Shown piece after piece: positions 1-64,000 of a DNA stretch of 64,000 nt; positions within the stretch are counted from its first letter, which is position 1, and every line of letters begins with the position of its first letter. Source of the stretch: Pseudobythopirellula maris (lineage in GTDB: Bacteria > Planctomycetota > Planctomycetia > Pirellulales > Lacipirellulaceae); contig NZ_SJPQ01000001.1 in assembly GCF_007859945.1 (NCBI RefSeq), forward strand, positions 434,001 to 498,000, in the 5' to 3' direction. The notes beneath the pieces were generated by a model. That model worked only from the letters and a program-made list of their open reading frames with translations, made no database searches and was not told the DNA's origin. The position numbers and the translations under genes were made by a program.

Positions 1-228
1 CTGCTCAAAGAACGCCGCTTGCGGCTTAACGATCGGCGTGAGGTCGGCCACCGCATCAACCACGCCGCAGCAGAAGACGCGGAACGACTCGGCCACCACG
101 GCAGGAGGCGCCTCGGCCTCGGGGCGAATCGCGTCCGGCAGCGAAGCGAGCCGCGGGTCGAGACCGACCATCAGCGGGCTACGCTTGGCGCGGACCGCGG
201 CGGCGAGGGCGTCCATGAAGTGGGGCAT
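1..228 (-). CDS. pyrF: Orotidine 5'-phosphate decarboxylase, N-terminal part (cut by window edge)
   Basis: The first 76 codons are present; the gene runs off the left edge. PyrF decarboxylates OMP to UMP, the last step of pyrimidine synthesis, in the cytoplasm. The translation contains VGLDPRL at residues 21-27 followed by PIVKPQAAFFEQ at the cut end. These match the start of the type 2 OMP decarboxylase barrel, including the strand with the catalytic-site lysine. ATG at 228 follows a GGAAG purine stretch; a second in-frame ATG lies at residue 5. It reads in the same direction as atpC, about 100 bases downstream, so it may be the tail of that transcript or an independent gene. Confidence 0.82.
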   Translation of the reverse strand, partial: MPHFMDALAAAVRAKRSPLMVGLDPRLASLPDAIRPEAEAPPAVVAESFRVFCCGVVDAVADLTPIVKPQAAFFEQ

Positions 229-329
229 CGCTTCCAACCTCGGGAGCCTAGTGTTTGATCGCATGGGTCGGCGGCGCTAGCCAGCACAACCACGGCGGAA
301 CGCACGCTGCGATCGCACGCAGAAAGAGT

Positions 330-758
330 TCAGCTCTTCGCCGCCACGCGGATCTGGCCGCGGGCCCGCATCACCGCTTTGTCGCGGAGCTCGATCTCGT
401 CGGAGCCCGACGCCTTGCGAGAGAGCGCCTCGTCCAGCTTTGCTTGGGCGGCGGCGGCGTCGACCTGGTCGACCGGCAACGCCCGGTCGGTCATGACCGA
501 CACGAGGTTGTCGGCCACTTGGACAAACCCGCCGTCGACGTAGAGGCGAGTGAGATCGGAGCCCCACTTCAGGCGGAGCTCGCCGTAGCCCAGGCGCCCG
601 ATCATCGGGGCGTGGTTGGCCAGCACGCCGATCTCGCCGTCGAACAGAGGCAGCACGAGCGAATCGCCGTCGGCCTCGAGCACGGTCGCCTCGGGCGTGA
701 CCACGGTCACGCGTATCAGGCCGGGGGCGGGGCTGGAGCTGAGGTCTTGTTCTGACAT
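330..758 (-). CDS. atpC: ATP synthase F1 subunit epsilon
   Basis: 142 aa, usual length for epsilon. This central-stalk subunit couples rotation of the c-ring to the alpha3beta3 head and can inhibit ATP hydrolysis. The N-terminal beta-sandwich is recognisable (TPEATVLEADGDSLVLP, then FDGEIGVLANHAPMIGRL around residues 40-57), followed by a short helical C-terminal part rich in Ala, Asp and Lys. ATG start. It is the last gene of the ATP synthase operon on this strand, 84 bases after atpD. That gap is filled by TAGCTAACAGC-type repeats. Confidence 0.96.
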   Translation of the reverse strand: MSEQDLSSSPAPGLIRVTVVTPEATVLEADGDSLVLPLFDGEIGVLANHAPMIGRLGYGELRLKWGSDLTRLYVDGGFVQVADNLVSVMTDRALPVDQVDAAAAQAKLDEALSRKASGSDEIELRDKAVMRARGQIRVAAKS

Positions 759-767
759 GGCGATTGG

Positions 768-842
768 CTTTAAGCGGTTAGCAGTTAGCGAGCGGTTGGC
801 CAGCCGTGAGCTAACAGCTAACGGCCAATAGCTAACAGCCGA
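768..842. repeat. Degenerate TAGC(T)AACGGC-type tandem repeat in the atpC-atpD gap
   Basis: The whole gap between atpD and atpC is made of variants of gctaacagcta and ttagcagttagcg in both orientations. The same word family fills the next two gaps of the operon. No promoter or terminator is evident. Confidence 0.6.
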
Positions 843-2405
<1,563 letters not shown>

Positions 2406-3290
2406 TTAACTGATCGCTTCGACGCCGCCGATCAGGTCCATCAGCTCGTTGGTGATGCGGCCTTGGCGGGCGCGGTTGTACTGCATGCTCAGCTGCTTGA
2501 TCAGGTCGCCGGCGTTCTCCGTGGCGCCCTTCATGGCGACCATGCGGGCGATCTGCTCGCTCACGGCCGAGTCCAAGAAGCACTTGAACAGCTTGACCTT
2601 GAAACTCGTGGGGACAACCTCTTCGAGGATGCTCTCGGGCGACGGCAAGAACTCGTAGGAGGTGTTGGCGCCCTGCTCGGCGGGGTCGGCCGTTTCGGCC
2701 ACAGCGAGCGAGCCGAGCGGCAGCAGTGTTTCGATCGCCACCGATTGGCGGGCGATGCTCTCGAACCGGGTGTAGACCACGTCCAGGCGGTCGATCTTGC
2801 CGGTGATGTACTCTTCCAAGTAGCGGCTGGCGATCTCTTCGACCTGATCGTAACGCGGCTTGTCCTCGAACTGCATGTACTCGACGTCGGGCGAGTGGCC
2901 GCGGCTCTTGAACATGCCGATGCCCTTCTTGCCGCTCACCTCGAGGGTGAGCTCGGGCGTGACCTCCTGGAGGTCGGCCCAACGCTTCACGCCGGCACGG
3001 ACCAGGTTGCCAACGAACCCGCCGCAGAAGCCGCGGTTGGCGGTGAGCACCAACAGCTTGGCCCGCTTGGTCTCCTCGCGGCCCTCCAGCAGAGGGTGGC
3101 TGACCTCCAAGCCGGCTCCGGCCAGATCGGAAACGAGCTTGCTCACCTGGTTCGTGTAGGAGGTGGCGGCCGAAGCGCGGTCCATCGCCTGCTTGAACCG
3201 CGCGGTGGCGATCAGCTCCATCGTCCGCGTGATCTTCCGCATGTTGCGGACCGATTTGCGGCGTTTGTCGAGTGCTCTAGGGTTGGCCAT
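2406..3290 (-). CDS. atpG: ATP synthase F1 subunit gamma
   Basis: 294 aa. This is the central rotor shaft linking the c-ring to the catalytic head. The conserved N-terminal helix (RRKSVRNMRKITRTMELIA, residues 11-29) and the C-terminal helix (NRARQGRITNELMDLIGGVEA) are both present. The Rossmann-like middle contains LLVLTANRGFCGGFVGN around residues 78-94. ATG start. It lies between atpA and atpD in the standard operon order. Confidence 0.97.
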   Translation of the reverse strand: MANPRALDKRRKSVRNMRKITRTMELIATARFKQAMDRASAATSYTNQVSKLVSDLAGAGLEVSHPLLEGREETKRAKLLVLTANRGFCGGFVGNLVRAGVKRWADLQEVTPELTLEVSGKKGIGMFKSRGHSPDVEYMQFEDKPRYDQVEEIASRYLEEYITGKIDRLDVVYTRFESIARQSVAIETLLPLGSLAVAETADPAEQGANTSYEFLPSPESILEEVVPTSFKVKLFKCFLDSAVSEQIARMVAMKGATENAGDLIKQLSMQYNRARQGRITNELMDLIGGVEAIS

Positions 3291-3295
3291 AGGTA

Positions 3296-3366
3296 GCTAT
3301 TGGCTGTTGGCATTGAGTAAGCATCACCGTCAGCTCAATAGCTAACGGCTAAGAGCTAACAGCTCA
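3296..3366. repeat. TAGCTAACGGC-type repeat in the atpG-atpA gap
   Basis: The gap carries tagctattggctg on one side and caatagctaacggctaagagctaacagctc on the other, so the words form an imperfect inverted pair. The last bases run into the atpA stop codon. Confidence 0.55.
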
Positions 3367-4875
3367 GTCGCTCTTGAACTGGGTCTTGAACTCGGCGATC
3401 GCCGCGTTGATCGTCTCTTTGAGATCGTCGCTGAGGTCCTTCGTGTCGATGATCGCTTGGCGGATCTCCGGCTTCTGGTCGTGCATGAACGTGACGAACT
3501 GCTTCTCGAAGGCGCCCACTTCCTCGACCGCCACGTCGTCCAGGTGGCCCTGGGTGCCGGCGTAGATCAAGAGGACCTCGTCGACCGTCTCGAGCGGCTC
3601 GTACTGGCCCTGCTTCAGCAATTCGACCATCCGGTAACCACGGTCGAGTTTGGCCTGGGTCTCCGGGTCGAGCTCGGTGCCCATCTGGGCGAACGCCTCG
3701 AGCTCGCGGAACGCCGCCAAGTCGAGTCGCAGACCGCCGGCCACCTTCTTCATCGCCTTGATCTGGGCGGCGCCGCCGACGCGCGACACCGAGATGCCGG
3801 CGTTCATGGCCGGCTTGACGCCCGCAAAGAACAGGTCCGGTTGCAGGTAGATCTGGCCGTCGGTGATCGAGATGACGTTCGTCGGGATGTAGGCCGAAAC
3901 CTCGCCCTCGAGCGTCTCGATGATCGGCAGCGAGGTGATCGAGCCTCCACCGAGCTCGGCGGAGAGCTTCGAGGAGCGCTCCAGCAGGCGGCTGTGGCAG
4001 TAGAACACGTCGCCCGGGAAGGCCTCGCGACCCGGCGGGCGCCGCATCAGCAGCGACAACTCGCGGTAGGCGACGGCCTGCTTCGAAAGGTCGTCGTAAA
4101 CGACCAAGGCGTGGCCGCCGTTGAACATGTACTCTTCGGCCATCGCCGTGCCGGCGTACGGGGCCACGTACTGCAGCGGCGCCGGGTCGCTGGCGCCGGC
4201 CACGATCACCGTGGTGTAGTCCATCGCGCCGCTGTCGCGGAGCTTCTCGATGATGCCGGCGACGGTCGATTCCTTCTGGCCGACCGCGACGTAGAAGCAC
4301 TTCACGCCGGAGTGCTTCTGGTTGATGATCGCGTCGATCGCCACGGCGGTCTTGCCGGTCTTGCGGTCGCCGATGATCAGCTGACGCTGGCCGCGGCCGA
4401 TCGGCGTCATCGCGTCGATCGCCTTGATGCCGGTCTGCAGCGGCTCGTGCACGGGCTGACGCTCGGCGATGCCCGTGGCGATCACTTCCATCGGGCGCCG
4501 CTTGGAAGTGTTGATCGGGCCCTTGCCGTCGAGCGGCTCGCCGAGCGGGCCGACCACGCGGCCCAAGAGCTCGTCGCCGACCGGCACGCTAAGGAGCTGG
4601 CCGGTGCTCTTAACCTCTTCGCCCTCGGAGATGGCCAGGTAGTCGCCCAGGATGATGACGCCGACCGAGCTCTCTTCGAGGTTGAACGCCAGGCCCGTCA
4701 CGCCGCTGGCGAACTCGACCATCTCGCCGGCCATAACGCCACTCAGGCCGTAGACGCGGGCGATGCCGTCGCCGACTTCCAGCACGCGGCCGACCTCGCG
4801 GACGTCGATCTGGGCGTCGTAGTTGGCGATCTCCTGCTGGATGACCGAGGCGATCTCGTCGCTATTGAACTTCAT
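3364..4875 (-). CDS. atpA: ATP synthase F1 subunit alpha
   Basis: 503 aa. This is the non-catalytic nucleotide-binding subunit of the F1 head. Walker A is GDRKTGKT at residues 169-176. Other alpha signatures are [11 protein letters not shown] near residue 34 and the [10 protein letters not shown] region that marks alpha rather than beta. The C-terminus contains [10 protein letters not shown], typical of the family. ATG start. It is followed by atpG and preceded by atpH, with an unusually long 269-base gap to atpH that holds dispersed repeats. Confidence 0.98.
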
Positions 4876-4979
4876 CGCGTTTCTCCGAGAGCCCGCCGGC
4901 TTCGCCCTTAGGGACGAGGGCCGCTGCGGGGTTCGTTTCGATTGAGTTGGTTTAGGCTTGTATCTGATTCAGGAAGACA

Positions 4980-5108
4980 GGGACGCGGACGAACACGGAT
5001 GCAGAAGGTAAACACCGATCTACTGGACTCAAGATCTTGGTCGGTTACTTCCTAACCTTCTTCTTTCATCCGCGTTAAATCCGTTCGATCCGCGTTCATC
5101 CGCGTCCC
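4980..5108. repeat. Inverted pair of the dispersed ATCCGCGTTCATCCGCGT repeat
   Basis: At 4980-5000 the sequence reads gggacgcggacgaacacgga. At 5088-5108 it reads atccgcgttcatccgcgtcc, its near reverse complement. A third, shorter copy (tcatccgcgttaaatccg) sits at 5067-5084. The same word recurs at 14433, 27211 and 62116, always between genes. Confidence 0.7.
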
Positions 5109-5144
5109 ATTCTTGCGGCAGCGTCTTTGTTCTAAAAAACTCCC

Positions 5145-5783
5145 TCACGCCTCGGCGTAGAACCGCTCGGGGTGGGTCTCGATCGCGTCGATCGTCTGGT
5201 CGACGATCGCGCGGTGGGCCTTTTTAAACGCGGTGCGTAGCGAGCCGTCAAACACCGTGTCGCCCACACGGATCTCGACGCCGCCGATCATCTCCGGGTC
5301 GACCGCCGTCACGAGCACCGGCTCGAAGCCGAGTTTCGCGCCGATCGCCTGCCCGATTTCGCTGAGCAAAGCGGGGTCGGCCGGGTCGGCCGTGGTGACA
5401 CGCACCTCGACACGCCCCAACGCCTCGTTGTGCAGCATGCGCGCCTGGCGAGCGACCTCGCCGAGCAGCACGATGCGTTCGTGGGCCGAAAGCACCTTCA
5501 TCAGGTTCAGCACGGCGCCCTGCACGCGGCCGCCGAAGACCCGATCGACCATCGCCACCCGATCCTCGTGCTCGAGGAACGCCGAGCCGAGCGCCTCGGT
5601 AAAGCGAGGGTGAGCGGCGAGCGCTTCACGCTCGACCGCCACGAGCTCGTCCACCGCCGACTGCACGTCGTCGCCGGCAGACTCCAGGGCGCCGAGGAAC
5701 CCACGGGCGTAGGTTTTGGCGATCTGCTGCTCGGTGACGTCGAACTTCGACTCGCTGAGTTCTTCGCCTGGGCCGCTCGGCAT
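5145..5783 (-). CDS. atpH: ATP synthase F1 subunit delta
   Basis: 212 aa, slightly longer than usual because of a 15-20 residue N-terminal extension. Delta joins the peripheral stalk (b subunits) to the top of F1. The N-terminal helical bundle begins at TEQQIAKTYARGFLGALE; the C-terminal part contains DPEMIGGVEIRVGDTVFDGS, the conserved delta signature. ATG start at 5783. It lies 73 bases after atpF and before the repeat-filled gap to atpA. Confidence 0.96.
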   Translation of the reverse strand: MPSGPGEELSESKFDVTEQQIAKTYARGFLGALESAGDDVQSAVDELVAVEREALAAHPRFTEALGSAFLEHEDRVAMVDRVFGGRVQGAVLNLMKVLSAHERIVLLGEVARQARMLHNEALGRVEVRVTTADPADPALLSEIGQAIGAKLGFEPVLVTAVDPEMIGGVEIRVGDTVFDGSLRTAFKKAHRAIVDQTIDAIETHPERFYAEA

Positions 5784-5856
5784 GGCAAAGGTTTCCTTGA
5801 AGGAGGCACCCGGCGGTTAAACCGGCGGCCAGAGTTTCAGTTGCTGTGGGTCGCGA

Positions 5857-6579
5857 TCAGTTGCTGCTAAAGCGACCGAGGGCCTCGCGGACAATCTCGT
5901 TGCGGCGGTCGGGCGTGATGTCTTGCTTGACCACCTTGCCCGCCAAGTCGATCGCCAGACCGGCCGACTGCTCGGCAAGCTGACGAACGGCCGAGTCGCG
6001 GGCCTGGTCGATGTCGCGGACCACGCGGTTCCGCTCGCTGTCGGCTGCCGCCTTGGCCTCGGCCAGGATGTCGGCCTTGGTCGCCTCGGCGTCGCGGCGT
6101 GCCTCTTCCAAGAGCCCACGCACCTCGTCGGCGGCGCCGGCGAGCTGCTTGGCGTGGGCGTCCAAGAGGTTCTTGGCCTCCTCGTGCTTGGCGGCGGCTG
6201 CCGCCAGGTCGCCGGAGATCTTGTCCTCGCGGGCTTGCAGGCCCTCGATGATCGGACCCCAAGCGACTTGCTTCAGCACAAACGCCAGCCCCAAGAAGAC
6301 GGCCAGGGTCCACAGCGCCAAGTCGGTGTCGACCTCGAGTGGATCGGGCGACCCGCCTGCGTGCGACGCATGGACGTCCTCCCCATGCTCGGCGTCGTCG
6401 TGCTCGGCCACGTTAGGATCGACTTCGCCGGCCGGCGTCGCATCCCCTTCGTTGTCTTGCGCGTACGCCACGGGCGTGGCGAGGCTCAGCGTCACGGCGA
6501 CACAGAGCCCGAGCAAGAACGGGGCCAACCAAGCGGCGCCGGGCCGTGAAGCCCCACACCTATCAATGCTGCGAACCAT
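5857..6579 (-). CDS. atpF: ATP synthase F0 subunit b with predicted signal peptide
   Basis: 240 aa from ATG 6579, which follows GGGAGACC at a usable distance; an upstream TTG-type extension is possible but unsupported. The b subunit forms the peripheral stalk. The protein has two hydrophobic segments. The first, near residues 15-38, ends in VAYAQD and looks like a cleavable Sec signal. It is followed by an acidic and His-rich linker of about 40 residues. The second is the normal single b-subunit membrane helix (ALWTLAVFLGLAFVLKQVAW). A long Ala/Glu-rich coiled coil follows, reaching the conserved AGKVVKQ end region. Ordinary b subunits lack the first segment. Confidence 0.93.
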   Translation of the reverse strand: MVRSIDRCGASRPGAAWLAPFLLGLCVAVTLSLATPVAYAQDNEGDATPAGEVDPNVAEHDDAEHGEDVHASHAGGSPDPLEVDTDLALWTLAVFLGLAFVLKQVAWGPIIEGLQAREDKISGDLAAAAAKHEEAKNLLDAHAKQLAGAADEVRGLLEEARRDAEATKADILAEAKAAADSERNRVVRDIDQARDSAVRQLAEQSAGLAIDLAGKVVKQDITPDRRNEIVREALGRFSSN

Positions 6580-6677
6580 TTTAAAACGGTCTCCCAAAGG
6601 ACCCGAACGGACGCGCGAAGCGACCGCCGGCAACGGCGCAAAAGCCTATAGCCAACACCAGCCGTGGCCATGGCCTC

Positions 6678-6715
6678 GGGCCGAATACCCGCCTGTTAGG
6701 CGGGCGTCGCGGCCC
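6678..6715 (-). promoter_or_regulatory. Intercistronic hairpin between atpE and atpF
   Basis: An inner perfect stem CCCGCCT/AGGCGGG (6688-6694 with 6698-6704, loop of 3) is stacked inside an outer GGGCC/GGCCC pair (6678-6682 with 6711-6715). It has no T tract on either strand, so it is more likely an mRNA-processing or stability element than a terminator. Position after the c-subunit gene would suit raising c-subunit mRNA relative to the rest; that is inference. Confidence 0.5.
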
Positions 6716-6729
6716 AAGACCCGCGACGA

Positions 6730-7023
6730 CTAGAGCACGAACGCGATCAGAATCAGCCCGAAGAAGGCGGCGCCTTCGATCAGGGCGGCCGCGATCAGCA
6801 TGCCGGTCTGGATGTTTCCAGAGGCCTCGGGCTGACGCGAGATCGCCTCGACGGCCTGACCGCCGATGCGGCCGATGCCGAGCCCGGCCCCGATGATCAC
6901 AATGCCCATGCCGATGGCGCCAAGGTCCATAGCCCCGGTGGCGGCGCCGTCTTGCGCCGAAGCGGGCGAGGCGAGCAACGAGACGGCCGCACAGACGACC
7001 GCGGTGCGAATCCAATTAGTCAC
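6730..7023 (-). CDS. atpE: ATP synthase F0 subunit c with predicted signal peptide, GTG start
   Basis: 97 aa from GTG 7023, preceded by GGGAG eight bases upstream; a longer reading from a TTG would overlap atpB and is unlikely. The c subunit forms the rotor ring. Residues 1-23 (MTNWIRTAVVCAAV... PASA) look like a cleavable signal peptide. Then come two membrane helices joined by the polar loop (AISRQPEA). The ion-binding carboxylate is the Glu of AALIEGAAFFG, about residue 83. The residues after it (GAA) do not match the Ser-Thr pattern of sodium-type rings, so proton coupling is the better guess. Confidence 0.93.
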   Translation of the reverse strand: MTNWIRTAVVCAAVSLLASPASAQDGAATGAMDLGAIGMGIVIIGAGLGIGRIGGQAVEAISRQPEASGNIQTGMLIAAALIEGAAFFGLILIAFVL

Positions 7024-7084
7024 GGATCGATCTCCCAGTGAGTATTTAGCGGAGTCAGGGGCGCGTCGCCCCCCACTGAACAGG

Positions 7085-8035
7085 TCAGTGAGGATGGACC
7101 GCCGCGCCGATGAACAACGCCGACAAAAAGGTGAAGATGTAAGCCTGTAAGAAGGCGACAAAAAGTTCCATGCAGCTGAGCGCCACCGCCGCTAGAACGC
7201 TGGCGAAAGTGACGCCCCAGGCGATCGCGGCCATCTGGGCCGCCGCCGCGCCGATGAACCCGACCACCACGGCCAGGATCAAGTGGCCGGCCAACATGTT
7301 GGCGAGCAAACGAATGGCGAGCACTAAATGCTTGAGCAGCAGTCCAAAAACCTCGATGACCCAGATCATCGGCACGAGGAAAACCGCCATTGGCTTCGGC
7401 ACGTCCATGTGGGGCGCCTGGGCCTTGAGGAAGCCGACCGGGCCGAGTTCAGCCATCCCCGCCGCCACCACGGCGCCGAAGGTCACCAGGGCCATCATGC
7501 CGGTCATCGCCAACGCGCCGGTCGGCGATCCCATCCAGGGGACCATGCCGAACAGGTTGCAGCCCAAGATGAAGAAGAACATCGTCCACAAGAACGGCAG
7601 GAAGCGGTCGCCGTCCTTCCTGCCAATCGCGGCGTATACGACTTCGTCGCGGATGTAGATCAAGAACACTTCAAGCAGGTTAGCGAGCCTGCCCTTGGGC
7701 GCCCTGCCCCCCTTGAGGGTTGTGGCGAGCCAGCCGAACAACACCACGCAGATGATCGCCACGGCGAGCTCGATGACCATGAACTTCGTCAGCACGAAGT
7801 TTGGCAGCCTCAACGAATTGTCGATCACCGCCACGCCGGTGTTGGTCTCGGCGATCGGCTGGTAGTCGTTGTCGATGTGCGGGTGGGCGACGCCCTCGCG
7901 TTCCTTGGCCAGGGGCTGCGGCAACGCCAGGTGCCCTGTTTCGTCCGCACCGAACCACCCACGAGGGAAGTGGAAGTACGTTGCGTCTTGGGCGTGGCCG
8001 AAGAGCTCGCTCGGTGCTAAGGGGTCGCTGGCCAT
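7085..8035 (-). CDS. atpB: ATP synthase F0 subunit a
   Basis: 316 aa membrane protein, the stator of the proton channel. The essential arginine sits in AIRLLANMLAGHLIL, the classic a-subunit helix. A hydrophilic N-terminus of about 75 residues precedes the first of five or so membrane helices, somewhat longer than in E. coli. Two TM helices near the C-terminus (VALSCMELFVAFLQAYIFTF) are the conserved last helices. ATG start. It lies 61 bases upstream of atpE. Confidence 0.96.
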   Translation of the reverse strand: MASDPLAPSELFGHAQDATYFHFPRGWFGADETGHLALPQPLAKEREGVAHPHIDNDYQPIAETNTGVAVIDNSLRLPNFVLTKFMVIELAVAIICVVLFGWLATTLKGGRAPKGRLANLLEVFLIYIRDEVVYAAIGRKDGDRFLPFLWTMFFFILGCNLFGMVPWMGSPTGALAMTGMMALVTFGAVVAAGMAELGPVGFLKAQAPHMDVPKPMAVFLVPMIWVIEVFGLLLKHLVLAIRLLANMLAGHLILAVVVGFIGAAAAQMAAIAWGVTFASVLAAVALSCMELFVAFLQAYIFTFLSALFIGAAVHPH

Positions 8036-8149
8036 AGAGACTGTTGTGTTGTGGCGGGCGTTAGTGTTGAGCGTTCGACGCGGCGATGCGTGAGTGTGCC
8101 AACCGTTGCGGCCAGCAATTCGCTGCCAGACAGGCTGGCGATGGTCTTG

Positions 8150-8581
8150 TCAGGCGATGGTCGATGCGGGCGAACAGGTTCGCTCGCCAGCGGCGGGTTG
8201 GTCGATGGCGGCGGCGACCACGTCGGCTCCCACCCAGGCTAAGTACAACGGCGCGAAGTAAATCGCGTGCTCAATCCCCAGTGGCTCTTCGAAACCAACA
8301 AGCCCCGGGGCGGATTTGGCGACCACCAGTGCGGCGAAGGCCAGTAACGTGCGAGCCGTCATCGTGGCGGCCATGCTAACGACCGGGCCGCCAGCTGCTA
8401 GCCCCCCCACCGCAAAATCGACCGATGTCGCCACGACCAGCATCACGCAGCCAAGCTTGGCGACGTACGACATGCCCTCACTACCGAGCTGCAAGTGCGC
8501 GAAAGGCAAGCAGACCACGGTCGCCATGAGGATCATGGCCGAGGTCGTCAGCACGCGCCGGAGTGTGGTTTGGCGAAGCAT
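8150..8581 (-). CDS. Small membrane protein of the ATP synthase operon (second I-like gene)
   Basis: 143 aa from ATG 8581; reading could start further upstream, but that would overlap the preceding gene. Four hydrophobic segments are visible (residues about 10-30, 38-60, 70-90 and 105-125). No catalytic motif is seen. Many bacteria carry an atpI-type membrane protein directly before atpB, and position and size fit that role (ATP synthase protein I-like, thought to help c-ring assembly). Sequence alone does not prove membership. Confidence 0.6.
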   Translation of the reverse strand: MLRQTTLRRVLTTSAMILMATVVCLPFAHLQLGSEGMSYVAKLGCVMLVVATSVDFAVGGLAAGGPVVSMAATMTARTLLAFAALVVAKSAPGLVGFEEPLGIEHAIYFAPLYLAWVGADVVAAAIDQPAAGERTCSPASTIA

Positions 8582-8612
8582 GAAATCCGAGCCGCCGGAG
8601 CGGCAAAGATCG

Positions 8613-8891
8613 TTACGGACGGTCGTGGGGGAGTGGCGGATCGCTGGGCGAGTCGTCGCCAATGGTTTTGTTCTTCGTGTCGCCCACGCCAATCAGCATG
8701 GCGAGGCGCCAGATGCCGTAGGCGAATCCCAGCGCGGATCCAATCAGGGTGCACCAAGGCAACGTTTCCAGACCGCGGTCGATGGCGTATCCGAGCAGGC
8801 CCGGTACGAACATCGAAATCGTGACCCCAGTCACCCGCGACGCCTGTCGATGGGCCCGGATGATCGCGTCCCGTTGTTCAGGGGTGATCAC
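8613..8891 (-). CDS. AtpI/AtpZ-type F0F1 accessory protein (ATPase gene 1 family)
   Basis: 92 aa with two hydrophobic segments. The first holds a Gly-rich turn followed by GYAIDRGLETLP; the second is IGSALGFAYGIWRLAMLI. This two-helix pattern with GxxxDR between helices is typical of the small ATPase_gene1 proteins at the start of atp operons, which assist c-ring assembly or bind Mg2+/Ca2+. ATG start. It is the first gene of the operon here, 31 bases before the next membrane protein. No promoter could be assigned upstream with confidence. Confidence 0.75.
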   Translation of the reverse strand: MITPEQRDAIIRAHRQASRVTGVTISMFVPGLLGYAIDRGLETLPWCTLIGSALGFAYGIWRLAMLIGVGDTKNKTIGDDSPSDPPLPHDRP

Positions 8892-9486
8892 CCAAGCCCT
8901 TTGCCTGCTAGCTTCCCAACGGTCGGCTATGGGACATGTCTATCAGTCTGTCCGGCAGTCGTTAAACTGTACCGGTGAAACACTTTACAGCGAAAAAACG
9001 CTGGATTCGGGCTCGTTGCGGCCGAAGCGTTGTCTCGTCGCTGAAGGGCCCATCGTGCCCCTGCAAACTGTTTGTGTCAATGCCCTTGGGGCGATTTCGT
9101 GCCATTTTTCACAAAGTCTTCGCTGTCTTCATCAGCTCACGGCAGTTGGCGTCGCAATATCGCTGTAAACTGCTGCCTATAAAGTGTTTACGCGTTATTC
9201 CCGCGAGGGCCTCATATTCGCAAAAATTTGCATTTTCGGCGTTTCCAACTAGGCTGGAGGTTCCTTTTCAGCAGTGTCCCTAGCTCTGCTGGCCGGTCTG
9301 CCTGATTCGCACGGACTTAGCGTCTGCTCACCGGACGGCCCCCTTAACGGGCCACCCAGGCTTCCCTCTCCCCCCAGCGAATCGCACGGTACTGCTCGAC
9401 GGATGGGCCCTGCTGCTTCAGCAGCGCGGCGACCGTCACGCTAGCGAGCCCTCCGCCCGAATCGGCCCCCATCTGAAGCGCCCCCC
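8892..9486. other. Divergent intergenic region
   Basis: 595 bases between the atp operon (leftwards) and the DUF4912 gene (rightwards). It is clearly less GC-rich than the genes and must hold both promoters, but no convincing -35/-10 pair was found. A short plus-strand reading of about 100 codons at 8975-9283 has atypical composition and no family resemblance, so it is not called. Confidence 0.5.
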
Positions 9487-10626
9487 ATGATGACCGCCAA
9501 TAAACTCCACTCTTACACCTGCAAAGACCTCGCTCAGATGGCCCGCAATGAGGGGGTGACGGGCTGGCACGCGATGCGGAAGGACGAGCTCATCGAGGCG
9601 CTCATCAAAACCGCCCGACGCAGCCGGCGTACCGGTGGCGACCCCGCCGCCAAGGGCGAGCGTGGCCGCGAAGTCATCGAAGGATCACGTTCAGAGAAGC
9701 TCAACAGGGAGGAGAGCGTTCGCCAAGCGGGCAAGATTTCGGCCAAGCGGCGCCAGGCTCAAAAGCAGCTCGATCTGATCCACCAGAAAATGGCCAAGGC
9801 AAAAGACCTCAGCTGTGCGGCGGGCGATCAGAACGACGAAGCCAGCGGCGACCGCCTGGTGATGCTTGTTCGCGACCCTTATTGGCTGCACGCTCATTGG
9901 GAGATTGCCCCCTCGGGCGTTCAGCGGGCCAAATCGTCGCTCGGCCAATTCTGGCACGCCGCCCACCCGGTGCTGCGGGTGCTGCAAGTCGACGAGAGCG
10001 GCGCTACGCTCAGCCGCCGCGAGATCCGGATCCACGGCGGCGTGAGCAACTGGTACATCGACGTCGCCGACCCGCCGTGCCAGTTCCGCGCAGAAGTCGG
10101 CTACGCCGTCGAGGGGGGCGACTTTTACTGCCTCGCACGCAGCAACACCGTGACGACCCCGGCGCCCGGATCGGCCGACATGGTCGACACGAACTGGAGC
10201 GACGTGGCCGAGAAGGCCGACCAGATCTACGCGATGAGCGGGGGCTACTCGCACGGTGGCGTGAGCATCGAGCTGCAGGAGCTGCTCGAAGAGCGTCTGC
10301 GGCGGCGGCTCGGCCGGCCCTCGCAAACCCGCTACGGGCACGCGGTCGATCCCTCACGCGGCAGCGAGATGGAGCTGGCGCTCGACGCCGAGCTGGTGGT
10401 TTACGGCTCTTCGGACCCGCACTCGCACGTGACGGTGATGGGTGAGCCAGTGGCGGTGGGCGACGACGGCTCGTTCGTCGTGAAGATGCACCTGCCCGAC
10501 CGGCGCCAAGTGATCCCGGTGGTGGCGAGCTCGGCCGACGGCGTGCAGCAACGCACCGTGATCTTGGGCGTGGAGCGTAACACCAAGGAACTCGATCCGC
10601 GCTACCGCGATGTGGCGACCAGCTGA
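9487..10626 (+). CDS. Rho-N-like and DUF4912 domain protein
   Basis: 379 aa; ATG 9487, with a second ATG one codon on. Residues 7-43 (YTCKDLAQMARNEGV then MRKDELIEAL) resemble the Rho transcription factor N-terminal/SAP-like helical domain. A Lys/Gln-rich coiled linker follows. The DUF4912 core begins at VMLVRDPYWLHAHWEI, about residue 125, and continues through the conserved SNWYIDV region. The C-terminal part ends in a beta-rich segment (GDDGSFVVKMHLPD). DUF4912 proteins are widespread in Cyanobacteria, Firmicutes and Planctomycetes without a settled function; the Rho-N part suggests nucleic-acid contact. It may be co-transcribed with the next gene. Confidence 0.85.
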   Translation: MMTANKLHSYTCKDLAQMARNEGVTGWHAMRKDELIEALIKTARRSRRTGGDPAAKGERGREVIEGSRSEKLNREESVRQAGKISAKRRQAQKQLDLIHQKMAKAKDLSCAAGDQNDEASGDRLVMLVRDPYWLHAHWEIAPSGVQRAKSSLGQFWHAAHPVLRVLQVDESGATLSRREIRIHGGVSNWYIDVADPPCQFRAEVGYAVEGGDFYCLARSNTVTTPAPGSADMVDTNWSDVAEKADQIYAMSGGYSHGGVSIELQELLEERLRRRLGRPSQTRYGHAVDPSRGSEMELALDAELVVYGSSDPHSHVTVMGEPVAVGDDGSFVVKMHLPDRRQVIPVVASSADGVQQRTVILGVERNTKELDPRYRDVATS

Positions 10627-10709
10627 CCACCCTCCGGCCTCTCGGCGATGCGTGCGGCCAAGAATCGCGTCGCAGCCGCCGTTTCTGAGCCCGGAGCGTT
10701 CGGCTACGA

Positions 10710-11612
10710 TTGAGGAAGCAGGCCCGCACGTCGGCTGTCGTCACGCTTCCCCGAGCCCCACGCGATCCCTTGTCGCCTGACATACGCCCGATCCTCAACG
10801 ACTGGCCCTTCGAGCCGAACGATGTCACCGTGCGCATCGTTACCGCCGGCGACGGCGTCGAGCTCTTGCAGATGCGGCTCGACCTGGGGCTCTTGCAAAT
10901 GGAGCTGAGCGGCCGGCCCGACGGCGCCCGCATCCAGAACCACGAATCGCTGCTCGACCTTCACCGGACCCTGCAGAAGCGGCAAGAAGAGGAAGGCCCC
11001 GAAGACGCGCCGCCCTACCTGCTAGAGCCCGAAGACTGCGCGGCGCTGATGCGCGAGGGGGCCCAGTACTACCACCGCTATGTCGGTTTCTGGAAACTCG
11101 GCCGCTACGAGTTGTGCGCCCGCGACACCGAACGCAACCTGCGGCTGTTCGACTTCGTTCGCGAGCACGCCCGCCACGATCGCGACAAGATGCAGTTCGA
11201 CCAGTGGCTGCCATACGTGGCGATGATGCACGCGCGCGCCGTTGCCACGCCGCTGGCGTCGATGAAACAATTCACCGCCGCGATCGGCGCCATCGACGCC
11301 GGAATTCGGCGGATCGAGCAATTCCTGGCCGAGTACAACCGCGAGGCGCAAGCCGATCAAGTGAACGAGTTGCTGTTCCTCAAGCGATGGCGCCGGGAAA
11401 TCGCCGCGCTCGCCGAAGAGGACGCCCCGGCGGCGCAGCTGGCTCTCGCCCGGATCGAACAAGAAATCGAGGAGCCGGAAGACCCGATCCAGACGCTCAA
11501 GCGCGAGCTTGATGAGGCGATCGCGGCGGAACGCTACGAAGACGCCGCCGGGCTCCGCGACGAGATCCAGCGACTCGAAGACCCGCCGCCCCCCGGCGCG
11601 GGGCTCGGTTAA
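10710..11612 (+). CDS. UVR-motif protein of unknown function
   Basis: 300 aa with a TTG start at 10710; the start is uncertain because no strong ribosome site is visible. The C-terminus (residues about 260-292) is a UvrB/UvrC-type motif, LKRELDEAIAAERYEDAAGL. In UvrB and UvrC this helix pair mediates their contact; in other proteins (for example McsA) it is a general protein-binding helix. The central 150 residues are alpha-helical with several Trp/Tyr-rich stretches (YHRYVGFWKLGRYE) and are not recognised. It may pair with the upstream nucleic-acid-binding gene. It is not UvrB or UvrC, as helicase and nuclease motifs are absent. Confidence 0.75.
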   Translation: MRKQARTSAVVTLPRAPRDPLSPDIRPILNDWPFEPNDVTVRIVTAGDGVELLQMRLDLGLLQMELSGRPDGARIQNHESLLDLHRTLQKRQEEEGPEDAPPYLLEPEDCAALMREGAQYYHRYVGFWKLGRYELCARDTERNLRLFDFVREHARHDRDKMQFDQWLPYVAMMHARAVATPLASMKQFTAAIGAIDAGIRRIEQFLAEYNREAQADQVNELLFLKRWRREIAALAEEDAPAAQLALARIEQEIEEPEDPIQTLKRELDEAIAAERYEDAAGLRDEIQRLEDPPPPGAGLG

Positions 11613-11625
11613 CCATAGAGTTCCT

Positions 11626-12483
11626 ATGCCGATGAAGACCGCACCAGCAACCAACGCCGCCGAGAACGCCACGACCGAAGCCGCCGAGCGGCTTGTCGAA
11701 GCGATCCGCCCGCTGGGCTCGTGCGCGGTCGCCTTCTCGGCCGGGGTCGACAGCGCGGTCGTGCTGATGGCGGCCCGGCTGGCGCTCGGCGCGGAACATG
11801 TGGTCGCCATTACCGGCGTTGGTCCGGCGCTGGCCGAGGGCGAACTCGATGAGGCGCGCCGCGTCGCCGAGGCTGTCGGCGTGCGGCACGTCGAGGCGCC
11901 GACCGACGAGATCGAGCGGCAAGGCTACGTGGCGAACGCCCCCGACCGCTGCTTCCATTGCAAGACCGAGCTGTATGGCAAGATGGCGCCTCTCGCCGAG
12001 CAACTCGGCCTGGCGGCGGTGCTCAACGGCGCCAACGCCGACGACGCCGGCGACCACCGCCCCGGCATGCGAGCGGCCGACGACTACGGCGTGCGTAGCC
12101 CGCTGCTCGAGTGCGGCATCGGCAAAGCGACCGTTCGCGCGATCGCGTCGCACTGGGACCTGAGCGTGTGGGACAAACCGGCCAGCCCCTGCCTGGCGAG
12201 CCGGATCGCTTACGGCGAGAGTGTCACCGCCGAGAAGCTCGCCCGCATCGACGCCGCCGAACGGCGGCTCCGTTCGCTCGGGCTCAAGCAGGTGCGTGTG
12301 CGGCTGCACCCGGGCGACGTGGCGCGGATCGAGGCGCCGCTCGACGCGATCCCGATGCTTGCTGCCGAGGAGAACCGCGTGCGGCTGGTGGCTTGGTTCC
12401 GCGAGCTCGGATTCAAGGCGGTCGCCTTGGACCTGAGCGGGTTTCGGTCCGGCAGCCTCAACGAATTGGTCGAGCTTTCTTGA
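11626..12483 (+). CDS. larE: ATP-dependent sacrificial sulfur transferase LarE
   Basis: 285 aa from ATG 11626, just after the previous stop. LarE adenylates the pyridinium dicarboxylate precursor and donates its own cysteine sulfur to make the nickel-pincer cofactor of lactate racemase. The PP-loop is AFSAGVDSAVV (residues 36-46). RCFHCK (108-113) and SPCLASRIAYG (187-197) are LarE signatures; C189 is the likely sacrificial cysteine by alignment to the family pattern. No larB, larC or larA is in the window, so the rest of the pathway must be elsewhere or absent. A PP-loop enzyme of another kind is less likely. Confidence 0.9.
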   Translation: MPMKTAPATNAAENATTEAAERLVEAIRPLGSCAVAFSAGVDSAVVLMAARLALGAEHVVAITGVGPALAEGELDEARRVAEAVGVRHVEAPTDEIERQGYVANAPDRCFHCKTELYGKMAPLAEQLGLAAVLNGANADDAGDHRPGMRAADDYGVRSPLLECGIGKATVRAIASHWDLSVWDKPASPCLASRIAYGESVTAEKLARIDAAERRLRSLGLKQVRVRLHPGDVARIEAPLDAIPMLAAEENRVRLVAWFRELGFKAVALDLSGFRSGSLNELVELS

Positions 12484-12892
12484 CTTGAATCACCGATGGC
12501 CGAGCTAGCCATTGCTGATCCACGCCCCGCTCCAGCCACTCCCCCTAAATTGCCAGCTTTTGCTCTCTTGGCGGCGTGGGGTTTATCGCCCATGAGCCGG
12601 CTTGACAATCTCGCTCGAATTTTCTTGGAGCCTCGCGATAGCAGTGGTAAAATCCGCGGCGCTGGAGGAAACGAAAGCCGACGCCCATGGGCTCGGCGCT
12701 GGCGTCTGCGGTAACTGCAAACACTCGCGCTTGGCCCCCACCGTGACTCTACCTCCTGTACGGGTTGAGCTCACATGGCGCCGGGGGCCTTGGGCCTGCT
12801 GAACTCTTTTGCTCCCTCGAGCTTGTCGCCCGTTGCGCCGCCGCGCAGCGGGCTCGGGTCTACGTTTCTGAAGCTTGTGTGGAGAGTGCGAG
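12484..12892. other. Intergenic region with probable long 5' leader of the cold-shock gene
   Basis: 409 bases without a convincing gene. A short in-frame reading at 12496-12714 is rejected for lack of family resemblance. The downstream 230 bases probably form the long untranslated leader typical of cold-shock mRNAs. Confidence 0.45.
12625..12653 (+). promoter_or_regulatory. Candidate promoter for the cold-shock gene
   Basis: TTGGAG, 17 bases, then TAAAAT. The -10 matches the sigma-70 consensus at five of six positions, the -35 at only three. Transcription from here would give a leader of about 230 bases. Tentative. Confidence 0.3.
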
Positions 12893-13090
12893 ATGCCCCA
12901 GGGCACGATTAAAAAGCTGACTGAAAAAGGGTTTGGGTTCATCGAAGGGGAGCGTGGCGACATCTTCTTCCACCACTCGTCGGTGGAGGGTGTGCCGTAC
13001 GACGATCTCCGCGAAGGGCAATCGGTCGAGTACTCCGAGGGCGCCGGCCCGAAGGGTCCGCGGGCCGAAAACGTGAAGGTGCTTGAATAA
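12893..13090 (+). CDS. Cold-shock domain protein (CspA family)
   Basis: 65 aa, single OB-fold cold-shock domain that binds single-stranded RNA/DNA. The RNP1 motif is KGFGFIEG, RNP2 is DIFFHHSS, and the N-terminus MPQGTIKKLTEKG fits the family. ATG 12893 follows GGAGAG; an upstream in-frame ATG at 12875 would add six unusual residues. The gene stands alone, preceded by a long leader and followed by a strong terminator, a common layout for csp genes. Confidence 0.95.
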   Translation: MPQGTIKKLTEKGFGFIEGERGDIFFHHSSVEGVPYDDLREGQSVEYSEGAGPKGPRAENVKVLE

Positions 13091-13128
13091 GCCCGCCGCG
13101 TTGCGCAAATCGCCTGCGAACAAACACG

Positions 13129-13162
13129 ACCACGTCGGCCTCCAAGGCCGGCGTGGTTTTTT
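13129..13162 (+). terminator. Rho-independent terminator of the cold-shock gene
   Basis: Stem ACCACGTCGGCC / GGCCGGCGTGGT (13129-13140 with 13146-13157, one G-U pair), loop TCCAA, then a run of six T. Confidence 0.9.
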
Positions 13163-13166
13163 CGTG

Positions 13167-13214
13167 GCTGCTCGACTGCGCCGCTGCTCGACTGCGCCGC
13201 TACTCGACCGGCGC
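13167..13214. repeat. 16-bp tandem repeat, about three copies
   Basis: Two perfect copies of gctgctcgactgcgcc (13167-13182, 13183-13198) and a diverged third (13199-13214). The third holds the stop codon of the methyltransferase gene, so the array separates that stop from the opposing csp terminator. Confidence 0.8.
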
Positions 13215-14393
13215 CGCTGACGAGGCCGACGCGAGCACGGCGTCGGCCAGCGGGTTGAGATAATTCTCCGCGATCCACGCAACCGCGTCGACACAGACCG
13301 CGTCGCCGAAGCCAAACAACGCCTGGTTGAGCGGCGCGGTGACGCGGTAGCCGTCGGCGCCCATCAGCCGCGCGCACTCCGTGGCGTTGAGCAGCCGCAC
13401 GCGGTACTCCCCTTTGCCGGCCTGGAAGAGGATCTGCCGGCCGCTGCCCCCCTTGGGCGTGCGCAGGCAGCCGGCGAGGCCGTCGGTTCGCAGCTCGGCC
13501 ATCGACTTGCCTTTACGGACCCGGCGGAAGACCGTGCCGAAGCTGAGCGACTTTCCGGCGATCATCTTGTCGGCTTCCGCGCGATGGCGTTCGCTCATCT
13601 GGCCCAGCAGGTATTCGGACCGTTCGCGGCTCCACCACTGCGGCGAGTCGCTTGGCAGCCTCTCAAGGATCGACTCCAAGGGCGTGGCGCCGTAAGGAGG
13701 CAGTTCGGGCAACGCGGCGAGGCGCCAGCCGAGCTGCGGCGAGCGTCGGATCGCCTCGACCAGCTTCGCGCTGCGGAGCGGCGACGGCGCAAGGTCGTCG
13801 GCGTCGATCGCCGGCAGGTCGGGCTCCACGCCACGGCTGCCAATGACAAACAGCCGCGGCCGGCTCTGCGGCGTGAAATGGGCGGCGTCGATCGTCAGGG
13901 CGTCGACGGTGTACCCCAGGTCGCCGAGCGCGGCGAGGGCCGCGAAAAAGTCTTCGCCGTTGTGCGAAGTAAGGAAGCCGGTGACGTTCTCGACCAGCAC
14001 GATTGGCGGCCGCCGGTCGCCCATCCCCTCCAAGAGCGCGTGCCAGCCCCAGAAGGCCGACGACTCGCCGCTGTTGAGCCCCCGCCGGCCGCCGGCTAGC
14101 GACAGATCAGTGCACGGGAACGACGCGTGCGACAGCAGAGTGGTCGGCACACGCTCCGGCTCGATGGCCAGCTTGTGGACGTCTTCAAGCAGGTAGTGCG
14201 GCGAAGGGCCGAAGTGCCCGTCGTGCATCGCAAGCTTCTTCGGATCGAGGTCGTTGGCCAGGGTCACCTCCCACCCGGCCCGCTCCAGCCCCATCCGCGC
14301 AAGCCCCACCCCGGCAAAGAACTCGGCCGCCGTCCGCCCGGGTGCGGGCGGCGGCGCGGGCGAGGCATCGAAGAGGGGGCGTTGGGCTTCCAT
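13200..14393 (-). CDS. DNA (cytosine-5-)-methyltransferase, apparently orphan
   Basis: 397 aa. It transfers methyl groups to C5 of cytosine in a specific DNA site. Motifs in order: I, EFFAGVGLARMGLE (24-37); IV, FPCTDLS (92-98, catalytic C94); VI, VENV (134-137); VIII, QSRPR (176-180); the target-recognition region lies about 230-320; the C-terminal motif IX/X region ends the protein. ATG start. No restriction endonuclease or very-short-patch repair gene flanks it, so it may be a solitary regulatory or defence methyltransferase. It is next to a toxin-antitoxin pair, in a stretch that looks accessory. Target sequence cannot be predicted. Confidence 0.92.
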   Translation of the reverse strand: MEAQRPLFDASPAPPPAPGRTAAEFFAGVGLARMGLERAGWEVTLANDLDPKKLAMHDGHFGPSPHYLLEDVHKLAIEPERVPTTLLSHASFPCTDLSLAGGRRGLNSGESSAFWGWHALLEGMGDRRPPIVLVENVTGFLTSHNGEDFFAALAALGDLGYTVDALTIDAAHFTPQSRPRLFVIGSRGVEPDLPAIDADDLAPSPLRSAKLVEAIRRSPQLGWRLAALPELPPYGATPLESILERLPSDSPQWWSRERSEYLLGQMSERHRAEADKMIAGKSLSFGTVFRRVRKGKSMAELRTDGLAGCLRTPKGGSGRQILFQAGKGEYRVRLLNATECARLMGADGYRVTAPLNQALFGFGDAVCVDAVAWIAENYLNPLADAVLASASSAAPVE

Positions 14394-14432
14394 GCCGACT
14401 AAGGATACACGCGCGAAGGGCGGAGAAGAATC

Positions 14433-14453
14433 GGACGCGGATCAACGCCGATT
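14433..14453. repeat. Single copy of the dispersed ATCCGCGTT repeat (reverse orientation)
   Basis: ggacgcggatcaacgccgat is a diverged reverse complement of the word seen at 5088 and 62116. It lies between the methyltransferase start and the toxin stop. Confidence 0.5.
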
Positions 14454-14471
14454 GAGCGGTTTCTAAGGAAT

Positions 14472-14774
14472 TCAACGGTCCGCCCAGTAGCCGGGCTGCA
14501 TCGCGACGTGCGGAAATGCGACGATACGGATGTGGTCGGCTGCGACCTCGTAGATTAGCAGGTAAGGAAAACCGGCGGCGATCCGCCGTCGCCAGCGTTG
14601 ATGATGGATCAAGGGTTCGTAGTAACTCCACCGCAACGGCGCCGACTCCACTTCTTCAAGCAGGGCGTCGATTTCATCCGCAATCTGTGTCGCGAGTTCC
14701 TCCGAGATCGCCGCATAGTAGTCGATAGCGCGAGCCATCTCCTCGCGAGCGAGCGGATGGACGACGAGCATCAC
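14472..14774 (-). CDS. RelE/ParE-family toxin
   Basis: 100 aa. Type II toxin of the ParE/RelE fold (gyrase poison or ribosome-dependent RNase; the sequence does not decide which). The N-terminus VVHPLAREEMARAIDYYA and the centre LIHHQRWRRRIAAGFPYLLIY fit the family; the end VAFPHVAMQPGYW is the usual last strand and tail. It overlaps its antitoxin gene by 4 bases, the standard arrangement with antitoxin first. Confidence 0.9.
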   Translation of the reverse strand: MMLVVHPLAREEMARAIDYYAAISEELATQIADEIDALLEEVESAPLRWSYYEPLIHHQRWRRRIAAGFPYLLIYEVAADHIRIVAFPHVAMQPGYWADR

Positions 14775-15019
14775 GACTCACTTTTCCGGGAGATGCGAGA
14801 GCGTAATTCGGCGCGCACTTCGGACCAGGGGATACCGATGACCTCCCCCGAGTCCATCTCGGCGGAGCGCCGCTGAACCTCTTGGGCGATTTCGTCGTCG
14901 CTCAGCTTGGGCCTGCGGGCAGCGGCGAGGCTGTCGAGCAACCGGTTGGCTAGATCGGCGCGACGATCGGGCGGCAATGCGAGAGCCGAACTAAACAGGT
15001 CGTCGTTGGATATACTCAC
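14771..15019 (-). CDS. Addiction-module antitoxin (TIGR02574-like), GTG start
   Basis: 82 aa. GTG 15019 follows AGGAGTCC at good spacing. The pattern ALALPPDRRADLANRLLDSL at the N-terminus and the EIAQEVQRRSAEMDSGEVI centre, followed by a Trp-containing short tail (IPWSEVRAELRS), fits the small antitoxins paired with ParE toxins. It would neutralise the toxin encoded immediately downstream and probably represses the shared promoter. Confidence 0.87.
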   Translation of the reverse strand: MSISNDDLFSSALALPPDRRADLANRLLDSLAAARRPKLSDDEIAQEVQRRSAEMDSGEVIGIPWSEVRAELRSRISRKSES

Positions 15020-15094
15020 GGTGGACTCCTGAAGGAGAGCAGCGGGCTATCTACAATAGTAACCTTAGCTTGATGCCGATGGAGCAAGCTGGAA

Positions 15095-15646
15095 CTAAGG
15101 TTCGACGGGAATCGTATGATCCAATAGAACGTAGTGAAATTCCTCCTCGTAATAGTCTAGATTTCCAAGGAGACGCGCGAACTTGTCGTGCCCCAAAAAA
15201 CCTGCCAAACCCGCGACTCCCCATTGGAAGTCTTCAAAATTGCCGGTATTCGCCAGCAACGGCGATAAGCGACTGGCGCCTATAGTAGCCGCTTCCCGAA
15301 AGTCGTCTTCGATCTCGTCTAGGCACTCGGCGTAGCCTTCGCGTTCAGCGAATGCGTAGACAACACCTGCATGAGAGAGCAAGGCCAGCTGCATCGAATT
15401 GTTAACTTGACTGCTCAGTTCAATCAGGTGGGGAGCCACGGCGTACATGGCGCTGGACGTATCGCCTTGATGTTGGACTGCATTGATGATCTCTCCCAAT
15501 CTCTCGTTTGTGAGCGACTTGGCTGCGTAAGCTTCGTGAAGCCATTGACGTAGTTCAACAGAATCTCCGTAGCAATCTTTGAGAAGGTTCCAAATCGGGT
15601 TTTTCAGCGGTAGAGCCATTTGATTAGGACCATGCATCCAATTCAA
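15095..15646 (-). CDS. Hypothetical soluble protein, AT-richer than its neighbours
   Basis: Up to 183 aa. The start is uncertain: a TTG at 15646, ATG at 15637 or ATG at 15619, none with a clear ribosome site. The protein is mostly helical (Leu/Ala-rich pairs such as SMQLALLSHAGVVYAFAERE), without signal peptide or membrane segment. I do not recognise the family. Base composition and codon use differ clearly from ilvD next door, which suggests recent acquisition. Helical proteins of this size and composition are often immunity proteins, but no toxin gene is adjacent. An imperfect hairpin (AACCTTAG/CTAAGGTT, 15061-15102) sits at its stop codon. Confidence 0.6.
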   Translation of the reverse strand: MNWMHGPNQMALPLKNPIWNLLKDCYGDSVELRQWLHEAYAAKSLTNERLGEIINAVQHQGDTSSAMYAVAPHLIELSSQVNNSMQLALLSHAGVVYAFAEREGYAECLDEIEDDFREAATIGASRLSPLLANTGNFEDFQWGVAGLAGFLGHDKFARLLGNLDYYEEEFHYVLLDHTIPVEP

Positions 15647-15704
15647 TTATTTGGGACAGCAGTTCCTCTCCCCAACAACTTGCCCCCCCTTCCAACGCCT
15701 CCTG

Positions 15705-17402
15705 TCACTCGTCCGTCACGCACCCCTCGCTCGCCGACTTCACGTTCTTGATGTACTTGTAGAGCGTGCCGCGGGTCGCCTTGAACGGCGGCGGGGTCCA
15801 GGCCTTCTTGCGTTCGGCGAACTCCTCGGCCGACACGTCGACCGTGATCTGGTTCTTCTCTGCGTCGACGGTGATCTTGTCGCCGTTCTTCACCAGGGCG
15901 ATCGGCCCCCCCTCCTGCGCTTCGGGCGTCACGTGGCCGACGATGAACCCGTGTGAGCCGCCGCTGAAGCGGCCGTCGGTCATCAGGGCCACGTCCTTGC
16001 CGAGGCCGGCGCCCATGATCGCGCTGGTCGGAGTGAGCATCTCCGGCATGCCGGGCCCCCCCTTGGGGCCCTCGTAGCGGATGATCACCACGTCGCCCTT
16101 AGCGATCTTCTTTTCCTCCAACGCCTGGAGCATCGCCTCTTCACTGTCAAAGCAGTTCGCCGTGCCAGAGAAGACAAGGCCCTCCTTGCCGGTGATCTTC
16201 GCCACGGCGCCGTCCGGGCAGAAGTTGCCGCGCATCACGCGCAGGTGGCCGGTCGCCTTGATCGGGTTGTCGATGGGGCGGACGACCTCCTGCCCCTCCT
16301 CGAGCCCGGGCAGCTCGGCGAGGTTCTCGGCCACAGTTTTGCCCGTAACGGTCATGCACGAGCCGTCGATTTTGCCCGCTTCAAGCAGCAGCTTCATCAC
16401 CGCCGGCGTGCCGCCCACTTTGTGCAAGTCTTCTTGGACGAACCGGCCGGAGGGCTTCAGGTCGGCCAGCAGCGGCGTGCTGTCGCTCACGCGCTGGAAA
16501 TCGTCAATCGTTAGGTCGACGTCGACACTGCGGGCCATCGCCAGCAGGTGCAGCACGGCGTTGGTCGAGCCCCCCTCGGCCATGATGAGCACCATCGCGT
16601 TCTCGAACGCTTGGCGGGTCATGATGTCACGCGGCTTGATGTCTTTCTCCAAGAGGTGACGAATCGCGGCGCCCGCTTTGAGGCACTCCTCGAGCTTGGC
16701 GGGGTCCTCGGCCGGGATGCTGCTCGAGTAGGGGAGGCTCATGCCCATCGCCTCGATCGCCGAGGCCATCGTGTTGGCCGTGTACATACCGCCGCAGGCG
16801 CCGGCGCCGGGGCAGCTCTTGCGGACGATCTCTTTGCGCTCATCCTCCGTGATCGTGCCGGCCAGGTACTCGCCGTAGCACTGGAACGCCGAGACGATGT
16901 CGCGTTTCTCGTCCGAGCCCCCACCATCCGAAGAACGGCGCTTCGTGAAGCCGGGTTTGATCGTTCCGCCGTAGACCATCAGCGCCGGGCGGTTGAGCCG
17001 GCCCATCGCCATCAGGCAGCCCGGCATGTTCTTGTCGCAACCCGGCAGGGCCACGAGGCCGTCGTACCACTGGGCGCCCATGACGGTCTCGATGCTGTCG
17101 GCTATGAGGTCACGCGACTGCAGGCTGAAGCTCATGCCATCGGTGCCCATCGAAATGCCGTCCGACACGCCGATCGTGTTGAACCGCATTCCGACACAAC
17201 CGGCCGGGCCCATCCCCTCTTTGACCTTGGCCGCCAGGTCCAGCAGGTGCATGTTGCAGGTGTTCCCCTCGTACCACACGCTGGCGATGCCGACCTGCGG
17301 CTTTTGCATGTCTTCGTCGGTGAGGCCCGTGCCGTAGAGCATCGCCTGGCTGGCGCCTTGCGACTTGGGCTGCGTGATCTTGCTGCTGTACTTGTTGAGC
17401 AT
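15705..17402 (-). CDS. ilvD: Dihydroxy-acid dehydratase
   Basis: 565 aa, usual length. It dehydrates 2,3-dihydroxy-3-methylbutanoate/pentanoate in valine, isoleucine and pantothenate synthesis, using an Fe-S cluster. Cluster and active-site cysteines are visible: C49 in GNTCNMH, C122 in [11 protein letters not shown] and C203 in [16 protein letters not shown]. The [10 protein letters not shown] segment near the C-terminus is conserved. ATG 17402. It stands alone, divergent from the HAD gene, with a 126-base intergenic region containing a G-run-rich leader. Confidence 0.97.
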
Positions 17403-17528
17403 AAGAGGGGGTGAGGAGTCGGGGATCGGGGGTCAGGGGGACGGGTACAGGCCCGAAATCAGAAGGGCTATTCTAATGGCTCCCGGCCCGGCGGCGCAGG
17501 GCCAAGATTCCTTCCTAGATCGGCACAA

Positions 17529-18182
17529 ATGAGCCTCAAAACGCCTAAGTTTATCTACTTCGACCTCGGCAACGTGCTGGTCACTTTCTGCAACGAGCGG
17601 ATGTGCCGCCAGATGGCCGCCGTGGCGAACGCCCCGATCGAGCGGGTTTACGAGGTCTTGTACGGCGACGCAGCCGGCGCCAACGACCTGACCGACACGG
17701 TCCAATGGAGGTTCGAAGCGGGGCGGTTTTCCGGCCACGAGTACTACGAGCACGTGTGCGAACTGCTCGGCGCTAGGCCCGAGCGGTCCGCTCTGGCGTT
17801 CGCCTGCGCCGACATGTTCGAGCCGATCGACGCCTCGATGCGGCTGGTCGAGCGTCTGGCGGCGGCCGGATGCCGGTTGGGGCTGCTATCGAACACGAAC
17901 GCCTGGCACTGGGAGCACTTGCTGGACGGCCGCTTCGCGGCATTGAACAACGCGTTCGAACTCGAAGTGACCAGCTTCGGCGCCCAAGCGATGAAGCCCG
18001 ACCCGACGATCTATCTTCACGCCGCCCAGGCGGCCGGCTGCGATCCCGAAGAGATCTTCTTCACGGACGACCGCCCCGAAAACGTCGAGGGCGCCCGCAA
18101 GGCGGGATTCGACGCCGAGCGTTTCGAATCAACCGAACTGCTGATCGACCACCTGCGCCAACGAGGTGTGAGCGGGGCGTAG
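17529..18182 (+). CDS. HAD-family hydrolase (subfamily IA, YihX-like)
   Basis: 217 aa. Probable cytoplasmic phosphatase. Motif I is YFDLGNVLV (residues 10-18) with the nucleophile Asp in DLG; the second Asp of the usual DxD is Gly, as in YihX-like sugar-phosphate phosphatases. Motif II is LLSNTN, motif III the Lys of MKPDP, motif IV TDDRPENVEGA. The cap domain lies between motifs I and II. ATG start. Divergent from ilvD; followed by a non-coding stretch with a MITE-like element. Substrate cannot be assigned; glucose-1-phosphate is the family precedent. Confidence 0.88.
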   Translation: MSLKTPKFIYFDLGNVLVTFCNERMCRQMAAVANAPIERVYEVLYGDAAGANDLTDTVQWRFEAGRFSGHEYYEHVCELLGARPERSALAFACADMFEPIDASMRLVERLAAAGCRLGLLSNTNAWHWEHLLDGRFAALNNAFELEVTSFGAQAMKPDPTIYLHAAQAAGCDPEEIFFTDDRPENVEGARKAGFDAERFESTELLIDHLRQRGVSGA

Positions 18183-18284
18183 ACCATCCAACGGCTACCG
18201 CAGCCGCCGAGGGTAGTCGTCGGTCTCCCCCATCTGCCCTGGCAACCGCGACGCGCGCCTCGAATCACCCGCCGCCTCGGGTCC

Positions 18285-18441
18285 TAGAGCGGTTTGCTCA
18301 TTAGTGTAGACGCTCGGCTCGCAATCGGCGTCATGGCTTCGTCAGCCTGCATCGACAATGCACCGCATTGCCTGCTTCGGCTTCCTCGCCACGCCGCCTA
18401 TCGCTTCCCCGCTCGTCCACACCAATTCGAAAAACGCTCTA
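18285..18441. mobile_element. MITE-like element with terminal inverted repeats
   Basis: The ends read TAGAGCGGTTT and AAAACGCTCTA, an 11-bp imperfect terminal inverted repeat around about 157 bp. An internal perfect hairpin, CAATGC-acc-GCATTG, lies near the middle. No reading frame is inside. Likely a non-autonomous element or a repeated palindromic unit; no flanking target duplication was established. Confidence 0.5.
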
Positions 18442-18468
18442 AGGCCGGTAGCTTGCCAAGAGCGCACG

Positions 18469-18500
18469 AAAAAAGCCGGCCCCACGATCGGGGCCGGCTC
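18469..18500 (-). terminator. Rho-independent terminator of the HU-family gene
   Basis: On the minus strand: stem AGCCGGCCCC / GGGGCCGGCT with loop GATCGT, followed by six T. It lies about 35 bases after the HU stop codon. Confidence 0.9.
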
Positions 18501-18533
18501 TGAATAGCTCTTTTCGCTCGCTAAAGGCGAGGC

Positions 18534-18857
18534 TCAGGAAACCATGTCCTTGAGCTTCTTGAGCGGGCGGATCTTCACGACGTTCTTGGCGGGCTTGGCC
18601 TTGAAGATCGTCGGCTCCTTGGTGAAGGGGTTGATGCCCTCACGCTCCTTGGTGGCCGGCTTGTGCTGGACCGTGACCTTGCACAGACCGGGCAGCGCAA
18701 ACATCTTGGGCGCGCCACGACCGGTGAGCGACTTCTGGATCTCGGCGTCGAGCGCCTCGAAGACCGAGCCGACCTGCTTCTTGGTCAGGCCGGTGGCGTC
18801 GGCGATGTTCGAGTAGATTTCCGTCTTGGTCGGGGGCTTGGGGGCGGCTTTCGCCAT
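18534..18857 (-). CDS. HU/IHF-family DNA-binding protein
   Basis: 107 aa, Lys-rich. Nucleoid-associated protein that bends DNA. The HU pattern is visible: helical N-terminus (TKTEIYSNIADATGLTKKQV), then FEALDAEIQKSL, then the beta-arm with NPFTKEP and a Lys-rich C-terminus (KPAKNVVKIRPLKKLKD). The Gly-Arg-Gly-Ala-Pro segment and the Lys-rich ends make it slightly longer than E. coli HU (90 aa). ATG 18857 follows a strong AGGAGGATCC site, so it is likely well expressed. Followed by a strong terminator. Confidence 0.93.
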   Translation of the reverse strand: MAKAAPKPPTKTEIYSNIADATGLTKKQVGSVFEALDAEIQKSLTGRGAPKMFALPGLCKVTVQHKPATKEREGINPFTKEPTIFKAKPAKNVVKIRPLKKLKDMVS

Positions 18858-19377
18858 GGGGTCGGATCCTCCTGTAAAACACCGAATTGTCAGCGGTTAT
18901 TAAATGCTAGCCGTTTTGCTGTGCTGGCGAACCGTTGCGTGATTAAAGCGGACGCGGTCGCACGAACACAAGCCGGAAAATGCCCTAAAGCCCGAGAAAC
19001 ACGGGTATTTCGGGCCCAATCACTGCAAAAACGTCGGTAAAAACCGTCTCAACCCCCTTCACAAGGGGCTCATCAGCTCATCGACATCGGAGCAAAGAAA
19101 ACGTAAACCAATAAGCCACAATGACTTATCGACCATCCGAGGCGATGACCGCAAACAAGCATAGCCCATGATTCGCTGCAAAGGCAGCCGGCACGGCATT
19201 CGTCCCAAATCATTGTCGCCGCCCAAGATCGCTCGTATATTTACGTTAACCACTACCAGTTAACAACTTACGCCTCCTCGATCGGTCTCCGCCCCGCGGC
19301 AATCCGTCTTCGCCCTCGGCAAGTTTCTGACTACAACGGGCCTGTCGTGGCCGGCGTCGCCGGCCTTGGGCTCAGGC
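18858..19377. other. Divergent intergenic region, AT-richer
   Basis: About 520 bases between the HU gene and the large propeller gene. Base composition is less GC-rich than the genes. It should contain both promoters; I see no confident -35/-10 pair. A minus-strand 64-codon reading at 19059-19253 is rejected. Confidence 0.5.
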
Positions 19378-22300
19378 GTGAGACCCTTTCTCCCCCGCAG
19401 AATCGTCTTGTTCAATGCAACGAGTTCGGCGGCCGCCAGGCGCCTAGCCGCCGTGGGGCTCTTAGCCGCGGCAGCGGCAGGCACAGCGGGATCGCTGCCC
19501 TGTTTCAGCCCGACGGCTTACGCCGGGCGCCACGCCGCCGCTGCCAGCGAAGACGAGCTGAGCGAACTCTACTACGGATCCCAGCTCCCGACCGACCGCA
19601 ACGCGAGCCGCTCTCTGACGGTCGCTCGCGACCTGATCGCACAGCAAAAGCCGAGCGAAGCGACGCCCTTGCTGCTCAGTCTGCTGCGGCGGCGCGAAGA
19701 CTGCCTGACAGCCGACTCGGCTTCGGCGAAGAGCGTCAAAAGCGAAGCCGCCGCTCTGCTCGCCAGCCTCGAAGGGGGCGGCCGCCGCGCTTACGAGGCG
19801 CTCGCCGAGGCCGAGGCAGGCCGACGGCTCAGCAAGGCGTACGCCGAGGGCGATCGGGCGGCCGTGGCCGCGATCGCCCGCGAGCTGCCGTCGCTCGAAG
19901 CCAGCCGCCTGGCCTGGCTGGCTTGGTCGCGCCTTGCAGCCGAGCATGGCTGCTACCAGACCGCCGCCCTGGTGCTCGAGCGCGCCCTGGACGCGGAGAG
20001 CTTCGCCGACGAAGAGCGGCAGCAACTCGCCCTGCAACTGGCTTCGCTGTGGGTCCGGTCGGGCGACGCGGCACGGGCGACCGACTCTCTCAAGCGGTTC
20101 GGCGTGAAGGGGCCGGCCATCGATTCTTTCGCGCCAAACGCCATCGCCGGCGCCCCGGTTGATTGGCTCTCCCAACAAACCGATCGAGCGACCGAGCGTT
20201 GGCTCGAGACGGGGGCGGCGAGAAACTGGGTAACCGGCGGCGGGGGGCCACGGCGCAACCCTCGCAGCAGGGCCGGCCTGCCACACGTTTGGCCCCGCTG
20301 GGCGGCCCGGCTCGACGTGGACGGCAAAGGCCCCGACGAAACGCTCTTGAAAGAGGCGCGCCGCAAGGGGGGCGTCCTCTCGCCGGTCCTCGGAGCCACG
20401 GTCTTCGGCGAACTGGTCGCGGCCCGCACGCCGGGCGGTCTGGTGGCGTTCGACTTCGCCTCTGGCAAACGGTTGTGGGAGTCGCGCGACCCGATAGCTA
20501 GCGGCGACTCCTCCGAAATGTCGGCCGCCGTGCGCAGCGAAACCCTTGTGGAATCGAACCGCGTGGCGGGTGGCGTCTCGACCAATGGCGATCTGCTCTA
20601 CGTCGTGAGCTCGCTCTCCGCCCCGGCGCCAGAAAAGACACTCTGGCGAAATGTTGTGCAGAACCGCATGCAACGCTCAGGCCAAGCAAGGGGCAATCGC
20701 CTGGTGGCGTACGACCCCCGGTCGGAAGGCAAGATCGCTTGGTCCCTGGGGGGCGAAGGAACCGAAGGCCCGCTTGCCGAGGCGTTCTTCCTCAGCGCTC
20801 CGCTCCCCATCGAGGACCGGCTGTGGGTGCTCGCCGAGTTGCAACAAACGGTCGTCTTGCTCGAGCTCGACGCGGCTACGGGCGAGCCGTTGTGGCGGCA
20901 AACGCTCGTGGGGGTCGAGCAAGGAGTTAAGTCGAACGCCTCACTGCGGCTGCTCGGCGCCGAGCCGAGCATCGCGGGCGACTTGGTCGTCTGCCCCACC
21001 GGCTCGGGCGTGGTCGTTGCGATCGACCGGCTGACGCGAACGATCGCCTGGAGCACGCGTTTGCCGGTCGACCCTGACGAAGTGCGCCCCGGTCCCCCCC
21101 GTTCGTTGCGTCAAGGCCGTCGCGAGGGCCTCCACTCGCTCGACCGCGACGCTTGGCGACACAGCAGGGCGGTTGTCGAGGGCGATCGCGTGGTCGTGGC
21201 GAGCCACGAATCGCAACAGCTGCACGGCGTCGAATTGGCGACCGGCCGCATGGTTTGGTCGCGACCCTACCTGAAGGGCCACCTGATGGCCGCCGCGGCG
21301 AATCAGGTGGCGGTGTTCGCCACCCAAGACTCTCTCGTGGCGTGCCAACTGAGCGATGGCGCCGTGGCGTGGCGGGTGGATCTCGATGCACCGCCCGCGG
21401 GCGCTGGGCTCGTGGCGGGCGACATGTTTTACCAGCCGCTGGTCGGCGGCCGACTGCAACGCGTTTCGCTCGATGGCGGCGAAGCCGCCGAAGCGGTCTC
21501 GCTCGCCGAGGCGGGCCAGGCGGGCGCCCTGATTCATCACCGCAACGGGTTCTTGCTGTGCGGCGACGATCGGCTCGTGCTTTACGACAAAGCGGCGCCG
21601 CTGCTTGCCGAAGCACGCGACCGTTTGGCCGCCCACCCGGGCGACGCCTGGGCTTTGTGCGTGCTGGGCGAAGCGATGGGTGGCGAACGTCCCCAACGAG
21701 TCGATCAATACCGTGCGGCTCTCGACGCCAGTACAGGCGACCAACGGGCGCGATTGCGGCTGGCCGAGTCGCTGGTTGCCATGGCGCGCGACCCGGCCCA
21801 ACTCGACCCTCTGCAGGCGCGATTGATCGACGACCTGGGCGACTGGGCTCTGCCACAGGGGTTCGCCGATCTGCACCGCTTGAGACTCGCTTTGGAGAAG
21901 GGCGACGTCCGCCAGGCATGGGAGCTGGTCGAGGGGATGACCGCCGCGGCCCACGACCCGCTGATCGAGACACCGGAGGGGATCACGGTCCGACGCAGCC
22001 TGTGGGCCAAGGCTCGGCTCGCCGGGCTGCTCGCCTCGACCGATCAGGACCACCCGACCTCATCGCTGGAGCAACCTCGCAGCGAGCCAGCTCTCTTTCC
22101 CCCGCCCCACGACGAATCGGCCCTCCCAGCCGAGCGATTGACTTCTGCGCAAGACGCAGCGGATCGCAACGCCTACTCACTGTGGTCTCTCCGTCAGGTG
22201 CACGCGTCGGTCGAGGTCGACCCCGACTGGGAGAGCCCCGAATCGCAGCGGCGTCAGAATCAGAACCGGCCGTCGCAGCGACTCACGCCATTTACCCTAA

Positions 22301-23727
22301 CCTCGGGATCGGGGGCTCCTCCGACCATGTGGGGAGTGCTTGGCCAGCGTAACTCGGGCAGCGTGTTGGTCGCCTGGAACGAGTTCGGCGAATTGCTCGC
22401 CCGCAAGGAACTCGCCGCCAAAGCGCCGTTCCGCCACCGCAACTCTCGGCGCCCCAGGGCGCCGCGGGCGGCTTGGATAGCAGGGTTGCTCGTGCTGCAA
22501 GACGAAGCGGGCTTAGCGGCGATCGAACCGCTCGGCGCCGACGACGCCGCGGACTACCGATGGCGGCTCGACGAGAGTGACTTGGCGGCGCCAGCCGAAC
22601 TGTCGCTCGCAGTGGAGACGACCGAAGGCGTCGATTCAGCCGGCTCGGCGTTCGACTTGCTGCCGGTCGGTGGGAGCGGCTTGATCGTCACTCGCCAGCG
22701 AGACGCTTGGCGCATCGATCCTACGACGGGCGAGCTGCTGTGGCGCCGTCGGCTCCCCTCCGTGCGTGGAGCGCACGCCGAGGGCGAGCGTTTGTGGATC
22801 GTGCTGAAAGACGGCTCGGGGATCGTGGCGGCGATCGAAGACGGCGCGACACTGGGAAGCTGGTCGGCGCCCGCCGGCCGACCCGTATTGTGGGGCGACG
22901 GCCGCCTCGCCTCGACCCGTTCGGCCGCCGACAGCGAGTTGCTGACCCTCGCCCCACTCGTCTTGGACAACGACGCCACGGGCGCCGAAGTCGTCGAGCA
23001 TTCCTTCCCGCAGGGAACGCTCTTCGAGCCGGCAGGCCCGTTGGGGGTTGTTGCGATCGCGCCCGACGGCGAGCTGTCGCTCATCGACATGGCGACCGGC
23101 GACGCACAAATTGCGGCGCGGCTGCCGCTCGATCGTGCGCCCCATTCGCTGCTCGTGACGCAGCGCCGCGGCGTTGTGTACATCGCCGCCAACCTGCGCA
23201 GCGAGGCGCAACACCGCAACGAGGGGCGCCAGCCGATCGGCCCCGACGAGGTGCTCAGCGGTCCGCTGATCGCCCTCGATGCGGCGACGGGCGAGCCGCT
23301 CTGGTCGGCGCCGGCCGTCATCGACGGGCTCGCTCTGCTGACGGAACCGGTTTCGACCGGCGGCGTGTTGCTGCTGGCCTCGCGTCACGAGAACGAAGAG
23401 CAAAACCGCCAGAACGACCGCACACGGCTGCTGGTGCTCGACGCCGCGACCGGGCGAACGCTGCTACTGAAAACAGACCTGCCGCCATGCGGCATCGGCC
23501 TCACCGATTACTGGGCGCAAGCCGAATCGGGAAAAAGCGAGCGCATTTCGCTGCGGCTGGCCGGATCGCGGGTCGAGATCACGACGACCGACTACCCCCG
23601 TCCGCCGGGGCCCCCCTATGCGGCGTCGGTCGAGGCGCCGCCGGAATCCGCGTCGAGGAACTTCAACGAAATGCTGCGGCGTGCGCAACAGTTTTTAGCT
23701 CCTAGCGACATGGATCTCGAGGAGTGA
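19378..23727 (+). CDS. Large exported PQQ-like beta-propeller protein (BamB-like repeats)
   Basis: About 1449 aa from GTG 19378; a TTG 12 bases upstream is possible and the start is uncertain. An N-terminal hydrophobic stretch with Ala runs (LAAVGLLAAAAAGTAG) is a likely signal. At least eight propeller blades end in the PQQ/BamB pattern, e.g. LVAFDFASGKRLWES, LELDAATGEPLWRQTL, WRIDPTTGELLWRRRL and LIALDAATGEPLWSAP. Between the two groups of blades, about residues 740-860, is an Ala/Leu-rich helical region resembling TPR-type repeats. Probably a periplasmic or surface scaffold rather than a PQQ enzyme, because no dehydrogenase active site is seen. First gene of the long plus-strand cluster. 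Confidence 0.85.
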   Translation: MRPFLPRRIVLFNATSSAAARRLAAVGLLAAAAAGTAGSLPCFSPTAYAGRHAAAASEDELSELYYGSQLPTDRNASRSLTVARDLIAQQKPSEATPLLLSLLRRREDCLTADSASAKSVKSEAAALLASLEGGGRRAYEALAEAEAGRRLSKAYAEGDRAAVAAIARELPSLEASRLAWLAWSRLAAEHGCYQTAALVLERALDAESFADEERQQLALQLASLWVRSGDAARATDSLKRFGVKGPAIDSFAPNAIAGAPVDWLSQQTDRATERWLETGAARNWVTGGGGPRRNPRSRAGLPHVWPRWAARLDVDGKGPDETLLKEARRKGGVLSPVLGATVFGELVAARTPGGLVAFDFASGKRLWESRDPIASGDSSEMSAAVRSETLVESNRVAGGVSTNGDLLYVVSSLSAPAPEKTLWRNVVQNRMQRSGQARGNRLVAYDPRSEGKIAWSLGGEGTEGPLAEAFFLSAPLPIEDRLWVLAELQQTVVLLELDAATGEPLWRQTLVGVEQGVKSNASLRLLGAEPSIAGDLVVCPTGSGVVVAIDRLTRTIAWSTRLPVDPDEVRPGPPRSLRQGRREGLHSLDRDAWRHSRAVVEGDRVVVASHESQQLHGVELATGRMVWSRPYLKGHLMAAAANQVAVFATQDSLVACQLSDGAVAWRVDLDAPPAGAGLVAGDMFYQPLVGGRLQRVSLDGGEAAEAVSLAEAGQAGALIHHRNGFLLCGDDRLVLYDKAAPLLAEARDRLAAHPGDAWALCVLGEAMGGERPQRVDQYRAALDASTGDQRARLRLAESLVAMARDPAQLDPLQARLIDDLGDWALPQGFADLHRLRLALEKGDVRQAWELVEGMTAAAHDPLIETPEGITVRRSLWAKARLAGLLASTDQDHPTSSLEQPRSEPALFPPPHDESALPAERLTSAQDAADRNAYSLWSLRQVHASVEVDPDWESPESQRRQNQNRPSQRLTPFTLTSGSGAPPTMWGVLGQRNSGSVLVAWNEFGELLARKELAAKAPFRHRNSRRPRAPRAAWIAGLLVLQDEAGLAAIEPLGADDAADYRWRLDESDLAAPAELSLAVETTEGVDSAGSAFDLLPVGGSGLIVTRQRDAWRIDPTTGELLWRRRLPSVRGAHAEGERLWIVLKDGSGIVAAIEDGATLGSWSAPAGRPVLWGDGRLASTRSAADSELLTLAPLVLDNDATGAEVVEHSFPQGTLFEPAGPLGVVAIAPDGELSLIDMATGDAQIAARLPLDRAPHSLLVTQRRGVVYIAANLRSEAQHRNEGRQPIGPDEVLSGPLIALDAATGEPLWSAPAVIDGLALLTEPVSTGGVLLLASRHENEEQNRQNDRTRLLVLDAATGRTLLLKTDLPPCGIGLTDYWAQAESGKSERISLRLAGSRVEITTTDYPRPPGPPYAASVEAPPESASRNFNEMLRRAQQFLAPSDMDLEE

Positions 23728-23837
23728 CGCCCCCCCGTTCGATCGCCGTGAGGCCCGCTCGACTACCACGATTCGCGCCGCCGCGCTAGGATGGGCGCAG
23801 CGGCAACACTCCCCTTCCCTGTCACCCCGCGTCGGCC

Positions 23838-24902
23838 GTGCCAAGAATCGGCATTAATAGCGAACAGACGCGATGGCGGTGGATCATCGCTGCGTCGCTG
23901 GCGCTGACGATCGCCGTCGGGTCGCCCTGCCTGGCGGCCAACGCCGAGATCGACCGCGTGATCGAGGGGGGGCTCGACTGGCTGGCTGGCGAGCAGAACC
24001 GGCTGGGCGCCTGGAGCGCTCAGGGGCAGTACCCGGCGGCGATGACCGCCTTGTGCGGCCTGGCGCTGATGAGCGAGGGCTCCACGCCCAACGGTGGCGA
24101 GTACGCCGCTGAGTTGCGCAAGGCGGTCGATTACCTGGTGAGCCAAAGCCGCACCAACGGCCTGATCGGCGACCCGTTGCGCGACGACCGCTACACTTAC
24201 GGGCACGGTTTCTCGATGCTCTTTCTTTCCCAAGTGCTTGGTGAAGAGGAAGACGCCCAGCGCCGGGAGCAACTGATCCGCGTGCTCGAATCGGCGGTGG
24301 TCTTCACCGGCAAGGCGCAAACGGCCGCCGGCGGCTGGGGCTACGTGAGCGCCAAAGACGGCAACGGCTTTGACGAGGGCTCGACCACCATCACCCAAGT
24401 GCAGGCCTTGCGCAGCTGTCGCAACGCCGGCATCGCCGTGCCGAAGGAAATCATCGACAAAGCGGTTCGTTACATCCACCGCTGCACGCGTCCTGACGGC
24501 GGGGTGCAATACAGTTCGAAAGGCGGCGGCGGCCGCCCGGCGATCACCGCCGCCGCGATCGCCTGCCTCTACAGCGCCGGCGAGTACGACGACAACTTCG
24601 TCCCGCGTATGATGGAGTATTGCGAAACCCGCCTCGGCCCAGAAAACGCCAGCAATTACGGCCACTGGCACTACGCCCACTTTTATTACTCACAGGTCCG
24701 CTACCGCGAGGGGGGCGATTCGTGGGAAACCTACCGCCGCGTCACCCAGCGCAAGCTGGTGCGCGAGGCGACCAGCGTCGCCACGCCCGAGGGCCGCGGC
24801 TACTCCTGGAACCAAGGCTACATCGGCGCCGTTTATACGACCGCACTGAACCTGATCATCCTGCAACTCGACAACGCGACACTGCCGATTTACAGCCGAT
24901 AA
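23838..24902 (+). CDS. Exported prenyltransferase/squalene-oxidase-repeat protein
   Basis: 354 aa, GTG start at 23838. A signal peptide ([20 protein letters not shown]) covers residues 15-34. The rest shows repeated QxxxGxW-like alpha/alpha-toroid units: [36 protein letters not shown] and the conserved [17 protein letters not shown]. The DxDD or DDxxD catalytic motifs of cyclases are absent, so it is a structural or binding member of the fold, as are other planctomycete homologues found beside MoxR/VWA genes. It follows the propeller gene and precedes moxR, probably in the same transcription unit. Confidence 0.87.
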
Positions 24903-25026
24903 ACTAGCAATGCCGAATGGTGGCGGTTGGGGCGGCAAGCACTTAGCTTTTTCCTACCGATTGCTTCTCGTCCCGACCGATTCGTCCGTCACTAAACACC
25001 GCTGCTCTCCTTCGAGGGGTCCTTCT

Positions 25027-26118
25027 TTGAGCGATCAAGCTTTGAACGATCAAGACGCGAACGACGAACCGGGCGCCGAGGGCGGGGTCGACGCTTCGGC
25101 CGCCGGCAAGATGCAAGACTCCATCGTGCGAGTCAAAGAGCAACTCGGCCGCGTGATCGTGGGACAAGAGGAGGTGATCGACCTGATCTTGCTCACTCTC
25201 TTCTGCCGCGGCCACTGCCTGCTGGAGGGCGCCCCGGGCCTTGCCAAGACGCTGCTGGTGAGTTCGCTCGCTCAGTCGCTCAACCTGACGTTCGCGCGGA
25301 TCCAGTTCACCCCCGACCTGATGCCCGCCGACATCACCGGCGCCGACATCATCGAGGAGGACCGCACCACCGGCAAACGCGACATGCGTTTCCTGCAGGG
25401 GCCGATCTTTTCGCACGTGATCCTGGCCGACGAGATCAACCGCACCCCGCCGAAAACCCAGGCGGCGTTGCTCGAGGCGATGCAGGAACGCCAGGTCACG
25501 GTCGGCCGGATGCGGCACTTAATCTCCGACCCGTTCTTTGTCTTGGCCACGCAGAACCCGATCGAGCAAGAGGGCACCTACCCGCTGCCCGAAGCGCAGC
25601 AAGACCGATTCATGGTCAAGGCGTTGGTCCGCTACCCCTCGTTCGACGAGGAAGTGGAGGTCGCCCGCCGGACGACCTCGGCCTCTTCGGCGACGCCGGA
25701 GCCGGTGCTCTCGATCGAAGACATCCTCGAGATGCAGTCGCTCGTGCGGCGGACCCCGATCAGCGACCACCTCACGCGTTACGCGGTGGCCCTGGTGCGC
25801 GGCACGCGCGTGGGCGAGCCGGAGGCGATCCCCGAGGCGGCCGAGCAACTGGCCTGGGGCGCCGGACCGCGAGCCGTGCAGTTTCTGATTCTCGGCGCCA
25901 AGGCGCGGGCGTTGATGCACGGCAGGCCGTGTGTCGCGGTCGACGACCTGCAGGCGCTCGCCCGGCCGGTGCTGCGTCACCGCTTGGTGCTCAACTTCGT
26001 CGCCGAGAGCGCGGGGCTGACGACTGACGACTTTGTCGACCGGCTCATCGAATCGACCCCCACCCGCGAAGACGCCCTGAGCAATGACCCCCGATTCCGC
26101 GGACTACTCGCGTCCTGA
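25027..26118 (+). CDS. MoxR-family AAA+ ATPase, TTG start
   Basis: 363 aa from TTG 25027, which follows GAGGGG; an ATG at 24910 would add 39 unconserved residues with no ribosome site. Walker A is GAPGLAKT; Walker B is [11 protein letters not shown]; sensor 1 is FFVLATQNP; the arginine-finger stretch is PEAQQDRF. MoxR ATPases act as chaperones for VWA-protein complexes and metal-cofactor loading. It overlaps the DUF58 gene by 35 bases, which ties the two together. Substrate unknown. Confidence 0.94.
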
Positions 26119-27172
26119 AGGGTCGGCGCCCAAGGGGACGTCACCCGAACGACGCGCCGCGTCGCCGAAGGCCGTGCCCCACAAGCTGGACGCCGACCAA
26201 CTCTCCGCCACGCTCGGACGCGTGGGCCGTTTGGAGGTGCGCGCCCGGCAAACGGTCGAGGGCCTGCTCGGCGGGTTGCACCGCAGCCCCTACTTCGGCC
26301 GCTCGCTCGAGTTCCGCGAGCACCGCCAGTACGCCCACGGCGACGACCCCCGCCACGTCGACTGGAAGGTTTGGGCCCGCCGCGATCGGCTCTTCGTCAA
26401 GCAATACGAGGAGGACACGAACCTCCGCGGCACGCTCCTGGTCGACTGCTCGCCGAGCATGTCCTACGGCGCGGAAACGCTCGTGGGCGGCGCGGCGAAG
26501 GACGCCGCGGAGGGGGGGCGATCCAAGCACGAACACGCGGCGATCGCGGCTTGCGCGCTCGCCCACCTCATGCTCAAGCAAAACGACTCGGTCGCCTGCG
26601 TCGGTTTTGGCGACGATCTCACTCGGCGGGCGCCGCACCGCTCGCACCACGGCCACCTGATGACGATCGCCGGAGCACTCGCCCCCGAGCCAGAAGCGTC
26701 CTCTTCTGCGTCCTCCCCGCAACCGGAGGGAGACGCGGCGGCCAGGGCGATGCGGGCCGTGGCCGCCGAGATCCCTCGGCGCGGCGTGGTGGTGATCCTG
26801 TCGGACCTGCTGGGCGATCTGCAGGCGTTCGCCGAGAGCCTCGCCCTGTTGCGCAGCCGTGGCCACGATTTGGTGGTGCTGCACGTGCTGCACGACGACG
26901 AGCTCGATTTCCCGTTCGACGAGCCCGCCGAATTCGTCGGCCTCGAAGGGGGCGACCAGGTGCGAGCGAACCCTCGCGCGTTGCGGGCGGGGTACCTCAA
27001 GGCGATGGATTCGTTCCTCCAGCGGGCGGCTCAGGCCTGTCGGCGCCAACGAGCCGACTACCTGCTGATGCGCACCAGCGAGCCGATCGACGCGGCCCTT
27101 GGCGCCCTGCTGGCCGGCCGCGACGCGCGCTCACGCCGCGCGCTCCCCACGACCAGCCGACCTGGCGCCTGA
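26084..27172 (+). CDS. DUF58 protein with VWA-like metal-binding motif
   Basis: 362 aa. Usual partner of MoxR. DUF58 signature [20 protein letters not shown] lies at about residues 78-97. A VWA-type MIDAS motif DCSPS ([12 protein letters not shown]) is at about residues 118-122, and [11 protein letters not shown] is the second metal-binding strand. No membrane helix is visible, so it is probably cytoplasmic. ATG 26084 overlaps moxR. Function in the family is unknown; linkage with MoxR and BatA-type proteins is the rule. Confidence 0.92.
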
Positions 27173-27210
27173 TGCTTAGAGAACTACTTATCACACATAG
27201 GGGCGTGGCT

Positions 27211-27244
27211 ATCCAATCCGTGCGGTTCGTGAAATCCGTGGTTA
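27211..27244. repeat. Diverged copy of the dispersed ATCCGTG repeat
   Basis: atccaatccgtgcggttcgtg followed by aaatccgtggtt resembles the word at 62116 and 5067. It lies in the 118-base gap between DUF58 and BatA-like genes. Confidence 0.5.
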
Positions 27245-27290
27245 AAAGAAGCACTTAAGAACCCTAAGCCCTGCGAGAACAGTAATCCCC

Positions 27291-29558
27291 TTGTCGTTCC
27301 TCTTCCCCATGTTGGCCTGGTTGGGCGTCGCCGCGGCGGCGGCGCCGGTGCTGTTGCACCTGATCAACCTGCGCCGGCGGAAACGCATCCCGTGGGCGGC
27401 GATGGCGTTCCTCCTGGAGAGCGACCAGCAGCACCGCTCGTCGGTGCAGCTCAAAGAACTGCTGCTGATGGCGATGCGCGTAGCGATCATCTTGCTGGCC
27501 GCTTGCCTGCTCGGCGGGCTGCAAGCCGAGGAGGGCCTCTCCGACTGGTTCCAACGCGCCGCCCCGCGGACACTCGTGTTGGTCGACGACAGTTTCTCGA
27601 TGGCCGACCACTCGACCGACGCCGACGTGTGGCGTACGGCCGTGGCCGTCGCCGAGCGGATCGCTTCGCCGCCGACCGCCGCGACCGGCGAGGTAACGAC
27701 GGTCCGATTCTCCGAGTTGATACACGCCGCAGATGACGAGATGTTCGCCGCGGCGCCACTCGGTGGGGAGGAAGCGCGACGACGCGTCCGACTGCTCGAG
27801 GAACGCGGACCTAGCCAAACGGCCGTCGGCCCCGCCGAGGCGTTGCGCCGGCTGGCGGCGATTAGCAACCGTGACCGCGAAGCTTCTTACACCAATCTGT
27901 ATGTTGTCTCCGATTTCCGGAAGAAAGATCTCACCACGGCTGACGAGCTAGCGGAGTTGGTCGACGAGGCGGCCGCAGGGGCCGAGCCGAGATTCGTCCA
28001 CTGTGCACCGGACAGACGCGGCAACCTATCGCTCAGCGAGTTGCGACTGCTGCCGGGCGCCCGCGCAGCGGGGGTCGAGGCGACGCTCCGGCTGTCGGTC
28101 ACCAACCACTCGGCCATCGACGCCGAAGGAGTGGTGGTGCGGCTGACGCGCGACGGGGCGGCGCTGCCGGCTGTTGCGCTCGACACGATCGGAGCCGGCG
28201 AGACCGTCACCCGGCAGGCGCCACTGAGGTTCGCCACACCGGGCCGCCACACGCTCGTCGCCCGCCTCGATGCGGACGCCGTGCCGGCCGACAACCGACG
28301 GTTCCTGGCGGTCGATTTGCCCGAGTCGCACGAGGTCCTCCTCGTCGACGGCTCGTCGGGGGGCGCCGAAGGACGGGTGTTCGCCGCTGCCCTCCGCCCG
28401 CAGGGATCGCTCCGTACCGGCTGGCGACCCGAGCCGCGTGCGAACGACGACCCGTCGGCTTTCGACGGTCTCGAGCAGGCGGCGGCCGTGATGTTGCTCG
28501 ACCCCACGCGACTCGACTCCAACGCCGCCGCGAAGCTGCGGGCCTATCTCGCCGATGGCGGCGGCGTGCTGATCTGCCTCGGGCCCAATGCGGACCGCGG
28601 CGCGCTCGGCCGCAGGATCTTCGCTGATGCGAAAACGCCGCTGTTGCCGATCGGACTCGACTTGCCGACGCAAGTCGCCCCCCCCCCCGACGGCGCCGCG
28701 CCCCTCGCTCTGCGCGAGCATCCGCTCTTCAAGGCTTTCCAGGGAGAACGCAACGGCTTCCTGCCGTTGATTCGCATGGCGATGCGCTGGGACCTGCGGC
28801 CGGCAGAAGCACCACCGGAGGGATCGGCCCCGGCCGAACGAGGCTACCGTGTGCTGGCGCAGACGGCTGACGGCGCCCCGCTGATCCTCGAACGGACGAG
28901 TGGGCCGGGACGACTGCTCGTGATGCTCACCACCACCGCCCGTCCTCCGAATGACGCCGCGGCGCCCGCCTGGAGCAACTTGGCCACGCTACCGGTGTTC
29001 CCGATCTTGGTGAACGAGATCGCCGGCTGGCTCGCCGTTGGCCGCACGCGTGAGAGCGACTTGACGGTCGGAACGCGACTCGCTGAGGGCGCCGTCGCCG
29101 CACGGCAGGCAAACGCCGGCGGACCGCCCGACCAATCCCCTGCCGCTTCACTCGACCCCCCCTCGCCTGCCGCTGACTCCGCCGCTCACTCCACCCCGCT
29201 GCTGTCGAGCGGGATCTACAGCATCGAATACCCGGCACAACCGACCGCCGCCACCGCCAGCGGCCATGCTCGCAGCGTCGCTCAACCGCGGTGGACGGCG
29301 GTCAATGTCGAGCCCAGCGAGGGCGATCTCACTTCGACCACTACCGCCGAGGTGGCGAGCCTTGCGGGTGGTCGCGCTTCGGTCGTCACGGCCGACGCGT
29401 TTCTGGACTGGCCCAAGGACACCCGCAATGCCTCGCTCGGTCCGTGGCTCGGCCTGCTGCTGCTCGCCGCCCTGGCTGGCGAGCGCGCCCTGAGCAACGC
29501 TTGCAGCTACGTGCAGGCCAGGCCGGCCAAAGCCTCTGCCGTGAGGGGGCGGGTATGA
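27291..29558 (+). CDS. BatA-type membrane protein with VWA-like domain
   Basis: 755 aa, TTG start at 27291. The N-terminus (SFLFPMLAWLGVAAAAAPVLLHLINLRRRKRIPW, residues 2-35) is the BatA double-transmembrane signature; the second helix is MRVAIILLAACLLGGL. The VWA MIDAS is VDDSFSMADH near residue 98. A middle beta-rich region and a glutamine-amidotransferase-like fold (ADGGGVLICLGPNADRG) follow; a final helix (LGPWLGLLLLAALAGERAL) anchors the C-terminus. BatA-type proteins gather VWA and MoxR components at the cytoplasmic membrane. The stop overlaps the next ATG by 4 bases (ATGA), so the two are translationally coupled. Confidence 0.9.
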   Translation: MSFLFPMLAWLGVAAAAAPVLLHLINLRRRKRIPWAAMAFLLESDQQHRSSVQLKELLLMAMRVAIILLAACLLGGLQAEEGLSDWFQRAAPRTLVLVDDSFSMADHSTDADVWRTAVAVAERIASPPTAATGEVTTVRFSELIHAADDEMFAAAPLGGEEARRRVRLLEERGPSQTAVGPAEALRRLAAISNRDREASYTNLYVVSDFRKKDLTTADELAELVDEAAAGAEPRFVHCAPDRRGNLSLSELRLLPGARAAGVEATLRLSVTNHSAIDAEGVVVRLTRDGAALPAVALDTIGAGETVTRQAPLRFATPGRHTLVARLDADAVPADNRRFLAVDLPESHEVLLVDGSSGGAEGRVFAAALRPQGSLRTGWRPEPRANDDPSAFDGLEQAAAVMLLDPTRLDSNAAAKLRAYLADGGGVLICLGPNADRGALGRRIFADAKTPLLPIGLDLPTQVAPPPDGAAPLALREHPLFKAFQGERNGFLPLIRMAMRWDLRPAEAPPEGSAPAERGYRVLAQTADGAPLILERTSGPGRLLVMLTTTARPPNDAAAPAWSNLATLPVFPILVNEIAGWLAVGRTRESDLTVGTRLAEGAVAARQANAGGPPDQSPAASLDPPSPAADSAAHSTPLLSSGIYSIEYPAQPTAATASGHARSVAQPRWTAVNVEPSEGDLTSTTTAEVASLAGGRASVVTADAFLDWPKDTRNASLGPWLGLLLLAALAGERALSNACSYVQARPAKASAVRGRV

Positions 29559-32008
29559 GTACGCCGATCGGCGCTGCCATCGCGTCCGACACCACCGCCG
29601 ATGGCGACGCCTGGCTGCGCTACGAGACGCTCGGCTGGGACACGCTGGCGGACCAGCCGGTGCTGCTCGCCGTGGCGCTGGTTGCACTCGCGGCTGCGGT
29701 TATCGCCACGGTGTGGTTCACATGGCGCGAGCGCAGCGCATCGAGCCCCGCACGGCTGGCGACCCTCACCACGTTGCGTATCGCGGCGATCGCCGCCGCG
29801 GTGGGCGCGGTCGTCGGCGTCGAGCGGCGCAGCGTGCGTGAAGTCCGTGAACCGTCGCGAGTAGTGATCCTGATCGACAACAGTCTGAGCATGGCCTCTC
29901 CGAACGCGGCGCCGGGCGACGCACCCAGCGGAACCCCCTCGGGTGCGAGCGAATCACGCAGCGAAGCGGCGGCCGCGTTGGTCACGCGTTCCGGGCTTGT
30001 CGAGCGACTTGCCGAGCGACACCGGGTGAGCCTCGCCACGTTTTCCGATCGCTTGCGAACGATCAATCCACCCGAGGAGGACCCCTCCGGCGCCGGTGAG
30101 CCTTCGCCATTCGGTCCCGCTGGCGCCGAGACCCGGCTGGGCGGGGCGATCGAGCAGGCGCTCGCTCAGCACGCCGGCGCGAGCCTTGCAGGGCTGGTGT
30201 TGCTCACCGATGGCGGCCACACCACCGGGCCCGACCCCATGGCGACGGCTCGTACGGCCAAGGAGCGAGGCGTGCTGATCCACGCCGTCGGCTACGGACC
30301 GCTGGTCGTGGCGCCCAACCTCGTGCTGCGCGAGGTCGCGGCGCCCAAGAAGTCCTACCCGGGCGACGACATGGCGATCACGGTCTCTGTGGCCGCCGAG
30401 GGACTCGACCCCGAGTCGGGCGCGGGCCTGCTCGGCGCCGAACCGGTCGTCACGCTACGACGCCGCGCCGCGTTGCCCCAAGGGGCGGCAGGCGCCACAA
30501 CCGAAGTCGGCCGCGAGGCGGTACGCTTCGCCCCCGGCGAATCGATCGGCTCGGCCCACTTTACGGCGACCGCCGACCAGCCGGGCGATTGGGTCTACGA
30601 GGCGACTGTCGCCTCTTCGCTCAGAGAGTCGTCGACGGACGACAACCTTCGCTCGGCGAACGTGGCGGTGGTCGACCGCGTGACCAAAACACTGCTGCTC
30701 GCCGGCGGGCCGACGCGCGACTTCCACTTTGTCCGCGATCAACTGCACCGTGACAAACGGTTCGTCGCCGACGTGCTGCTGCAATCGGCCGCCGGCGCCG
30801 TTTCGCAAGACGCCAACCGCGTGCTCGAGGCCTTCCCGAGCAAGCTCGAAGAGATCGACGCTTACGACGCGGTAGTGGCCTTCGACCCCGATTGGTCGCG
30901 GCTCACCGCGCGTCAGATCGAGACGCTGCAGATGTGGGTGTCGCGTCGAGGCGGGGGGCTGATCATCGAGCCGGGCGCCGTGGGCGCCTCGCGGACCCGA
31001 TTCGGCGATCAGGACGCCGTGGTCGCCCGGCTGTCGCCGGTCAACGTCGCCTGGAGCCTCGCCAGTCACACGCTCCCGCCCGACAAGCCGAGCCCGGTGC
31101 GTCTGACCCCGGCCGGTCAATCGAGCGAGTTCTTGCGTCTCTCCAGCGGTTTCACGAATGACGCCGCCGCTGGCGGAGCAGCCGGCTGGAACGCCTTCCC
31201 CGGCTTCTACCGCGTTGTCCCCTCGGCCGAGCCCAAGCCGGCCGCCACGGTCTACGCTTACGCGTTGGACGAAACCGAGGGCCGCCGCGTGCTCTTCGCC
31301 GAGCAGTTCTACGGCGGCGGGCGGGTGTTCTACACCGCGACTTCCGAGCTTTGGCGGCTGCGACGCCAAGACACCACTTGGTTCACAACGTTTTACACGA
31401 ACCTGCTGCGGCACGTCTCCCAGGGCCGGCTGCTCGCCCAGTCGGGAGCGGGCGCCCTGGCCCTCGACCGCGACCGTTATGAGGCGGGGGACGAAGCCGA
31501 GCTGAGGCTATCGATCAATAGTTCGGCCGCCTTCGATCCCGCGACCGCCGCGGCGATCGTCACGCTCGCCGATCAGCCGCAGCGGAGCGTGCGGCTCGAA
31601 GCGGTCGAAGGCGAGGAGTCGGTCTACCGCGCCACGCTGCGCGTCGATCGGCCCGGCGACCTGCGAGCGGCGGTCGCCCTGGGCGATGCGGCCGAGTTGC
31701 TCGAAGCCGAAGCGACCGTCGTCGCTCCGCGACTCGAATCCAAACGCGCCACGCAAGACGCCGACCTGCTGCGGTCCATCGCTCGCGCGACCGGCGGGGC
31801 TTACTACGCGGACAATCCCACCGCGATCCATGGGGCCGATGACCTCGCCCCGCTCGCCGAGGCGATCCCCTCGCAAGCCGAAACCCGCTTCGTCCACGGC
31901 GAACTCGACGCCGATTTTGCCCGGCGGCTCTCTGCCTGGCTGCTGGGCGTGCTGTGCCTTTGCTTGATCCTCGAATGGACGCTGCGCCGCTTCTGGCGCC
32001 TCGCCTGA
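29555..32008 (+). CDS. Large VWA-domain membrane protein
   Basis: 817 aa from ATG 29555. Earlier in-frame sequence (29291-29554) overlaps the previous gene in another frame and is not coding. Two N-terminal TM helices (LLAVALVALAAAVIATVWF and LRIAAIAAAVGAVVG). VWA domain with MIDAS IDNSLSMAS near residue 100 and LVLLTDGGHTT. Then a beta-rich part and a GATase-like region starting LLLAGGPTRDFHFVRDQL. One C-terminal helix (LSAWLLGVLCLCLILEWTL). It likely sits in the membrane beside the BatA-like protein. Two such proteins in a row are typical of planctomycete MoxR clusters. Confidence 0.9.
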   Translation: MSTPIGAAIASDTTADGDAWLRYETLGWDTLADQPVLLAVALVALAAAVIATVWFTWRERSASSPARLATLTTLRIAAIAAAVGAVVGVERRSVREVREPSRVVILIDNSLSMASPNAAPGDAPSGTPSGASESRSEAAAALVTRSGLVERLAERHRVSLATFSDRLRTINPPEEDPSGAGEPSPFGPAGAETRLGGAIEQALAQHAGASLAGLVLLTDGGHTTGPDPMATARTAKERGVLIHAVGYGPLVVAPNLVLREVAAPKKSYPGDDMAITVSVAAEGLDPESGAGLLGAEPVVTLRRRAALPQGAAGATTEVGREAVRFAPGESIGSAHFTATADQPGDWVYEATVASSLRESSTDDNLRSANVAVVDRVTKTLLLAGGPTRDFHFVRDQLHRDKRFVADVLLQSAAGAVSQDANRVLEAFPSKLEEIDAYDAVVAFDPDWSRLTARQIETLQMWVSRRGGGLIIEPGAVGASRTRFGDQDAVVARLSPVNVAWSLASHTLPPDKPSPVRLTPAGQSSEFLRLSSGFTNDAAAGGAAGWNAFPGFYRVVPSAEPKPAATVYAYALDETEGRRVLFAEQFYGGGRVFYTATSELWRLRRQDTTWFTTFYTNLLRHVSQGRLLAQSGAGALALDRDRYEAGDEAELRLSINSSAAFDPATAAAIVTLADQPQRSVRLEAVEGEESVYRATLRVDRPGDLRAAVALGDAAELLEAEATVVAPRLESKRATQDADLLRSIARATGGAYYADNPTAIHGADDLAPLAEAIPSQAETRFVHGELDADFARRLSAWLLGVLCLCLILEWTLRRFWRLA

Positions 32009-32030
32009 TTCACTGCTGAATTGACCCGCC

Positions 32031-34238
32031 TTGCCTACGAAGAACGCCATCCAGAACGTCATTGACCAAACCACCGTCTCGCTGCGGCGGGCGTTGTGGG
32101 CGCGGCTGACTATGCGCGTGATTGCGTTCGTGCTCGCGTTGCTTTGGATCGGCCTGCTGGGCGACTATTTTCTGGAACCTTCTCCCACGGTGCGGGCCAC
32201 CATTGGAGCAGCCGTGGGCTTGATCGGCCTGGGGCTGCTGGTGCGTGAACTGCGGACGGCCTTCAGACCGCTCGCTCGCGACGAGATCGTGCTGGCGATC
32301 GCCCGTCGCCTGGGAACCTCGGCAGACGCGTTTGTCACCGCCGCCGAGCTCGCCGAAGACCCGGAGCGTTCGGCGGCGATCCAACCGGCGTTGCTCCGTG
32401 AGACTGACCTCGCCGCCCAGGAAACGCTTGACCATGTCGGTCCGCTCGGGATCGTTCGCTGGCGAGCCTTAGGCGGCAAGTCGGCCCTCGTAGCGTTCGT
32501 CCTGTTAGCCACGGTGGCGATCGGCTTGGCGTTCCCCGGTGGGGCGGGCGTCTACCTGCGGCGGCTCGGGCTCGCTGAGGAACCGTGGCCGCGCCGCGTG
32601 CGGCTCGTTGCCGAGGGCTTTGAGCCCACGCCCGACGGCCCCGGCCAGGCGCGTAAGGTCGCCCGCGACAGCCCCTTTGAGCTCGCCGTGGTCGCCGATC
32701 TGACGGGCGGGCACATTGCGCCGAGAGTGGTCGACTTGCGATACACAACCGCCAGCGGTGTGAAAGGACGCGATTCGCTCGCGCGGGTCGGCGACCCGAA
32801 CGAATCGGGCGCCCAGGCCCTTAAGTTCCGCCGCGGGTTCGACTCGGTGACCGAAGACCTCACGCTGTGGCTGCGGGGAGGCGATTGCCGACTCGGGCCG
32901 CTGCGTCTGTTAGCCGTCGCCCGGCCGCGCGTTAGTGAACTCCAAGCCGACTGCGTCCCGCCGACCTATCTGGGGCAACGCCCCTTCAGCGCGTCGGTGG
33001 CGTCGCTACCGCGTCTGCCCGAGGGGACCGCGGTCACACTGCAAGGCGAAACGAGCAAGCCGCTCGAATCGCTCACCGCCGTGCTGCTTGGCGCTGGGGG
33101 CGAGCCGACGCCGTTGATCGCGCAACTCGACGACAGCGGCGTCCGCTTCGAGATTCCACTCTCCATCCTGCACCAGACCGCCACGATCGAACTCGCGTTG
33201 CTCGACCGCGACGGCGTCGCTTCGGCCGAGGCGATGCGGGTGGTGATTGGCGTCGATCGCGACGAACCGCCGGTCGTGAGCCTCGCGTTCGAGGGCGTGG
33301 GCCCGGCGGTCACGCCCGAAGCCCGCATCACCGCCACGGCGTCGGCAGACGACGACCACGGCGTGGCGTCCATGACGCTCACTCTCTCAGGGTCACAAGA
33401 AACCGTTGCTAAACTGCCACTCGCCCCCCCCCAGTCGGGCGACGCCACTGTCACTACGGTCATCGATTTGCTCACGCTTCGCGGCGCCAAGCAGGGACAG
33501 CGAGCGAGCTACGCCGAAGGAGAATCGCTCTCGATCGTCGCCACGACGAGCGATCACTACGACTTGGGCGGCAAGCCCCACACCGCTGCGAGCACGCCGC
33601 GTGTGTTCGAGGTCGTCTCGGCCGCCGAGTTGCTCGCCCGGTTGGCGGAGCGCGAGATCGATCTGAACCGTGCGTTCGAAGAAACCACGCGGGCGACCGA
33701 GAGACTGGCGCTCTCGCTCGAGCAAAGCCTCGCCCCACCCGCCGGCGCCGAGGGCGAGGCCAACGCGGAGGATGGCGACGCACCGGGCGCGGCGATCCGG
33801 CTTCGCCAACGCCGACTCGAGGCTCAAAAGCTCCGCAGCGAAACCCGGGCGGCGGCCGCCGCTTTCGCCGCGATCCACGACGAGGTGATGAACAACCGCA
33901 TCGACAACAGTGATCTGATCGACCGCCTCGGCCGGCGGATCGCCCGTCCGCTCGAGCGTGTGGCTGCGGATCAGCTGAGCGATGTTGAAAAAACACTTGG
34001 AAGCGCCGCCGAGAGCCCCGCGGGCTCGGGCACGCGGCGCACCGCCATCGAGAACGCCCACAATGCTTCCCGCAGCGCGCTGCGACAAATGCTTGAGGTG
34101 CTCACACAAATGCAATCGCTGGAGACTTACAACCGGGTGGTCGCCGATTTGCGCGGCATCATCCAAGAGCAGCGCGACGTGCAGAACAGCACCGAGCAGT
34201 CACGCAAAGAAGGGCTGCGGCGACTCCTGCTCGACTAA
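32031..34238 (+). CDS. DUF4175-like membrane protein, TTG start
   Basis: 735 aa. TTG 32031, with no better start nearby. N-terminal helices (VIAFVLALLWIGLLGDYFL and ATIGAAVGLIGLGLLVREL) and a third near residue 150 (ALVAFVLLATVAIGLAFPGG), then a long beta-rich extracytoplasmic part and a C-terminal coiled coil (about residues 520-735, e.g. LIDRLGRRIARPLERVAADQ). This layout resembles DUF4175 proteins found after MoxR/VWA genes, but I cannot confirm the family by eye. Probably carries structural repeats outside the membrane. Followed by a 220-base gap. Confidence 0.7.
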   Translation: MPTKNAIQNVIDQTTVSLRRALWARLTMRVIAFVLALLWIGLLGDYFLEPSPTVRATIGAAVGLIGLGLLVRELRTAFRPLARDEIVLAIARRLGTSADAFVTAAELAEDPERSAAIQPALLRETDLAAQETLDHVGPLGIVRWRALGGKSALVAFVLLATVAIGLAFPGGAGVYLRRLGLAEEPWPRRVRLVAEGFEPTPDGPGQARKVARDSPFELAVVADLTGGHIAPRVVDLRYTTASGVKGRDSLARVGDPNESGAQALKFRRGFDSVTEDLTLWLRGGDCRLGPLRLLAVARPRVSELQADCVPPTYLGQRPFSASVASLPRLPEGTAVTLQGETSKPLESLTAVLLGAGGEPTPLIAQLDDSGVRFEIPLSILHQTATIELALLDRDGVASAEAMRVVIGVDRDEPPVVSLAFEGVGPAVTPEARITATASADDDHGVASMTLTLSGSQETVAKLPLAPPQSGDATVTTVIDLLTLRGAKQGQRASYAEGESLSIVATTSDHYDLGGKPHTAASTPRVFEVVSAAELLARLAEREIDLNRAFEETTRATERLALSLEQSLAPPAGAEGEANAEDGDAPGAAIRLRQRRLEAQKLRSETRAAAAAFAAIHDEVMNNRIDNSDLIDRLGRRIARPLERVAADQLSDVEKTLGSAAESPAGSGTRRTAIENAHNASRSALRQMLEVLTQMQSLETYNRVVADLRGIIQEQRDVQNSTEQSRKEGLRRLLLD

Positions 34239-34457
34239 TGCGGAGTAAAAACAAGTGGATGGCGCCGATTCGTGCTGGGCAGCAATGCGTTTCGCGGCAG
34301 ACACAACCACCCATCTCTTGCCGCCTGTTGATTTGTTGTTTCGAGTCTCATCGCTTGAGGTCGCGGCTGTCCGTTGTATCCAACTCAAATCGCCAGGTGT
34401 CGGATCGACCGTGACTCGCCAATCACTGGCTTAGAAATAGCCCCCAGAAACAGCCTG

Positions 34458-35909
34458 ATGCACCTCTCCGCCAACCAGTTCGTTTGTCATTGCCTTTCGC
34501 GTTTAGCGGCCGCGGCTTGGGTTGCAGTCGCACTGTTTGCAGCGCCGGTTGTTGTGGCGCAGTCGGTCGAGGACCTCACAGCGCGTCAGGCCGAGTTGGC
34601 CTCGCGGTTCAATCGCCTCGAAGCTTCGGCGTTGCAGGTCGCCGACGCCATCGATTCCGAGAGCCCCGAGCGTGCGGAGCAGATCCGCGCGGCGGTCAAA
34701 GCGGCCAGCGAGCGGGCGGTCGCTGGCCGCTTTGACGACCTGGTTGGCCTCATGCAGCAGAGCCGCCTGAGCGCCGCGGTCGAGGAGCAAGAGGCGTTGG
34801 CCGGCGAGCTCGACGAGCTGCTCCGCATGCTGCTCGAAGACCCGCGTGAGGCCCAGATCGAGGCCGAGCGCAAGCGACTCGAGGAGCTCGTCAAAGAACT
34901 GGGCCGCATGGCGCTCGATCAAAAGTCGCTACGCGATCGGGGCGCCAAGGGCGACGCGGCAGAGCGGCTCGCCAAGCTGCAACGAGAGCTGGCCGACGAC
35001 GCCAAGCGACTTCTCGACAAGGGCCCCGCCGGCGAGTCGCCCCCCCCTGGCGGAGGCGAGTCGCAAGAACAAGGCGGTCCGCCAAGCGCGCCCTCCTCGC
35101 CACTGGACAAAGCACTCGGCCGGCTAGGCAAGGCGGAAAAGGCGATGCGCGGCGCGGAGCAGCAGCTCGGCGAACGCGACCCCAAGGCCGCCGAACCTAT
35201 GCAACGCGAGGCGCAGCACGAACTCGAAGCCGCCCGACGCGAGGCGGAGGAAGCGCTGCAACAAATACGAGAAGAAGAGCAGCAGCGTCGTCTAGTGCAA
35301 TTGGTCGATCGGCTGCGGCGGCTCGTCGCGGCCCAAATCGAGATCAACCGTGAAACCGCGGAGGCCCACCAAGACGCAGCCGACCGCCCCCCGCGGGCGA
35401 CCGAGATCGCCGCCGCCAAGCTGGCCGAGCGTGAAGCGACGCTCGTGACCCAGGCCGATGGGGCGCTGCTCTTGCTGGCCGAGGATGGCGCCTCGGTCGC
35501 CTTCCCGCTGCTCGTCAGCCAGGCCCGCGACACGATGGACGAGGTCCGCGAGCGGCTCGAGGCGACCCGCCTGGGCGAGCTCACGCAGCGGCTAGAGCAG
35601 GAAGTGATCGACACCCTGGCGGACGCCGTCGAGGCGCTCGACCGCAAACTCGAAGAGCTCGAGCAGAAGCGATCCGATCGCGAGAGCGGCCAGCCAGGAT
35701 CGCCTACCGGCGAGCCGGAGCTGGTCGCCAAGATCGCCGAGCTGCGGTTGATCCGCGCCCTCCAGCAGCGGGTGCTGCGGCGAACCGAGCACTGGCGCAG
35801 CGCGCTGCTCGCTGGCGAAGAAACCGCCGAGCAGGCCGACGCCGCGTTGGCCGAACTGGCGTCGCGACAGATGGAGCTGGTCCGAGCGACCGAAAAGCTG
35901 CAGGATTGA
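34458..35909 (+). CDS. Exported coiled-coil protein
   Basis: 483 aa from ATG 34458; a longer reading adds unconserved sequence. Signal peptide (LSRLAAAAWVAVALFAAPVVVAQS) with probable cleavage after VVA. The rest is almost wholly Ala/Glu/Arg/Leu helices with heptads, e.g. EAQIEAERKRLEELVKELGR and RLEQEVIDTLADAVEALDR, broken by a Pro/Gly/Ser-rich linker about residues 195-225. Likely a long rod in the periplasm. No enzyme motif. It fits the cluster as a structural partner of the DUF4175-like protein. Function unknown. Confidence 0.75.
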   Translation: MHLSANQFVCHCLSRLAAAAWVAVALFAAPVVVAQSVEDLTARQAELASRFNRLEASALQVADAIDSESPERAEQIRAAVKAASERAVAGRFDDLVGLMQQSRLSAAVEEQEALAGELDELLRMLLEDPREAQIEAERKRLEELVKELGRMALDQKSLRDRGAKGDAAERLAKLQRELADDAKRLLDKGPAGESPPPGGGESQEQGGPPSAPSSPLDKALGRLGKAEKAMRGAEQQLGERDPKAAEPMQREAQHELEAARREAEEALQQIREEEQQRRLVQLVDRLRRLVAAQIEINRETAEAHQDAADRPPRATEIAAAKLAEREATLVTQADGALLLLAEDGASVAFPLLVSQARDTMDEVRERLEATRLGELTQRLEQEVIDTLADAVEALDRKLEELEQKRSDRESGQPGSPTGEPELVAKIAELRLIRALQQRVLRRTEHWRSALLAGEETAEQADAALAELASRQMELVRATEKLQD

Positions 35910-36050
35910 TCGGCGCACAGTGGCGTGCAACAGCTCTACGTTGGTCGCCAGATCTTGGATTCCCCGCTAAGTAAGAAATTGAGAATGCACGGCCTCGCCA
36001 CCGATCGGTTTGTGTTGACCGGCTGACTTGCGGCTCCTAGTCTCAGATTG

Positions 36051-36671
36051 ATGCCACGCAACATCCCCCCCGACGCCGACTCTCACGCGACGCCGTTGCG
36101 GCGCCTTGGAGGCTCGTTCCGGCTGTTGCCTTTGCTTCTGGTGATCGTGGTCGGCTTTGGCGTCGGCTTGCGGTTGGGCAAAGAACGGGGCGTTGCAGCG
36201 GATGCCCACACGGCTTCGCCCGACGCCGAGGCGACGGCCGTTGATCGCTGGCGCCCCTCGCCCGAACTGCGGCCCAACGAAGTAGTGCGGTTGCAGATGC
36301 AGGCGCTTAGTGATTTCCGCAACGATCACGACGCCGCACGGCGGGTCTTCGCGCTCGCCTCGCCGCTGAACCGAGCCGCCACGGGCCCGTTGCCCAATTT
36401 CGCCCAGATGTTGCTGCACCCGCTCTACAGCCCGATGGTGGTGTGCGAACGCTTCATCGTGGGGGCGCCCGCGGTGCGAGGCGACAACGCGGTGGTGCTC
36501 GTCACAGCGGTCGACTCGCAAGGTACAATATCGCAGTACCGTTTCGTCCTCGGCTTGCAGCACGGCGAGCACGAGGGGTGCTGGATGACCGATCAGGTGA
36601 GAAGCCTGCTTGTTAGTTGGGACCCTGGGGCCACGTCCGACAAAGTCCCCGTCCCTGGTGATGAGGCCTGA
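36051..36671 (+). CDS. DUF4864 protein with N-terminal membrane anchor
   Basis: 206 aa from ATG 36051; a TTG one codon earlier is equally placed. A hydrophobic anchor (LLPLLLVIVVGFGVGLRLG) spans residues 27-45. The DUF4864 core begins PNEVVRLQMQALSDFRNDHD and continues to LPNFAQMLLHPLYSPMV, then VVLVTAVDSQGTISQYRF. DUF4864 is a domain of unknown function found in membrane-attached proteins. It is located just before an ECF sigma factor, from which 14 bases separate it. Confidence 0.85.
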   Translation: MPRNIPPDADSHATPLRRLGGSFRLLPLLLVIVVGFGVGLRLGKERGVAADAHTASPDAEATAVDRWRPSPELRPNEVVRLQMQALSDFRNDHDAARRVFALASPLNRAATGPLPNFAQMLLHPLYSPMVVCERFIVGAPAVRGDNAVVLVTAVDSQGTISQYRFVLGLQHGEHEGCWMTDQVRSLLVSWDPGATSDKVPVPGDEA

Positions 36672-36685
36672 GAGACGCGTTCGGC

Positions 36686-37324
36686 ATGGCAGACCCTATC
36701 CCCACATCATGCGCCGCCACGTCTACCGGCTTGGTCGACGACGAGGCGTTGTCCGACAATCGGCTCATGGCCGGCGTCTGTGAGGGTCAGCAAGACGCGT
36801 TGGCCACGCTCTACGACCGTCACTCGGGGATGGTTTACGGTCTCTGCTTGCGGGTTCTCGGCAACACGGCGGACGCCGAAGGGCTGGTATCCGACGTTTT
36901 TTTAGAAATCTGGCGGAAACCCCACGGTTTTGATCCCGAGCGCGGCCGGTTTCGTTCGTACCTACTAACGATGGCTCGCAGTCGCTCGATCGATCGCATC
37001 CGCTCGGTCACGAAGCGTAGCGAGAAAACCCACGAAGCGGGCGTGAACCACCAAGCCTTCGCCGAATCGCAGCAGTCGCTGGGCAGCCCCGCCTCGCAAG
37101 CAATCGCCGAGGAGCACGGACGGGTGATCCAAGAAGCGCTCGGCCGGCTCGATCCCGAACAACGCACCGCCTTGCAAATGGCTTTTTACGAAGGACTCAC
37201 TCACCGCGAGATCGCCGAGCGACTCGAAGCCCCCCTCGGCACGGTGAAGACCCGCATCCGCAGAGGTCTGCAACGCATGCGCGGCGCGCTCGATGCATTG
37301 GGGAGGGTCGATGGACTGCAATAA
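36686..37324 (+). CDS. ECF-type RNA polymerase sigma factor
   Basis: 212 aa. Region 2 spans DNRLMAGVCEGQQDALATLY to LTMARSRSIDRIRS; region 4 is EGLTHREIAERLEAPLGTVK. It directs RNA polymerase to a regulon, usually under stress, and is held inactive by its anti-sigma factor. ATG start. The 3' end overlaps the anti-sigma gene start by 14 bases, a classic translationally coupled pair. Being embedded in the envelope cluster suggests that it governs these genes, but no promoter of the matching class was located. Confidence 0.95.
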   Translation: MADPIPTSCAATSTGLVDDEALSDNRLMAGVCEGQQDALATLYDRHSGMVYGLCLRVLGNTADAEGLVSDVFLEIWRKPHGFDPERGRFRSYLLTMARSRSIDRIRSVTKRSEKTHEAGVNHQAFAESQQSLGSPASQAIAEEHGRVIQEALGRLDPEQRTALQMAFYEGLTHREIAERLEAPLGTVKTRIRRGLQRMRGALDALGRVDGLQ

Positions 37325-38099
37325 GGTCAACGAGATGCTCGCAGGCCATGCGCTCGGCGCCCTCGATCCCAACGAAGCCGCCGCGGTGGAGGAACACCTG
37401 CGCGCCGGCTGCACCGCCTGCCGCTATGAGTTCGATCGGATGCTCGAAACCGTCGCCCTGATGGACGAAGCCCAGGGGCCGATCGATCCGCCGAGCGCGC
37501 TGCGTGACCAGATCCTGGCGAGCATCGAAGCCGAGGCGCCTTCGCCAGCACTCCCGCTTCAATCCGCCCCGCGACGGGGCTGGCGCGACTATGCCCCGTA
37601 CTTGGCGGCCGCTGTGGGCGCCGTGATCGTGGGCGCGGGAGTCGCCAACTGGCCGAGTTCCGAGCCCCAACCAACGGCCCAGCAAGTCGCCGATCACGCC
37701 AGTCGCGTGGAAGAGTGGCGCCGCCGCGTGGCGGAAGCCGAGGGGGCGTTCCAGACGCCAGGAACACGTCAGGCTTCGTTCCGCGCGTCGGGCGCCGAAG
37801 CGGGGCTACGCATCGCGTTGTTTTACGACCCGCTCGCCGAACAGTTGCACGCCGTGGTGTCGGGCGTCACGGCCCCCTCGCCCGGCAACGAGTTGCGGCT
37901 GTGGGCCCACACGACCGAAGGCGGCTGGAGGTCGCTGGGTTCGCTCGAGACGTTCGGCTCGGGCCGTGCTCTGGCCGTGCTGGACGTCGCCCACCCGCCG
38001 GCCGGCTGGACCGAGGCCCAGATCACCGATGAGCCCCCGGGCGCCCGCGATAAGCCGGCGGGCGAGATCGTGGGCTTGGTCCCGTTGGCCGAGGAGTAA
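37311..38099 (+). CDS. Anti-sigma factor, RskA-like
   Basis: 262 aa from ATG 37311, preceded by GAGGG. Zinc-binding anti-sigma motif at residues 28-39: H-L-R-A-G-C-T-A-C, i.e. Hx4Cx2C. One membrane helix (YLAAAVGAVIVGAGVANW) about residues 92-110, and an extracytoplasmic RskA/anti-sigma-K-type beta domain (GLRIALFYDP, NELRLWAHTTEGGWRSLG). It binds its sigma factor in the cytoplasm and releases it on regulated proteolysis. The HtrA-like genes downstream are good candidates to take part in that proteolysis; this is inference. Confidence 0.9.
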   Translation: MDCNKVNEMLAGHALGALDPNEAAAVEEHLRAGCTACRYEFDRMLETVALMDEAQGPIDPPSALRDQILASIEAEAPSPALPLQSAPRRGWRDYAPYLAAAVGAVIVGAGVANWPSSEPQPTAQQVADHASRVEEWRRRVAEAEGAFQTPGTRQASFRASGAEAGLRIALFYDPLAEQLHAVVSGVTAPSPGNELRLWAHTTEGGWRSLGSLETFGSGRALAVLDVAHPPAGWTEAQITDEPPGARDKPAGEIVGLVPLAEE

Positions 38100-38233
38100 C
38101 GCCCTTTGTGGAAGGGCGAAACGGCCTGTGGCGAGTTCACGTTGTTCGTTACGCAGATTTGACGGATAATAGTTGTGTCGTCGCTCAGGTTGCCGCGGCG
38201 ACCGCTCTATCCGTTACGCCACGCCCGACTCCT

Positions 38234-39274
38234 ATGCCGCCAGTCGAAACCAGCAGGACGCTCTCGGCCGGACTCAAGCTGACGGCTCGGGGTGCACTCG
38301 TGCTGGCGGCCCTCTTGTTCCCTACGATCGCCGCCGCGCAGCGGGCGGACTCAGCCGAAGATATCGCCAAGGATGACGCCCAGGCCTATACCCGAAGCGG
38401 CGTGACCGGCGACGATTCGGCCCAACTAGTCGATTGGGCCCATCAGGTCGTCTCGGCACAATCAACGTCGTCGATCGATCCACGGTTCTCGTCGTTCCTT
38501 GCGTCGAATCGCGGGCCGATCAGCGATCCGAAGAAGGCGCCGCCCGAGTGGCTCACCCAGCATCAGCAAGCTGGCGACGCGTCCAGCCAAAACCTCCGTC
38601 TGTGGTACGCCGAGCGGCTGTTCTACGCCGGCTACTTCGAGGAATGCCTCGGCTGGCTCGAAGGCGTGCGCAACGAGGCGGTCGCCGCCCCCGGCCTGAT
38701 GGTCTATCTGCAAGCGGCCGCCGCGCAGCAAGCGATGCGATACGACACCGCCCAAGAACACGCCGCCCGGCTGCTCGCCGCCGAAGACGATTTACCGTTG
38801 CGGTGGCGCTATGTGGCCCGAGAGATTCAACGCGACGCCGAGCGAAACGAGCAGCGCAGCGAGATCGAAACGGTCTCACGCATGATGCGTGGCGTCGGCC
38901 GGCGGCTCGCGTTGGGCGAGGGCGAGGAGCCCGAGGTCGAACGCCAGCGCGAAGTGATCGCCAAACTCGACGAGCTCATCGAGAAGCTCGAAGAGCAACA
39001 GAAGCAGCAGCAACAACAGCAACAGGCCATGGGATCGGGCGGCGGAGCGTCGCCGAGCGGCCCCGCCGAAGACAGCCGACCGAGCGAGCTAAAAGGGCAA
39101 GGCGAGGTCGATCGCCGCCGACTCGTCGAGGGGGGCGAGTGGGGCTCCCTGCCGCCGGCCGAACGCGAGCGCGTCACCCAGTCGATCGGCCGCGACTTCC
39201 CAAGCCACTACCGCTCGTTGATCGAAGATTACTACCGCACGCTCGCCGAGGAGCCGGGGGCCAACGAGCCATGA
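38234..39274 (+). CDS. Exported coiled-coil protein with Gln-run
   Basis: 346 aa from ATG 38234, after 134 bases of non-coding sequence. Signal peptide (LTARGALVLAALLFPTIAAA) residues 15-34. The middle (residues 80-200) is helical and TPR-like (LRLWYAERLFYAGYFEECLG). Then a coiled coil and a Gln run (QKQQQQQQQQ) about residues 255-267, a Gly/Ser/Pro linker, and the C-terminal conserved part LPPAERERVTQSIGRDFPSH. Its stop overlaps the next start by 4 bases. No recognised family; the pattern fits a periplasmic scaffold. The Gln run is a length-variable tract. Confidence 0.75.
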   Translation: MPPVETSRTLSAGLKLTARGALVLAALLFPTIAAAQRADSAEDIAKDDAQAYTRSGVTGDDSAQLVDWAHQVVSAQSTSSIDPRFSSFLASNRGPISDPKKAPPEWLTQHQQAGDASSQNLRLWYAERLFYAGYFEECLGWLEGVRNEAVAAPGLMVYLQAAAAQQAMRYDTAQEHAARLLAAEDDLPLRWRYVAREIQRDAERNEQRSEIETVSRMMRGVGRRLALGEGEEPEVERQREVIAKLDELIEKLEEQQKQQQQQQQAMGSGGGASPSGPAEDSRPSELKGQGEVDRRRLVEGGEWGSLPPAERERVTQSIGRDFPSHYRSLIEDYYRTLAEEPGANEP

Positions 39275-40566
39275 TTTACCCGCATCGGTCGCTCTTCGCC
39301 GCGACCCTAGTCGCGTTTGCCGCGGCGAACGCCTTCGCCGCCGAGGTTCTTGTCGAGCCCCTCTCCGGCGATAAGACACGCGGCGACCTGGTTGGCCTCG
39401 ACGCCAACGCCGTTGTTGTCCGTTCTACGGGTTCGACGGTTCGTTGGGAACTCGACAAGGTGCTCGAGACGCAAATCCTCGCGTCCGCCGATGGGGATAC
39501 CGACGGCGAGCAGAACCTGGGCGCCGTCTGGCTCATAGACGGTTCGCGTTTACCTTTCACAAGTGCCGAATCGGTAAGTGACGATTGCCTACTAGACGGC
39601 CCGCTGCAAGGTTCGGAAGGCGAATCGCTGCGTGTGCCGATGGCTTCGGTCACCGCGTTGCGGCTGCCGCTTCTCGCCGACACGCTGGAGGCCGATTCAA
39701 TCGAAGCGACTTGGCGTGACCTGGTCGCTTCGCGGCCGCGCGGCGACTTGCTCGTGGTGCGCAGGCGTAACGGCGCTTCGATCGACTCGGTCGAAGGCGT
39801 TGTCGAGTCGATCGGCGCCGACCAGATCCTTTTCAACCTCGACGGCGATCGCGTCGCTGTGCCGCTGTCGCGTGTGTACGGCGTCGTTTTCTTCCGCTCC
39901 GATGAACAGCTTGCCGCCCCCACGGCCGAGGGTCCACGGATCATCGGCCGACACGCGATGAACGTCTCGGCCGAGTCCATCCGTTACGAGGCGGCCAGCC
40001 AGCGGCTCACGGCCCGCAGCACGCTCGGTTTCGAGTTCTCCGTGCCTCTCAGCTTGACCCGACGCCTTGATTTCTCCGCCGGCAAGCTGCTCTGGCTGAG
40101 CGAACTGCCGGTCGCCGCCTCGCGGTGGGCGCCGTGGGTCGGGTCGCAGCCGTTAACGCTGCTTGGCGATGCGGAGGTTTGCTACCGCACCGATCAATCG
40201 TTCCGTACGCAGCCGATCACTCTGCGGTCGTTTGACGAGTACGGCCTGAGCATCACCGAGACTTACACCCACGGCCTCGCCATGCGTAGCCGGGGCGAGA
40301 CGGTGTTTGAGCTGCCGCCGGGCTACCGCTCGCTGGTGACGCGAGTCGGCATCGACCCCGCCACGGCCGCCTCGGGCGACGCCGTGGTCACACTGCTGGG
40401 CGACGGCGAGGAACTCGCCACTTTCGGCGTTCACGGCCAGGAGGCGCCAATCGACATCGACGTTCCGATCGAGGGAATCCGCCGGCTCAAGATCGTCGTC
40501 GATTTCGGCCGTAATCTCGACACAGGCGACTACGTCCACTTCGCCGACGCGAGGCTGCTGCGTTGA
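39271..40566 (+). CDS. Exported protein with C-terminal NPCBM-like domain
   Basis: 431 aa from ATG 39271; the ATGA overlap with the previous gene fixes the start. Signal peptide residues 1-23 (LFAATLVAFAAANAFA). The last 150 residues (from GLSITETYTHGLAMRSRGET to DTGDYVHFADARLLR) match the NPCBM/NEW2 carbohydrate-binding-module fold found in glycosidases and planctomycete surface proteins. The first 250 residues are beta-rich with repeated short LVGLDANAVVVRS-type strands. Likely a surface or periplasmic polysaccharide-binding subunit. Its TGA overlaps the TTG start of the protease gene (TTGA), implying coupling. Confidence 0.85.
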   Translation: MIYPHRSLFAATLVAFAAANAFAAEVLVEPLSGDKTRGDLVGLDANAVVVRSTGSTVRWELDKVLETQILASADGDTDGEQNLGAVWLIDGSRLPFTSAESVSDDCLLDGPLQGSEGESLRVPMASVTALRLPLLADTLEADSIEATWRDLVASRPRGDLLVVRRRNGASIDSVEGVVESIGADQILFNLDGDRVAVPLSRVYGVVFFRSDEQLAAPTAEGPRIIGRHAMNVSAESIRYEAASQRLTARSTLGFEFSVPLSLTRRLDFSAGKLLWLSELPVAASRWAPWVGSQPLTLLGDAEVCYRTDQSFRTQPITLRSFDEYGLSITETYTHGLAMRSRGETVFELPPGYRSLVTRVGIDPATAASGDAVVTLLGDGEELATFGVHGQEAPIDIDVPIEGIRRLKIVVDFGRNLDTGDYVHFADARLLR

Positions 40567-42347
40567 GCACTCGAGAGAAATCGAACGACCGCTGGCGGCG
40601 TTTTGCTGGGGCGCTGAGCGCAGGGGCATGCGTGTCGCTCGCGGCATCGGCACTGGCCAGCGAACCATCGCGCGTCGCGACTCCCCCAGCGTCGAATCTT
40701 CCAGCCGCGGTGCTCGAGGCCGAGGCCAGCCGCGTTGAGGTCGTCGAGCGCGTCTCGCATAGCACGCTCGCTATCTTCGACTTGAAGGGCGAGAGCGGCG
40801 GCTCGGGCGTGGTGATCTCGGACGACGGCTACGCGCTCACGAATTTCCACGTCGTCGCCCCCTGCGGGCCGGTGATGCATTGCGGCACGGACGACGGCCG
40901 GCTGCACACCGCGGTCTTGGTCGGCCTTGACCCGACAGGCGACCTGGCTCTGATCAAGCTGCTTGGCGAAGGCCCTTTCCGAGCGGCCGCGATCGGCGAC
41001 AGCGACCGTGTGGAGGTGGGCGACGAGGCGTTGGTCGTCGGCAACCCCTTCTTGCTGGCAGACGACTTTCGGCCGAGCGTCTCTTTTGGCGTCGTCTCGG
41101 GCGTGGGTCGCTACCAGTACCCCTCCGGCTCGCTGCTAGAGTACGCCGACTGCCTGCAAACGGATGCGGCGATCAACCCCGGCAACTCGGGGGGACCGCT
41201 GTTCGACGCCGCAGGGCGGCTGATTGGGATCAACGGCCGCGGTTCTTTCGAGAAACGGGGCCGGGTCAACGTGGGTGTGGGCTACGCCGTGTCGATCAAC
41301 CAGGCGATGCGGTTCCTGCCACAACTCAAGGCGGGTCGGATCGTCGACCACGCCTCGCTCGGCGCAGCCGCGCGGACGATCGGCCAAGGCCCGCACGGCG
41401 GCGCCGCCGTGGTGATCGACGCCATCGAGAGCGGTTCGAACGCCGAGAGGCGAGGCTTGCGGTACGGCGATGAAATATTACGGCTCGGCGACCGCGACAC
41501 GCCCTCGGCCAACGCGTTGCAGAACGCCCTGGGCGTGCTGCCCGCTCGCTGGCCGGTGCTGGTCGAACTGCGTCGCGGCGAGAGCCGGCTCGCCCTCGAA
41601 GTCCGCTTGGCCGAGCGTCACGCTCCCGGCGAGCTGCGAGAAGCGGTCGAGCAGCAGCTCGCTGCGCTCCCCGAACGCGGCGCCGAGCCGGCGGGCATCG
41701 CCGATTGGCGACCTCACTACGAGGCCCGCGAAGGTTTTGCGAACCATCACTTCAATCGCTTGGCCAGCAGCACTCTGATGGAGCGCTGCGCAGCGCTGGG
41801 GGCTTCCGCCCCTGGACCGCTGTCGATCACCGCGACCGATGGTCGTGGCGACGAGGTGACGGTCGCGTTGCTCGAATCCAAGGCGACTTGGAGATCGCCA
41901 TTGGGCCGCTACTTCGTCCGCACCGATGAGCCGCTGCGCGGGGAGCTGGCGCTGGCGCCCCCCGGGTCGGGCGGACTGCTCGCCGGGCTCTCGGCCCTGG
42001 GGCGGTTGCTCGCCGAGGGTCTCGCCGGCTTCGACGAGTCCCATTATCACGGCGCCCTCCCCTTCCGCGCCGGTGAAACGCCGCTCGACGTGATCGTCAC
42101 CAATCACCGCGGCGTGCGTTGCGAATTCTATTTTGAATCGCTCCGCGAAGGCGCGACGCGCATCGTTGGCCTTCGCAGCGAGGTCGACGGCGCCGGCGAC
42201 GGTTGCCGTGTGGCGCTCGAAGATTGGCGGACCGATTCAGCCACCGGCCGCTTGCTGCCGCACCGCCTCACGGCCGACGCCGGCGCCGTGCGGTTTGCGG
42301 AGCTCGAAGTCGACGCGTACTCCGCCACGGAAGGGAACGAACGCTAG
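40563..42347 (+). CDS. HtrA/DegP-type serine protease with PDZ domain (active)
   Basis: 594 aa, TTG start fixed by overlap with the previous stop. Signal peptide residues 12-32. The trypsin-like domain carries an intact triad: H96 in TNFHVV, D127 in DPTGDLALIK and S209 in NPGNSGGPLF. A PDZ domain follows (IESGSNAERRGLRYGDEILRLG). The last 200 residues form a domain not found in E. coli DegP (SSTLMERCAALGASAP to VRFAELEVDAY). Periplasmic quality-control protease or signalling protease. It is the first of three HtrA-like genes in a row; the other two are catalytically dead by sequence. Confidence 0.93.
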   Translation: MSTREKSNDRWRRFAGALSAGACVSLAASALASEPSRVATPPASNLPAAVLEAEASRVEVVERVSHSTLAIFDLKGESGGSGVVISDDGYALTNFHVVAPCGPVMHCGTDDGRLHTAVLVGLDPTGDLALIKLLGEGPFRAAAIGDSDRVEVGDEALVVGNPFLLADDFRPSVSFGVVSGVGRYQYPSGSLLEYADCLQTDAAINPGNSGGPLFDAAGRLIGINGRGSFEKRGRVNVGVGYAVSINQAMRFLPQLKAGRIVDHASLGAAARTIGQGPHGGAAVVIDAIESGSNAERRGLRYGDEILRLGDRDTPSANALQNALGVLPARWPVLVELRRGESRLALEVRLAERHAPGELREAVEQQLAALPERGAEPAGIADWRPHYEAREGFANHHFNRLASSTLMERCAALGASAPGPLSITATDGRGDEVTVALLESKATWRSPLGRYFVRTDEPLRGELALAPPGSGGLLAGLSALGRLLAEGLAGFDESHYHGALPFRAGETPLDVIVTNHRGVRCEFYFESLREGATRIVGLRSEVDGAGDGCRVALEDWRTDSATGRLLPHRLTADAGAVRFAELEVDAYSATEGNER

Positions 42348-43396
42348 TGAGAACCATCAGCCTCGCACTCCTACTCTTGCTCTTGGGGTTTTCTCCAGCA
42401 GCAGCCGATTCGTCGGCCGGAAGGATCGCTCCCAATCCGTATCGCGCGGCGATCGACCACGCCCAGCGGCGGGTCGTCAAACTCTTCGGCTCGGGCGGCC
42501 TGCGCGGCATGGAGGCGTACCAGACCGGCGTTGTGATCGGCGGCGAGGGTCTTGTGCTCACGGTCAACAGCCCGGTGCTCGAATCGGGCGGCGCCACGGC
42601 GGTCGACTCTTTCGGCCGGCGTTTCACTTGCCGAGTCGTCGCGACCGATCCGATCCTCGAGATAGCGCTGCTGGAGGTCGACGCCTTCACCGCCCCCGCC
42701 GAGCCGCTCGCCAATTACAAGCTCGACCCGTCGGCGCCACTCCCCGAACCGGGCCGACGCGTCTTGGCGGTCAGCAACGCGTTTGGCATCGCCACCGGCG
42801 CCGAGGCGGCGAGTGTGCAGCGCGGCGTGGCGGCGGCTGTCGCGAGGCTGAACGCGTCGCGTAGTTCGCACCTCGCGCGGCACACCGGCGAGGTGATCGT
42901 CCTCGACGCGGTGACAAGCAACCCGGGGGCCGCCGGCGGAGCGGTAGTTGGCTTGGACGGCGAGCTGCTGGGGCTCATCGGCAAAGAGGCCCAGAGCAAC
43001 GTGACCGGGGCGTGGTTCAATTACGCGATCCCCACCGCCACCCTCGCCACCGCGACCGAGCGACTGCTGCAAGGCGCGAGCCAGGCGTCTGATCCTCAGA
43101 CAGCCATCGGACCCGCGCTCCCCGATCTCGGCTTAACGCTCATCCCCGAGATCACCCCGCGAGCGCCCGCATACGTCGATCACGTTGAGCCCGACTCGGC
43201 GGCTCACAGGTCGGGGCTGCAAGCAGACGACCTGCTGCTGATGGTAGGGGACCACACGGTCGCCACGGTGGACGAAGCCCGACGACGCATCGCCGCCACG
43301 TCCGACGAAGAGATCGAGCTGACCATCCAGCGGGGCAGCGAACTGGTTGTTCTGCGTCTGGGAGTCCCCGCCACCGCACCGGAGGCAACGCCGTGA
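42347..43396 (+). CDS. HtrA-like protein lacking the whole catalytic triad (pseudoprotease 1)
   Basis: 349 aa from GTG 42347, which overlaps the previous stop (TAGTGA). Signal peptide residues 2-20. The fold pattern of the HtrA domain is kept: GLVLTVNSPV, DPILEIALLEV and NPGAAGGAVVG. Aligning to the active neighbour, His is replaced by Ser75, Asp by Glu105 and Ser by Ala196. A PDZ domain is present (VDHVEPDSAAHRSGLQADDL). Likely a non-proteolytic chaperone, adaptor or inhibitor that forms mixed oligomers with the active protein. It is coupled to both neighbours. Loss of function by decay is less likely, as the frame is open and PDZ intact. Confidence 0.9.
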   Translation: MRTISLALLLLLLGFSPAAADSSAGRIAPNPYRAAIDHAQRRVVKLFGSGGLRGMEAYQTGVVIGGEGLVLTVNSPVLESGGATAVDSFGRRFTCRVVATDPILEIALLEVDAFTAPAEPLANYKLDPSAPLPEPGRRVLAVSNAFGIATGAEAASVQRGVAAAVARLNASRSSHLARHTGEVIVLDAVTSNPGAAGGAVVGLDGELLGLIGKEAQSNVTGAWFNYAIPTATLATATERLLQGASQASDPQTAIGPALPDLGLTLIPEITPRAPAYVDHVEPDSAAHRSGLQADDLLLMVGDHTVATVDEARRRIAATSDEEIELTIQRGSELVVLRLGVPATAPEATP

Positions 43397-44541
43397 ATCC
43401 TTTCGCGAACACGCGCCGGTTGGCGGCTTGGGCGGCCTGGGCGGCGTTGGTGCTGGTCGCCCGCAACGGGACCGGTGGGGGTTTGCCCGAGCTCGAAGAA
43501 GAGGCTTTCCGCGCCGCGGCCGCGCGTGTGGCGAGTTGTGTCGTTCGGGTCGAGCATGTCGGCATAGCCGGCGGCGCCGCCAGCGACGCGCTCACCCCGC
43601 ACGGCGGGCCGCTCACCGGACTGCTGCTCTCCGAAAACGGGTGGGTGCTCACCACTTCATACGGCCTGGGAGAGCTCGCTCGGCGAGCCGATCAAGACGA
43701 CCGGTCGCCGGCCGCTACGCTGATCACCCTGCCTGATGGCGCGCGGCTGCCCGCCCGCCTCGTGGCGATCGATCACCATCGCGCGATCGCCTTGCTCAAG
43801 GCCGAGGGGGCGACCCCCAACCATGGCTTCGTCCCCGCGAATAACGGGGTCCCCGGCCAGTGGGCCGTGGCGGTCGGACGGGTGTGGAGTGTCGATCGGC
43901 TGAGTCTGTCGGTCGGGGTCGTCAGCGCCGTCGGCCGCATGGAGGGCGTCGCCCTGCAGACCGACGCCGCGGTCTCGCCCGCCAACTACGGCGGGCCGCT
44001 GCTCGATGTGCGTGGCGGGGTTCTGGGGCTGGTGACCCCGTTGCCCGGTCCCGGGGGCGACGGGGGCGTGGGGTGGCACGACTCGGGCATCGGCTTCGCC
44101 GTGGCGTGGGACCAAATCGAGACACGGCTGCCAGCCCTGCAGCAAGGCCGCGACTTGCACGCCGGCTGGGTCGGCGTTCGTTTGCCGAAGGGATCGCCCT
44201 ACGCCACGCCGCCAACCATCGAGGGGCTGCACGCCAAAAGCCCGCTCAAGCAGGCGGGCGCCGAACCGGGCGACGCGATCGTCGAGGTCCAAGACGCGCC
44301 GGTCGCCTCGGTGCGCGACTACCGGCGGCAAGTCGGCGAGTTTGACGCCGGTCAGCAGCTCCGGCTGACACTAGAAAAGAAAAAAGGCGGCGAGCGAGCC
44401 GTGATCGAAATCACGCTCGCCCGCCGCCCTGTGGATCAGCAGTCCCGCCGTGCGGCCGCTTCTCTCGACCGCGAGGGCGAGATCAGCCCCAGCGGCGACG
44501 CAGAGTCACCATCGCCGAGCCCGTCAGGGCCAGGAAGCTAA
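43393..44541 (+). CDS. HtrA-like protein lacking the whole catalytic triad (pseudoprotease 2)
   Basis: 382 aa from GTG 43393, overlapping the previous stop. N-terminal hydrophobic segment (LAAWAAWAALVLVA) probably a signal. Triad positions: His becomes Tyr90 (WVLTTSYGLG), Asp becomes Ala131 (IDHHRAIALLK), Ser becomes Tyr199 (SPANYGGPLLD). The substitutions differ from those in pseudoprotease 1, so inactivation was independent or followed by divergence. PDZ domain near the end (KSPLKQAGAEPGDAIVEV). Its last 59 bases overlap the convergent PEP-CTERM gene on the other strand. Confidence 0.88.
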   Translation: MNPFANTRRLAAWAAWAALVLVARNGTGGGLPELEEEAFRAAAARVASCVVRVEHVGIAGGAASDALTPHGGPLTGLLLSENGWVLTTSYGLGELARRADQDDRSPAATLITLPDGARLPARLVAIDHHRAIALLKAEGATPNHGFVPANNGVPGQWAVAVGRVWSVDRLSLSVGVVSAVGRMEGVALQTDAAVSPANYGGPLLDVRGGVLGLVTPLPGPGGDGGVGWHDSGIGFAVAWDQIETRLPALQQGRDLHAGWVGVRLPKGSPYATPPTIEGLHAKSPLKQAGAEPGDAIVEVQDAPVASVRDYRRQVGEFDAGQQLRLTLEKKKGGERAVIEITLARRPVDQQSRRAAASLDREGEISPSGDAESPSPSPSGPGS

Positions 44542-45220
44542 GCAGCACGGTACCAGGCTCCGGGACAATCACGCCCTCTCCCGAAATGGTCATGGCGCCG
44601 GAGCCGCCGATGAAATCGGTGGTCGTTGACCCGAGGGGAAGCGCCGGCAGGGTGGCCGTGTACGAGAGCGTAATCTGGTCGTCGACGAACATCAGATTGC
44701 CGGGCAGGTCTTGGCTCAGCAACGTGGCCGTGGCGGTCCAGAACCAAACGCCCGGCGTCGCGATCATGTCGATCGTATCGATGCCAAGGCGGAGGCTGTA
44801 GCCGTCCGAGGTGAACAGGTCGACGCCGAACCCACCACCCGAGTTGCCGACCCCGGTCTCGTAGGAGTTCAGCGGGAACGACGGCGGAAGGATCTGGGCG
44901 ATGTTCACGTCGATCCATTGCCGGGTGTCATCACTGATGACGAGCGGATCGGGATCGGCGCCAAGGACCTTCACCTGAGACAACACGTGCTGACCGCCAA
45001 GCTCGTAAGTGACAGCCTCGAGCGGGTCGGCTTCCTGCGGGTCGAGATTGCCGCCACCCGGGCTCGTGAATTCGACGTCGTCGATCCGGCCGGTCGTGCC
45101 GTTCTGACCGTACTGCAGGTCGACGTCGTTCAGGATGATATTGATCTGTGCAGCCGAGGCCGACATGCAAAGCGTCAGGCAAGCGGCCAGTCCGGCGGTC
45201 ACTGCGAATCGAGAGATCAT
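44483..45220 (-). CDS. PEP-CTERM sorting-signal protein
   Basis: 245 aa from ATG 45220, which has AAGG upstream; ATGs further 5' would add an unlikely leader. Signal peptide residues 1-26 (FAVTAGLAACLTLCMSASA). C-terminus VPEPGTVLLSFLALTGSAM then TLRRRWG is a PEP-CTERM sorting signal (recognised by an exosortase in other species): Pro-Glu-Pro, hydrophobic helix, Arg-rich tail. The middle (LNSYETGVGNSGGGFGVD, Asp/Gly/Thr-rich) looks like a beta-rich surface protein of unknown function. The 3' end overlaps the convergent pseudoprotease gene by 59 bases. A leader of several hundred bases with two related hairpins precedes it. Confidence 0.88.
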   Translation of the reverse strand: MISRFAVTAGLAACLTLCMSASAAQINIILNDVDLQYGQNGTTGRIDDVEFTSPGGGNLDPQEADPLEAVTYELGGQHVLSQVKVLGADPDPLVISDDTRQWIDVNIAQILPPSFPLNSYETGVGNSGGGFGVDLFTSDGYSLRLGIDTIDMIATPGVWFWTATATLLSQDLPGNLMFVDDQITLSYTATLPALPLGSTTTDFIGGSGAMTISGEGVIVPEPGTVLLSFLALTGSAMVTLRRRWG

Positions 45221-45348
45221 AAGGAGTGCCTTGAGAAGTAGTAGGATTCGTATTGAGTTCCGAGTGATAAAAATCCGCATGGCCATCGCTTCCTGCTGAG
45301 GGCCTTTGGTGTCGAGAAAGAGAGGCGTCGCCAACAACGGACGGCGAC

Positions 45349-45427
45349 AAAAAAAGCGGTCGCCAGTATTCCCTTTCAGCTCGCGCGCCGTTCTTGGCGT
45401 CGAGTGGGGGAAAACTTGCGACCGCTT
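45349..45427 (-). promoter_or_regulatory. Stem-loop element 1 with T7 tract (possible attenuator, terminator or sRNA)
   Basis: Minus-strand reading: AAGCGGTCGC, 54-base loop, GCGACCGCTT, then a run of seven T. The flank CTAATCCAAGC precedes it. The structure and flanks match element 2. It lies 129 bases before the PEP-CTERM start, so transcription through it would meet a terminator-like signal. Confidence 0.5.
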
Positions 45428-45586
45428 GCTTGGATTAGCAGTATCCGTTGTGGCTGGGTTGAGCGTGCTGAACGCGCGCCGCCGTGAGGCTCGACGCACG
45501 CATCGATCGAATCTTTAAGTCACGTTGGGTGATCCTGGGACTACCCCTTGGGGCTGCCCGATGACCGCCAAATTTTAGTCATCAAC

Positions 45587-45659
45587 AAAAAAAGAGCGGC
45601 AACCATGACCTTCCAACGAGCCGGCAGGCTCGGAGAGAAGATCTTGATTGCCGCTCTTT
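45587..45659 (-). promoter_or_regulatory. Stem-loop element 2 with T7 tract (paralogue of element 1)
   Basis: Minus-strand reading: outer stem AAAGAGCGGCAA / TTGCCGCTCTTT (12 bp), an internal hairpin CGAGCC-tgcc-GGCTCG, then a run of seven T. The flank CTAATCC precedes it. It could terminate the upstream mfnE transcript, or encode a small RNA. Confidence 0.5.
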
Positions 45660-45866
45660 GGATTAGTTCTTGTCGCTTCGTTGGAGTGGCGTCGGCCGTA
45701 AAATCGGCTCAAACGCTAGTATAAAATCTCTTGCCACAACCGCTGGCATGTGCTGAGTATCATGCGAGGCGGGCATGATGTCAAGCTTTCCGTGCGATTT
45801 TTTAGGGCCATTGCAGCCTTGTCAGCCACTTGGGTGGAATCTGCCAACATCCTTTCCACACGGTTC

Positions 45867-46493
45867 TCACTCGACCGTAGTGAATCGGATCGCCGCGACC
45901 TTTGCGGCGTGCCGCTCGAAATCCTTGTCGACGAGCCGCTGTAGCCGGCTGTCCCATGGCGCCCAGGTGGCTTTTAGCGGAGCTTGATCAGGCACGGAAT
46001 GCCGCAAGAACCCAGGCGGCTTGAGCAGCGTCAGCCGAGCGTCGAGGCAGCCCGCCAAGCGGGCCGCGATCGAGTCGCTCGTCACGTCCCAGCTGGCCCG
46101 CAGCTTGGGCCCTGGCAGGCGGGGCTCGATCTCGCGGAGGAATCGCCGCACGTCGAAGAGCAAGACTGCCGGATCGCCCGACGGGAGGCGCTCGTAGCAA
46201 TCGGCCCACGCGACGCTCGGCAGCCAAGAGGCGACCAGCCGCGCGTTGGAGACCATCCGCTCGATCGCTTCCCAGTGGGCGACCTCCGGGTCGAGCGGGC
46301 TCACGCGATCGATCTCCCTTAGCGCGTCGACCGCCGCCCCACCGCCGACGACGAGCACACGCTCCCAGCTGGGCCGTGCGGCCCGCTCGGCGTCGAGCCA
46401 AGCAGAGAGCCTGGCGGGAAAACCGGGCGATGCGAGGCTGCCGCCGCCGACCTTTACGACTTCGATCGTCACAGAGCTTTCGCCAACCAGCAT
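45867..46493 (-). CDS. mfnE: Amino-acid-kinase-fold protein, probable MfnE-type furanylmethyl phosphate kinase
   Basis: 208 aa. The start is VTIEVVKVGGGSLA, the glycine-rich phosphate loop of the amino acid kinase family. The rest is a short version of the fold (LVVGGGAAVD, LKASWD-like DVTSDSIAAR). Its neighbour is the mfnF-type gene, and together they match the two-gene set found in bacterial tetrahydromethanopterin/methanofuran C1 clusters. MfnE phosphorylates aminomethylfuran phosphate in methanofuran synthesis. ATG 46493; another start at GTG (residue 8) is possible. It is 51 bases after mfnF. Assignment rests on fold plus context. Confidence 0.7.
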   Translation of the reverse strand: MLVGESSVTIEVVKVGGGSLASPGFPARLSAWLDAERAARPSWERVLVVGGGAAVDALREIDRVSPLDPEVAHWEAIERMVSNARLVASWLPSVAWADCYERLPSGDPAVLLFDVRRFLREIEPRLPGPKLRASWDVTSDSIAARLAGCLDARLTLLKPPGFLRHSVPDQAPLKATWAPWDSRLQRLVDKDFERHAAKVAAIRFTTVE

Positions 46494-46544
46494 GGATTAG
46501 TGGAGGGGCCTGCTCAGCAGCCCGAGAAAAGCCAGCCCGTCACG

Positions 46545-47540
46545 CTACAGCGACGCCGACTCGCTGGCCAGCTGGGCGAGAGCGAACGCCGGGGCGCAGC
46601 GGGCCGCGTTCTTGCCGAAGCGTTCGGCGAGCCGCACGCACTCGGTCTCGTCGCCGAAGCCAGCCGCGCGGCAAGCACGCTCGGCCAGGAAGGCGCCATC
46701 GCCCGAGAGCACCGCGACGCGTGGCGCCTCGGTGAGCCGCGACGCCACGCTCTCAATCGCCTCGGCGACCTGATCGGTTTGACGCTCCGTCACTCGCATA
46801 GCGGCGGCTCTGGCGTCGGCTGCGCCGAACTCCTCCGTATCGGCGCAAACGCAGCGGGCGAGCCGCGAGATCGCCGCGGGCTTCTCGCCGTCGGCCGCGT
46901 TGCTCTCGGCAAGCAGCGTCCAGGCGTCGGCTGTCGTGGCGAACCACTCGGCCGCTACGGGGCACTCGGCGCCGCGGTACGGCAGCGTGGGCGTCACGGC
47001 GCACAGGGGCGTGCGAGCGACGCCCGTGTAGACGAGTTCGCCGGCCAACAGCCGCTCGGTGTCGCTCAGCCCTGCGGGCGCCGCCTTGCCGGCGACGACC
47101 GGCACGATGTCGGTCGTCGTCGAGCCGATGTCGATCACCAACCCCGGTCGCTGGCCCACAAACGGGGCGGCGAAATCGGCCAACGCCCGCCAGTTGGCGG
47201 CCGCGATGAGCCGGGTCGCTTGAATGGCTGCGTCGGCGTCGCGCCAGCCGCTGTCGGCGCCGTAGAACCGCACCGGCCGGCCCCCCGCAGCCTCCACCAC
47301 GGCGGCGACTATGTGGCGTACCCCCTCGGCCTTGGTCGCGTAGCAGTCGGCCAGCTCGCCGGTCATCGCCACGGCGTAACCGTCGTGCGTCGGGGCCTCG
47401 GCAAAGAGTTCGGCGAGTCGCCGGCCGAGCCGCTTGTGTCGGCGCCAGAGGTCGAAGGGCTCGCTGCGGGCGAAGCCGTCGGCCGTCGCGACCTTGAGGT
47501 TCGCCCCGCCGACGTCGACGCCAAGCCAGGCGGCGCTCAT
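46545..47540 (-). CDS. mfnF: MfnF-type H4MPT-linked C1 transfer pathway protein
   Basis: 331 aa. Matches the protein family (hydantoinase/oxoprolinase-like fold) of H4MPT-linked one-carbon transfer. Features: WLGVDVGGANLKVATADG at the start, YAVAMTGELADCYATKAEGV near residue 55, and DIGSTTTDIVPV near residue 140, all ATPase-fold motifs. MfnF joins the aminomethylfuran and tyramine-glutamate halves of methanofuran. ATG 47540 overlaps the lipA stop by 4 bases. Other H4MPT genes (fae, mtdB, mch, ftr) are not in the window. Confidence 0.82.
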   Translation of the reverse strand: MSAAWLGVDVGGANLKVATADGFARSEPFDLWRRHKRLGRRLAELFAEAPTHDGYAVAMTGELADCYATKAEGVRHIVAAVVEAAGGRPVRFYGADSGWRDADAAIQATRLIAAANWRALADFAAPFVGQRPGLVIDIGSTTTDIVPVVAGKAAPAGLSDTERLLAGELVYTGVARTPLCAVTPTLPYRGAECPVAAEWFATTADAWTLLAESNAADGEKPAAISRLARCVCADTEEFGAADARAAAMRVTERQTDQVAEAIESVASRLTEAPRVAVLSGDGAFLAERACRAAGFGDETECVRLAERFGKNAARCAPAFALAQLASESASL

Positions 47541-48517
47541 CCGAGCGTCACGACTTTCGGCTCGTTGTCGATGGCGAGCAGCTCCTCGACCGGGCGACCG
47601 GAGCGGGCCGCCTCGACCAGCACGCCGGCGCGGAACGAGCTGCGGACCATCGGGCCCGAGGCGACCGCCTTGAAGCCCATAGCGCGGGCCTCATCGGCCC
47701 AGCCGTCGAACGTGGTGGGCGGCACATAGCGATCAACGGGCAAGAACCGCTCGTTGGGGCGGCCGGGTGTGAGGTATTGCCCTAGCGTGAGGAGGTCGAC
47801 GTCGGCGCCGCGTAAGAGCCGCATCGCTTCAGTAATCTCTTCGTCCGTCTCTCCGAGGCCGACCATCAGGCTGCTTTTGGTGAGCAGGTCGGGCCTGAGC
47901 CGCTTCGACTCTCGCAATATGGCGAGGCTTTGATCGAACGAAGCCCGTGGATCGCGCACCTGCTTTTCGATCCTCGGCACGCACTCCACGTTGTGGGCGA
48001 ACACCGAGAGGGGGATCCCTTCGAGGAGCGTGCGGAGCGCTTCAAGATCGCCCCGCAAGTCGCTCCCCAAGAGTTCAATGCCGATGCCCGGCACACGGCG
48101 TTCGACGGCGTCGATGCAAGCGCGGTAGTGCCCGGCGCCGCCGTCTGACAGGTCGTCGCGGTCAACGACGGTGATGACGACATACTTGAGACCCATCCGC
48201 TCCACCGCGTCGGCCAGCCGTTCGGGCTCCTCGGCCTCGGGGGGCGGGGGGCTCTTGAGCGTTTCGACGCTGCAGAACCGGCAGCCGCGCGTGCACGACT
48301 TGCCGGCGACCATAAACGTGGCCGTGCCGCGGCTCCAGCAGTCGTGGATGTTCGGGCAGCGAGCCTCCTCGCACACGGTGTGGAGGGCGCCCGTCTCGAC
48401 CGCGCTATTGGTGCGGTTGTAGACCGCCAGCGCATTACCGCTCGGCAGGTTGGAGCGCAGCCACTCCGGCAGGCGGGGGCGGGTCGTCTTCGAGTCGCGG
48501 GGCGTCGCGGTAGGCAT
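47537..48517 (-). CDS. lipA: Lipoyl synthase (radical SAM)
   Basis: 326 aa from ATG 48517; an ATG at 48574 would add 19 residues. It inserts two sulfurs into octanoyl-lipoyl domains. The auxiliary Fe-S cluster cysteines are C49, C54 and C60 (VCEEARCPNIHDCW); the radical SAM motif is CTRGCRFC (75-82). The C-terminal RSSF replaces the usual RSSY ligand motif. Usual length. It heads a transcription unit with mfnF and mfnE. Confidence 0.95.
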   Translation of the reverse strand: MPTATPRDSKTTRPRLPEWLRSNLPSGNALAVYNRTNSAVETGALHTVCEEARCPNIHDCWSRGTATFMVAGKSCTRGCRFCSVETLKSPPPPEAEEPERLADAVERMGLKYVVITVVDRDDLSDGGAGHYRACIDAVERRVPGIGIELLGSDLRGDLEALRTLLEGIPLSVFAHNVECVPRIEKQVRDPRASFDQSLAILRESKRLRPDLLTKSSLMVGLGETDEEITEAMRLLRGADVDLLTLGQYLTPGRPNERFLPVDRYVPPTTFDGWADEARAMGFKAVASGPMVRSSFRAGVLVEAARSGRPVEELLAIDNEPKVVTLG

Positions 48518-48814
48518 AGGAAGGGAGACCACGATGGGGCTTAGGAACCAAGGGTATCTTAAGCCCACCGCCATTATGTGGTTAGTGGCATGTCGTCAGA
48601 GACGAGTGGATCCCTAGTCCCATTTCCGACTAAAACGCCGACGAGCGCAACCGTTGCTAACGCATACAGTAAACGGTGCATCTTTCGGTGCGTACGATTT
48701 GCGGAGTATGCGGTTCCTAGCAATAATCGCAGGCGCCCCGGCGAATCGTTTGGGATGACTCCGCCCGCCGCGGCGTCGAGATTGGGCGAAAAGGTCCTCG
48801 AACTAAGGCTTGGC

Positions 48815-49459
48815 ATGAATTGGTTTAGCGTACGCTCTCGTTGCGGAACGGCCCTGCTGCTTACTTTCCTGTCCTCCACACCCGCCCTGGGCGCCTCTCT
48901 AACTTACGTCTTCTCCGGCGAAATCACCGAAATCTCATCGTCCAACGAGGCTCATGGGGTTTCGCTCGGCGACCCCTTTAATGGCTACATGACGTTCGAT
49001 TCGGATGGCTGGCATAGCACCGCCGGGACCGTGCAGGCGACTCTCAACGGCGTAAACTTGCTCTTCACCGGAGAGAGTATCTACGGTGGTGTCACGGCGC
49101 AGCCCGGCGGGTATTACTCGCTTCGCGTTGCAGCTGACACCGGGGGCTCAATCGATGGCTCTTCGTTCTCGGCAGGCAATTTCGGTCCAGAAATCGAGGA
49201 CAGAGATGGATCTGCTGGCATCGCTGAGTCCTTTCCTGCGGCATTCGATCTGTCTGAGTTCGAGACAAATATTCTCAAAATCTTCGGGACCTACCTTCCG
49301 ACGAATACTCGCTACAGCGTCAGCGGAACGCTGACCAGCCTGCAACTCGTGCCGGAGCCCGCTTCTCTGCTCACGGCGATGTGCGGCATGCTAATTGTCG
49401 CGGCAGTTCCAAGGCATCGTCAGCCCGTGAGCCCCTCAAAAAGCGGGGTCGACAGGTAG
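48815..49459 (+). CDS. PEP-CTERM protein with atypical tail
   Basis: 214 aa from ATG 48815 with AAGG upstream. Signal peptide ([18 protein letters not shown]) residues 9-26. The body is Ser/Thr/Gly-rich beta sequence ([20 protein letters not shown]). C-terminus has [20 protein letters not shown] then PRHRQP. The PEP motif and hydrophobic helix are present but the Arg tail is short and is followed by ten more residues ([10 protein letters not shown]), unusual for the family. Its last 40 bases overlap the convergent cysK gene. Composition is less GC-rich than cysK. A true PEP-CTERM protein is likely; the extended tail might hinder sorting. Confidence 0.75.
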
Positions 49460-50358
49460 CGTTCGCCGAGCGAGCACATGATCGTGACGATCCGCTTGCC
49501 CTTCATCTCGGGGCGGGCGGCCACTTTGGCGGCGGCGCACATGTTGGCGCCGCTCGAGATGCCGGCCATGATGCCCTCTTCCTTCGCCAAGCGGCGGGCC
49601 CACTGGAACGCCTCCTCGTTGCTCACCGTGACGACCTCGTCCACCAGCGACATGTCGAGGTTGCCCGGGATGAAGCCGGCGCCGATGCCCTGGATCTTGT
49701 GAGGCCCCGGCGAGCCGCCGCCGATCACGGGCGAATCGACCGGCTCGACGGCGATCGCCTTGAAGTCGGCGTTCTGCTTCTTGAGGTAACGGGCGGAGCC
49801 GGTGATCGTGCCGCCGGTGCCGACACCCGCAACGATCACGTCGATGTCGTGGCCCGAGTCTTCCCAGATCTCCGGCCCGGTCGTCGCCTCGTGGATCGCG
49901 GGGTTCGCCGGGTTCTCGAACTGCTGCGGCATCCAGCTGTTCGGCTCGTTGGAGAGCTCGGTCGCCTTGCCGATGGCGCCCTTCATCCCCTCGGCCGCCG
50001 GGGTGAGCACCAACTCGGCGCCCATCGCCCGCAGCAGCGCACGGCGTTCGAGCGACATCGACTCCGGCATGGTGAGCGTGAGCTTGTAGCCCTTGGCCGC
50101 ACAGACGAAGGCGAGCGCGATGCCGGTGTTGCCGCTCGTGGGCTCGACGATGCGCGTGTCAGCGGTGATCTTGCCAGCCTTCTCACCGGCCTCGATCATC
50201 GCGGCGCCGATGCGGTCTTTGACGCTGTTGAGCGGCTGAAAGAACTCGCACTTGGCGAACACCGTGGCGTGCCCCTCCGGCACAAGACGGTTGATCTTGA
50301 TCATCGGCGTGTCGCCGATGCACTGGGCGGCGTTGTCGTAGCTCCGGTTACGCGGCAT
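49420..50358 (-). CDS. cysK: Cysteine synthase (O-acetylserine sulfhydrylase)
   Basis: 312 aa from ATG 50358, with GGAG upstream. Makes cysteine from O-acetylserine and sulfide using PLP. PLP lysine K47 in [15 protein letters not shown] near residue 75 binds substrate; [13 protein letters not shown] is the phosphate-binding loop; the C-terminal SSGAN-like SSGANM region is present. ATG start fits; upstream in-frame codons are unconserved. Overlaps the end of the PEP-CTERM gene by 40 bases. Preceded on this strand by an exported protein gene with a terminator between them. Confidence 0.96.
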
Positions 50359-50483
50359 AGCTTTTCTCCGAAAAGCGGGTGAGCGGATGAGTCGCGATAA
50401 GTCGCGCGGCTGCAATCGTTTAGCTGCGATTATCGGCATGCGGCCAGCCGGCACAAGGTATCGTTGGGCCCCCGCACGTAAAC

Positions 50484-50519
50484 CAAGAGCCCCGGCGGCG
50501 AGGTGCCCCGGGGCTCTTG
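50484..50519 (-). terminator. Hairpin terminator downstream of the exported coiled-coil gene
   Basis: Stem CAAGAGCCCCGG / CCGGGGCTCTTG (50484-50495 with 50508-50519), 12 bp, loop of 12. It is followed by only GGTTT on the minus strand, so termination may be partial. Confidence 0.6.
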
Positions 50520-50568
50520 TGCTTTCAGGTTGAAATTCTAGCTGCCTCGCGGCGTTACCACGGGCGAC

Positions 50569-51333
50569 TCAGCGGTTGAAGGCGCCCGCCAGTTGGTTCG
50601 TGAGGTCCAGCAGGCGGTGCGACCGCTCCAGCAGCGCCTCGCACAAGGCGTCGCGGCCGCCAAACTGCGGCGCAACCGTCGCCGGGTAGCCGACCGTGTG
50701 CCGGTAACCGACCCGCGGCGAGACACCCACGCTCACCCCACCGCCGCCGATCGAGATCGCCAGACCGCTCCGCCCGAGCGAGATCGACTCGACCTGCTTC
50801 CGCTTGCCGTAGCCGCGGTAGAGCGGGTCAGAGGCGTAGCGGACGGTCTTCGTCGTGTAGGGAACCGCGGTCGGCAGGTAAGGATGCACCCCGTAAGGGC
50901 TGCGGGTCGCGTAGCCGCTGGTGTAGCGACCGCCATACAGGTCGCCATAAACCGGTCCAACAGGGCGGCGGTGGCGGCGGGGCAGGTCCTCGAGCGCCTC
51001 TTCGACCTCCTCGTGCAGGTCCTCGGCCTCGTCCTCCACTTCCTCGGCCAGCTGGTCGAGCACTCGGCGGAGCCTGTGGTAAGGCAACCGCTGAGTCATC
51101 GCTCGCTCAAAGCGGCGTAGTTCGCGTTCCAGTTCCTGGGCCTCTTCCAACACATCCTCGGCGTCGTTGCTGCGGCCAAGCGTGGCGTGGGCCTGCTCGG
51201 TCAGTGCGACGAGCTCGCCGCGGATCTCGTTGACAAGCCAATAGCCCCGTTCGAGCTGGTTGGCCGACGCTCCGTCAACGGGAAGCAGCAGTGCGGCAAG
51301 GCTCAGCAGGGTGGTGCGGGTTAGCGTTTTCAT
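50569..51333 (-). CDS. Exported Glu-rich coiled-coil protein
   Basis: 254 aa from ATG 51333 after GGAGAAG. Signal peptide LTRTTLLSLAALLLPVDGASA residues 3-23. Residues 25-120 form a Glu/Asp-rich coiled coil (VEDEAEDLHEEVEEALEDLP). The rest is Tyr/Gly/Pro-rich (GYATRSPYGVHPYLPTAVPY) with a short repeated Gly-Val-Ser strand (ISIGGGGVSVGVSP). Unrecognised. Likely periplasmic or surface exposed. A terminator lies 50 bases beyond the stop. Confidence 0.7.
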   Translation of the reverse strand: MKTLTRTTLLSLAALLLPVDGASANQLERGYWLVNEIRGELVALTEQAHATLGRSNDAEDVLEEAQELERELRRFERAMTQRLPYHRLRRVLDQLAEEVEDEAEDLHEEVEEALEDLPRRHRRPVGPVYGDLYGGRYTSGYATRSPYGVHPYLPTAVPYTTKTVRYASDPLYRGYGKRKQVESISLGRSGLAISIGGGGVSVGVSPRVGYRHTVGYPATVAPQFGGRDALCEALLERSHRLLDLTNQLAGAFNR

Positions 51334-51567
51334 GGGTCTTCTCCTCGGTTCGGCGTGGCGCCGCGACCCGGTTGAGACGGGCCGCATGGGGGGGTGGCGG
51401 AGTTCCTACGATCGCTGCGGAGCGATCGGTCTCCTAATCTCACCCAGCGAGAGGCGTGCCGCAGCGGGGACAGAGAATCCCCAAAAATCGAGAAAAGACC
51501 GGAACATAGCGTCTTACGCCGCTGGGCGCACGCCGTTACGGCCTTTTTGGGGGGTCGCCCACTCGCT

Positions 51568-52164
51568 CTAAATGCCGGCCGGTTGTGCTTGATAGTCTCG
51601 CAGGAACGCGAGCACGATGTCCTCGATTAATTCTTCGAAGTGGTCGTACGGCTTCACCTCGACGACGCCTTCGGCCGGTGGTTCGCGCATGCCCTCAATC
51701 CGGTGGAGCTGGTGCGGATAGGAACTGGGTTCGGCCGTGCCGCCGGGGGGGGTGAGTGAGACCCGGCCCTCGATCTCGTCGACGATCTCATTCCCGATCA
51801 GCCCGTAAGTGGCGCCGGTGACCACGGCGTCACCGAGTTCGCGGAAATGCCTTTTTAGCGGCGTTGTGTTGCGGATCTCGACCCGCAGCGTCGGCGCCGT
51901 GGGGGCTTCGTCCGCATTCGCCACGACGAAAACACCGGTCGACTCGAGCACGTCGATCACCTCGTCCCGAACGGCGGAGCGCGCCAGCCACGACTCTATG
52001 CTGCCCTTGTACAGCCGGCCCTCTACGTTCACGGCAAGGGGCTGGGGGCTGGGCGTGATTTGGACCAGCCCTCCCTGGCGGTATCGAGCGTCGAGGTACA
52101 TCGAGGTGCAGCCGCAGCAGAGAAGCAGGACGGCGGGCAAGAGTGTTTTCGCGTAGCCGGGCAT
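51568..52164 (-). CDS. Small lipoprotein
   Basis: 198 aa from ATG 52164; a GTG one codon upstream is possible. Lipobox LLLCCGC|TS, with Cys at about residue 18, implies a diacylglycerol anchor. The rest has mixed alpha/beta pattern (EVIDVLESTGVFVVANADEA, TLRVEIRNTTPLKRHFREL) and the hydrophobic Gly-rich strand VVTGATYGLIGNEIVDEIEG. Periplasm-facing lipoprotein of unknown function; no enzyme motif. The upstream region of 380 bases is non-coding. Confidence 0.75.
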   Translation of the reverse strand: MPGYAKTLLPAVLLLCCGCTSMYLDARYRQGGLVQITPSPQPLAVNVEGRLYKGSIESWLARSAVRDEVIDVLESTGVFVVANADEAPTAPTLRVEIRNTTPLKRHFRELGDAVVTGATYGLIGNEIVDEIEGRVSLTPPGGTAEPSSYPHQLHRIEGMREPPAEGVVEVKPYDHFEELIEDIVLAFLRDYQAQPAGI

Positions 52165-52545
52165 GACACTCACGGGATTCGTCCTTGAACAGTGAATAGA
52201 CAGGACGTAATCTCCGCGGTTTGCCGTACGCCCGTCAAGGCCGATTGTCCGTCTGCGAAGCCAAGGGGGGCGAACCCTGGTTGTCGTTGTATCGCAAGCG
52301 AAACCGAGAACCATCCGACACAGTTACTAAGCTCTGCCTGCGCTCGTCGCGAATGGCGTGGCCAGTTTGCTAGATCAACGCGTCGACCAATCTCGCCAAA
52401 GATGAGTCGGGCTGAATAGAATTCTCGGCGATGGGCCAAGCCGATGCGAGTTCGCGCCATATGCGAGAGACAGCGGATGAGGGCGGCGCCCTCTTTAGAG
52501 GCGTCTCTTACGCGCCCAAAAAACGCACTCCCCCCAGCCGCCGGC
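52165..52545. other. Intergenic region without recognised gene
   Basis: 381 bases. A short palindrome GAGGGC-ggc-GCCCTC at 52479-52493 is followed by TTT. No gene or clear promoter seen. Confidence 0.5.
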
Positions 52546-53658
52546 TCAGCGGTTGCGGGGCGAGCCGGGACGCGAGCTGTTTGAGCGGCTGCTGCTGTAC
52601 GTGCGCTTGCTCTTGTTGCCGCCCCAGCTGAACAGGCCGCCCCAGCCCGACTTGTTCTTCTTGTCGGCCTCGTACTCGATCGTGGCGACGTAGCGCGGCA
52701 CGCGCTGGCCCTTCTTGCGGTAGATGTTGGCCAGGGTCTCGCCGGCCGGGGGCGTGACGAAGATCTTCGGGTCGTCGATCACCCACGGCGTGCTCCAGTT
52801 CTGGCCGTTGTCCCAGTTGGCCACGTTGAAGAAGAAGTTGTTGAAGCAGAGGCACTTGTAGTTGTATGGGAAGCTCGAGGCGAGGTAGTCCTCTTCGGTG
52901 AGGTCGTCGACCCCTTCGCTGGCGTAGTAGTGGATCTGGCCGTCCGGCGTGAACGACATGCCGAGCGTCCACCAGCCCGGCTCCATGATCTCGACGCTGC
53001 CCATGTCCTTGCCGTTCTTGTTCGAGCGGATCGTGATCTGGGCGTGGTCGGCCTCGACGCCGCGCGAGCGGCTGCTCTTGAAAACGATGAACATGCCGGG
53101 CCAGAAGGCGCCGTTCTCGCCGTCGTAGCGTTGGCCGACGGCGTCGGCACGCATGCCGAACGACGGGCCGGTCCGTTGCTCCCAGCGGTCCCACTCCGGC
53201 AGGAAGACCCGCACGGTGCAGCTGGGGCGCCAGGTGACGGGGATCTGTCGCTTGGTGACGCGGTCGAACTTCATCAGCAGGTCGTCCTGCTGCTGCTCGT
53301 TCGTCACGCGGCCCGGGATGCCGGAGGCCTTGGTGGCGAACATCAGCGCGCCCTTGCTCCCCTCGATGCCGCCCGGCGGGGTGTCGATCCGCTTGACGAC
53401 GTCGGGCGTGCCGCGTTTGGCGCCCTCGTGCCACAGGCCGTTGGACGAAACGCCGCCCGGCCCGCGCTGTTTGTCGTCTTGCTCGTAGCTGCTCTTGGGC
53501 AGCCGCAGCGTGTACGACCACGACTCGTCCTCGAAGTCGTCGCTGCAATTCTGTAGGAACGAGCCCGTGCCCGGCACAAACGGCTCGTCGGCCCGCGCGG
53601 GGGCGGCGGCCAGTGAAACAAGCGAGACGATAACAACGGCGAAGCGCGTGGTGAGCAT
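52546..53658 (-). CDS. Exported planctomycete protein of unknown function
   Basis: 370 aa from ATG 53658, with GGAG and AAGG just upstream. Signal peptide residues 3-23 (FAVVIVSLVSLAAAPARADE). The body is rich in Trp, Tyr and Phe (WSYTLRLPKSSYEQDDK, GAFWPGMFIVFK, FPYNYKCLCFNNFFFNVANW), suggesting a concanavalin-like beta sandwich. The C-terminal 40 residues are Lys/Arg/Ser-rich (RTYSSSRSNSSRPGSPRN). Not recognised as an enzyme. Homologues in planctomycetes are annotated only as secreted. Its end adjoins the non-coding region with the GAGGGC palindrome. Confidence 0.72.
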   Translation of the reverse strand: MLTTRFAVVIVSLVSLAAAPARADEPFVPGTGSFLQNCSDDFEDESWSYTLRLPKSSYEQDDKQRGPGGVSSNGLWHEGAKRGTPDVVKRIDTPPGGIEGSKGALMFATKASGIPGRVTNEQQQDDLLMKFDRVTKRQIPVTWRPSCTVRVFLPEWDRWEQRTGPSFGMRADAVGQRYDGENGAFWPGMFIVFKSSRSRGVEADHAQITIRSNKNGKDMGSVEIMEPGWWTLGMSFTPDGQIHYYASEGVDDLTEEDYLASSFPYNYKCLCFNNFFFNVANWDNGQNWSTPWVIDDPKIFVTPPAGETLANIYRKKGQRVPRYVATIEYEADKKNKSGWGGLFSWGGNKSKRTYSSSRSNSSRPGSPRNR

Positions 53659-53799
53659 CCTTGCTCTCCTCGATCGGTACGGATTGGCAAGCAGAATAAC
53701 GGCGTACTCAACTAGCATCGTCCTAACGGCGCCGAACGTTGAGCGCGGATGCCTAAAGCGCGGCGGCAGGCGTGCTAGCATCGCCGCCTTGCGGCGCCG

Positions 53800-53888
53800 C
53801 TGTAGGGACCGCCCTCTGTGGCGGTCCGGCGCCGGGCACAGGCTCTCCCGCCGGGGTGTCGGAACGCCACAGTGGGCGTTCCCTACAG
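53800..53888. mobile_element. REP/MITE-like element with terminal inverted repeats
   Basis: Ends CTGTAGGGACCGCC and GGCGTTCCCTACAG pair as near inverted repeats. Each half has its own hairpin: GGACCGCC-ctctgt-GGCGGTCC at the left and a GGAACGCC/GGGCGTTCC hairpin at the right. About 89 bp with no reading frame. It is adjacent to the CbiX gene stop. Likely a dispersed palindromic unit. Confidence 0.6.
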
Positions 53889-53893
53889 GAAAA

Positions 53894-54391
53894 CTACCCC
53901 AGGTGCAGCGTGCAGCCGCCCGCTTCGCGGCAGAGGTCGCACGGCTCGGCGGCGCCGTTGGCTTGGGCCAAGCAGTGGGCGATGCGCTCGCCCATCACCT
54001 GGGCCAGCAGCTCGTGCAGCCCAAGGGGCGCCGTGACCAGATAGCGCACGCCGGGGTGAGCGGCGGCCGCCTCGGCGGCCAGGGCGGGGATGTCCTGGCT
54101 CCAGTGCCGGCCGGGCGACAAGAAATAAGGGAACACCACCACCAGCTCGGCGCCGCGCTGCACGCAGCGCGTGAACGCCTGGGCGATCGTGGGCTCGGCC
54201 AGCTCCATGTGCGCCGGCTCGATAACCTTCATCTCGGAGACCCGCCCGAAGAGCTTCGCGACATCGAGCAGCAACGCGTTGCTCTCGGCGCGTCGCGAGC
54301 CGTGGTCGACGACGACAACGCCTAGCTTCTCAACACAAACATCGTCCATCTCCGACAGCGTTTGCTTGAGGGTGCGTGTCGAAAACATCAT
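53894..54391 (-). CDS. CbiX/SirB-type sirohydrochlorin chelatase
   Basis: 165 aa from ATG 54391; GTG 54400 and ATG 54349 are alternatives. It would insert cobalt or iron into sirohydrochlorin. Metal-binding His is in VVVDHGSRRAESN, and the second conserved stretch is VVVFPYFLSPGRHWSQDIP. The short length fits a single-domain (CbiXS/SirB) chelatase. The C-terminal tail ends CDLCREAGGC (Cx2Cx5C), which could hold an Fe-S cluster, as described in some CbiX proteins. No other cobalamin or siroheme gene is adjacent. Confidence 0.85.
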   Translation of the reverse strand: MMFSTRTLKQTLSEMDDVCVEKLGVVVVDHGSRRAESNALLLDVAKLFGRVSEMKVIEPAHMELAEPTIAQAFTRCVQRGAELVVVFPYFLSPGRHWSQDIPALAAEAAAAHPGVRYLVTAPLGLHELLAQVMGERIAHCLAQANGAAEPCDLCREAGGCTLHLG

Positions 54392-54543
54392 GGGAACCAC
54401 GAAGGAACTAAGTAGCGACGGAGAGAATTAACGAGCAGAGACCCGTTCTTGCGATTGTTTCAGACCCATTCTAGTGTCCGATTCTTATTCGCACATGTTC
54501 GCGGGCAACTTCCTTTCGTCGTTCCTTCGTTCCGTCGTGGTTC
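54392..54543. repeat. Imperfect inverted pair of ACCACGAAGGAAC words
   Basis: gggaaccacgaaggaac at 54392-54408 and its reverse form in ttccttcgttccgtcgtggttc at 54522-54543, between the chelatase and the M16 gene. Related to the CCACGACGG repeats at 61857-62098. Confidence 0.45.
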
Positions 54544-54549
54544 AATACT

Positions 54550-55782
54550 CTACGGAGCGGCGATCTCGCGTGGTCCGACGGTCACCGTGGCGTGACGGGA
54601 GAGCGGGAAGGCGTCGAGCACGCGGCGGATGTCGGCCTGGGTCACCCGGTCGACCCCCTCCAGGTCGTCTTGGGTCGACAGGTAGTCGCCACGCATCAGC
54701 CAGCCGCCTCCGACGTTGAATAGCCGGCTCCGCGGCCGCTCGCTGCTGAGCACCACCCGCGATTTGACCTTGGTCTTGGCCAGCTCCAGTTCATCGTCGC
54801 TGACGCTGTCCGCGTCGACCGTCTCGAAGATCGCCCGCACGCGGGCGAGGTTCTCCTCGAGGTCCTCCGGCTCGCAGCCGAGCCAGGTGAAATTCATGCC
54901 GAGACCCTGGTAGTCGTAGTGCCCCAGGCTGCACGACTCGGCGAGGCCCGGGTCGACGAGGTCCCAGTACATGCGGCTGCCGGAGTCGTCGCCGACGATC
55001 GTCGCGAGCAGCTTGGCGGCGTAGCGGTCGGCGGCGTCGCCCGCCGGGGCGCCGCCCAAGAGCAGGGCGTACTGCTGCGTGGCAGCCGATTTGACGACCG
55101 ACTCGAAGCGGGCGTGCGTTGCGGCGCCTTCGGTGCGGCGCGGGGCGTCGACTTTCTCCCACCCGCCGCACTGCCGCTCGGCCTGCTCGACGAGGGCGTC
55201 GAAGTCGACCTTGCCCGTGGCGGCCAGCACCAGGTTCGTCGGGCTGTAACGCCGCTCGAAGTAGCCGCGCATCTGGTCGGGCGTGAGCGCCCGGATCGTC
55301 TCGGCCGTGCCGAGCACGCTGCGCGAGATCGGGTGACCGGCGAACGCCAGCTCCTTCACGCGGTCGTCCATGCCGTAAGGGGGCTGGTCCATGTACATCT
55401 CGATCTCTTCGAGGATGACATTCTTCTCCATCTCGAAGTCTTCGCTGCGCAAGCTCGGCCGCGCGATGTCGGTGAGCAGGTCGACCGCTTCGCCCTGATG
55501 CTCCGGCAAGATCGAGGCGTAATAGACCGTGTTCTCCTCGCTCGTGTAGGCGTTGTAGTGGGCGCCGATCTCGTCGAACTCGCGGTTCACGTCGTCGGCC
55601 GAGCGGCGTGGGGTTCCCTTGAACGCCATGTGCTCGAGGAAGTGGCTCACGCCGGCCACCTCATCGGTCTCGTCGCGTGAGCCGGCGCGCACGAACACAC
55701 CGGCGGCCAGCGAGTGGGCGTCGTCGGTGCATTCGGCGACCACTTCAAGGCCGTTGGCGAGCGTGTGGCGGCGGAAATCCAA
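54550..55782 (-). CDS. M16 peptidase (zinc-binding, active subunit)
   Basis: 410 aa from TTG 55782, which follows AAGGA nine bases upstream. Reading further upstream enters the repeat at 55842 and is not supported. The inverted zinc motif HxxEH is HFLEH at residues 47-51; the third zinc ligand Glu lies in VILEEIEMY about residues 122-130. The R-Y pair (RYSPTNLVLA) and C-terminal half (MYWDLVDPGL) fit the family. It probably acts as one half of a heterodimer with the next, inactive, M16 protein. Cytoplasmic or periplasmic location is not decided, as no signal peptide is seen. Confidence 0.92.
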   Translation of the reverse strand: MDFRRHTLANGLEVVAECTDDAHSLAAGVFVRAGSRDETDEVAGVSHFLEHMAFKGTPRRSADDVNREFDEIGAHYNAYTSEENTVYYASILPEHQGEAVDLLTDIARPSLRSEDFEMEKNVILEEIEMYMDQPPYGMDDRVKELAFAGHPISRSVLGTAETIRALTPDQMRGYFERRYSPTNLVLAATGKVDFDALVEQAERQCGGWEKVDAPRRTEGAATHARFESVVKSAATQQYALLLGGAPAGDAADRYAAKLLATIVGDDSGSRMYWDLVDPGLAESCSLGHYDYQGLGMNFTWLGCEPEDLEENLARVRAIFETVDADSVSDDELELAKTKVKSRVVLSSERPRSRLFNVGGGWLMRGDYLSTQDDLEGVDRVTQADIRRVLDAFPLSRHATVTVGPREIAAP

Positions 55783-55841
55783 GATGGCGGTCCTTAGTTG
55801 GGGCGACGTTCGAGGGAGAGAAAAACCCAGTGATAATGATG

Positions 55842-55920
55842 AATGACCAATGACCAAGCCCCAATGACCAATGTTGGTGGGCAATCTTTATTGGTCATTG
55901 GGGCTTGGTCATTGGTCATT
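55842..55920. repeat. Perfect 31-bp inverted repeat
   Basis: The arms at 55842-55872 and 55890-55920 are exact reverse complements with a 17-base spacer. Each arm is built of TTGGTCATT words. It lies between the two M16 genes, in what would be a single transcript, so the RNA would form a very stable hairpin. Confidence 0.95.
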
Positions 55921-55928
55921 TCAGATGG

Positions 55929-57179
55929 TTAAGTGGCGCCCGCGATCGCCGGCAGCTCCAGCGCCTTCGGCCCCAGCGTCACGCACGTAAAATCGCTCGG
56001 CGGGTCGCGCCGCAGGTACGCGTTGATGCTGTCGGATGTGATGGCGTCAACCATCGCGCTGAGCTCCTCGACCGGTCGCACACGGCCCAGGTGGCGCCAA
56101 TCGCGAGCCAGCGACGAGCTGCGGGCCGAGGTCGACTCCTGCTGCATGATGAGGCCGCTCTTGATGCGCGCCTTGAGCCGCGCGAGCTCGTCGGGCCGCA
56201 CCCCCTCGGCGAGCTTGAGGATCTCGGCCATCGTCACGTCGAGCGTCTCCTGCGCCCGCTCGGCGGTGGTGCCGGCGTAGCAGAACACGGCGGCGCGGTC
56301 GACTTGCGTCTGCAGCGCGGCGTTCACGGTGTAGCAAAGGCCGCGTTTCTCACGCACTTCGGTGAACAGCCTGGAGCTCATGCCGCCTGACAGCACCCCG
56401 ACCGCCGCCCACGCCTGGAAGTAATCCTCGTGGCGGTACGGCACGCTGGGGTAGGCAAGGCCGATGTGCGACTGGCTCGAATCGAACGGCACGTGGCCGC
56501 CGGCGGCCAGCGGCGATCCCTCGACCGGCTTGGCCTCGGGTTGCGAGGCCCAGTCGCCGAACAGGCGCTCGACGGTCTTGCAGAGCTCCGGCCAGTCGAA
56601 CGCCCCCGCCACGGCCAGCACCATGCCGCGTGGGCCGTAGCGCTCGACGTAGAAGCGGGCGATCTCATCGGCGGTCGTCGCCTCGAGCCCCTCGCGGTCA
56701 CCCTGGCTGCTGCGGCCCCAAGGGTCGGGGTAGTGCCGCCGGCGGAGCTCGTTCATCAGCTTATGGCTCGGCTCGTCTTCGACGCCACGCAATTCTTGCA
56801 GGCAGACCTGCCGGCCGGCGTCGAGCTGGTCGCTCGGCATCAGCGGGCGGCGCATCAGGTCGGCGTAGATCTCCAAAGCGGCGGGCAGGTTCTCTGCCAG
56901 CATGCTCGCCGAGAACGACGCGTTCGAAACGCCGACCGACTCGTGCCGCTCGACGCCCAGTCGTTCCAGGTCGTTCACGAACGCCCTGCTGTCACGCGAG
57001 CCGGCGCCGCGCAGCAGCATCTCGCAGGTGAGCGACGCCAGGCCCAAGCGGTCGACCGGGTCCCAGCAGCCCCCGGCGGGCGCCAGCAACGTGAACGACG
57101 CCGAGGCGAAACTAGCGACCGGCTCGCCTACGAGCACCATGCCGTTGGGTAGCACAAAGGTTTGAGCGGCGTCAGACAC
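55929..57179 (-). CDS. M16 family protein lacking the zinc motif (inactive partner)
   Basis: 416 aa from GTG 57179, after GAGGGCC. The fold pattern is M16 (TFVLPNGMVLVGEPV, then LGLASLTCEMLLRGAGSRDS where HxxEH would be). The two His and the Glu are missing. The C-terminal half keeps the conserved VREKRGLCYTVNAAL and FYVERYGPRGMVLAVAG stretches. M16 systems often pair an active and an inactive protein (as in mitochondrial MPP and bacterial heterodimers). It is upstream of the active gene, separated by the inverted repeat. Confidence 0.9.
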   Translation of the reverse strand: MSDAAQTFVLPNGMVLVGEPVASFASASFTLLAPAGGCWDPVDRLGLASLTCEMLLRGAGSRDSRAFVNDLERLGVERHESVGVSNASFSASMLAENLPAALEIYADLMRRPLMPSDQLDAGRQVCLQELRGVEDEPSHKLMNELRRRHYPDPWGRSSQGDREGLEATTADEIARFYVERYGPRGMVLAVAGAFDWPELCKTVERLFGDWASQPEAKPVEGSPLAAGGHVPFDSSQSHIGLAYPSVPYRHEDYFQAWAAVGVLSGGMSSRLFTEVREKRGLCYTVNAALQTQVDRAAVFCYAGTTAERAQETLDVTMAEILKLAEGVRPDELARLKARIKSGLIMQQESTSARSSSLARDWRHLGRVRPVEELSAMVDAITSDSINAYLRRDPPSDFTCVTLGPKALELPAIAGAT

Positions 57180-57318
57180 AGGCCCTCGGGTGGGGTGGCT
57201 AGCAGGCTGGGTGGGAACGATCGGGGCGATCCCACAGGCTAGCGGGACTAAAACCAATCGGCAAGACAGCCGCATGCCACCCGAAGCTCGCGGCTAGGGT
57301 CCCCGGATGCCGGCGGCT

Positions 57319-57647
57319 TCAGTCGACTTCGGGTAAATCGTTGGGGCGCGGTAAACGCCTGCTGGGACGGAAACCAATGACGTGGACGGAACATGTCTCG
57401 TCGTCGATTGTGTCGAGAGCCAAGTGATTGCCGATGAGCAGCCGGCGGATCTCGTACTCGCGGTGGCTATTCTCTTCTGCCAGCCCGAACCGCCGCGGCA
57501 TGCGATCGAGATTGCCGATCGAGGCGTAGACACGCGTTATCCATCGCTTGGCGATCTCGACCGAGCGAGAACGCTCGGCGACGGAATCGCCATGGCGGCG
57601 ATGCTTCGCTCGGCTGCTGGCGAGACGAAAACCGTGTAGCCGGTCAT
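57319..57647 (-). pseudogene. RelE/ParE-family toxin, frameshifted
   Basis: From ATG 57647 the first frame reads MTGYTVFVSPAAERSIAAM, then a stop soon follows. A second frame continues with VEIAKRWITRVYASIGNLD, then RREIRRL-like REYEIRRLLIGNHLALD, ending VHVIGFRPSRRLP, the pattern of a ParE/RelE toxin. The total of 329 bases is not a multiple of three. A one-base loss (or two-base gain) near 57580-57600 would restore a normal toxin of about 109 residues. Upstream, SFTQIDIPQSEQQRL could be the tail of a lost antitoxin. Sequencing error cannot be excluded. Confidence 0.5.
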
Positions 57648-57756
57648 CCGCGATCGCGGTCGAGCCGCTGCTGTTCGGATTGAGGGATGTCGATCTGCGT
57701 GAAGCTATTTGGTCGCACCAGAGAACAGCCGTCAAACTGAATTCGAAGCCAAGCTT

Positions 57757-58329
57757 CTACACCAAGCGCGACTCGCAACCCGCCAAGTCGACCGCCTTGT
57801 ACAGCGTCTTCACACAGCGGAAGCCCATCCGCTGGTACATCCGCACCGCGGGCAGGTTCTCGCTCGTCACCTCGAGGTAGGCGCCGTGAAGCCCGACCAG
57901 TTGGAAGCCGCGTAGCGAGATTTCGACCAAGGCTCGGCCCAGGCCGAGACCGCGACACTCGGGCGTGACGCCGACGTTCTGCACCCCGCCCATGCGGCCC
58001 GAAACGCGCGTGCCTTGGATCGTGGCGCAACACTCATCGGCCTCGCCGGGGGCGCCCACGCGTTCGATGAGCCAAGTCGCCTCGGGCAAGAAGCCTGGCT
58101 TGCGGGCGATCTCGGTCATCAGCCGCAGGCAACCCTCTTCCGAACGGAGGCACTCGAACACGCTCGAGTCGATCTCATCGCAGAACGCGCGGTGCTTCGT
58201 CACTGCGTGATCTTCAAGCCGCTCCGGTGCCCAAGCCGCGAAACGGTAGCCTGCGGGCAACGCGAGGCGACGGCGCGGACGGCGCAGGTCGATCGCCATT
58301 CGATAACGCTTATAGTAGGTGAGCGCCAT
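57757..58329 (-). CDS. GNAT-family N-acetyltransferase
   Basis: 190 aa from ATG 58329; a GTG at 58362 would add 11 residues, and neither has a good ribosome site. It transfers an acetyl group from acetyl-CoA to an unknown amine. Motif A is VGVTPECRGLGLGRALVE (CoA pyrophosphate loop R-x-x-G-x-G), motif B is LEVTSENLPAVRMYQRMGF. The N-terminus MALTYYKRYRMAIDL is characteristic of planctomycete members. Located after the toxin remnant and before the metal-transport genes, without obvious functional link. Confidence 0.88.
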   Translation of the reverse strand: MALTYYKRYRMAIDLRRPRRRLALPAGYRFAAWAPERLEDHAVTKHRAFCDEIDSSVFECLRSEEGCLRLMTEIARKPGFLPEATWLIERVGAPGEADECCATIQGTRVSGRMGGVQNVGVTPECRGLGLGRALVEISLRGFQLVGLHGAYLEVTSENLPAVRMYQRMGFRCVKTLYKAVDLAGCESRLV

Positions 58330-58595
58330 CGCGTTCGTCTGGGGGCTTAAAGACTGGGACACGGAGAGAAGTCGTATACTGTCGCCGCCGCTGGTCGGGG
58401 CGAATACAAGCCTACCCTTTGCCCGAGCAGCCGGTCAAACAATGCGTACCCAAGCGTTGGATACGCCCACGGCACAACCGTCGCCGCCCGCTCAGCTTGC
58501 CGTCGTCGGGAGTTGAGAATGCGCAGACCATTGACTTTTGGGCCCCCAACGTGCATTTTTTGATTACTCAAAACCACGAAGCTCAGCTCCCGGCA

Positions 58596-59641
58596 ATGGC
58601 CCAACCGCAGGCCGATCCCCTCATGCACCAATCCACTCCGAGCCGGCTCGGCTGGCGTTCTATGGGCGGGGCCCTGCTCACGCTCGTTCTTTCGGTCGTT
58701 GGCTGCGGCCGCGCCGCCGATGACGGCAGGCTGACCATCGTCGCCACCACCGGCCCGGTGGGCGACGCCGTCATGCGTGTGGTGGGCGACCGCGCGGAGG
58801 TGCGCGTGATGATGGGCCCCGGAGTCGATCCGCACCTGTACCGCGAGCAGCCCTCCGACTTGGTAGCGCTCGACGCGGCCGATGTGGTCGTCTACAGCGG
58901 CTTGCACCTCGAGGGGCGCCTGGGCGAGGTGTTCGACGGCCTCGCGCGACGCAAGACCGTGATCGCCATCACCGCCGGTCTCGAGGAGGCCGACGACCCG
59001 CGTCTGCTCTCGCCCCCCGACTTCGCCGGCTACCACGACCCCCATGTCTGGCACGACGCCGCGATGTGGGCCGACTGCATCGGTTACCTCGCCGAGCGAA
59101 TGGCGGAGCACGACCCCCAGGGCGCCGAGGCGTATCGCGCTAACGCCGCCGACTATCGCGCCGAGCTCTTGGAGCTCGACGGCGAATGCCGCGAGCGGAT
59201 CGCCACGATCCCCGCCGCTCAGCGCCGGTTGGTGACGGCTCACGACGCCTTCGCCTACTTCAGCCGAGCGTACGGGTTGGAGTCGGTCGGCCTGAAGGGC
59301 GTCAGCACCGAGGACGAGATCGACCTCGGCCGCATGGCCGAGGTGGTCGACCTGATTGTCGAGAACCAAGTGCCGTGCGTGTTCGTCGAGTCGGCCGTGG
59401 CGCCGCGAGTCGTCGAGTCGCTCATCGAGCCGTGCCGCCAGCGGGGCCACGAGGTGCGGATCGGCGGCGAGCTCTTCGCCGACGCCCTCGGCCCAGAAGA
59501 CTCCGGCGCCGACACGTACGTGGGCATGCTGCGGGCCAACGTGGCGACGATTGTCGCGGGTCTGGGTGCGGGATCGGAGGGAAATGGCGCCGGGCCCTCC
59601 ACTGGCGCCGAGCCGAGCGAATCCGAAGAATTAGCTACGCC

Positions 59642-59645
<4 letters not shown>
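58596..59645 (+). CDS. Metal ABC transporter substrate-binding lipoprotein
   Basis: 349 aa from ATG 58596; another ATG at 58623 is possible. Lipobox VLSVVGC with Cys37. Cluster A-I (TroA/MntA/ZnuA) solute-binding protein. Metal ligands by family pattern: H80 (GVDPHLYRE), H150 (DPHVWHD), H216 (VTAHDAF) and D296 (FADALG). No His-rich loop, so Mn2+ or Fe2+ is more likely than Zn2+, but this is not decisive. The stop codon overlaps the next ATG (ATGA). It starts a four-gene transporter operon. Confidence 0.92.
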
Positions 59646-60507
<862 letters not shown>

Positions 60508-60511
<4 letters not shown>

Positions 60512-61845
60512 CCGCCACCGCGCTCGCGCTGAAAGTGGCGCTAGGCGCCGCGCTGCTGGGCGCCTCGGCCGGGCTGATCGGCACGTTCGCCGTGCTGCGC
60601 CGTCAGGCCCTGCTGGGCGACATGCTCGCCCACGCCGCGCTGCCCGGCATCTGTCTGGCGTTTCTCCTCACGGGCCTGCGTGACCCGCTCGTGTTGTCGC
60701 TCGGCGCGCTGGGGACGGGGCTCGTTGGCGTGATGGCCTTGGCTCTCGCCCGGCGATGGACCCGCACGCGTGAAGACGCCGCCATGGGCGTCGTCCTGAG
60801 TTCGTTCTTTGGCGTCGGCGTGCTGCTGCTCACCGTGATCCAGAAGAACCCGACCGGCTCGCAGGCGGGGCTCGATTCGTACCTGTTCGGCGAGATCGCC
60901 AGCCTGCAGAACCGCGATGTGCTCCTGCTCGGCGTGCTGGCCGCGGGGCTTGTTGTGCTGTTCTTTGTCAGCCGCAAGGAGCTCACCCTGCTCTGCTTCG
61001 ACGACGGCTTCGCCCGCTCGCAAGGCTGGCCGACCGTGCTGATGGACTTCTTAGTCATGGCCTCGGTGGCGGTGGTGACGGTGCTCGGCTTGCCGATCTG
61101 CGGCGTGGTGCTGATCGCTGCGATGCTGATTTACCCGTGCGCCGCCGCGCGGTTTTGGACGAACCGCCTCGGCGCCGTCGCCGTGCTGGCGTGCTTGATC
61201 GGGGCGGTGGCGGGCGGAGCGGGCGTGCTGATCGCTAGCCCGATCGTGTCCGCCGAGTCGACGCTCGGCGCGCTCCTGCGGAACCAATCGGGCAGCCTGC
61301 CGCCCCCCGGGCCGATGATCGTGCTCTGCGGCGCCGTGCTGTTTGGCTTCTCCACACTCTTCGCCCCCGAGCGCGGCCTAGTGGCCCGGGTGTGGCGCAA
61401 TCACCGACTGCAACGCAAGGTTCAGCGAGAGCACCTGCTCCGCTCGCTGTACGAGCTCACGGAGAAACAGGGCCCGCCGACGCGTGAGATTTCGCCCGCC
61501 GAACTCGCCACCCGTTACCGGGCCGAGCCTTGGGCCGAATCGTGGACATTGGCTCGCGCCGAGCGACGCGGGTTGATCGATCGCAACGCCGAATCGGTGC
61601 GACTCACGCCCAGCGGCGCCGTCGAAGCGGCCCGCGTCACCCGGGTTCACCGGCTGTGGGAGCTGTACCTGGTGCGCCACGCCGACATCGCCGCCGACCA
61701 CGTCGATCGCGACGCGGACGACGTGGAGCACTTGCTGCCGCCGGAGCTGATCGACCGACTCGAGGCGGACATGACGCGTGAGTACCCGTCGTCGGCGGCG
61801 CCGGAGGTGAATGTGCCGCCCTCGCCGCACGAGATTGAAACTTAA
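60508..61845 (+). CDS. ABC-3 metal permease fused to a DtxR/MntR-like domain (first copy)
   Basis: 445 aa from GTG 60508, overlapping the previous stop. Residues 1-290 form the ABC-3 family permease (about eight TM helices; [18 protein letters not shown] is the conserved early loop). From about residue 310 ([16 protein letters not shown]) to 430 is a soluble domain with a winged helix ([40 protein letters not shown]) and the DtxR dimerisation-type segment [20 protein letters not shown]. In MntR/DtxR the His and Glu/Asp in that region bind metal. So the membrane channel carries a built-in metal sensor. The end is followed by 320 bases of repeats. Confidence 0.88.
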
Positions 61846-61856
61846 ATAGAGAATTG

Positions 61857-62098
61857 AACCACGACGGCACGACGGACACGACGGATTGAGAAATGCTGTA
61901 GGGGAATCCGGGGTTTTGAGGAGAGCAAGTTGATCGACCCACCTTTCTCTGCAGCCCATTGAAAAGAGGGACTGGCTCGCGGCGACCGATGCGGATTGCC
62001 AAAGGAATGGCGCCCGATGAGCGTGCTTCTCCCCTTCTCAATGATTTGCGTGAGAGCGAAAGTTCTTCGTTGTGGCCGTCGTGTCGTCGTGGTTCCCC
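61857..62098. repeat. CCACGACGG repeats, inverted at both ends of the gap
   Basis: cacgacggcacgacggacac follows 61859 and reads against gccgtcgtgtcgtcgtggtt at 62075-62094 as a reverse complement family. The space between is AT-rich with no gene. Confidence 0.5.
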
Positions 62099-62115
62099 TC
62101 CTTGATTTGTCGGTT

Positions 62116-62150
62116 GCAATCCGTCCAATCCGCGTTCATCCGCGTCCCAC
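62116..62150. repeat. Copy of the dispersed ATCCGCGTTCATCCGCGT repeat
   Basis: aatccgtccaatccgcgttc then atccgcgtccca; identical over 20 bases to the copy at 5088-5108. It ends 16 bases before the second permease gene. Confidence 0.7.
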
Positions 62151-62165
62151 TCGTAATAGAAAAAC

Positions 62166-63458
62166 GTGCTCGAAGACCTCTACATCACCGCCCCCACCCG
62201 CGCCGTCATGGTCGCCGCCGTGACGAATGTCTCGTGCGCGTTGGTGGGTGTGTTCTTGGTGCTGCGGCGGATGAGCCTGATGGGCGACGCGATCTCGCAC
62301 GCCGTGCTGCCCGGCCTGGTGATCGCCTTCCTGCTCTCCGGGAGCACCGGGGCCACGCCGATGCTGCTCGGCGCGGCAGGGGCGGGGCTCGCCACCACGT
62401 TCCTCACCCAAACGCTCAACCGCACCGGCAAGGTAGCCGCCGACGCCAGCTTGGGCGTCGTCTACACCACGCTCTTCGCCTTGGGCGTCGTGCTCGTGAA
62501 GCGGTTCCTTGGCCAGATCCATTTCGATACGGCCTGCGTGTACCAAGGCTCGCTGCTGAAAGCCGCGCTCGACACCACGCCGATCGCCGGCATTGAAATC
62601 CCGCAGGCGCTGATCGCCGCCACGATCGTGCTCGCTCTTGTGGTGGTCGTGTTCTTGCTGCTCTGGAAGGAGCTCACGGTCAGCTCGTTCGATCCGGCGC
62701 TGTCGAGCACGATGGGCTACTCGGCCGACCTGATGCATTACCTGCTGATGCTGCTCGTGGCGTTCACCTCGGTCGTGTCGTTCCAGTCGATCGGCGCCAT
62801 CCTCGTCGTGGCGATGCTCATCGCCCCGGCGGCGGCGGCGCACCTGCTGGTCGACCGGCTGGCGCCGATGGCGCTGATCTCTGCCGCGATCGCGCTGATG
62901 GTGAGCGTCGCCGGCTACGCGTTGGCCTCGCACTGGGACGTGTCGCCCGCCGGCACGATGGCCGCCCTGGCCGGGGCCGCCTACTTCGCCGCCGCCATCG
63001 GCTCGCCCAGGCACGGGGCGCTGGCCAAGCTCGCCGCCAACGCCCGGCTCGCCCTCAGGATCCGTCGCGACGACCTGCTGGCCGCCCTCTACCGCGGCGA
63101 GGAGACGGACGGCAACGCGCCGATGCCGCGGCAAGAAGCGCTCCATTGGGCCGACGACGGCCTCTACGCCCGCTGGGTTCTCCGGCGGCTGAAACGCTGG
63201 GGCCAAGTGAGCGAGTCGTCCCAGGGCCTCAAACTCACGAAAGCCGGACGCCATGCCGCCGCCCAGTTGGTCCGCCAGCACCGCCTGTGGGAGGCGTATC
63301 TCGTCGAGCACGCCGGCCTGCAAGAGGACCACGTGCACGACCCGGCCCACGTGGTCGAGCACTACACCGGCGCCGAGCTCGAGGCGTTCCTCGAGCAAGA
63401 GCTCAGCGACGCGGTCCGCGACCCGCACGGGAAAGAGATCCCGGGGCGGGAGAATTAA
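62166..63458 (+). CDS. ABC-3 metal permease fused to a DtxR/MntR-like domain (second copy)
   Basis: 430 aa, GTG start at 62166 with no clear ribosome site. Residues 1-285 are an ABC-3 permease (ALVGVFLVLRRMSLMGDAI, SHAVLPGLVIAFLLSG, then further TM helices). From about residue 300 (RIRRDDLLAALYRGEE) the C-terminus is a winged-helix domain (RWVLRRLKRWGQVSESSQGL, LTKAGRHAAAQLV) and a dimerisation-type segment RLWEAYLVEHAGLQEDHVHD. The two permeases are similar in layout but divergent. Together they should form the heterodimeric channel of the transporter, with a regulator domain on each half. Confidence 0.88.
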   Translation: MLEDLYITAPTRAVMVAAVTNVSCALVGVFLVLRRMSLMGDAISHAVLPGLVIAFLLSGSTGATPMLLGAAGAGLATTFLTQTLNRTGKVAADASLGVVYTTLFALGVVLVKRFLGQIHFDTACVYQGSLLKAALDTTPIAGIEIPQALIAATIVLALVVVVFLLLWKELTVSSFDPALSSTMGYSADLMHYLLMLLVAFTSVVSFQSIGAILVVAMLIAPAAAAHLLVDRLAPMALISAAIALMVSVAGYALASHWDVSPAGTMAALAGAAYFAAAIGSPRHGALAKLAANARLALRIRRDDLLAALYRGEETDGNAPMPRQEALHWADDGLYARWVLRRLKRWGQVSESSQGLKLTKAGRHAAAQLVRQHRLWEAYLVEHAGLQEDHVHDPAHVVEHYTGAELEAFLEQELSDAVRDPHGKEIPGREN

Positions 63459-63573
63459 TGGGTTGCTCCCTCACCACGCCGCGGACGTGAAGATTTTGTA
63501 AACTCGCCACCAAGGATTTTTCGTTTCTGTTACGATCGCGATGTCTCATCCAAGGCTCGCCGCGAGGAACAAC

Positions 63574-64000
63574 ATGTTTGAGGGTATTGAAAGATCCATC
63601 TGTAGAAACCGAGACACGACCCTTCGGAACCGCGTGCTTGCTTTCTTGTTACTTATTTCCGTCTCGAGCACTGCTTTCGCCGCGCCTTTTCTTATGGGTC
63701 TTGGTGAGCTCATTGAGGGAGACAGCGATCCACGGGGCATCTCGGCGAACGGTGCGGTTGCGGTAGGACGAATCAGTGCGGGCAGTCTCGGCAGCGGTTT
63801 TCGCTGGGATTACCGCACGGGCTTGTCCGGCATCGCCGAGGCACAATCCGGCGACTATCTTTCCGTTGGTTACGCGACGACGCGCGACGGGGGAACGATT
63901 GTAGGGATCGGCCGTATCGACGGTGAGATTCACGCGGCGCGGTGGACATCTGCGAAAGGGGTCGAGTCTCTCCTGTCACTCTCGGCTGCAACTCCCGAAT
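63574..64000 (+). CDS. Secreted HAF/PEP-CTERM-type protein, N-terminal part (cut by window edge)
   Basis: 142 residues from ATG 63574 to the right edge. Signal peptide RVLAFLLLISVSSTAFAA residues 20-37. It is followed by HAF-type repeats with the pattern GISANGAVAVGRI, FRWDYRTGLSGIA, DGGTIVGIGRIDGEIHAARW. These short beta repeats are common in planctomycete PEP-CTERM proteins. The C-terminus and any sorting signal lie outside the window. Less GC-rich than the permease gene before it. Confidence 0.75.
   Translation, partial: MFEGIERSICRNRDTTLRNRVLAFLLLISVSSTAFAAPFLMGLGELIEGDSDPRGISANGAVAVGRISAGSLGSGFRWDYRTGLSGIAEAQSGDYLSVGYATTRDGGTIVGIGRIDGEIHAARWTSAKGVESLLSLSAATPE

What the first reader, a model, noticed from the sequence alone, without database searches (positions are those of the whole stretch)
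60508..63458. Both permeases of a metal ABC transporter end in a DtxR/MntR-like domain
After the membrane part, both proteins carry a winged-helix segment plus a dimerisation-type segment ([12 protein letters not shown] and RLWEAYLVEHAG), a layout of metal-dependent repressors. Fusion on both halves would place two metal-sensing domains at the cytoplasmic face, able to gate transport or to hold the DNA near the membrane. A transporter that is its own regulator would be a compact metal-homeostasis system.
Basis: partly seen in the sequence, partly recalled or inferred. Interest (0 to 1): 0.76.

Follow-up and report, generated by a model that had tools for sequence, protein, structure and literature searches.

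The report
Metal importer with built-in metal sensors
In this bacterium both membrane halves of a metal importer end in a copy of a metal-sensing domain borrowed from a gene-repressor family, but the copies keep the metal-binding part and have lost the recognisable DNA-reading part, so they more likely act as a brake on the importer than as gene switches.

Summary
Both permeases (60508-61845, 62166-63458) are ABC-3 metal permeases ending in a winged helix plus the DtxR metal-binding domain PF02742, over the curated cut-off. AlphaFold models match PsaC followed by DtxR folds. The double fusion is common: 63 of the 80 best named loci have it. Metal ligands are conserved; the DNA-reading part is not: PF01325 matches 0 of 60 and 0 of 79 fused proteins but 8 of 8 free-standing relatives, and recognition-helix conservation is 0.37 against 0.67-0.68. 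An operator-like dyad TTTTGA-N4-TCAAAA lies before the operon (58558-58573), the only exact copy in the genome held; in 13 genomes with an exact copy before such an operon, the free DtxR keeps its recognition helix and the fused domains do not. Best reading: the fused domains are cytoplasmic metal sensors that throttle import; transcription belongs to a free regulator. Gating is inferred, not shown. Closest known: Chlamydia YtgC-YtgR. New variant of a known kind.

The parts
58558..58573 (.). operator-like dyad TTTTGA-TTAC-TCAAAA upstream of the operon
   Evidence: Enriched palindrome in 108 upstream regions; only exact match in the genome held (5.07 Mb, 96.5% complete), with three 1-mismatch matches, one 42 bp before the free MntR-like gene; position
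58623..59645 (+). periplasmic metal-binding (substrate-binding) protein, TroA/ZnuA family, lipobox by eye; ATG at 58596 also possible
   Evidence: PF01297 2.9e-75; best solved relative TroA 1toa 3.6e-63; start codons
59642..60511 (+). ABC ATPase subunit
   Evidence: PF00005 1.4e-31
60508..61845 (+). permease P1: ABC-3 membrane part plus DtxR-like C-terminal domain
61405..61842 (+). P1 stalk helix, winged helix and DtxR-like metal domain (residues 300-445); ligand positions H309 H381 E385 D400 D404 E407 H408
   Evidence: PF02742 residues 367-420; mapping to DtxR numbering
62166..63458 (+). permease P2: ABC-3 membrane part plus DtxR-like C-terminal domain
63018..63455 (+). P2 stalk helix (285-315), winged helix and DtxR-like metal domain (residues 285-430); ligand positions D303 H372 E376 H391 H395 E398 H399
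   Evidence: PF02742 residues 358-426; mapping; model

Best explanation
The operon encodes a Mn/Fe/Zn-type ABC importer (binding protein, ATPase, two permeases). Each permease ends in a long helix that leads into a DtxR-like domain at, by inference, the cytoplasmic face. Shown by sequence: the domain keeps the DtxR metal sites and has lost the family's recognisable DNA-reading part, while free-standing regulators remain in the same genome. Inferred: when cytoplasmic metal is high it occupies the sites, the P1 and P2 domains pair through the DtxR dimerisation surface, and this holds the transporter in a non-cycling state (transinhibition), in the manner of the C-terminal domains of MetN and ModC. 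Transcription of the operon is inferred to be controlled by a free-standing DtxR-like protein at the TTTTGA-N4-TCAAAA site.
For: PF02742 in 58 of 60 P1 and 79 of 79 P2, PF01325 in 0 of 60 and 0 of 79, against 8 of 8 free-standing relatives with PF01325; in the own genome PF01325 passes its cut-off only in the two free regulators, a third match (C1:1940219, 23.5 bits) being under it. Column conservation: ligands 0.87/0.91 (P1/P2) but recognition helix 0.37/0.37, against 0.86 and 0.68 in 22 free DtxR, 0.84 and 0.67 in 23 free MntR; the gap survives subsampling to 20 rows (helix 0.44 and 0.44 against 0.69 and 0.70; dimer domain minus helix 0.24 and 0.18 against -0.04 and -0.01). Without motif filter the core H79/E83/E105/H106 is kept in 98 of 111 P1 and 121 of 124 P2 (at least six genomes counted twice). 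Both permeases carry the motif in 63 of 80 named loci, and both are fused also where P1 and P2 lie apart (G022, G092) or on different contigs (G077, G164). 24 of 24 genomes with two such permeases have a PF02742 gene outside them. In 13 genomes with an exact TTTTGA-N4-TCAAAA before an operon of this kind, helix identity is 0.78 in free DtxR, 0.18 in P1 (11 rows), 0.26 in P2 (10 rows). Precedent for appended regulatory domains on ABC importers: PMC10710835, passages read.
Against: No transport, binding or structural measurement; no model of the P1-P2 complex could be made, so pairing of the two domains and contact with the ATPase are not shown. The fused winged helices stay basic (mean net charge about +2.7 over DtxR positions 36-51) and P1 often has Arg in this helix, so non-canonical DNA binding is not excluded. 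16 of 79 P2 rows lack a metal-capable residue at one or more of the seven positions, mostly position 102. 13 of 111 P1 rows have lost the core ligands and 7 more P1 have tails under 100 residues; some relatives have lost the metal domain from P2 (six stubs of 80-92 residues, winged helix by eye) or from both permeases (L084), so the domain is dispensable in some lineages. Known transinhibition domains sit on the ATPase, not on the permease.
Confidence: 0.58

Rival explanations
1. YtgR-like repressor: one or both C-terminal domains are cut off from the permease, dimerise with metal and repress the operon, as reported for Chlamydia YtgC-YtgR.
For: Same order of parts (ABC permease then DtxR-like domain); YtgR binds its promoter with metal and is cleaved in cells (review PMC5599777, passages; PMC7755916, passages). 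Chlamydiae and planctomycetes are usually placed in one superphylum (recalled). Fused winged helices remain basic.
Against: PF01325 in 0 of 139 fused proteins; recognition helix not conserved even among genomes with an identical operator; a PF02742 gene outside the two permeases in 24 of 24 genomes examined; free MntR (16) or DtxR (10) genes lie within the held flank in 26 of 80 named loci.
Confidence: 0.12
2. Metal-handling or assembly domain: the C-terminal domains receive or buffer the incoming metal at the channel mouth, or only hold P1 and P2 together, without switching transport.
For: Ligands conserved, dimerisation domain conserved, DNA part lost: all fit this as well. Stubs with only the first part of the tail exist on P2, which points to a structural role of that part.
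Against: In known DtxR relatives these sites serve sensing (established knowledge), and a pure clamp would not need the ligands kept on both proteins. No direct test was possible.
Confidence: 0.22
3. Degenerating relic: a repressor gene fused to the permeases by chance and is on its way out.
For: DNA-reading part lost; 13 of 111 P1 rows lack the core ligands; some P2 tails are stubs.
Against: Core ligands are kept in 98 of 111 P1 and 121 of 124 P2 and W at position 82 in every row with a long tail, across loci named from several phyla, many of them MAGs; the sampled transporter-attached forms share one starred branch.
Confidence: 0.05

Closest known systems
Chlamydia trachomatis YtgC-YtgR (CT069)
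   Same: Metal/iron ABC permease with a C-terminal DtxR-like domain whose metal ligands are conserved (as told in PMC5599777, passages)
   Different: The passages describe one fused permease, YtgC, beside YtgD; YtgR was found by its DtxR-like HTH, binds DNA and is cleaved. Here both permeases are fused, the DtxR DNA-binding family is not recognised, and free regulators exist. YtgR itself was not fetched or compared here.
Transinhibited ABC importers MetNI and ModBC
   Same: Cytoplasmic C-terminal domains that dimerise on binding the transported substrate and stop cycling (PMC10710835, passages); the proposed logic here
   Different: Their domains have other folds and sit on the ATPase; here a DtxR-like domain sits on the permeases, and inhibition is not shown
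PsaBC / TroABCD / SitABCD Mn-type importers
   Same: Same kinds of subunit; PsaC is the closest solved permease, TroA the closest solved binding protein
   Different: The solved PsaC chains are 258-290 residues and match only the membrane part
DtxR / MntR / IdeR / SloR repressors
   Same: Metal-binding and dimerisation domain, seven ligand positions, winged-helix fold
   Different: Free-standing, with PF01325 DNA-binding domain; position 82 is I, V or L in 43 of 43 free rows with a letter there (45 rows), W in 111 of 111 P1 and 124 of 124 P2 with long tails

Membership tests
ABC-3 (zinc/manganese/iron-type) ABC importer permeases | ABC-3 membrane domain, with ATPase and periplasmic binding protein in one operon | tested here: met
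   PF00950 in both, PF00005 and PF01297 upstream; fold of PsaC
DtxR/MntR metal-dependent repressors | metal-binding and dimerisation domain (PF02742) | tested here: met
   49.9 and 68.6 bits against cut-off 27
DtxR/MntR metal-dependent repressors | metal ligands equivalent to DtxR 10, 79, 83, 98, 102, 105, 106 | tested here: met
   Metal-capable residues at all seven in both window proteins; all seven in 57 of 60 P1 and 63 of 79 P2 of the motif-filtered sets, both complete in 48 of 60 pairs. Which positions are ligands in DtxR is recalled.
DtxR/MntR metal-dependent repressors | N-terminal DNA-binding domain (PF01325) and conserved recognition helix | tested here: not met
   PF01325 0 of 60 and 0 of 79; helix conservation 0.37 against 0.67-0.68 in free regulators
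DtxR/MntR metal-dependent repressors | metal-dependent binding to operator DNA | not testable with these tools
   Needs purified protein
YtgC-YtgR permease-repressor fusion | permease followed by DtxR-like domain in one chain | tested here: met
YtgC-YtgR permease-repressor fusion | DtxR-like DNA-binding HTH | tested here: not met
   fold of a winged helix is present, family signature is not
YtgC-YtgR permease-repressor fusion | proteolytic release of the repressor domain | not testable with these tools
   A Met in the linker/stalk in only 19 of 60 and 19 of 79 rows argues only against a conserved internal ATG start
Transinhibited ABC importers | C-terminal cytoplasmic domain that binds the substrate | tested here: inconclusive
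   Ligand residues present; binding and side of the membrane inferred
Transinhibited ABC importers | substrate binding stops transport | not testable with these tools
   Needs a transport assay

The most novel reading that the evidence does not exclude
There is a transporter-resident class of DtxR-like domains that has given up gene control and works as a cytoplasmic metal brake in two unrelated importer types: ABC importers (two fused permeases, one fused of two, or a single fused permease) and, as a protein with FeoA domains encoded just before FeoB, ferrous-iron importers. The 42 such domains sampled fall on one branch apart from 20 free regulators.
Probability: 0.45. Interest if true: 0.75.

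Novelty: new variant of a known kind. Interest (0 to 1): 0.56.

Why it matters
Metal importers are thought to be controlled mostly at the gene. A widespread importer that carries two repressor-derived metal sensors while leaving gene control to a separate protein would give a direct, testable case of post-translational feedback on Mn/Fe uptake. It would also put the Chlamydia YtgC-YtgR fusion in a wider frame: fusion of the domain need not mean gene control. Chlamydia itself was not sampled here.

Tried and rejected
Rejected: that the fusion replaces a missing free MntR (two free regulators found; 24 of 24 genomes examined have one outside the two permeases). Rejected: chance resemblance (E-values and models). 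Considered and set aside: that the MntR-like gene L004 alone reads the TTTTGA dyad. MntR-like genes carry another dyad, TGTAGC/TTTAGC-N4-GCTACA/GCTAAA, with up to 2 mismatches, before 6 of 7 MNTR-type hits (the seventh is a weak 34-bit hit), and six genomes with the TTTTGA dyad before the operon (exact in G167, G174, G168, G107; one mismatch in G170, G169) show only two PF02742 matches, one free DtxR and one fused. The neighbour labels of L035-L094 were typed, the 108 regions include genomes held twice, and shared descent can inflate the match.

Led nowhere: viral contigs gave one distant permease match that stops before the tail (query residues 12-273). Paper searches for permease-DtxR fusions outside Chlamydia and for FeoA-DtxR-FeoB listed no paper that I recognised as describing this system; the library lacks most subscription journals. 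YtgR could not be compared: the one named genome scan keeps only the 80 best of 582 and none of these is chlamydial. The tree holds a random part of the sets (16 P1 and 17 P2, window included, of 59 and 78 plus window) and only one MntR row, because my motif rule dropped the others; that row is the long-branched outgroup. The sets A2 and A3 (59 of the P1 and 78 of the P2 found in 80 loci, plus the window) were chosen with an H/E-R-x-W-E/Q/R motif, closed ends and length limits; one search repeats the ligand and W82 counts without the motif. '+C' is the same motif: of the 11 loci with P1 'noC', six have long tails with decayed ligands and five short tails.

Full report
What is there. The window ends in a metal ABC operon of a planctomycete (its nearest named relatives are Pirellulales and other Planctomycetota): binding protein 58623-59645, ATPase 59642-60511, permease P1 60508-61845, permease P2 62166-63458. 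These are the only two PF00950 permeases in the genome held, which is 96.5% complete. Both permeases end in PF02742, the metal-binding and dimerisation domain of DtxR repressors, above the curated cut-off. AlphaFold models built on 60 (P1) and 79 (P2) sequences have mean pLDDT 89.4 and 92.3, pTM 0.85 each. Foldseek matches the membrane part to PsaC (7kyp) and the tail to DtxR-family repressors; for P1 the DtxR match is weak (best E 0.016). A long helix (P2 285-315, P1 291-318) runs from just after the last membrane helix into the first DtxR helix.

How common it is. Of these 80, 63 have both permeases with the tail motif, 11 have P1 without it and 6 have P1 absent or cut. In 147 genomes from the phylum (own included), by my count from the listing, 23 show two permeases matched from about the start to at least position 412 of the 441-position fused profile, one more (G131) is cut by a contig end, and 13 show one. 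In those 24 genomes PF02742 itself is found on both permeases in 20 (in G088 one of them below the cut-off) and on one in G013, G039, G073 and G142. So it is a common architecture, not a local accident.

Metal part kept, DNA part lost. Mapping to DtxR numbering gives P1 H309, H381, E385, D400, D404, E407, H408 and P2 D303, H372, E376, H391, H395, E398, H399 at positions 10, 79, 83, 98, 102, 105, 106. Mean column conservation (1 = invariant) is 0.87 (P1) and 0.91 (P2) at the ligands, but 0.37 and 0.37 in the recognition helix; free DtxR (22 rows) 0.86 and 0.68; free MntR (23 rows) 0.84 and 0.67. The rest of the dimerisation domain is about equally conserved in all four groups (0.64, 0.58, 0.66, 0.67), so the drop in the helix is not general divergence; subsampling 20 rows 300 times keeps the difference, though smaller (helix 0.44, 0.44 against 0.69, 0.70). 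Pfam's DNA-binding family PF01325 matches 0 of 60 P1 and 0 of 79 P2 at E 0.01, PF02742 matches 58 and 79; 8 of 8 free regulators match both, and the two single-permease fusions scanned match only PF02742. Those sets were picked with a motif that includes W82 and neighbouring ligands; without that filter the core four ligands are kept in 98 of 111 P1 and 121 of 124 P2 with tails of 100 residues or more, and W82 in 111 of 111 and 124 of 124; 7 P1 and 8 P2 had shorter tails. These sets count at least six genomes twice, since some named loci and unnamed handles are the same contigs by length.

Free regulators exist. The genome has a DtxR-like protein with a FeoA domain (L001, C2 226768-227541) and an MntR-like protein (L004, C2 942996-943430). 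The 24 genomes above each have at least one PF02742 gene outside the two permeases. In 26 of 80 named loci a free MntR (16) or DtxR (10) gene lies within the flank held.

An operator candidate. Among 108 upstream regions of the binding-protein gene, exact TTTTGA-N4-TCAAAA occurs in 19 and TGTAGC-N4-GCTACA in 13; the best palindrome in five shuffles reached 3. With one mismatch allowed: 26 and 20 of 108, against 1 and 0 of 540 shuffled regions. The window has the first at 58558-58573. In the own genome this is the only exact match; one of three 1-mismatch matches lies 42 bp before the MntR-like gene. G166 has 13 places, two of them exact: the operon and 43 bp before the start of the match to its MntR-like gene. 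Other genomes have many more 1-mismatch places (up to 138 in G058), close in some to the number for the reversed control pattern, so single sites mean little there. Among 13 genomes with the exact dyad at an importer operon, the recognition helix is 0.78 identical in the free DtxR (13 rows), 0.18 in P1 (11 rows), 0.26 in P2 (10 rows, two single-permease forms and one stub included). A protein that reads an unchanged operator should keep its reading helix; the free DtxR does, the fused domains do not. Which free protein reads the dyad is inferred; counter-signs are given under Tried and rejected.

Kinship. In a tree of 62 domains the 42 transporter-attached forms (16 P1, 17 P2, 6 single-permease, 3 Feo-associated) stand together on a starred branch (100/96), apart from 19 free DtxR and one MntR; P1 and P2 tails pair (97/84). 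The Feo-associated form has PF02742 and FeoA domains in L091 and L088 and a FeoB gene directly after it; L181 is like them in sequence, its neighbours not looked at; L181 and L088 begin with a hydrophobic stretch, L091 does not clearly. L091 has a weak PF01325 match below its cut-off (20.2 bits against 26), so loss of the DNA part is less complete there.

Mechanism. Shown: two DtxR-type metal domains on one importer, ligands kept, DNA family not recognised, free regulators present. From established knowledge: DtxR domains dimerise and sense Fe/Mn; C-terminal domains of MetN and ModC bind substrate, dimerise and stop the importer (PMC10710835, passages). Inferred: the P1 and P2 tails do the same for metal. 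Which metal is open: the binding protein is nearest to TroA.

Known work. Chlamydia YtgC-YtgR is the clear precedent for the fusion (PMC5599777 and PMC7755916, passages; the primary papers are not held). [quoted passage not shown] Searches listed no paper that I recognised as describing the double fusion.

Noticed in passing
L091:2801-3838 and L088:3675-4805 (FeoB follows in both); L181 similar: Protein with the W82-type DtxR metal domain and FeoA domains, encoded directly before FeoB: the same domain family beside an unrelated iron importer. L181 also has a TTTTGA-type dyad (1 mismatch) before its possible start codons.
   Followed up: partly
window 61846-62165: The gap between P1 and P2 (320 bases; median distance 10 to a trimmed P2 start in 59 relatives, three of them 160 or more) holds a 28-nt inverted repeat (61856-61883 / 62068-62095); the gap has at least 36 partial matches elsewhere in the genome: a dispersed repeat element.
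   Followed up: partly
L074, L075, L077, L078, L079, L089: P2 keeps only a tail of 80-92 residues, winged-helix-like by eye and without metal domain, while P1 is fused.
   Followed up: no
L055, L082, L085, L086, L087, L090: A separate importer with a single fused permease (frames of 506-778 residues) and a DtxR-like tail; no second permease seen in the stretch.
   Followed up: partly
L180, L182-L186 (upstream of MntR-like genes): Dyad TGTAGC or TTTAGC-N4-GCTACA/GCTAAA (up to 2 mismatches) before 6 of 7 MNTR-type hits: probably the MntR box of these bacteria.
   Followed up: partly
L046, L047, L048: P1 tails whose core ligands have decayed while the P2 tail in the same operon keeps them: the P2 site seems the more important.
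   Followed up: no
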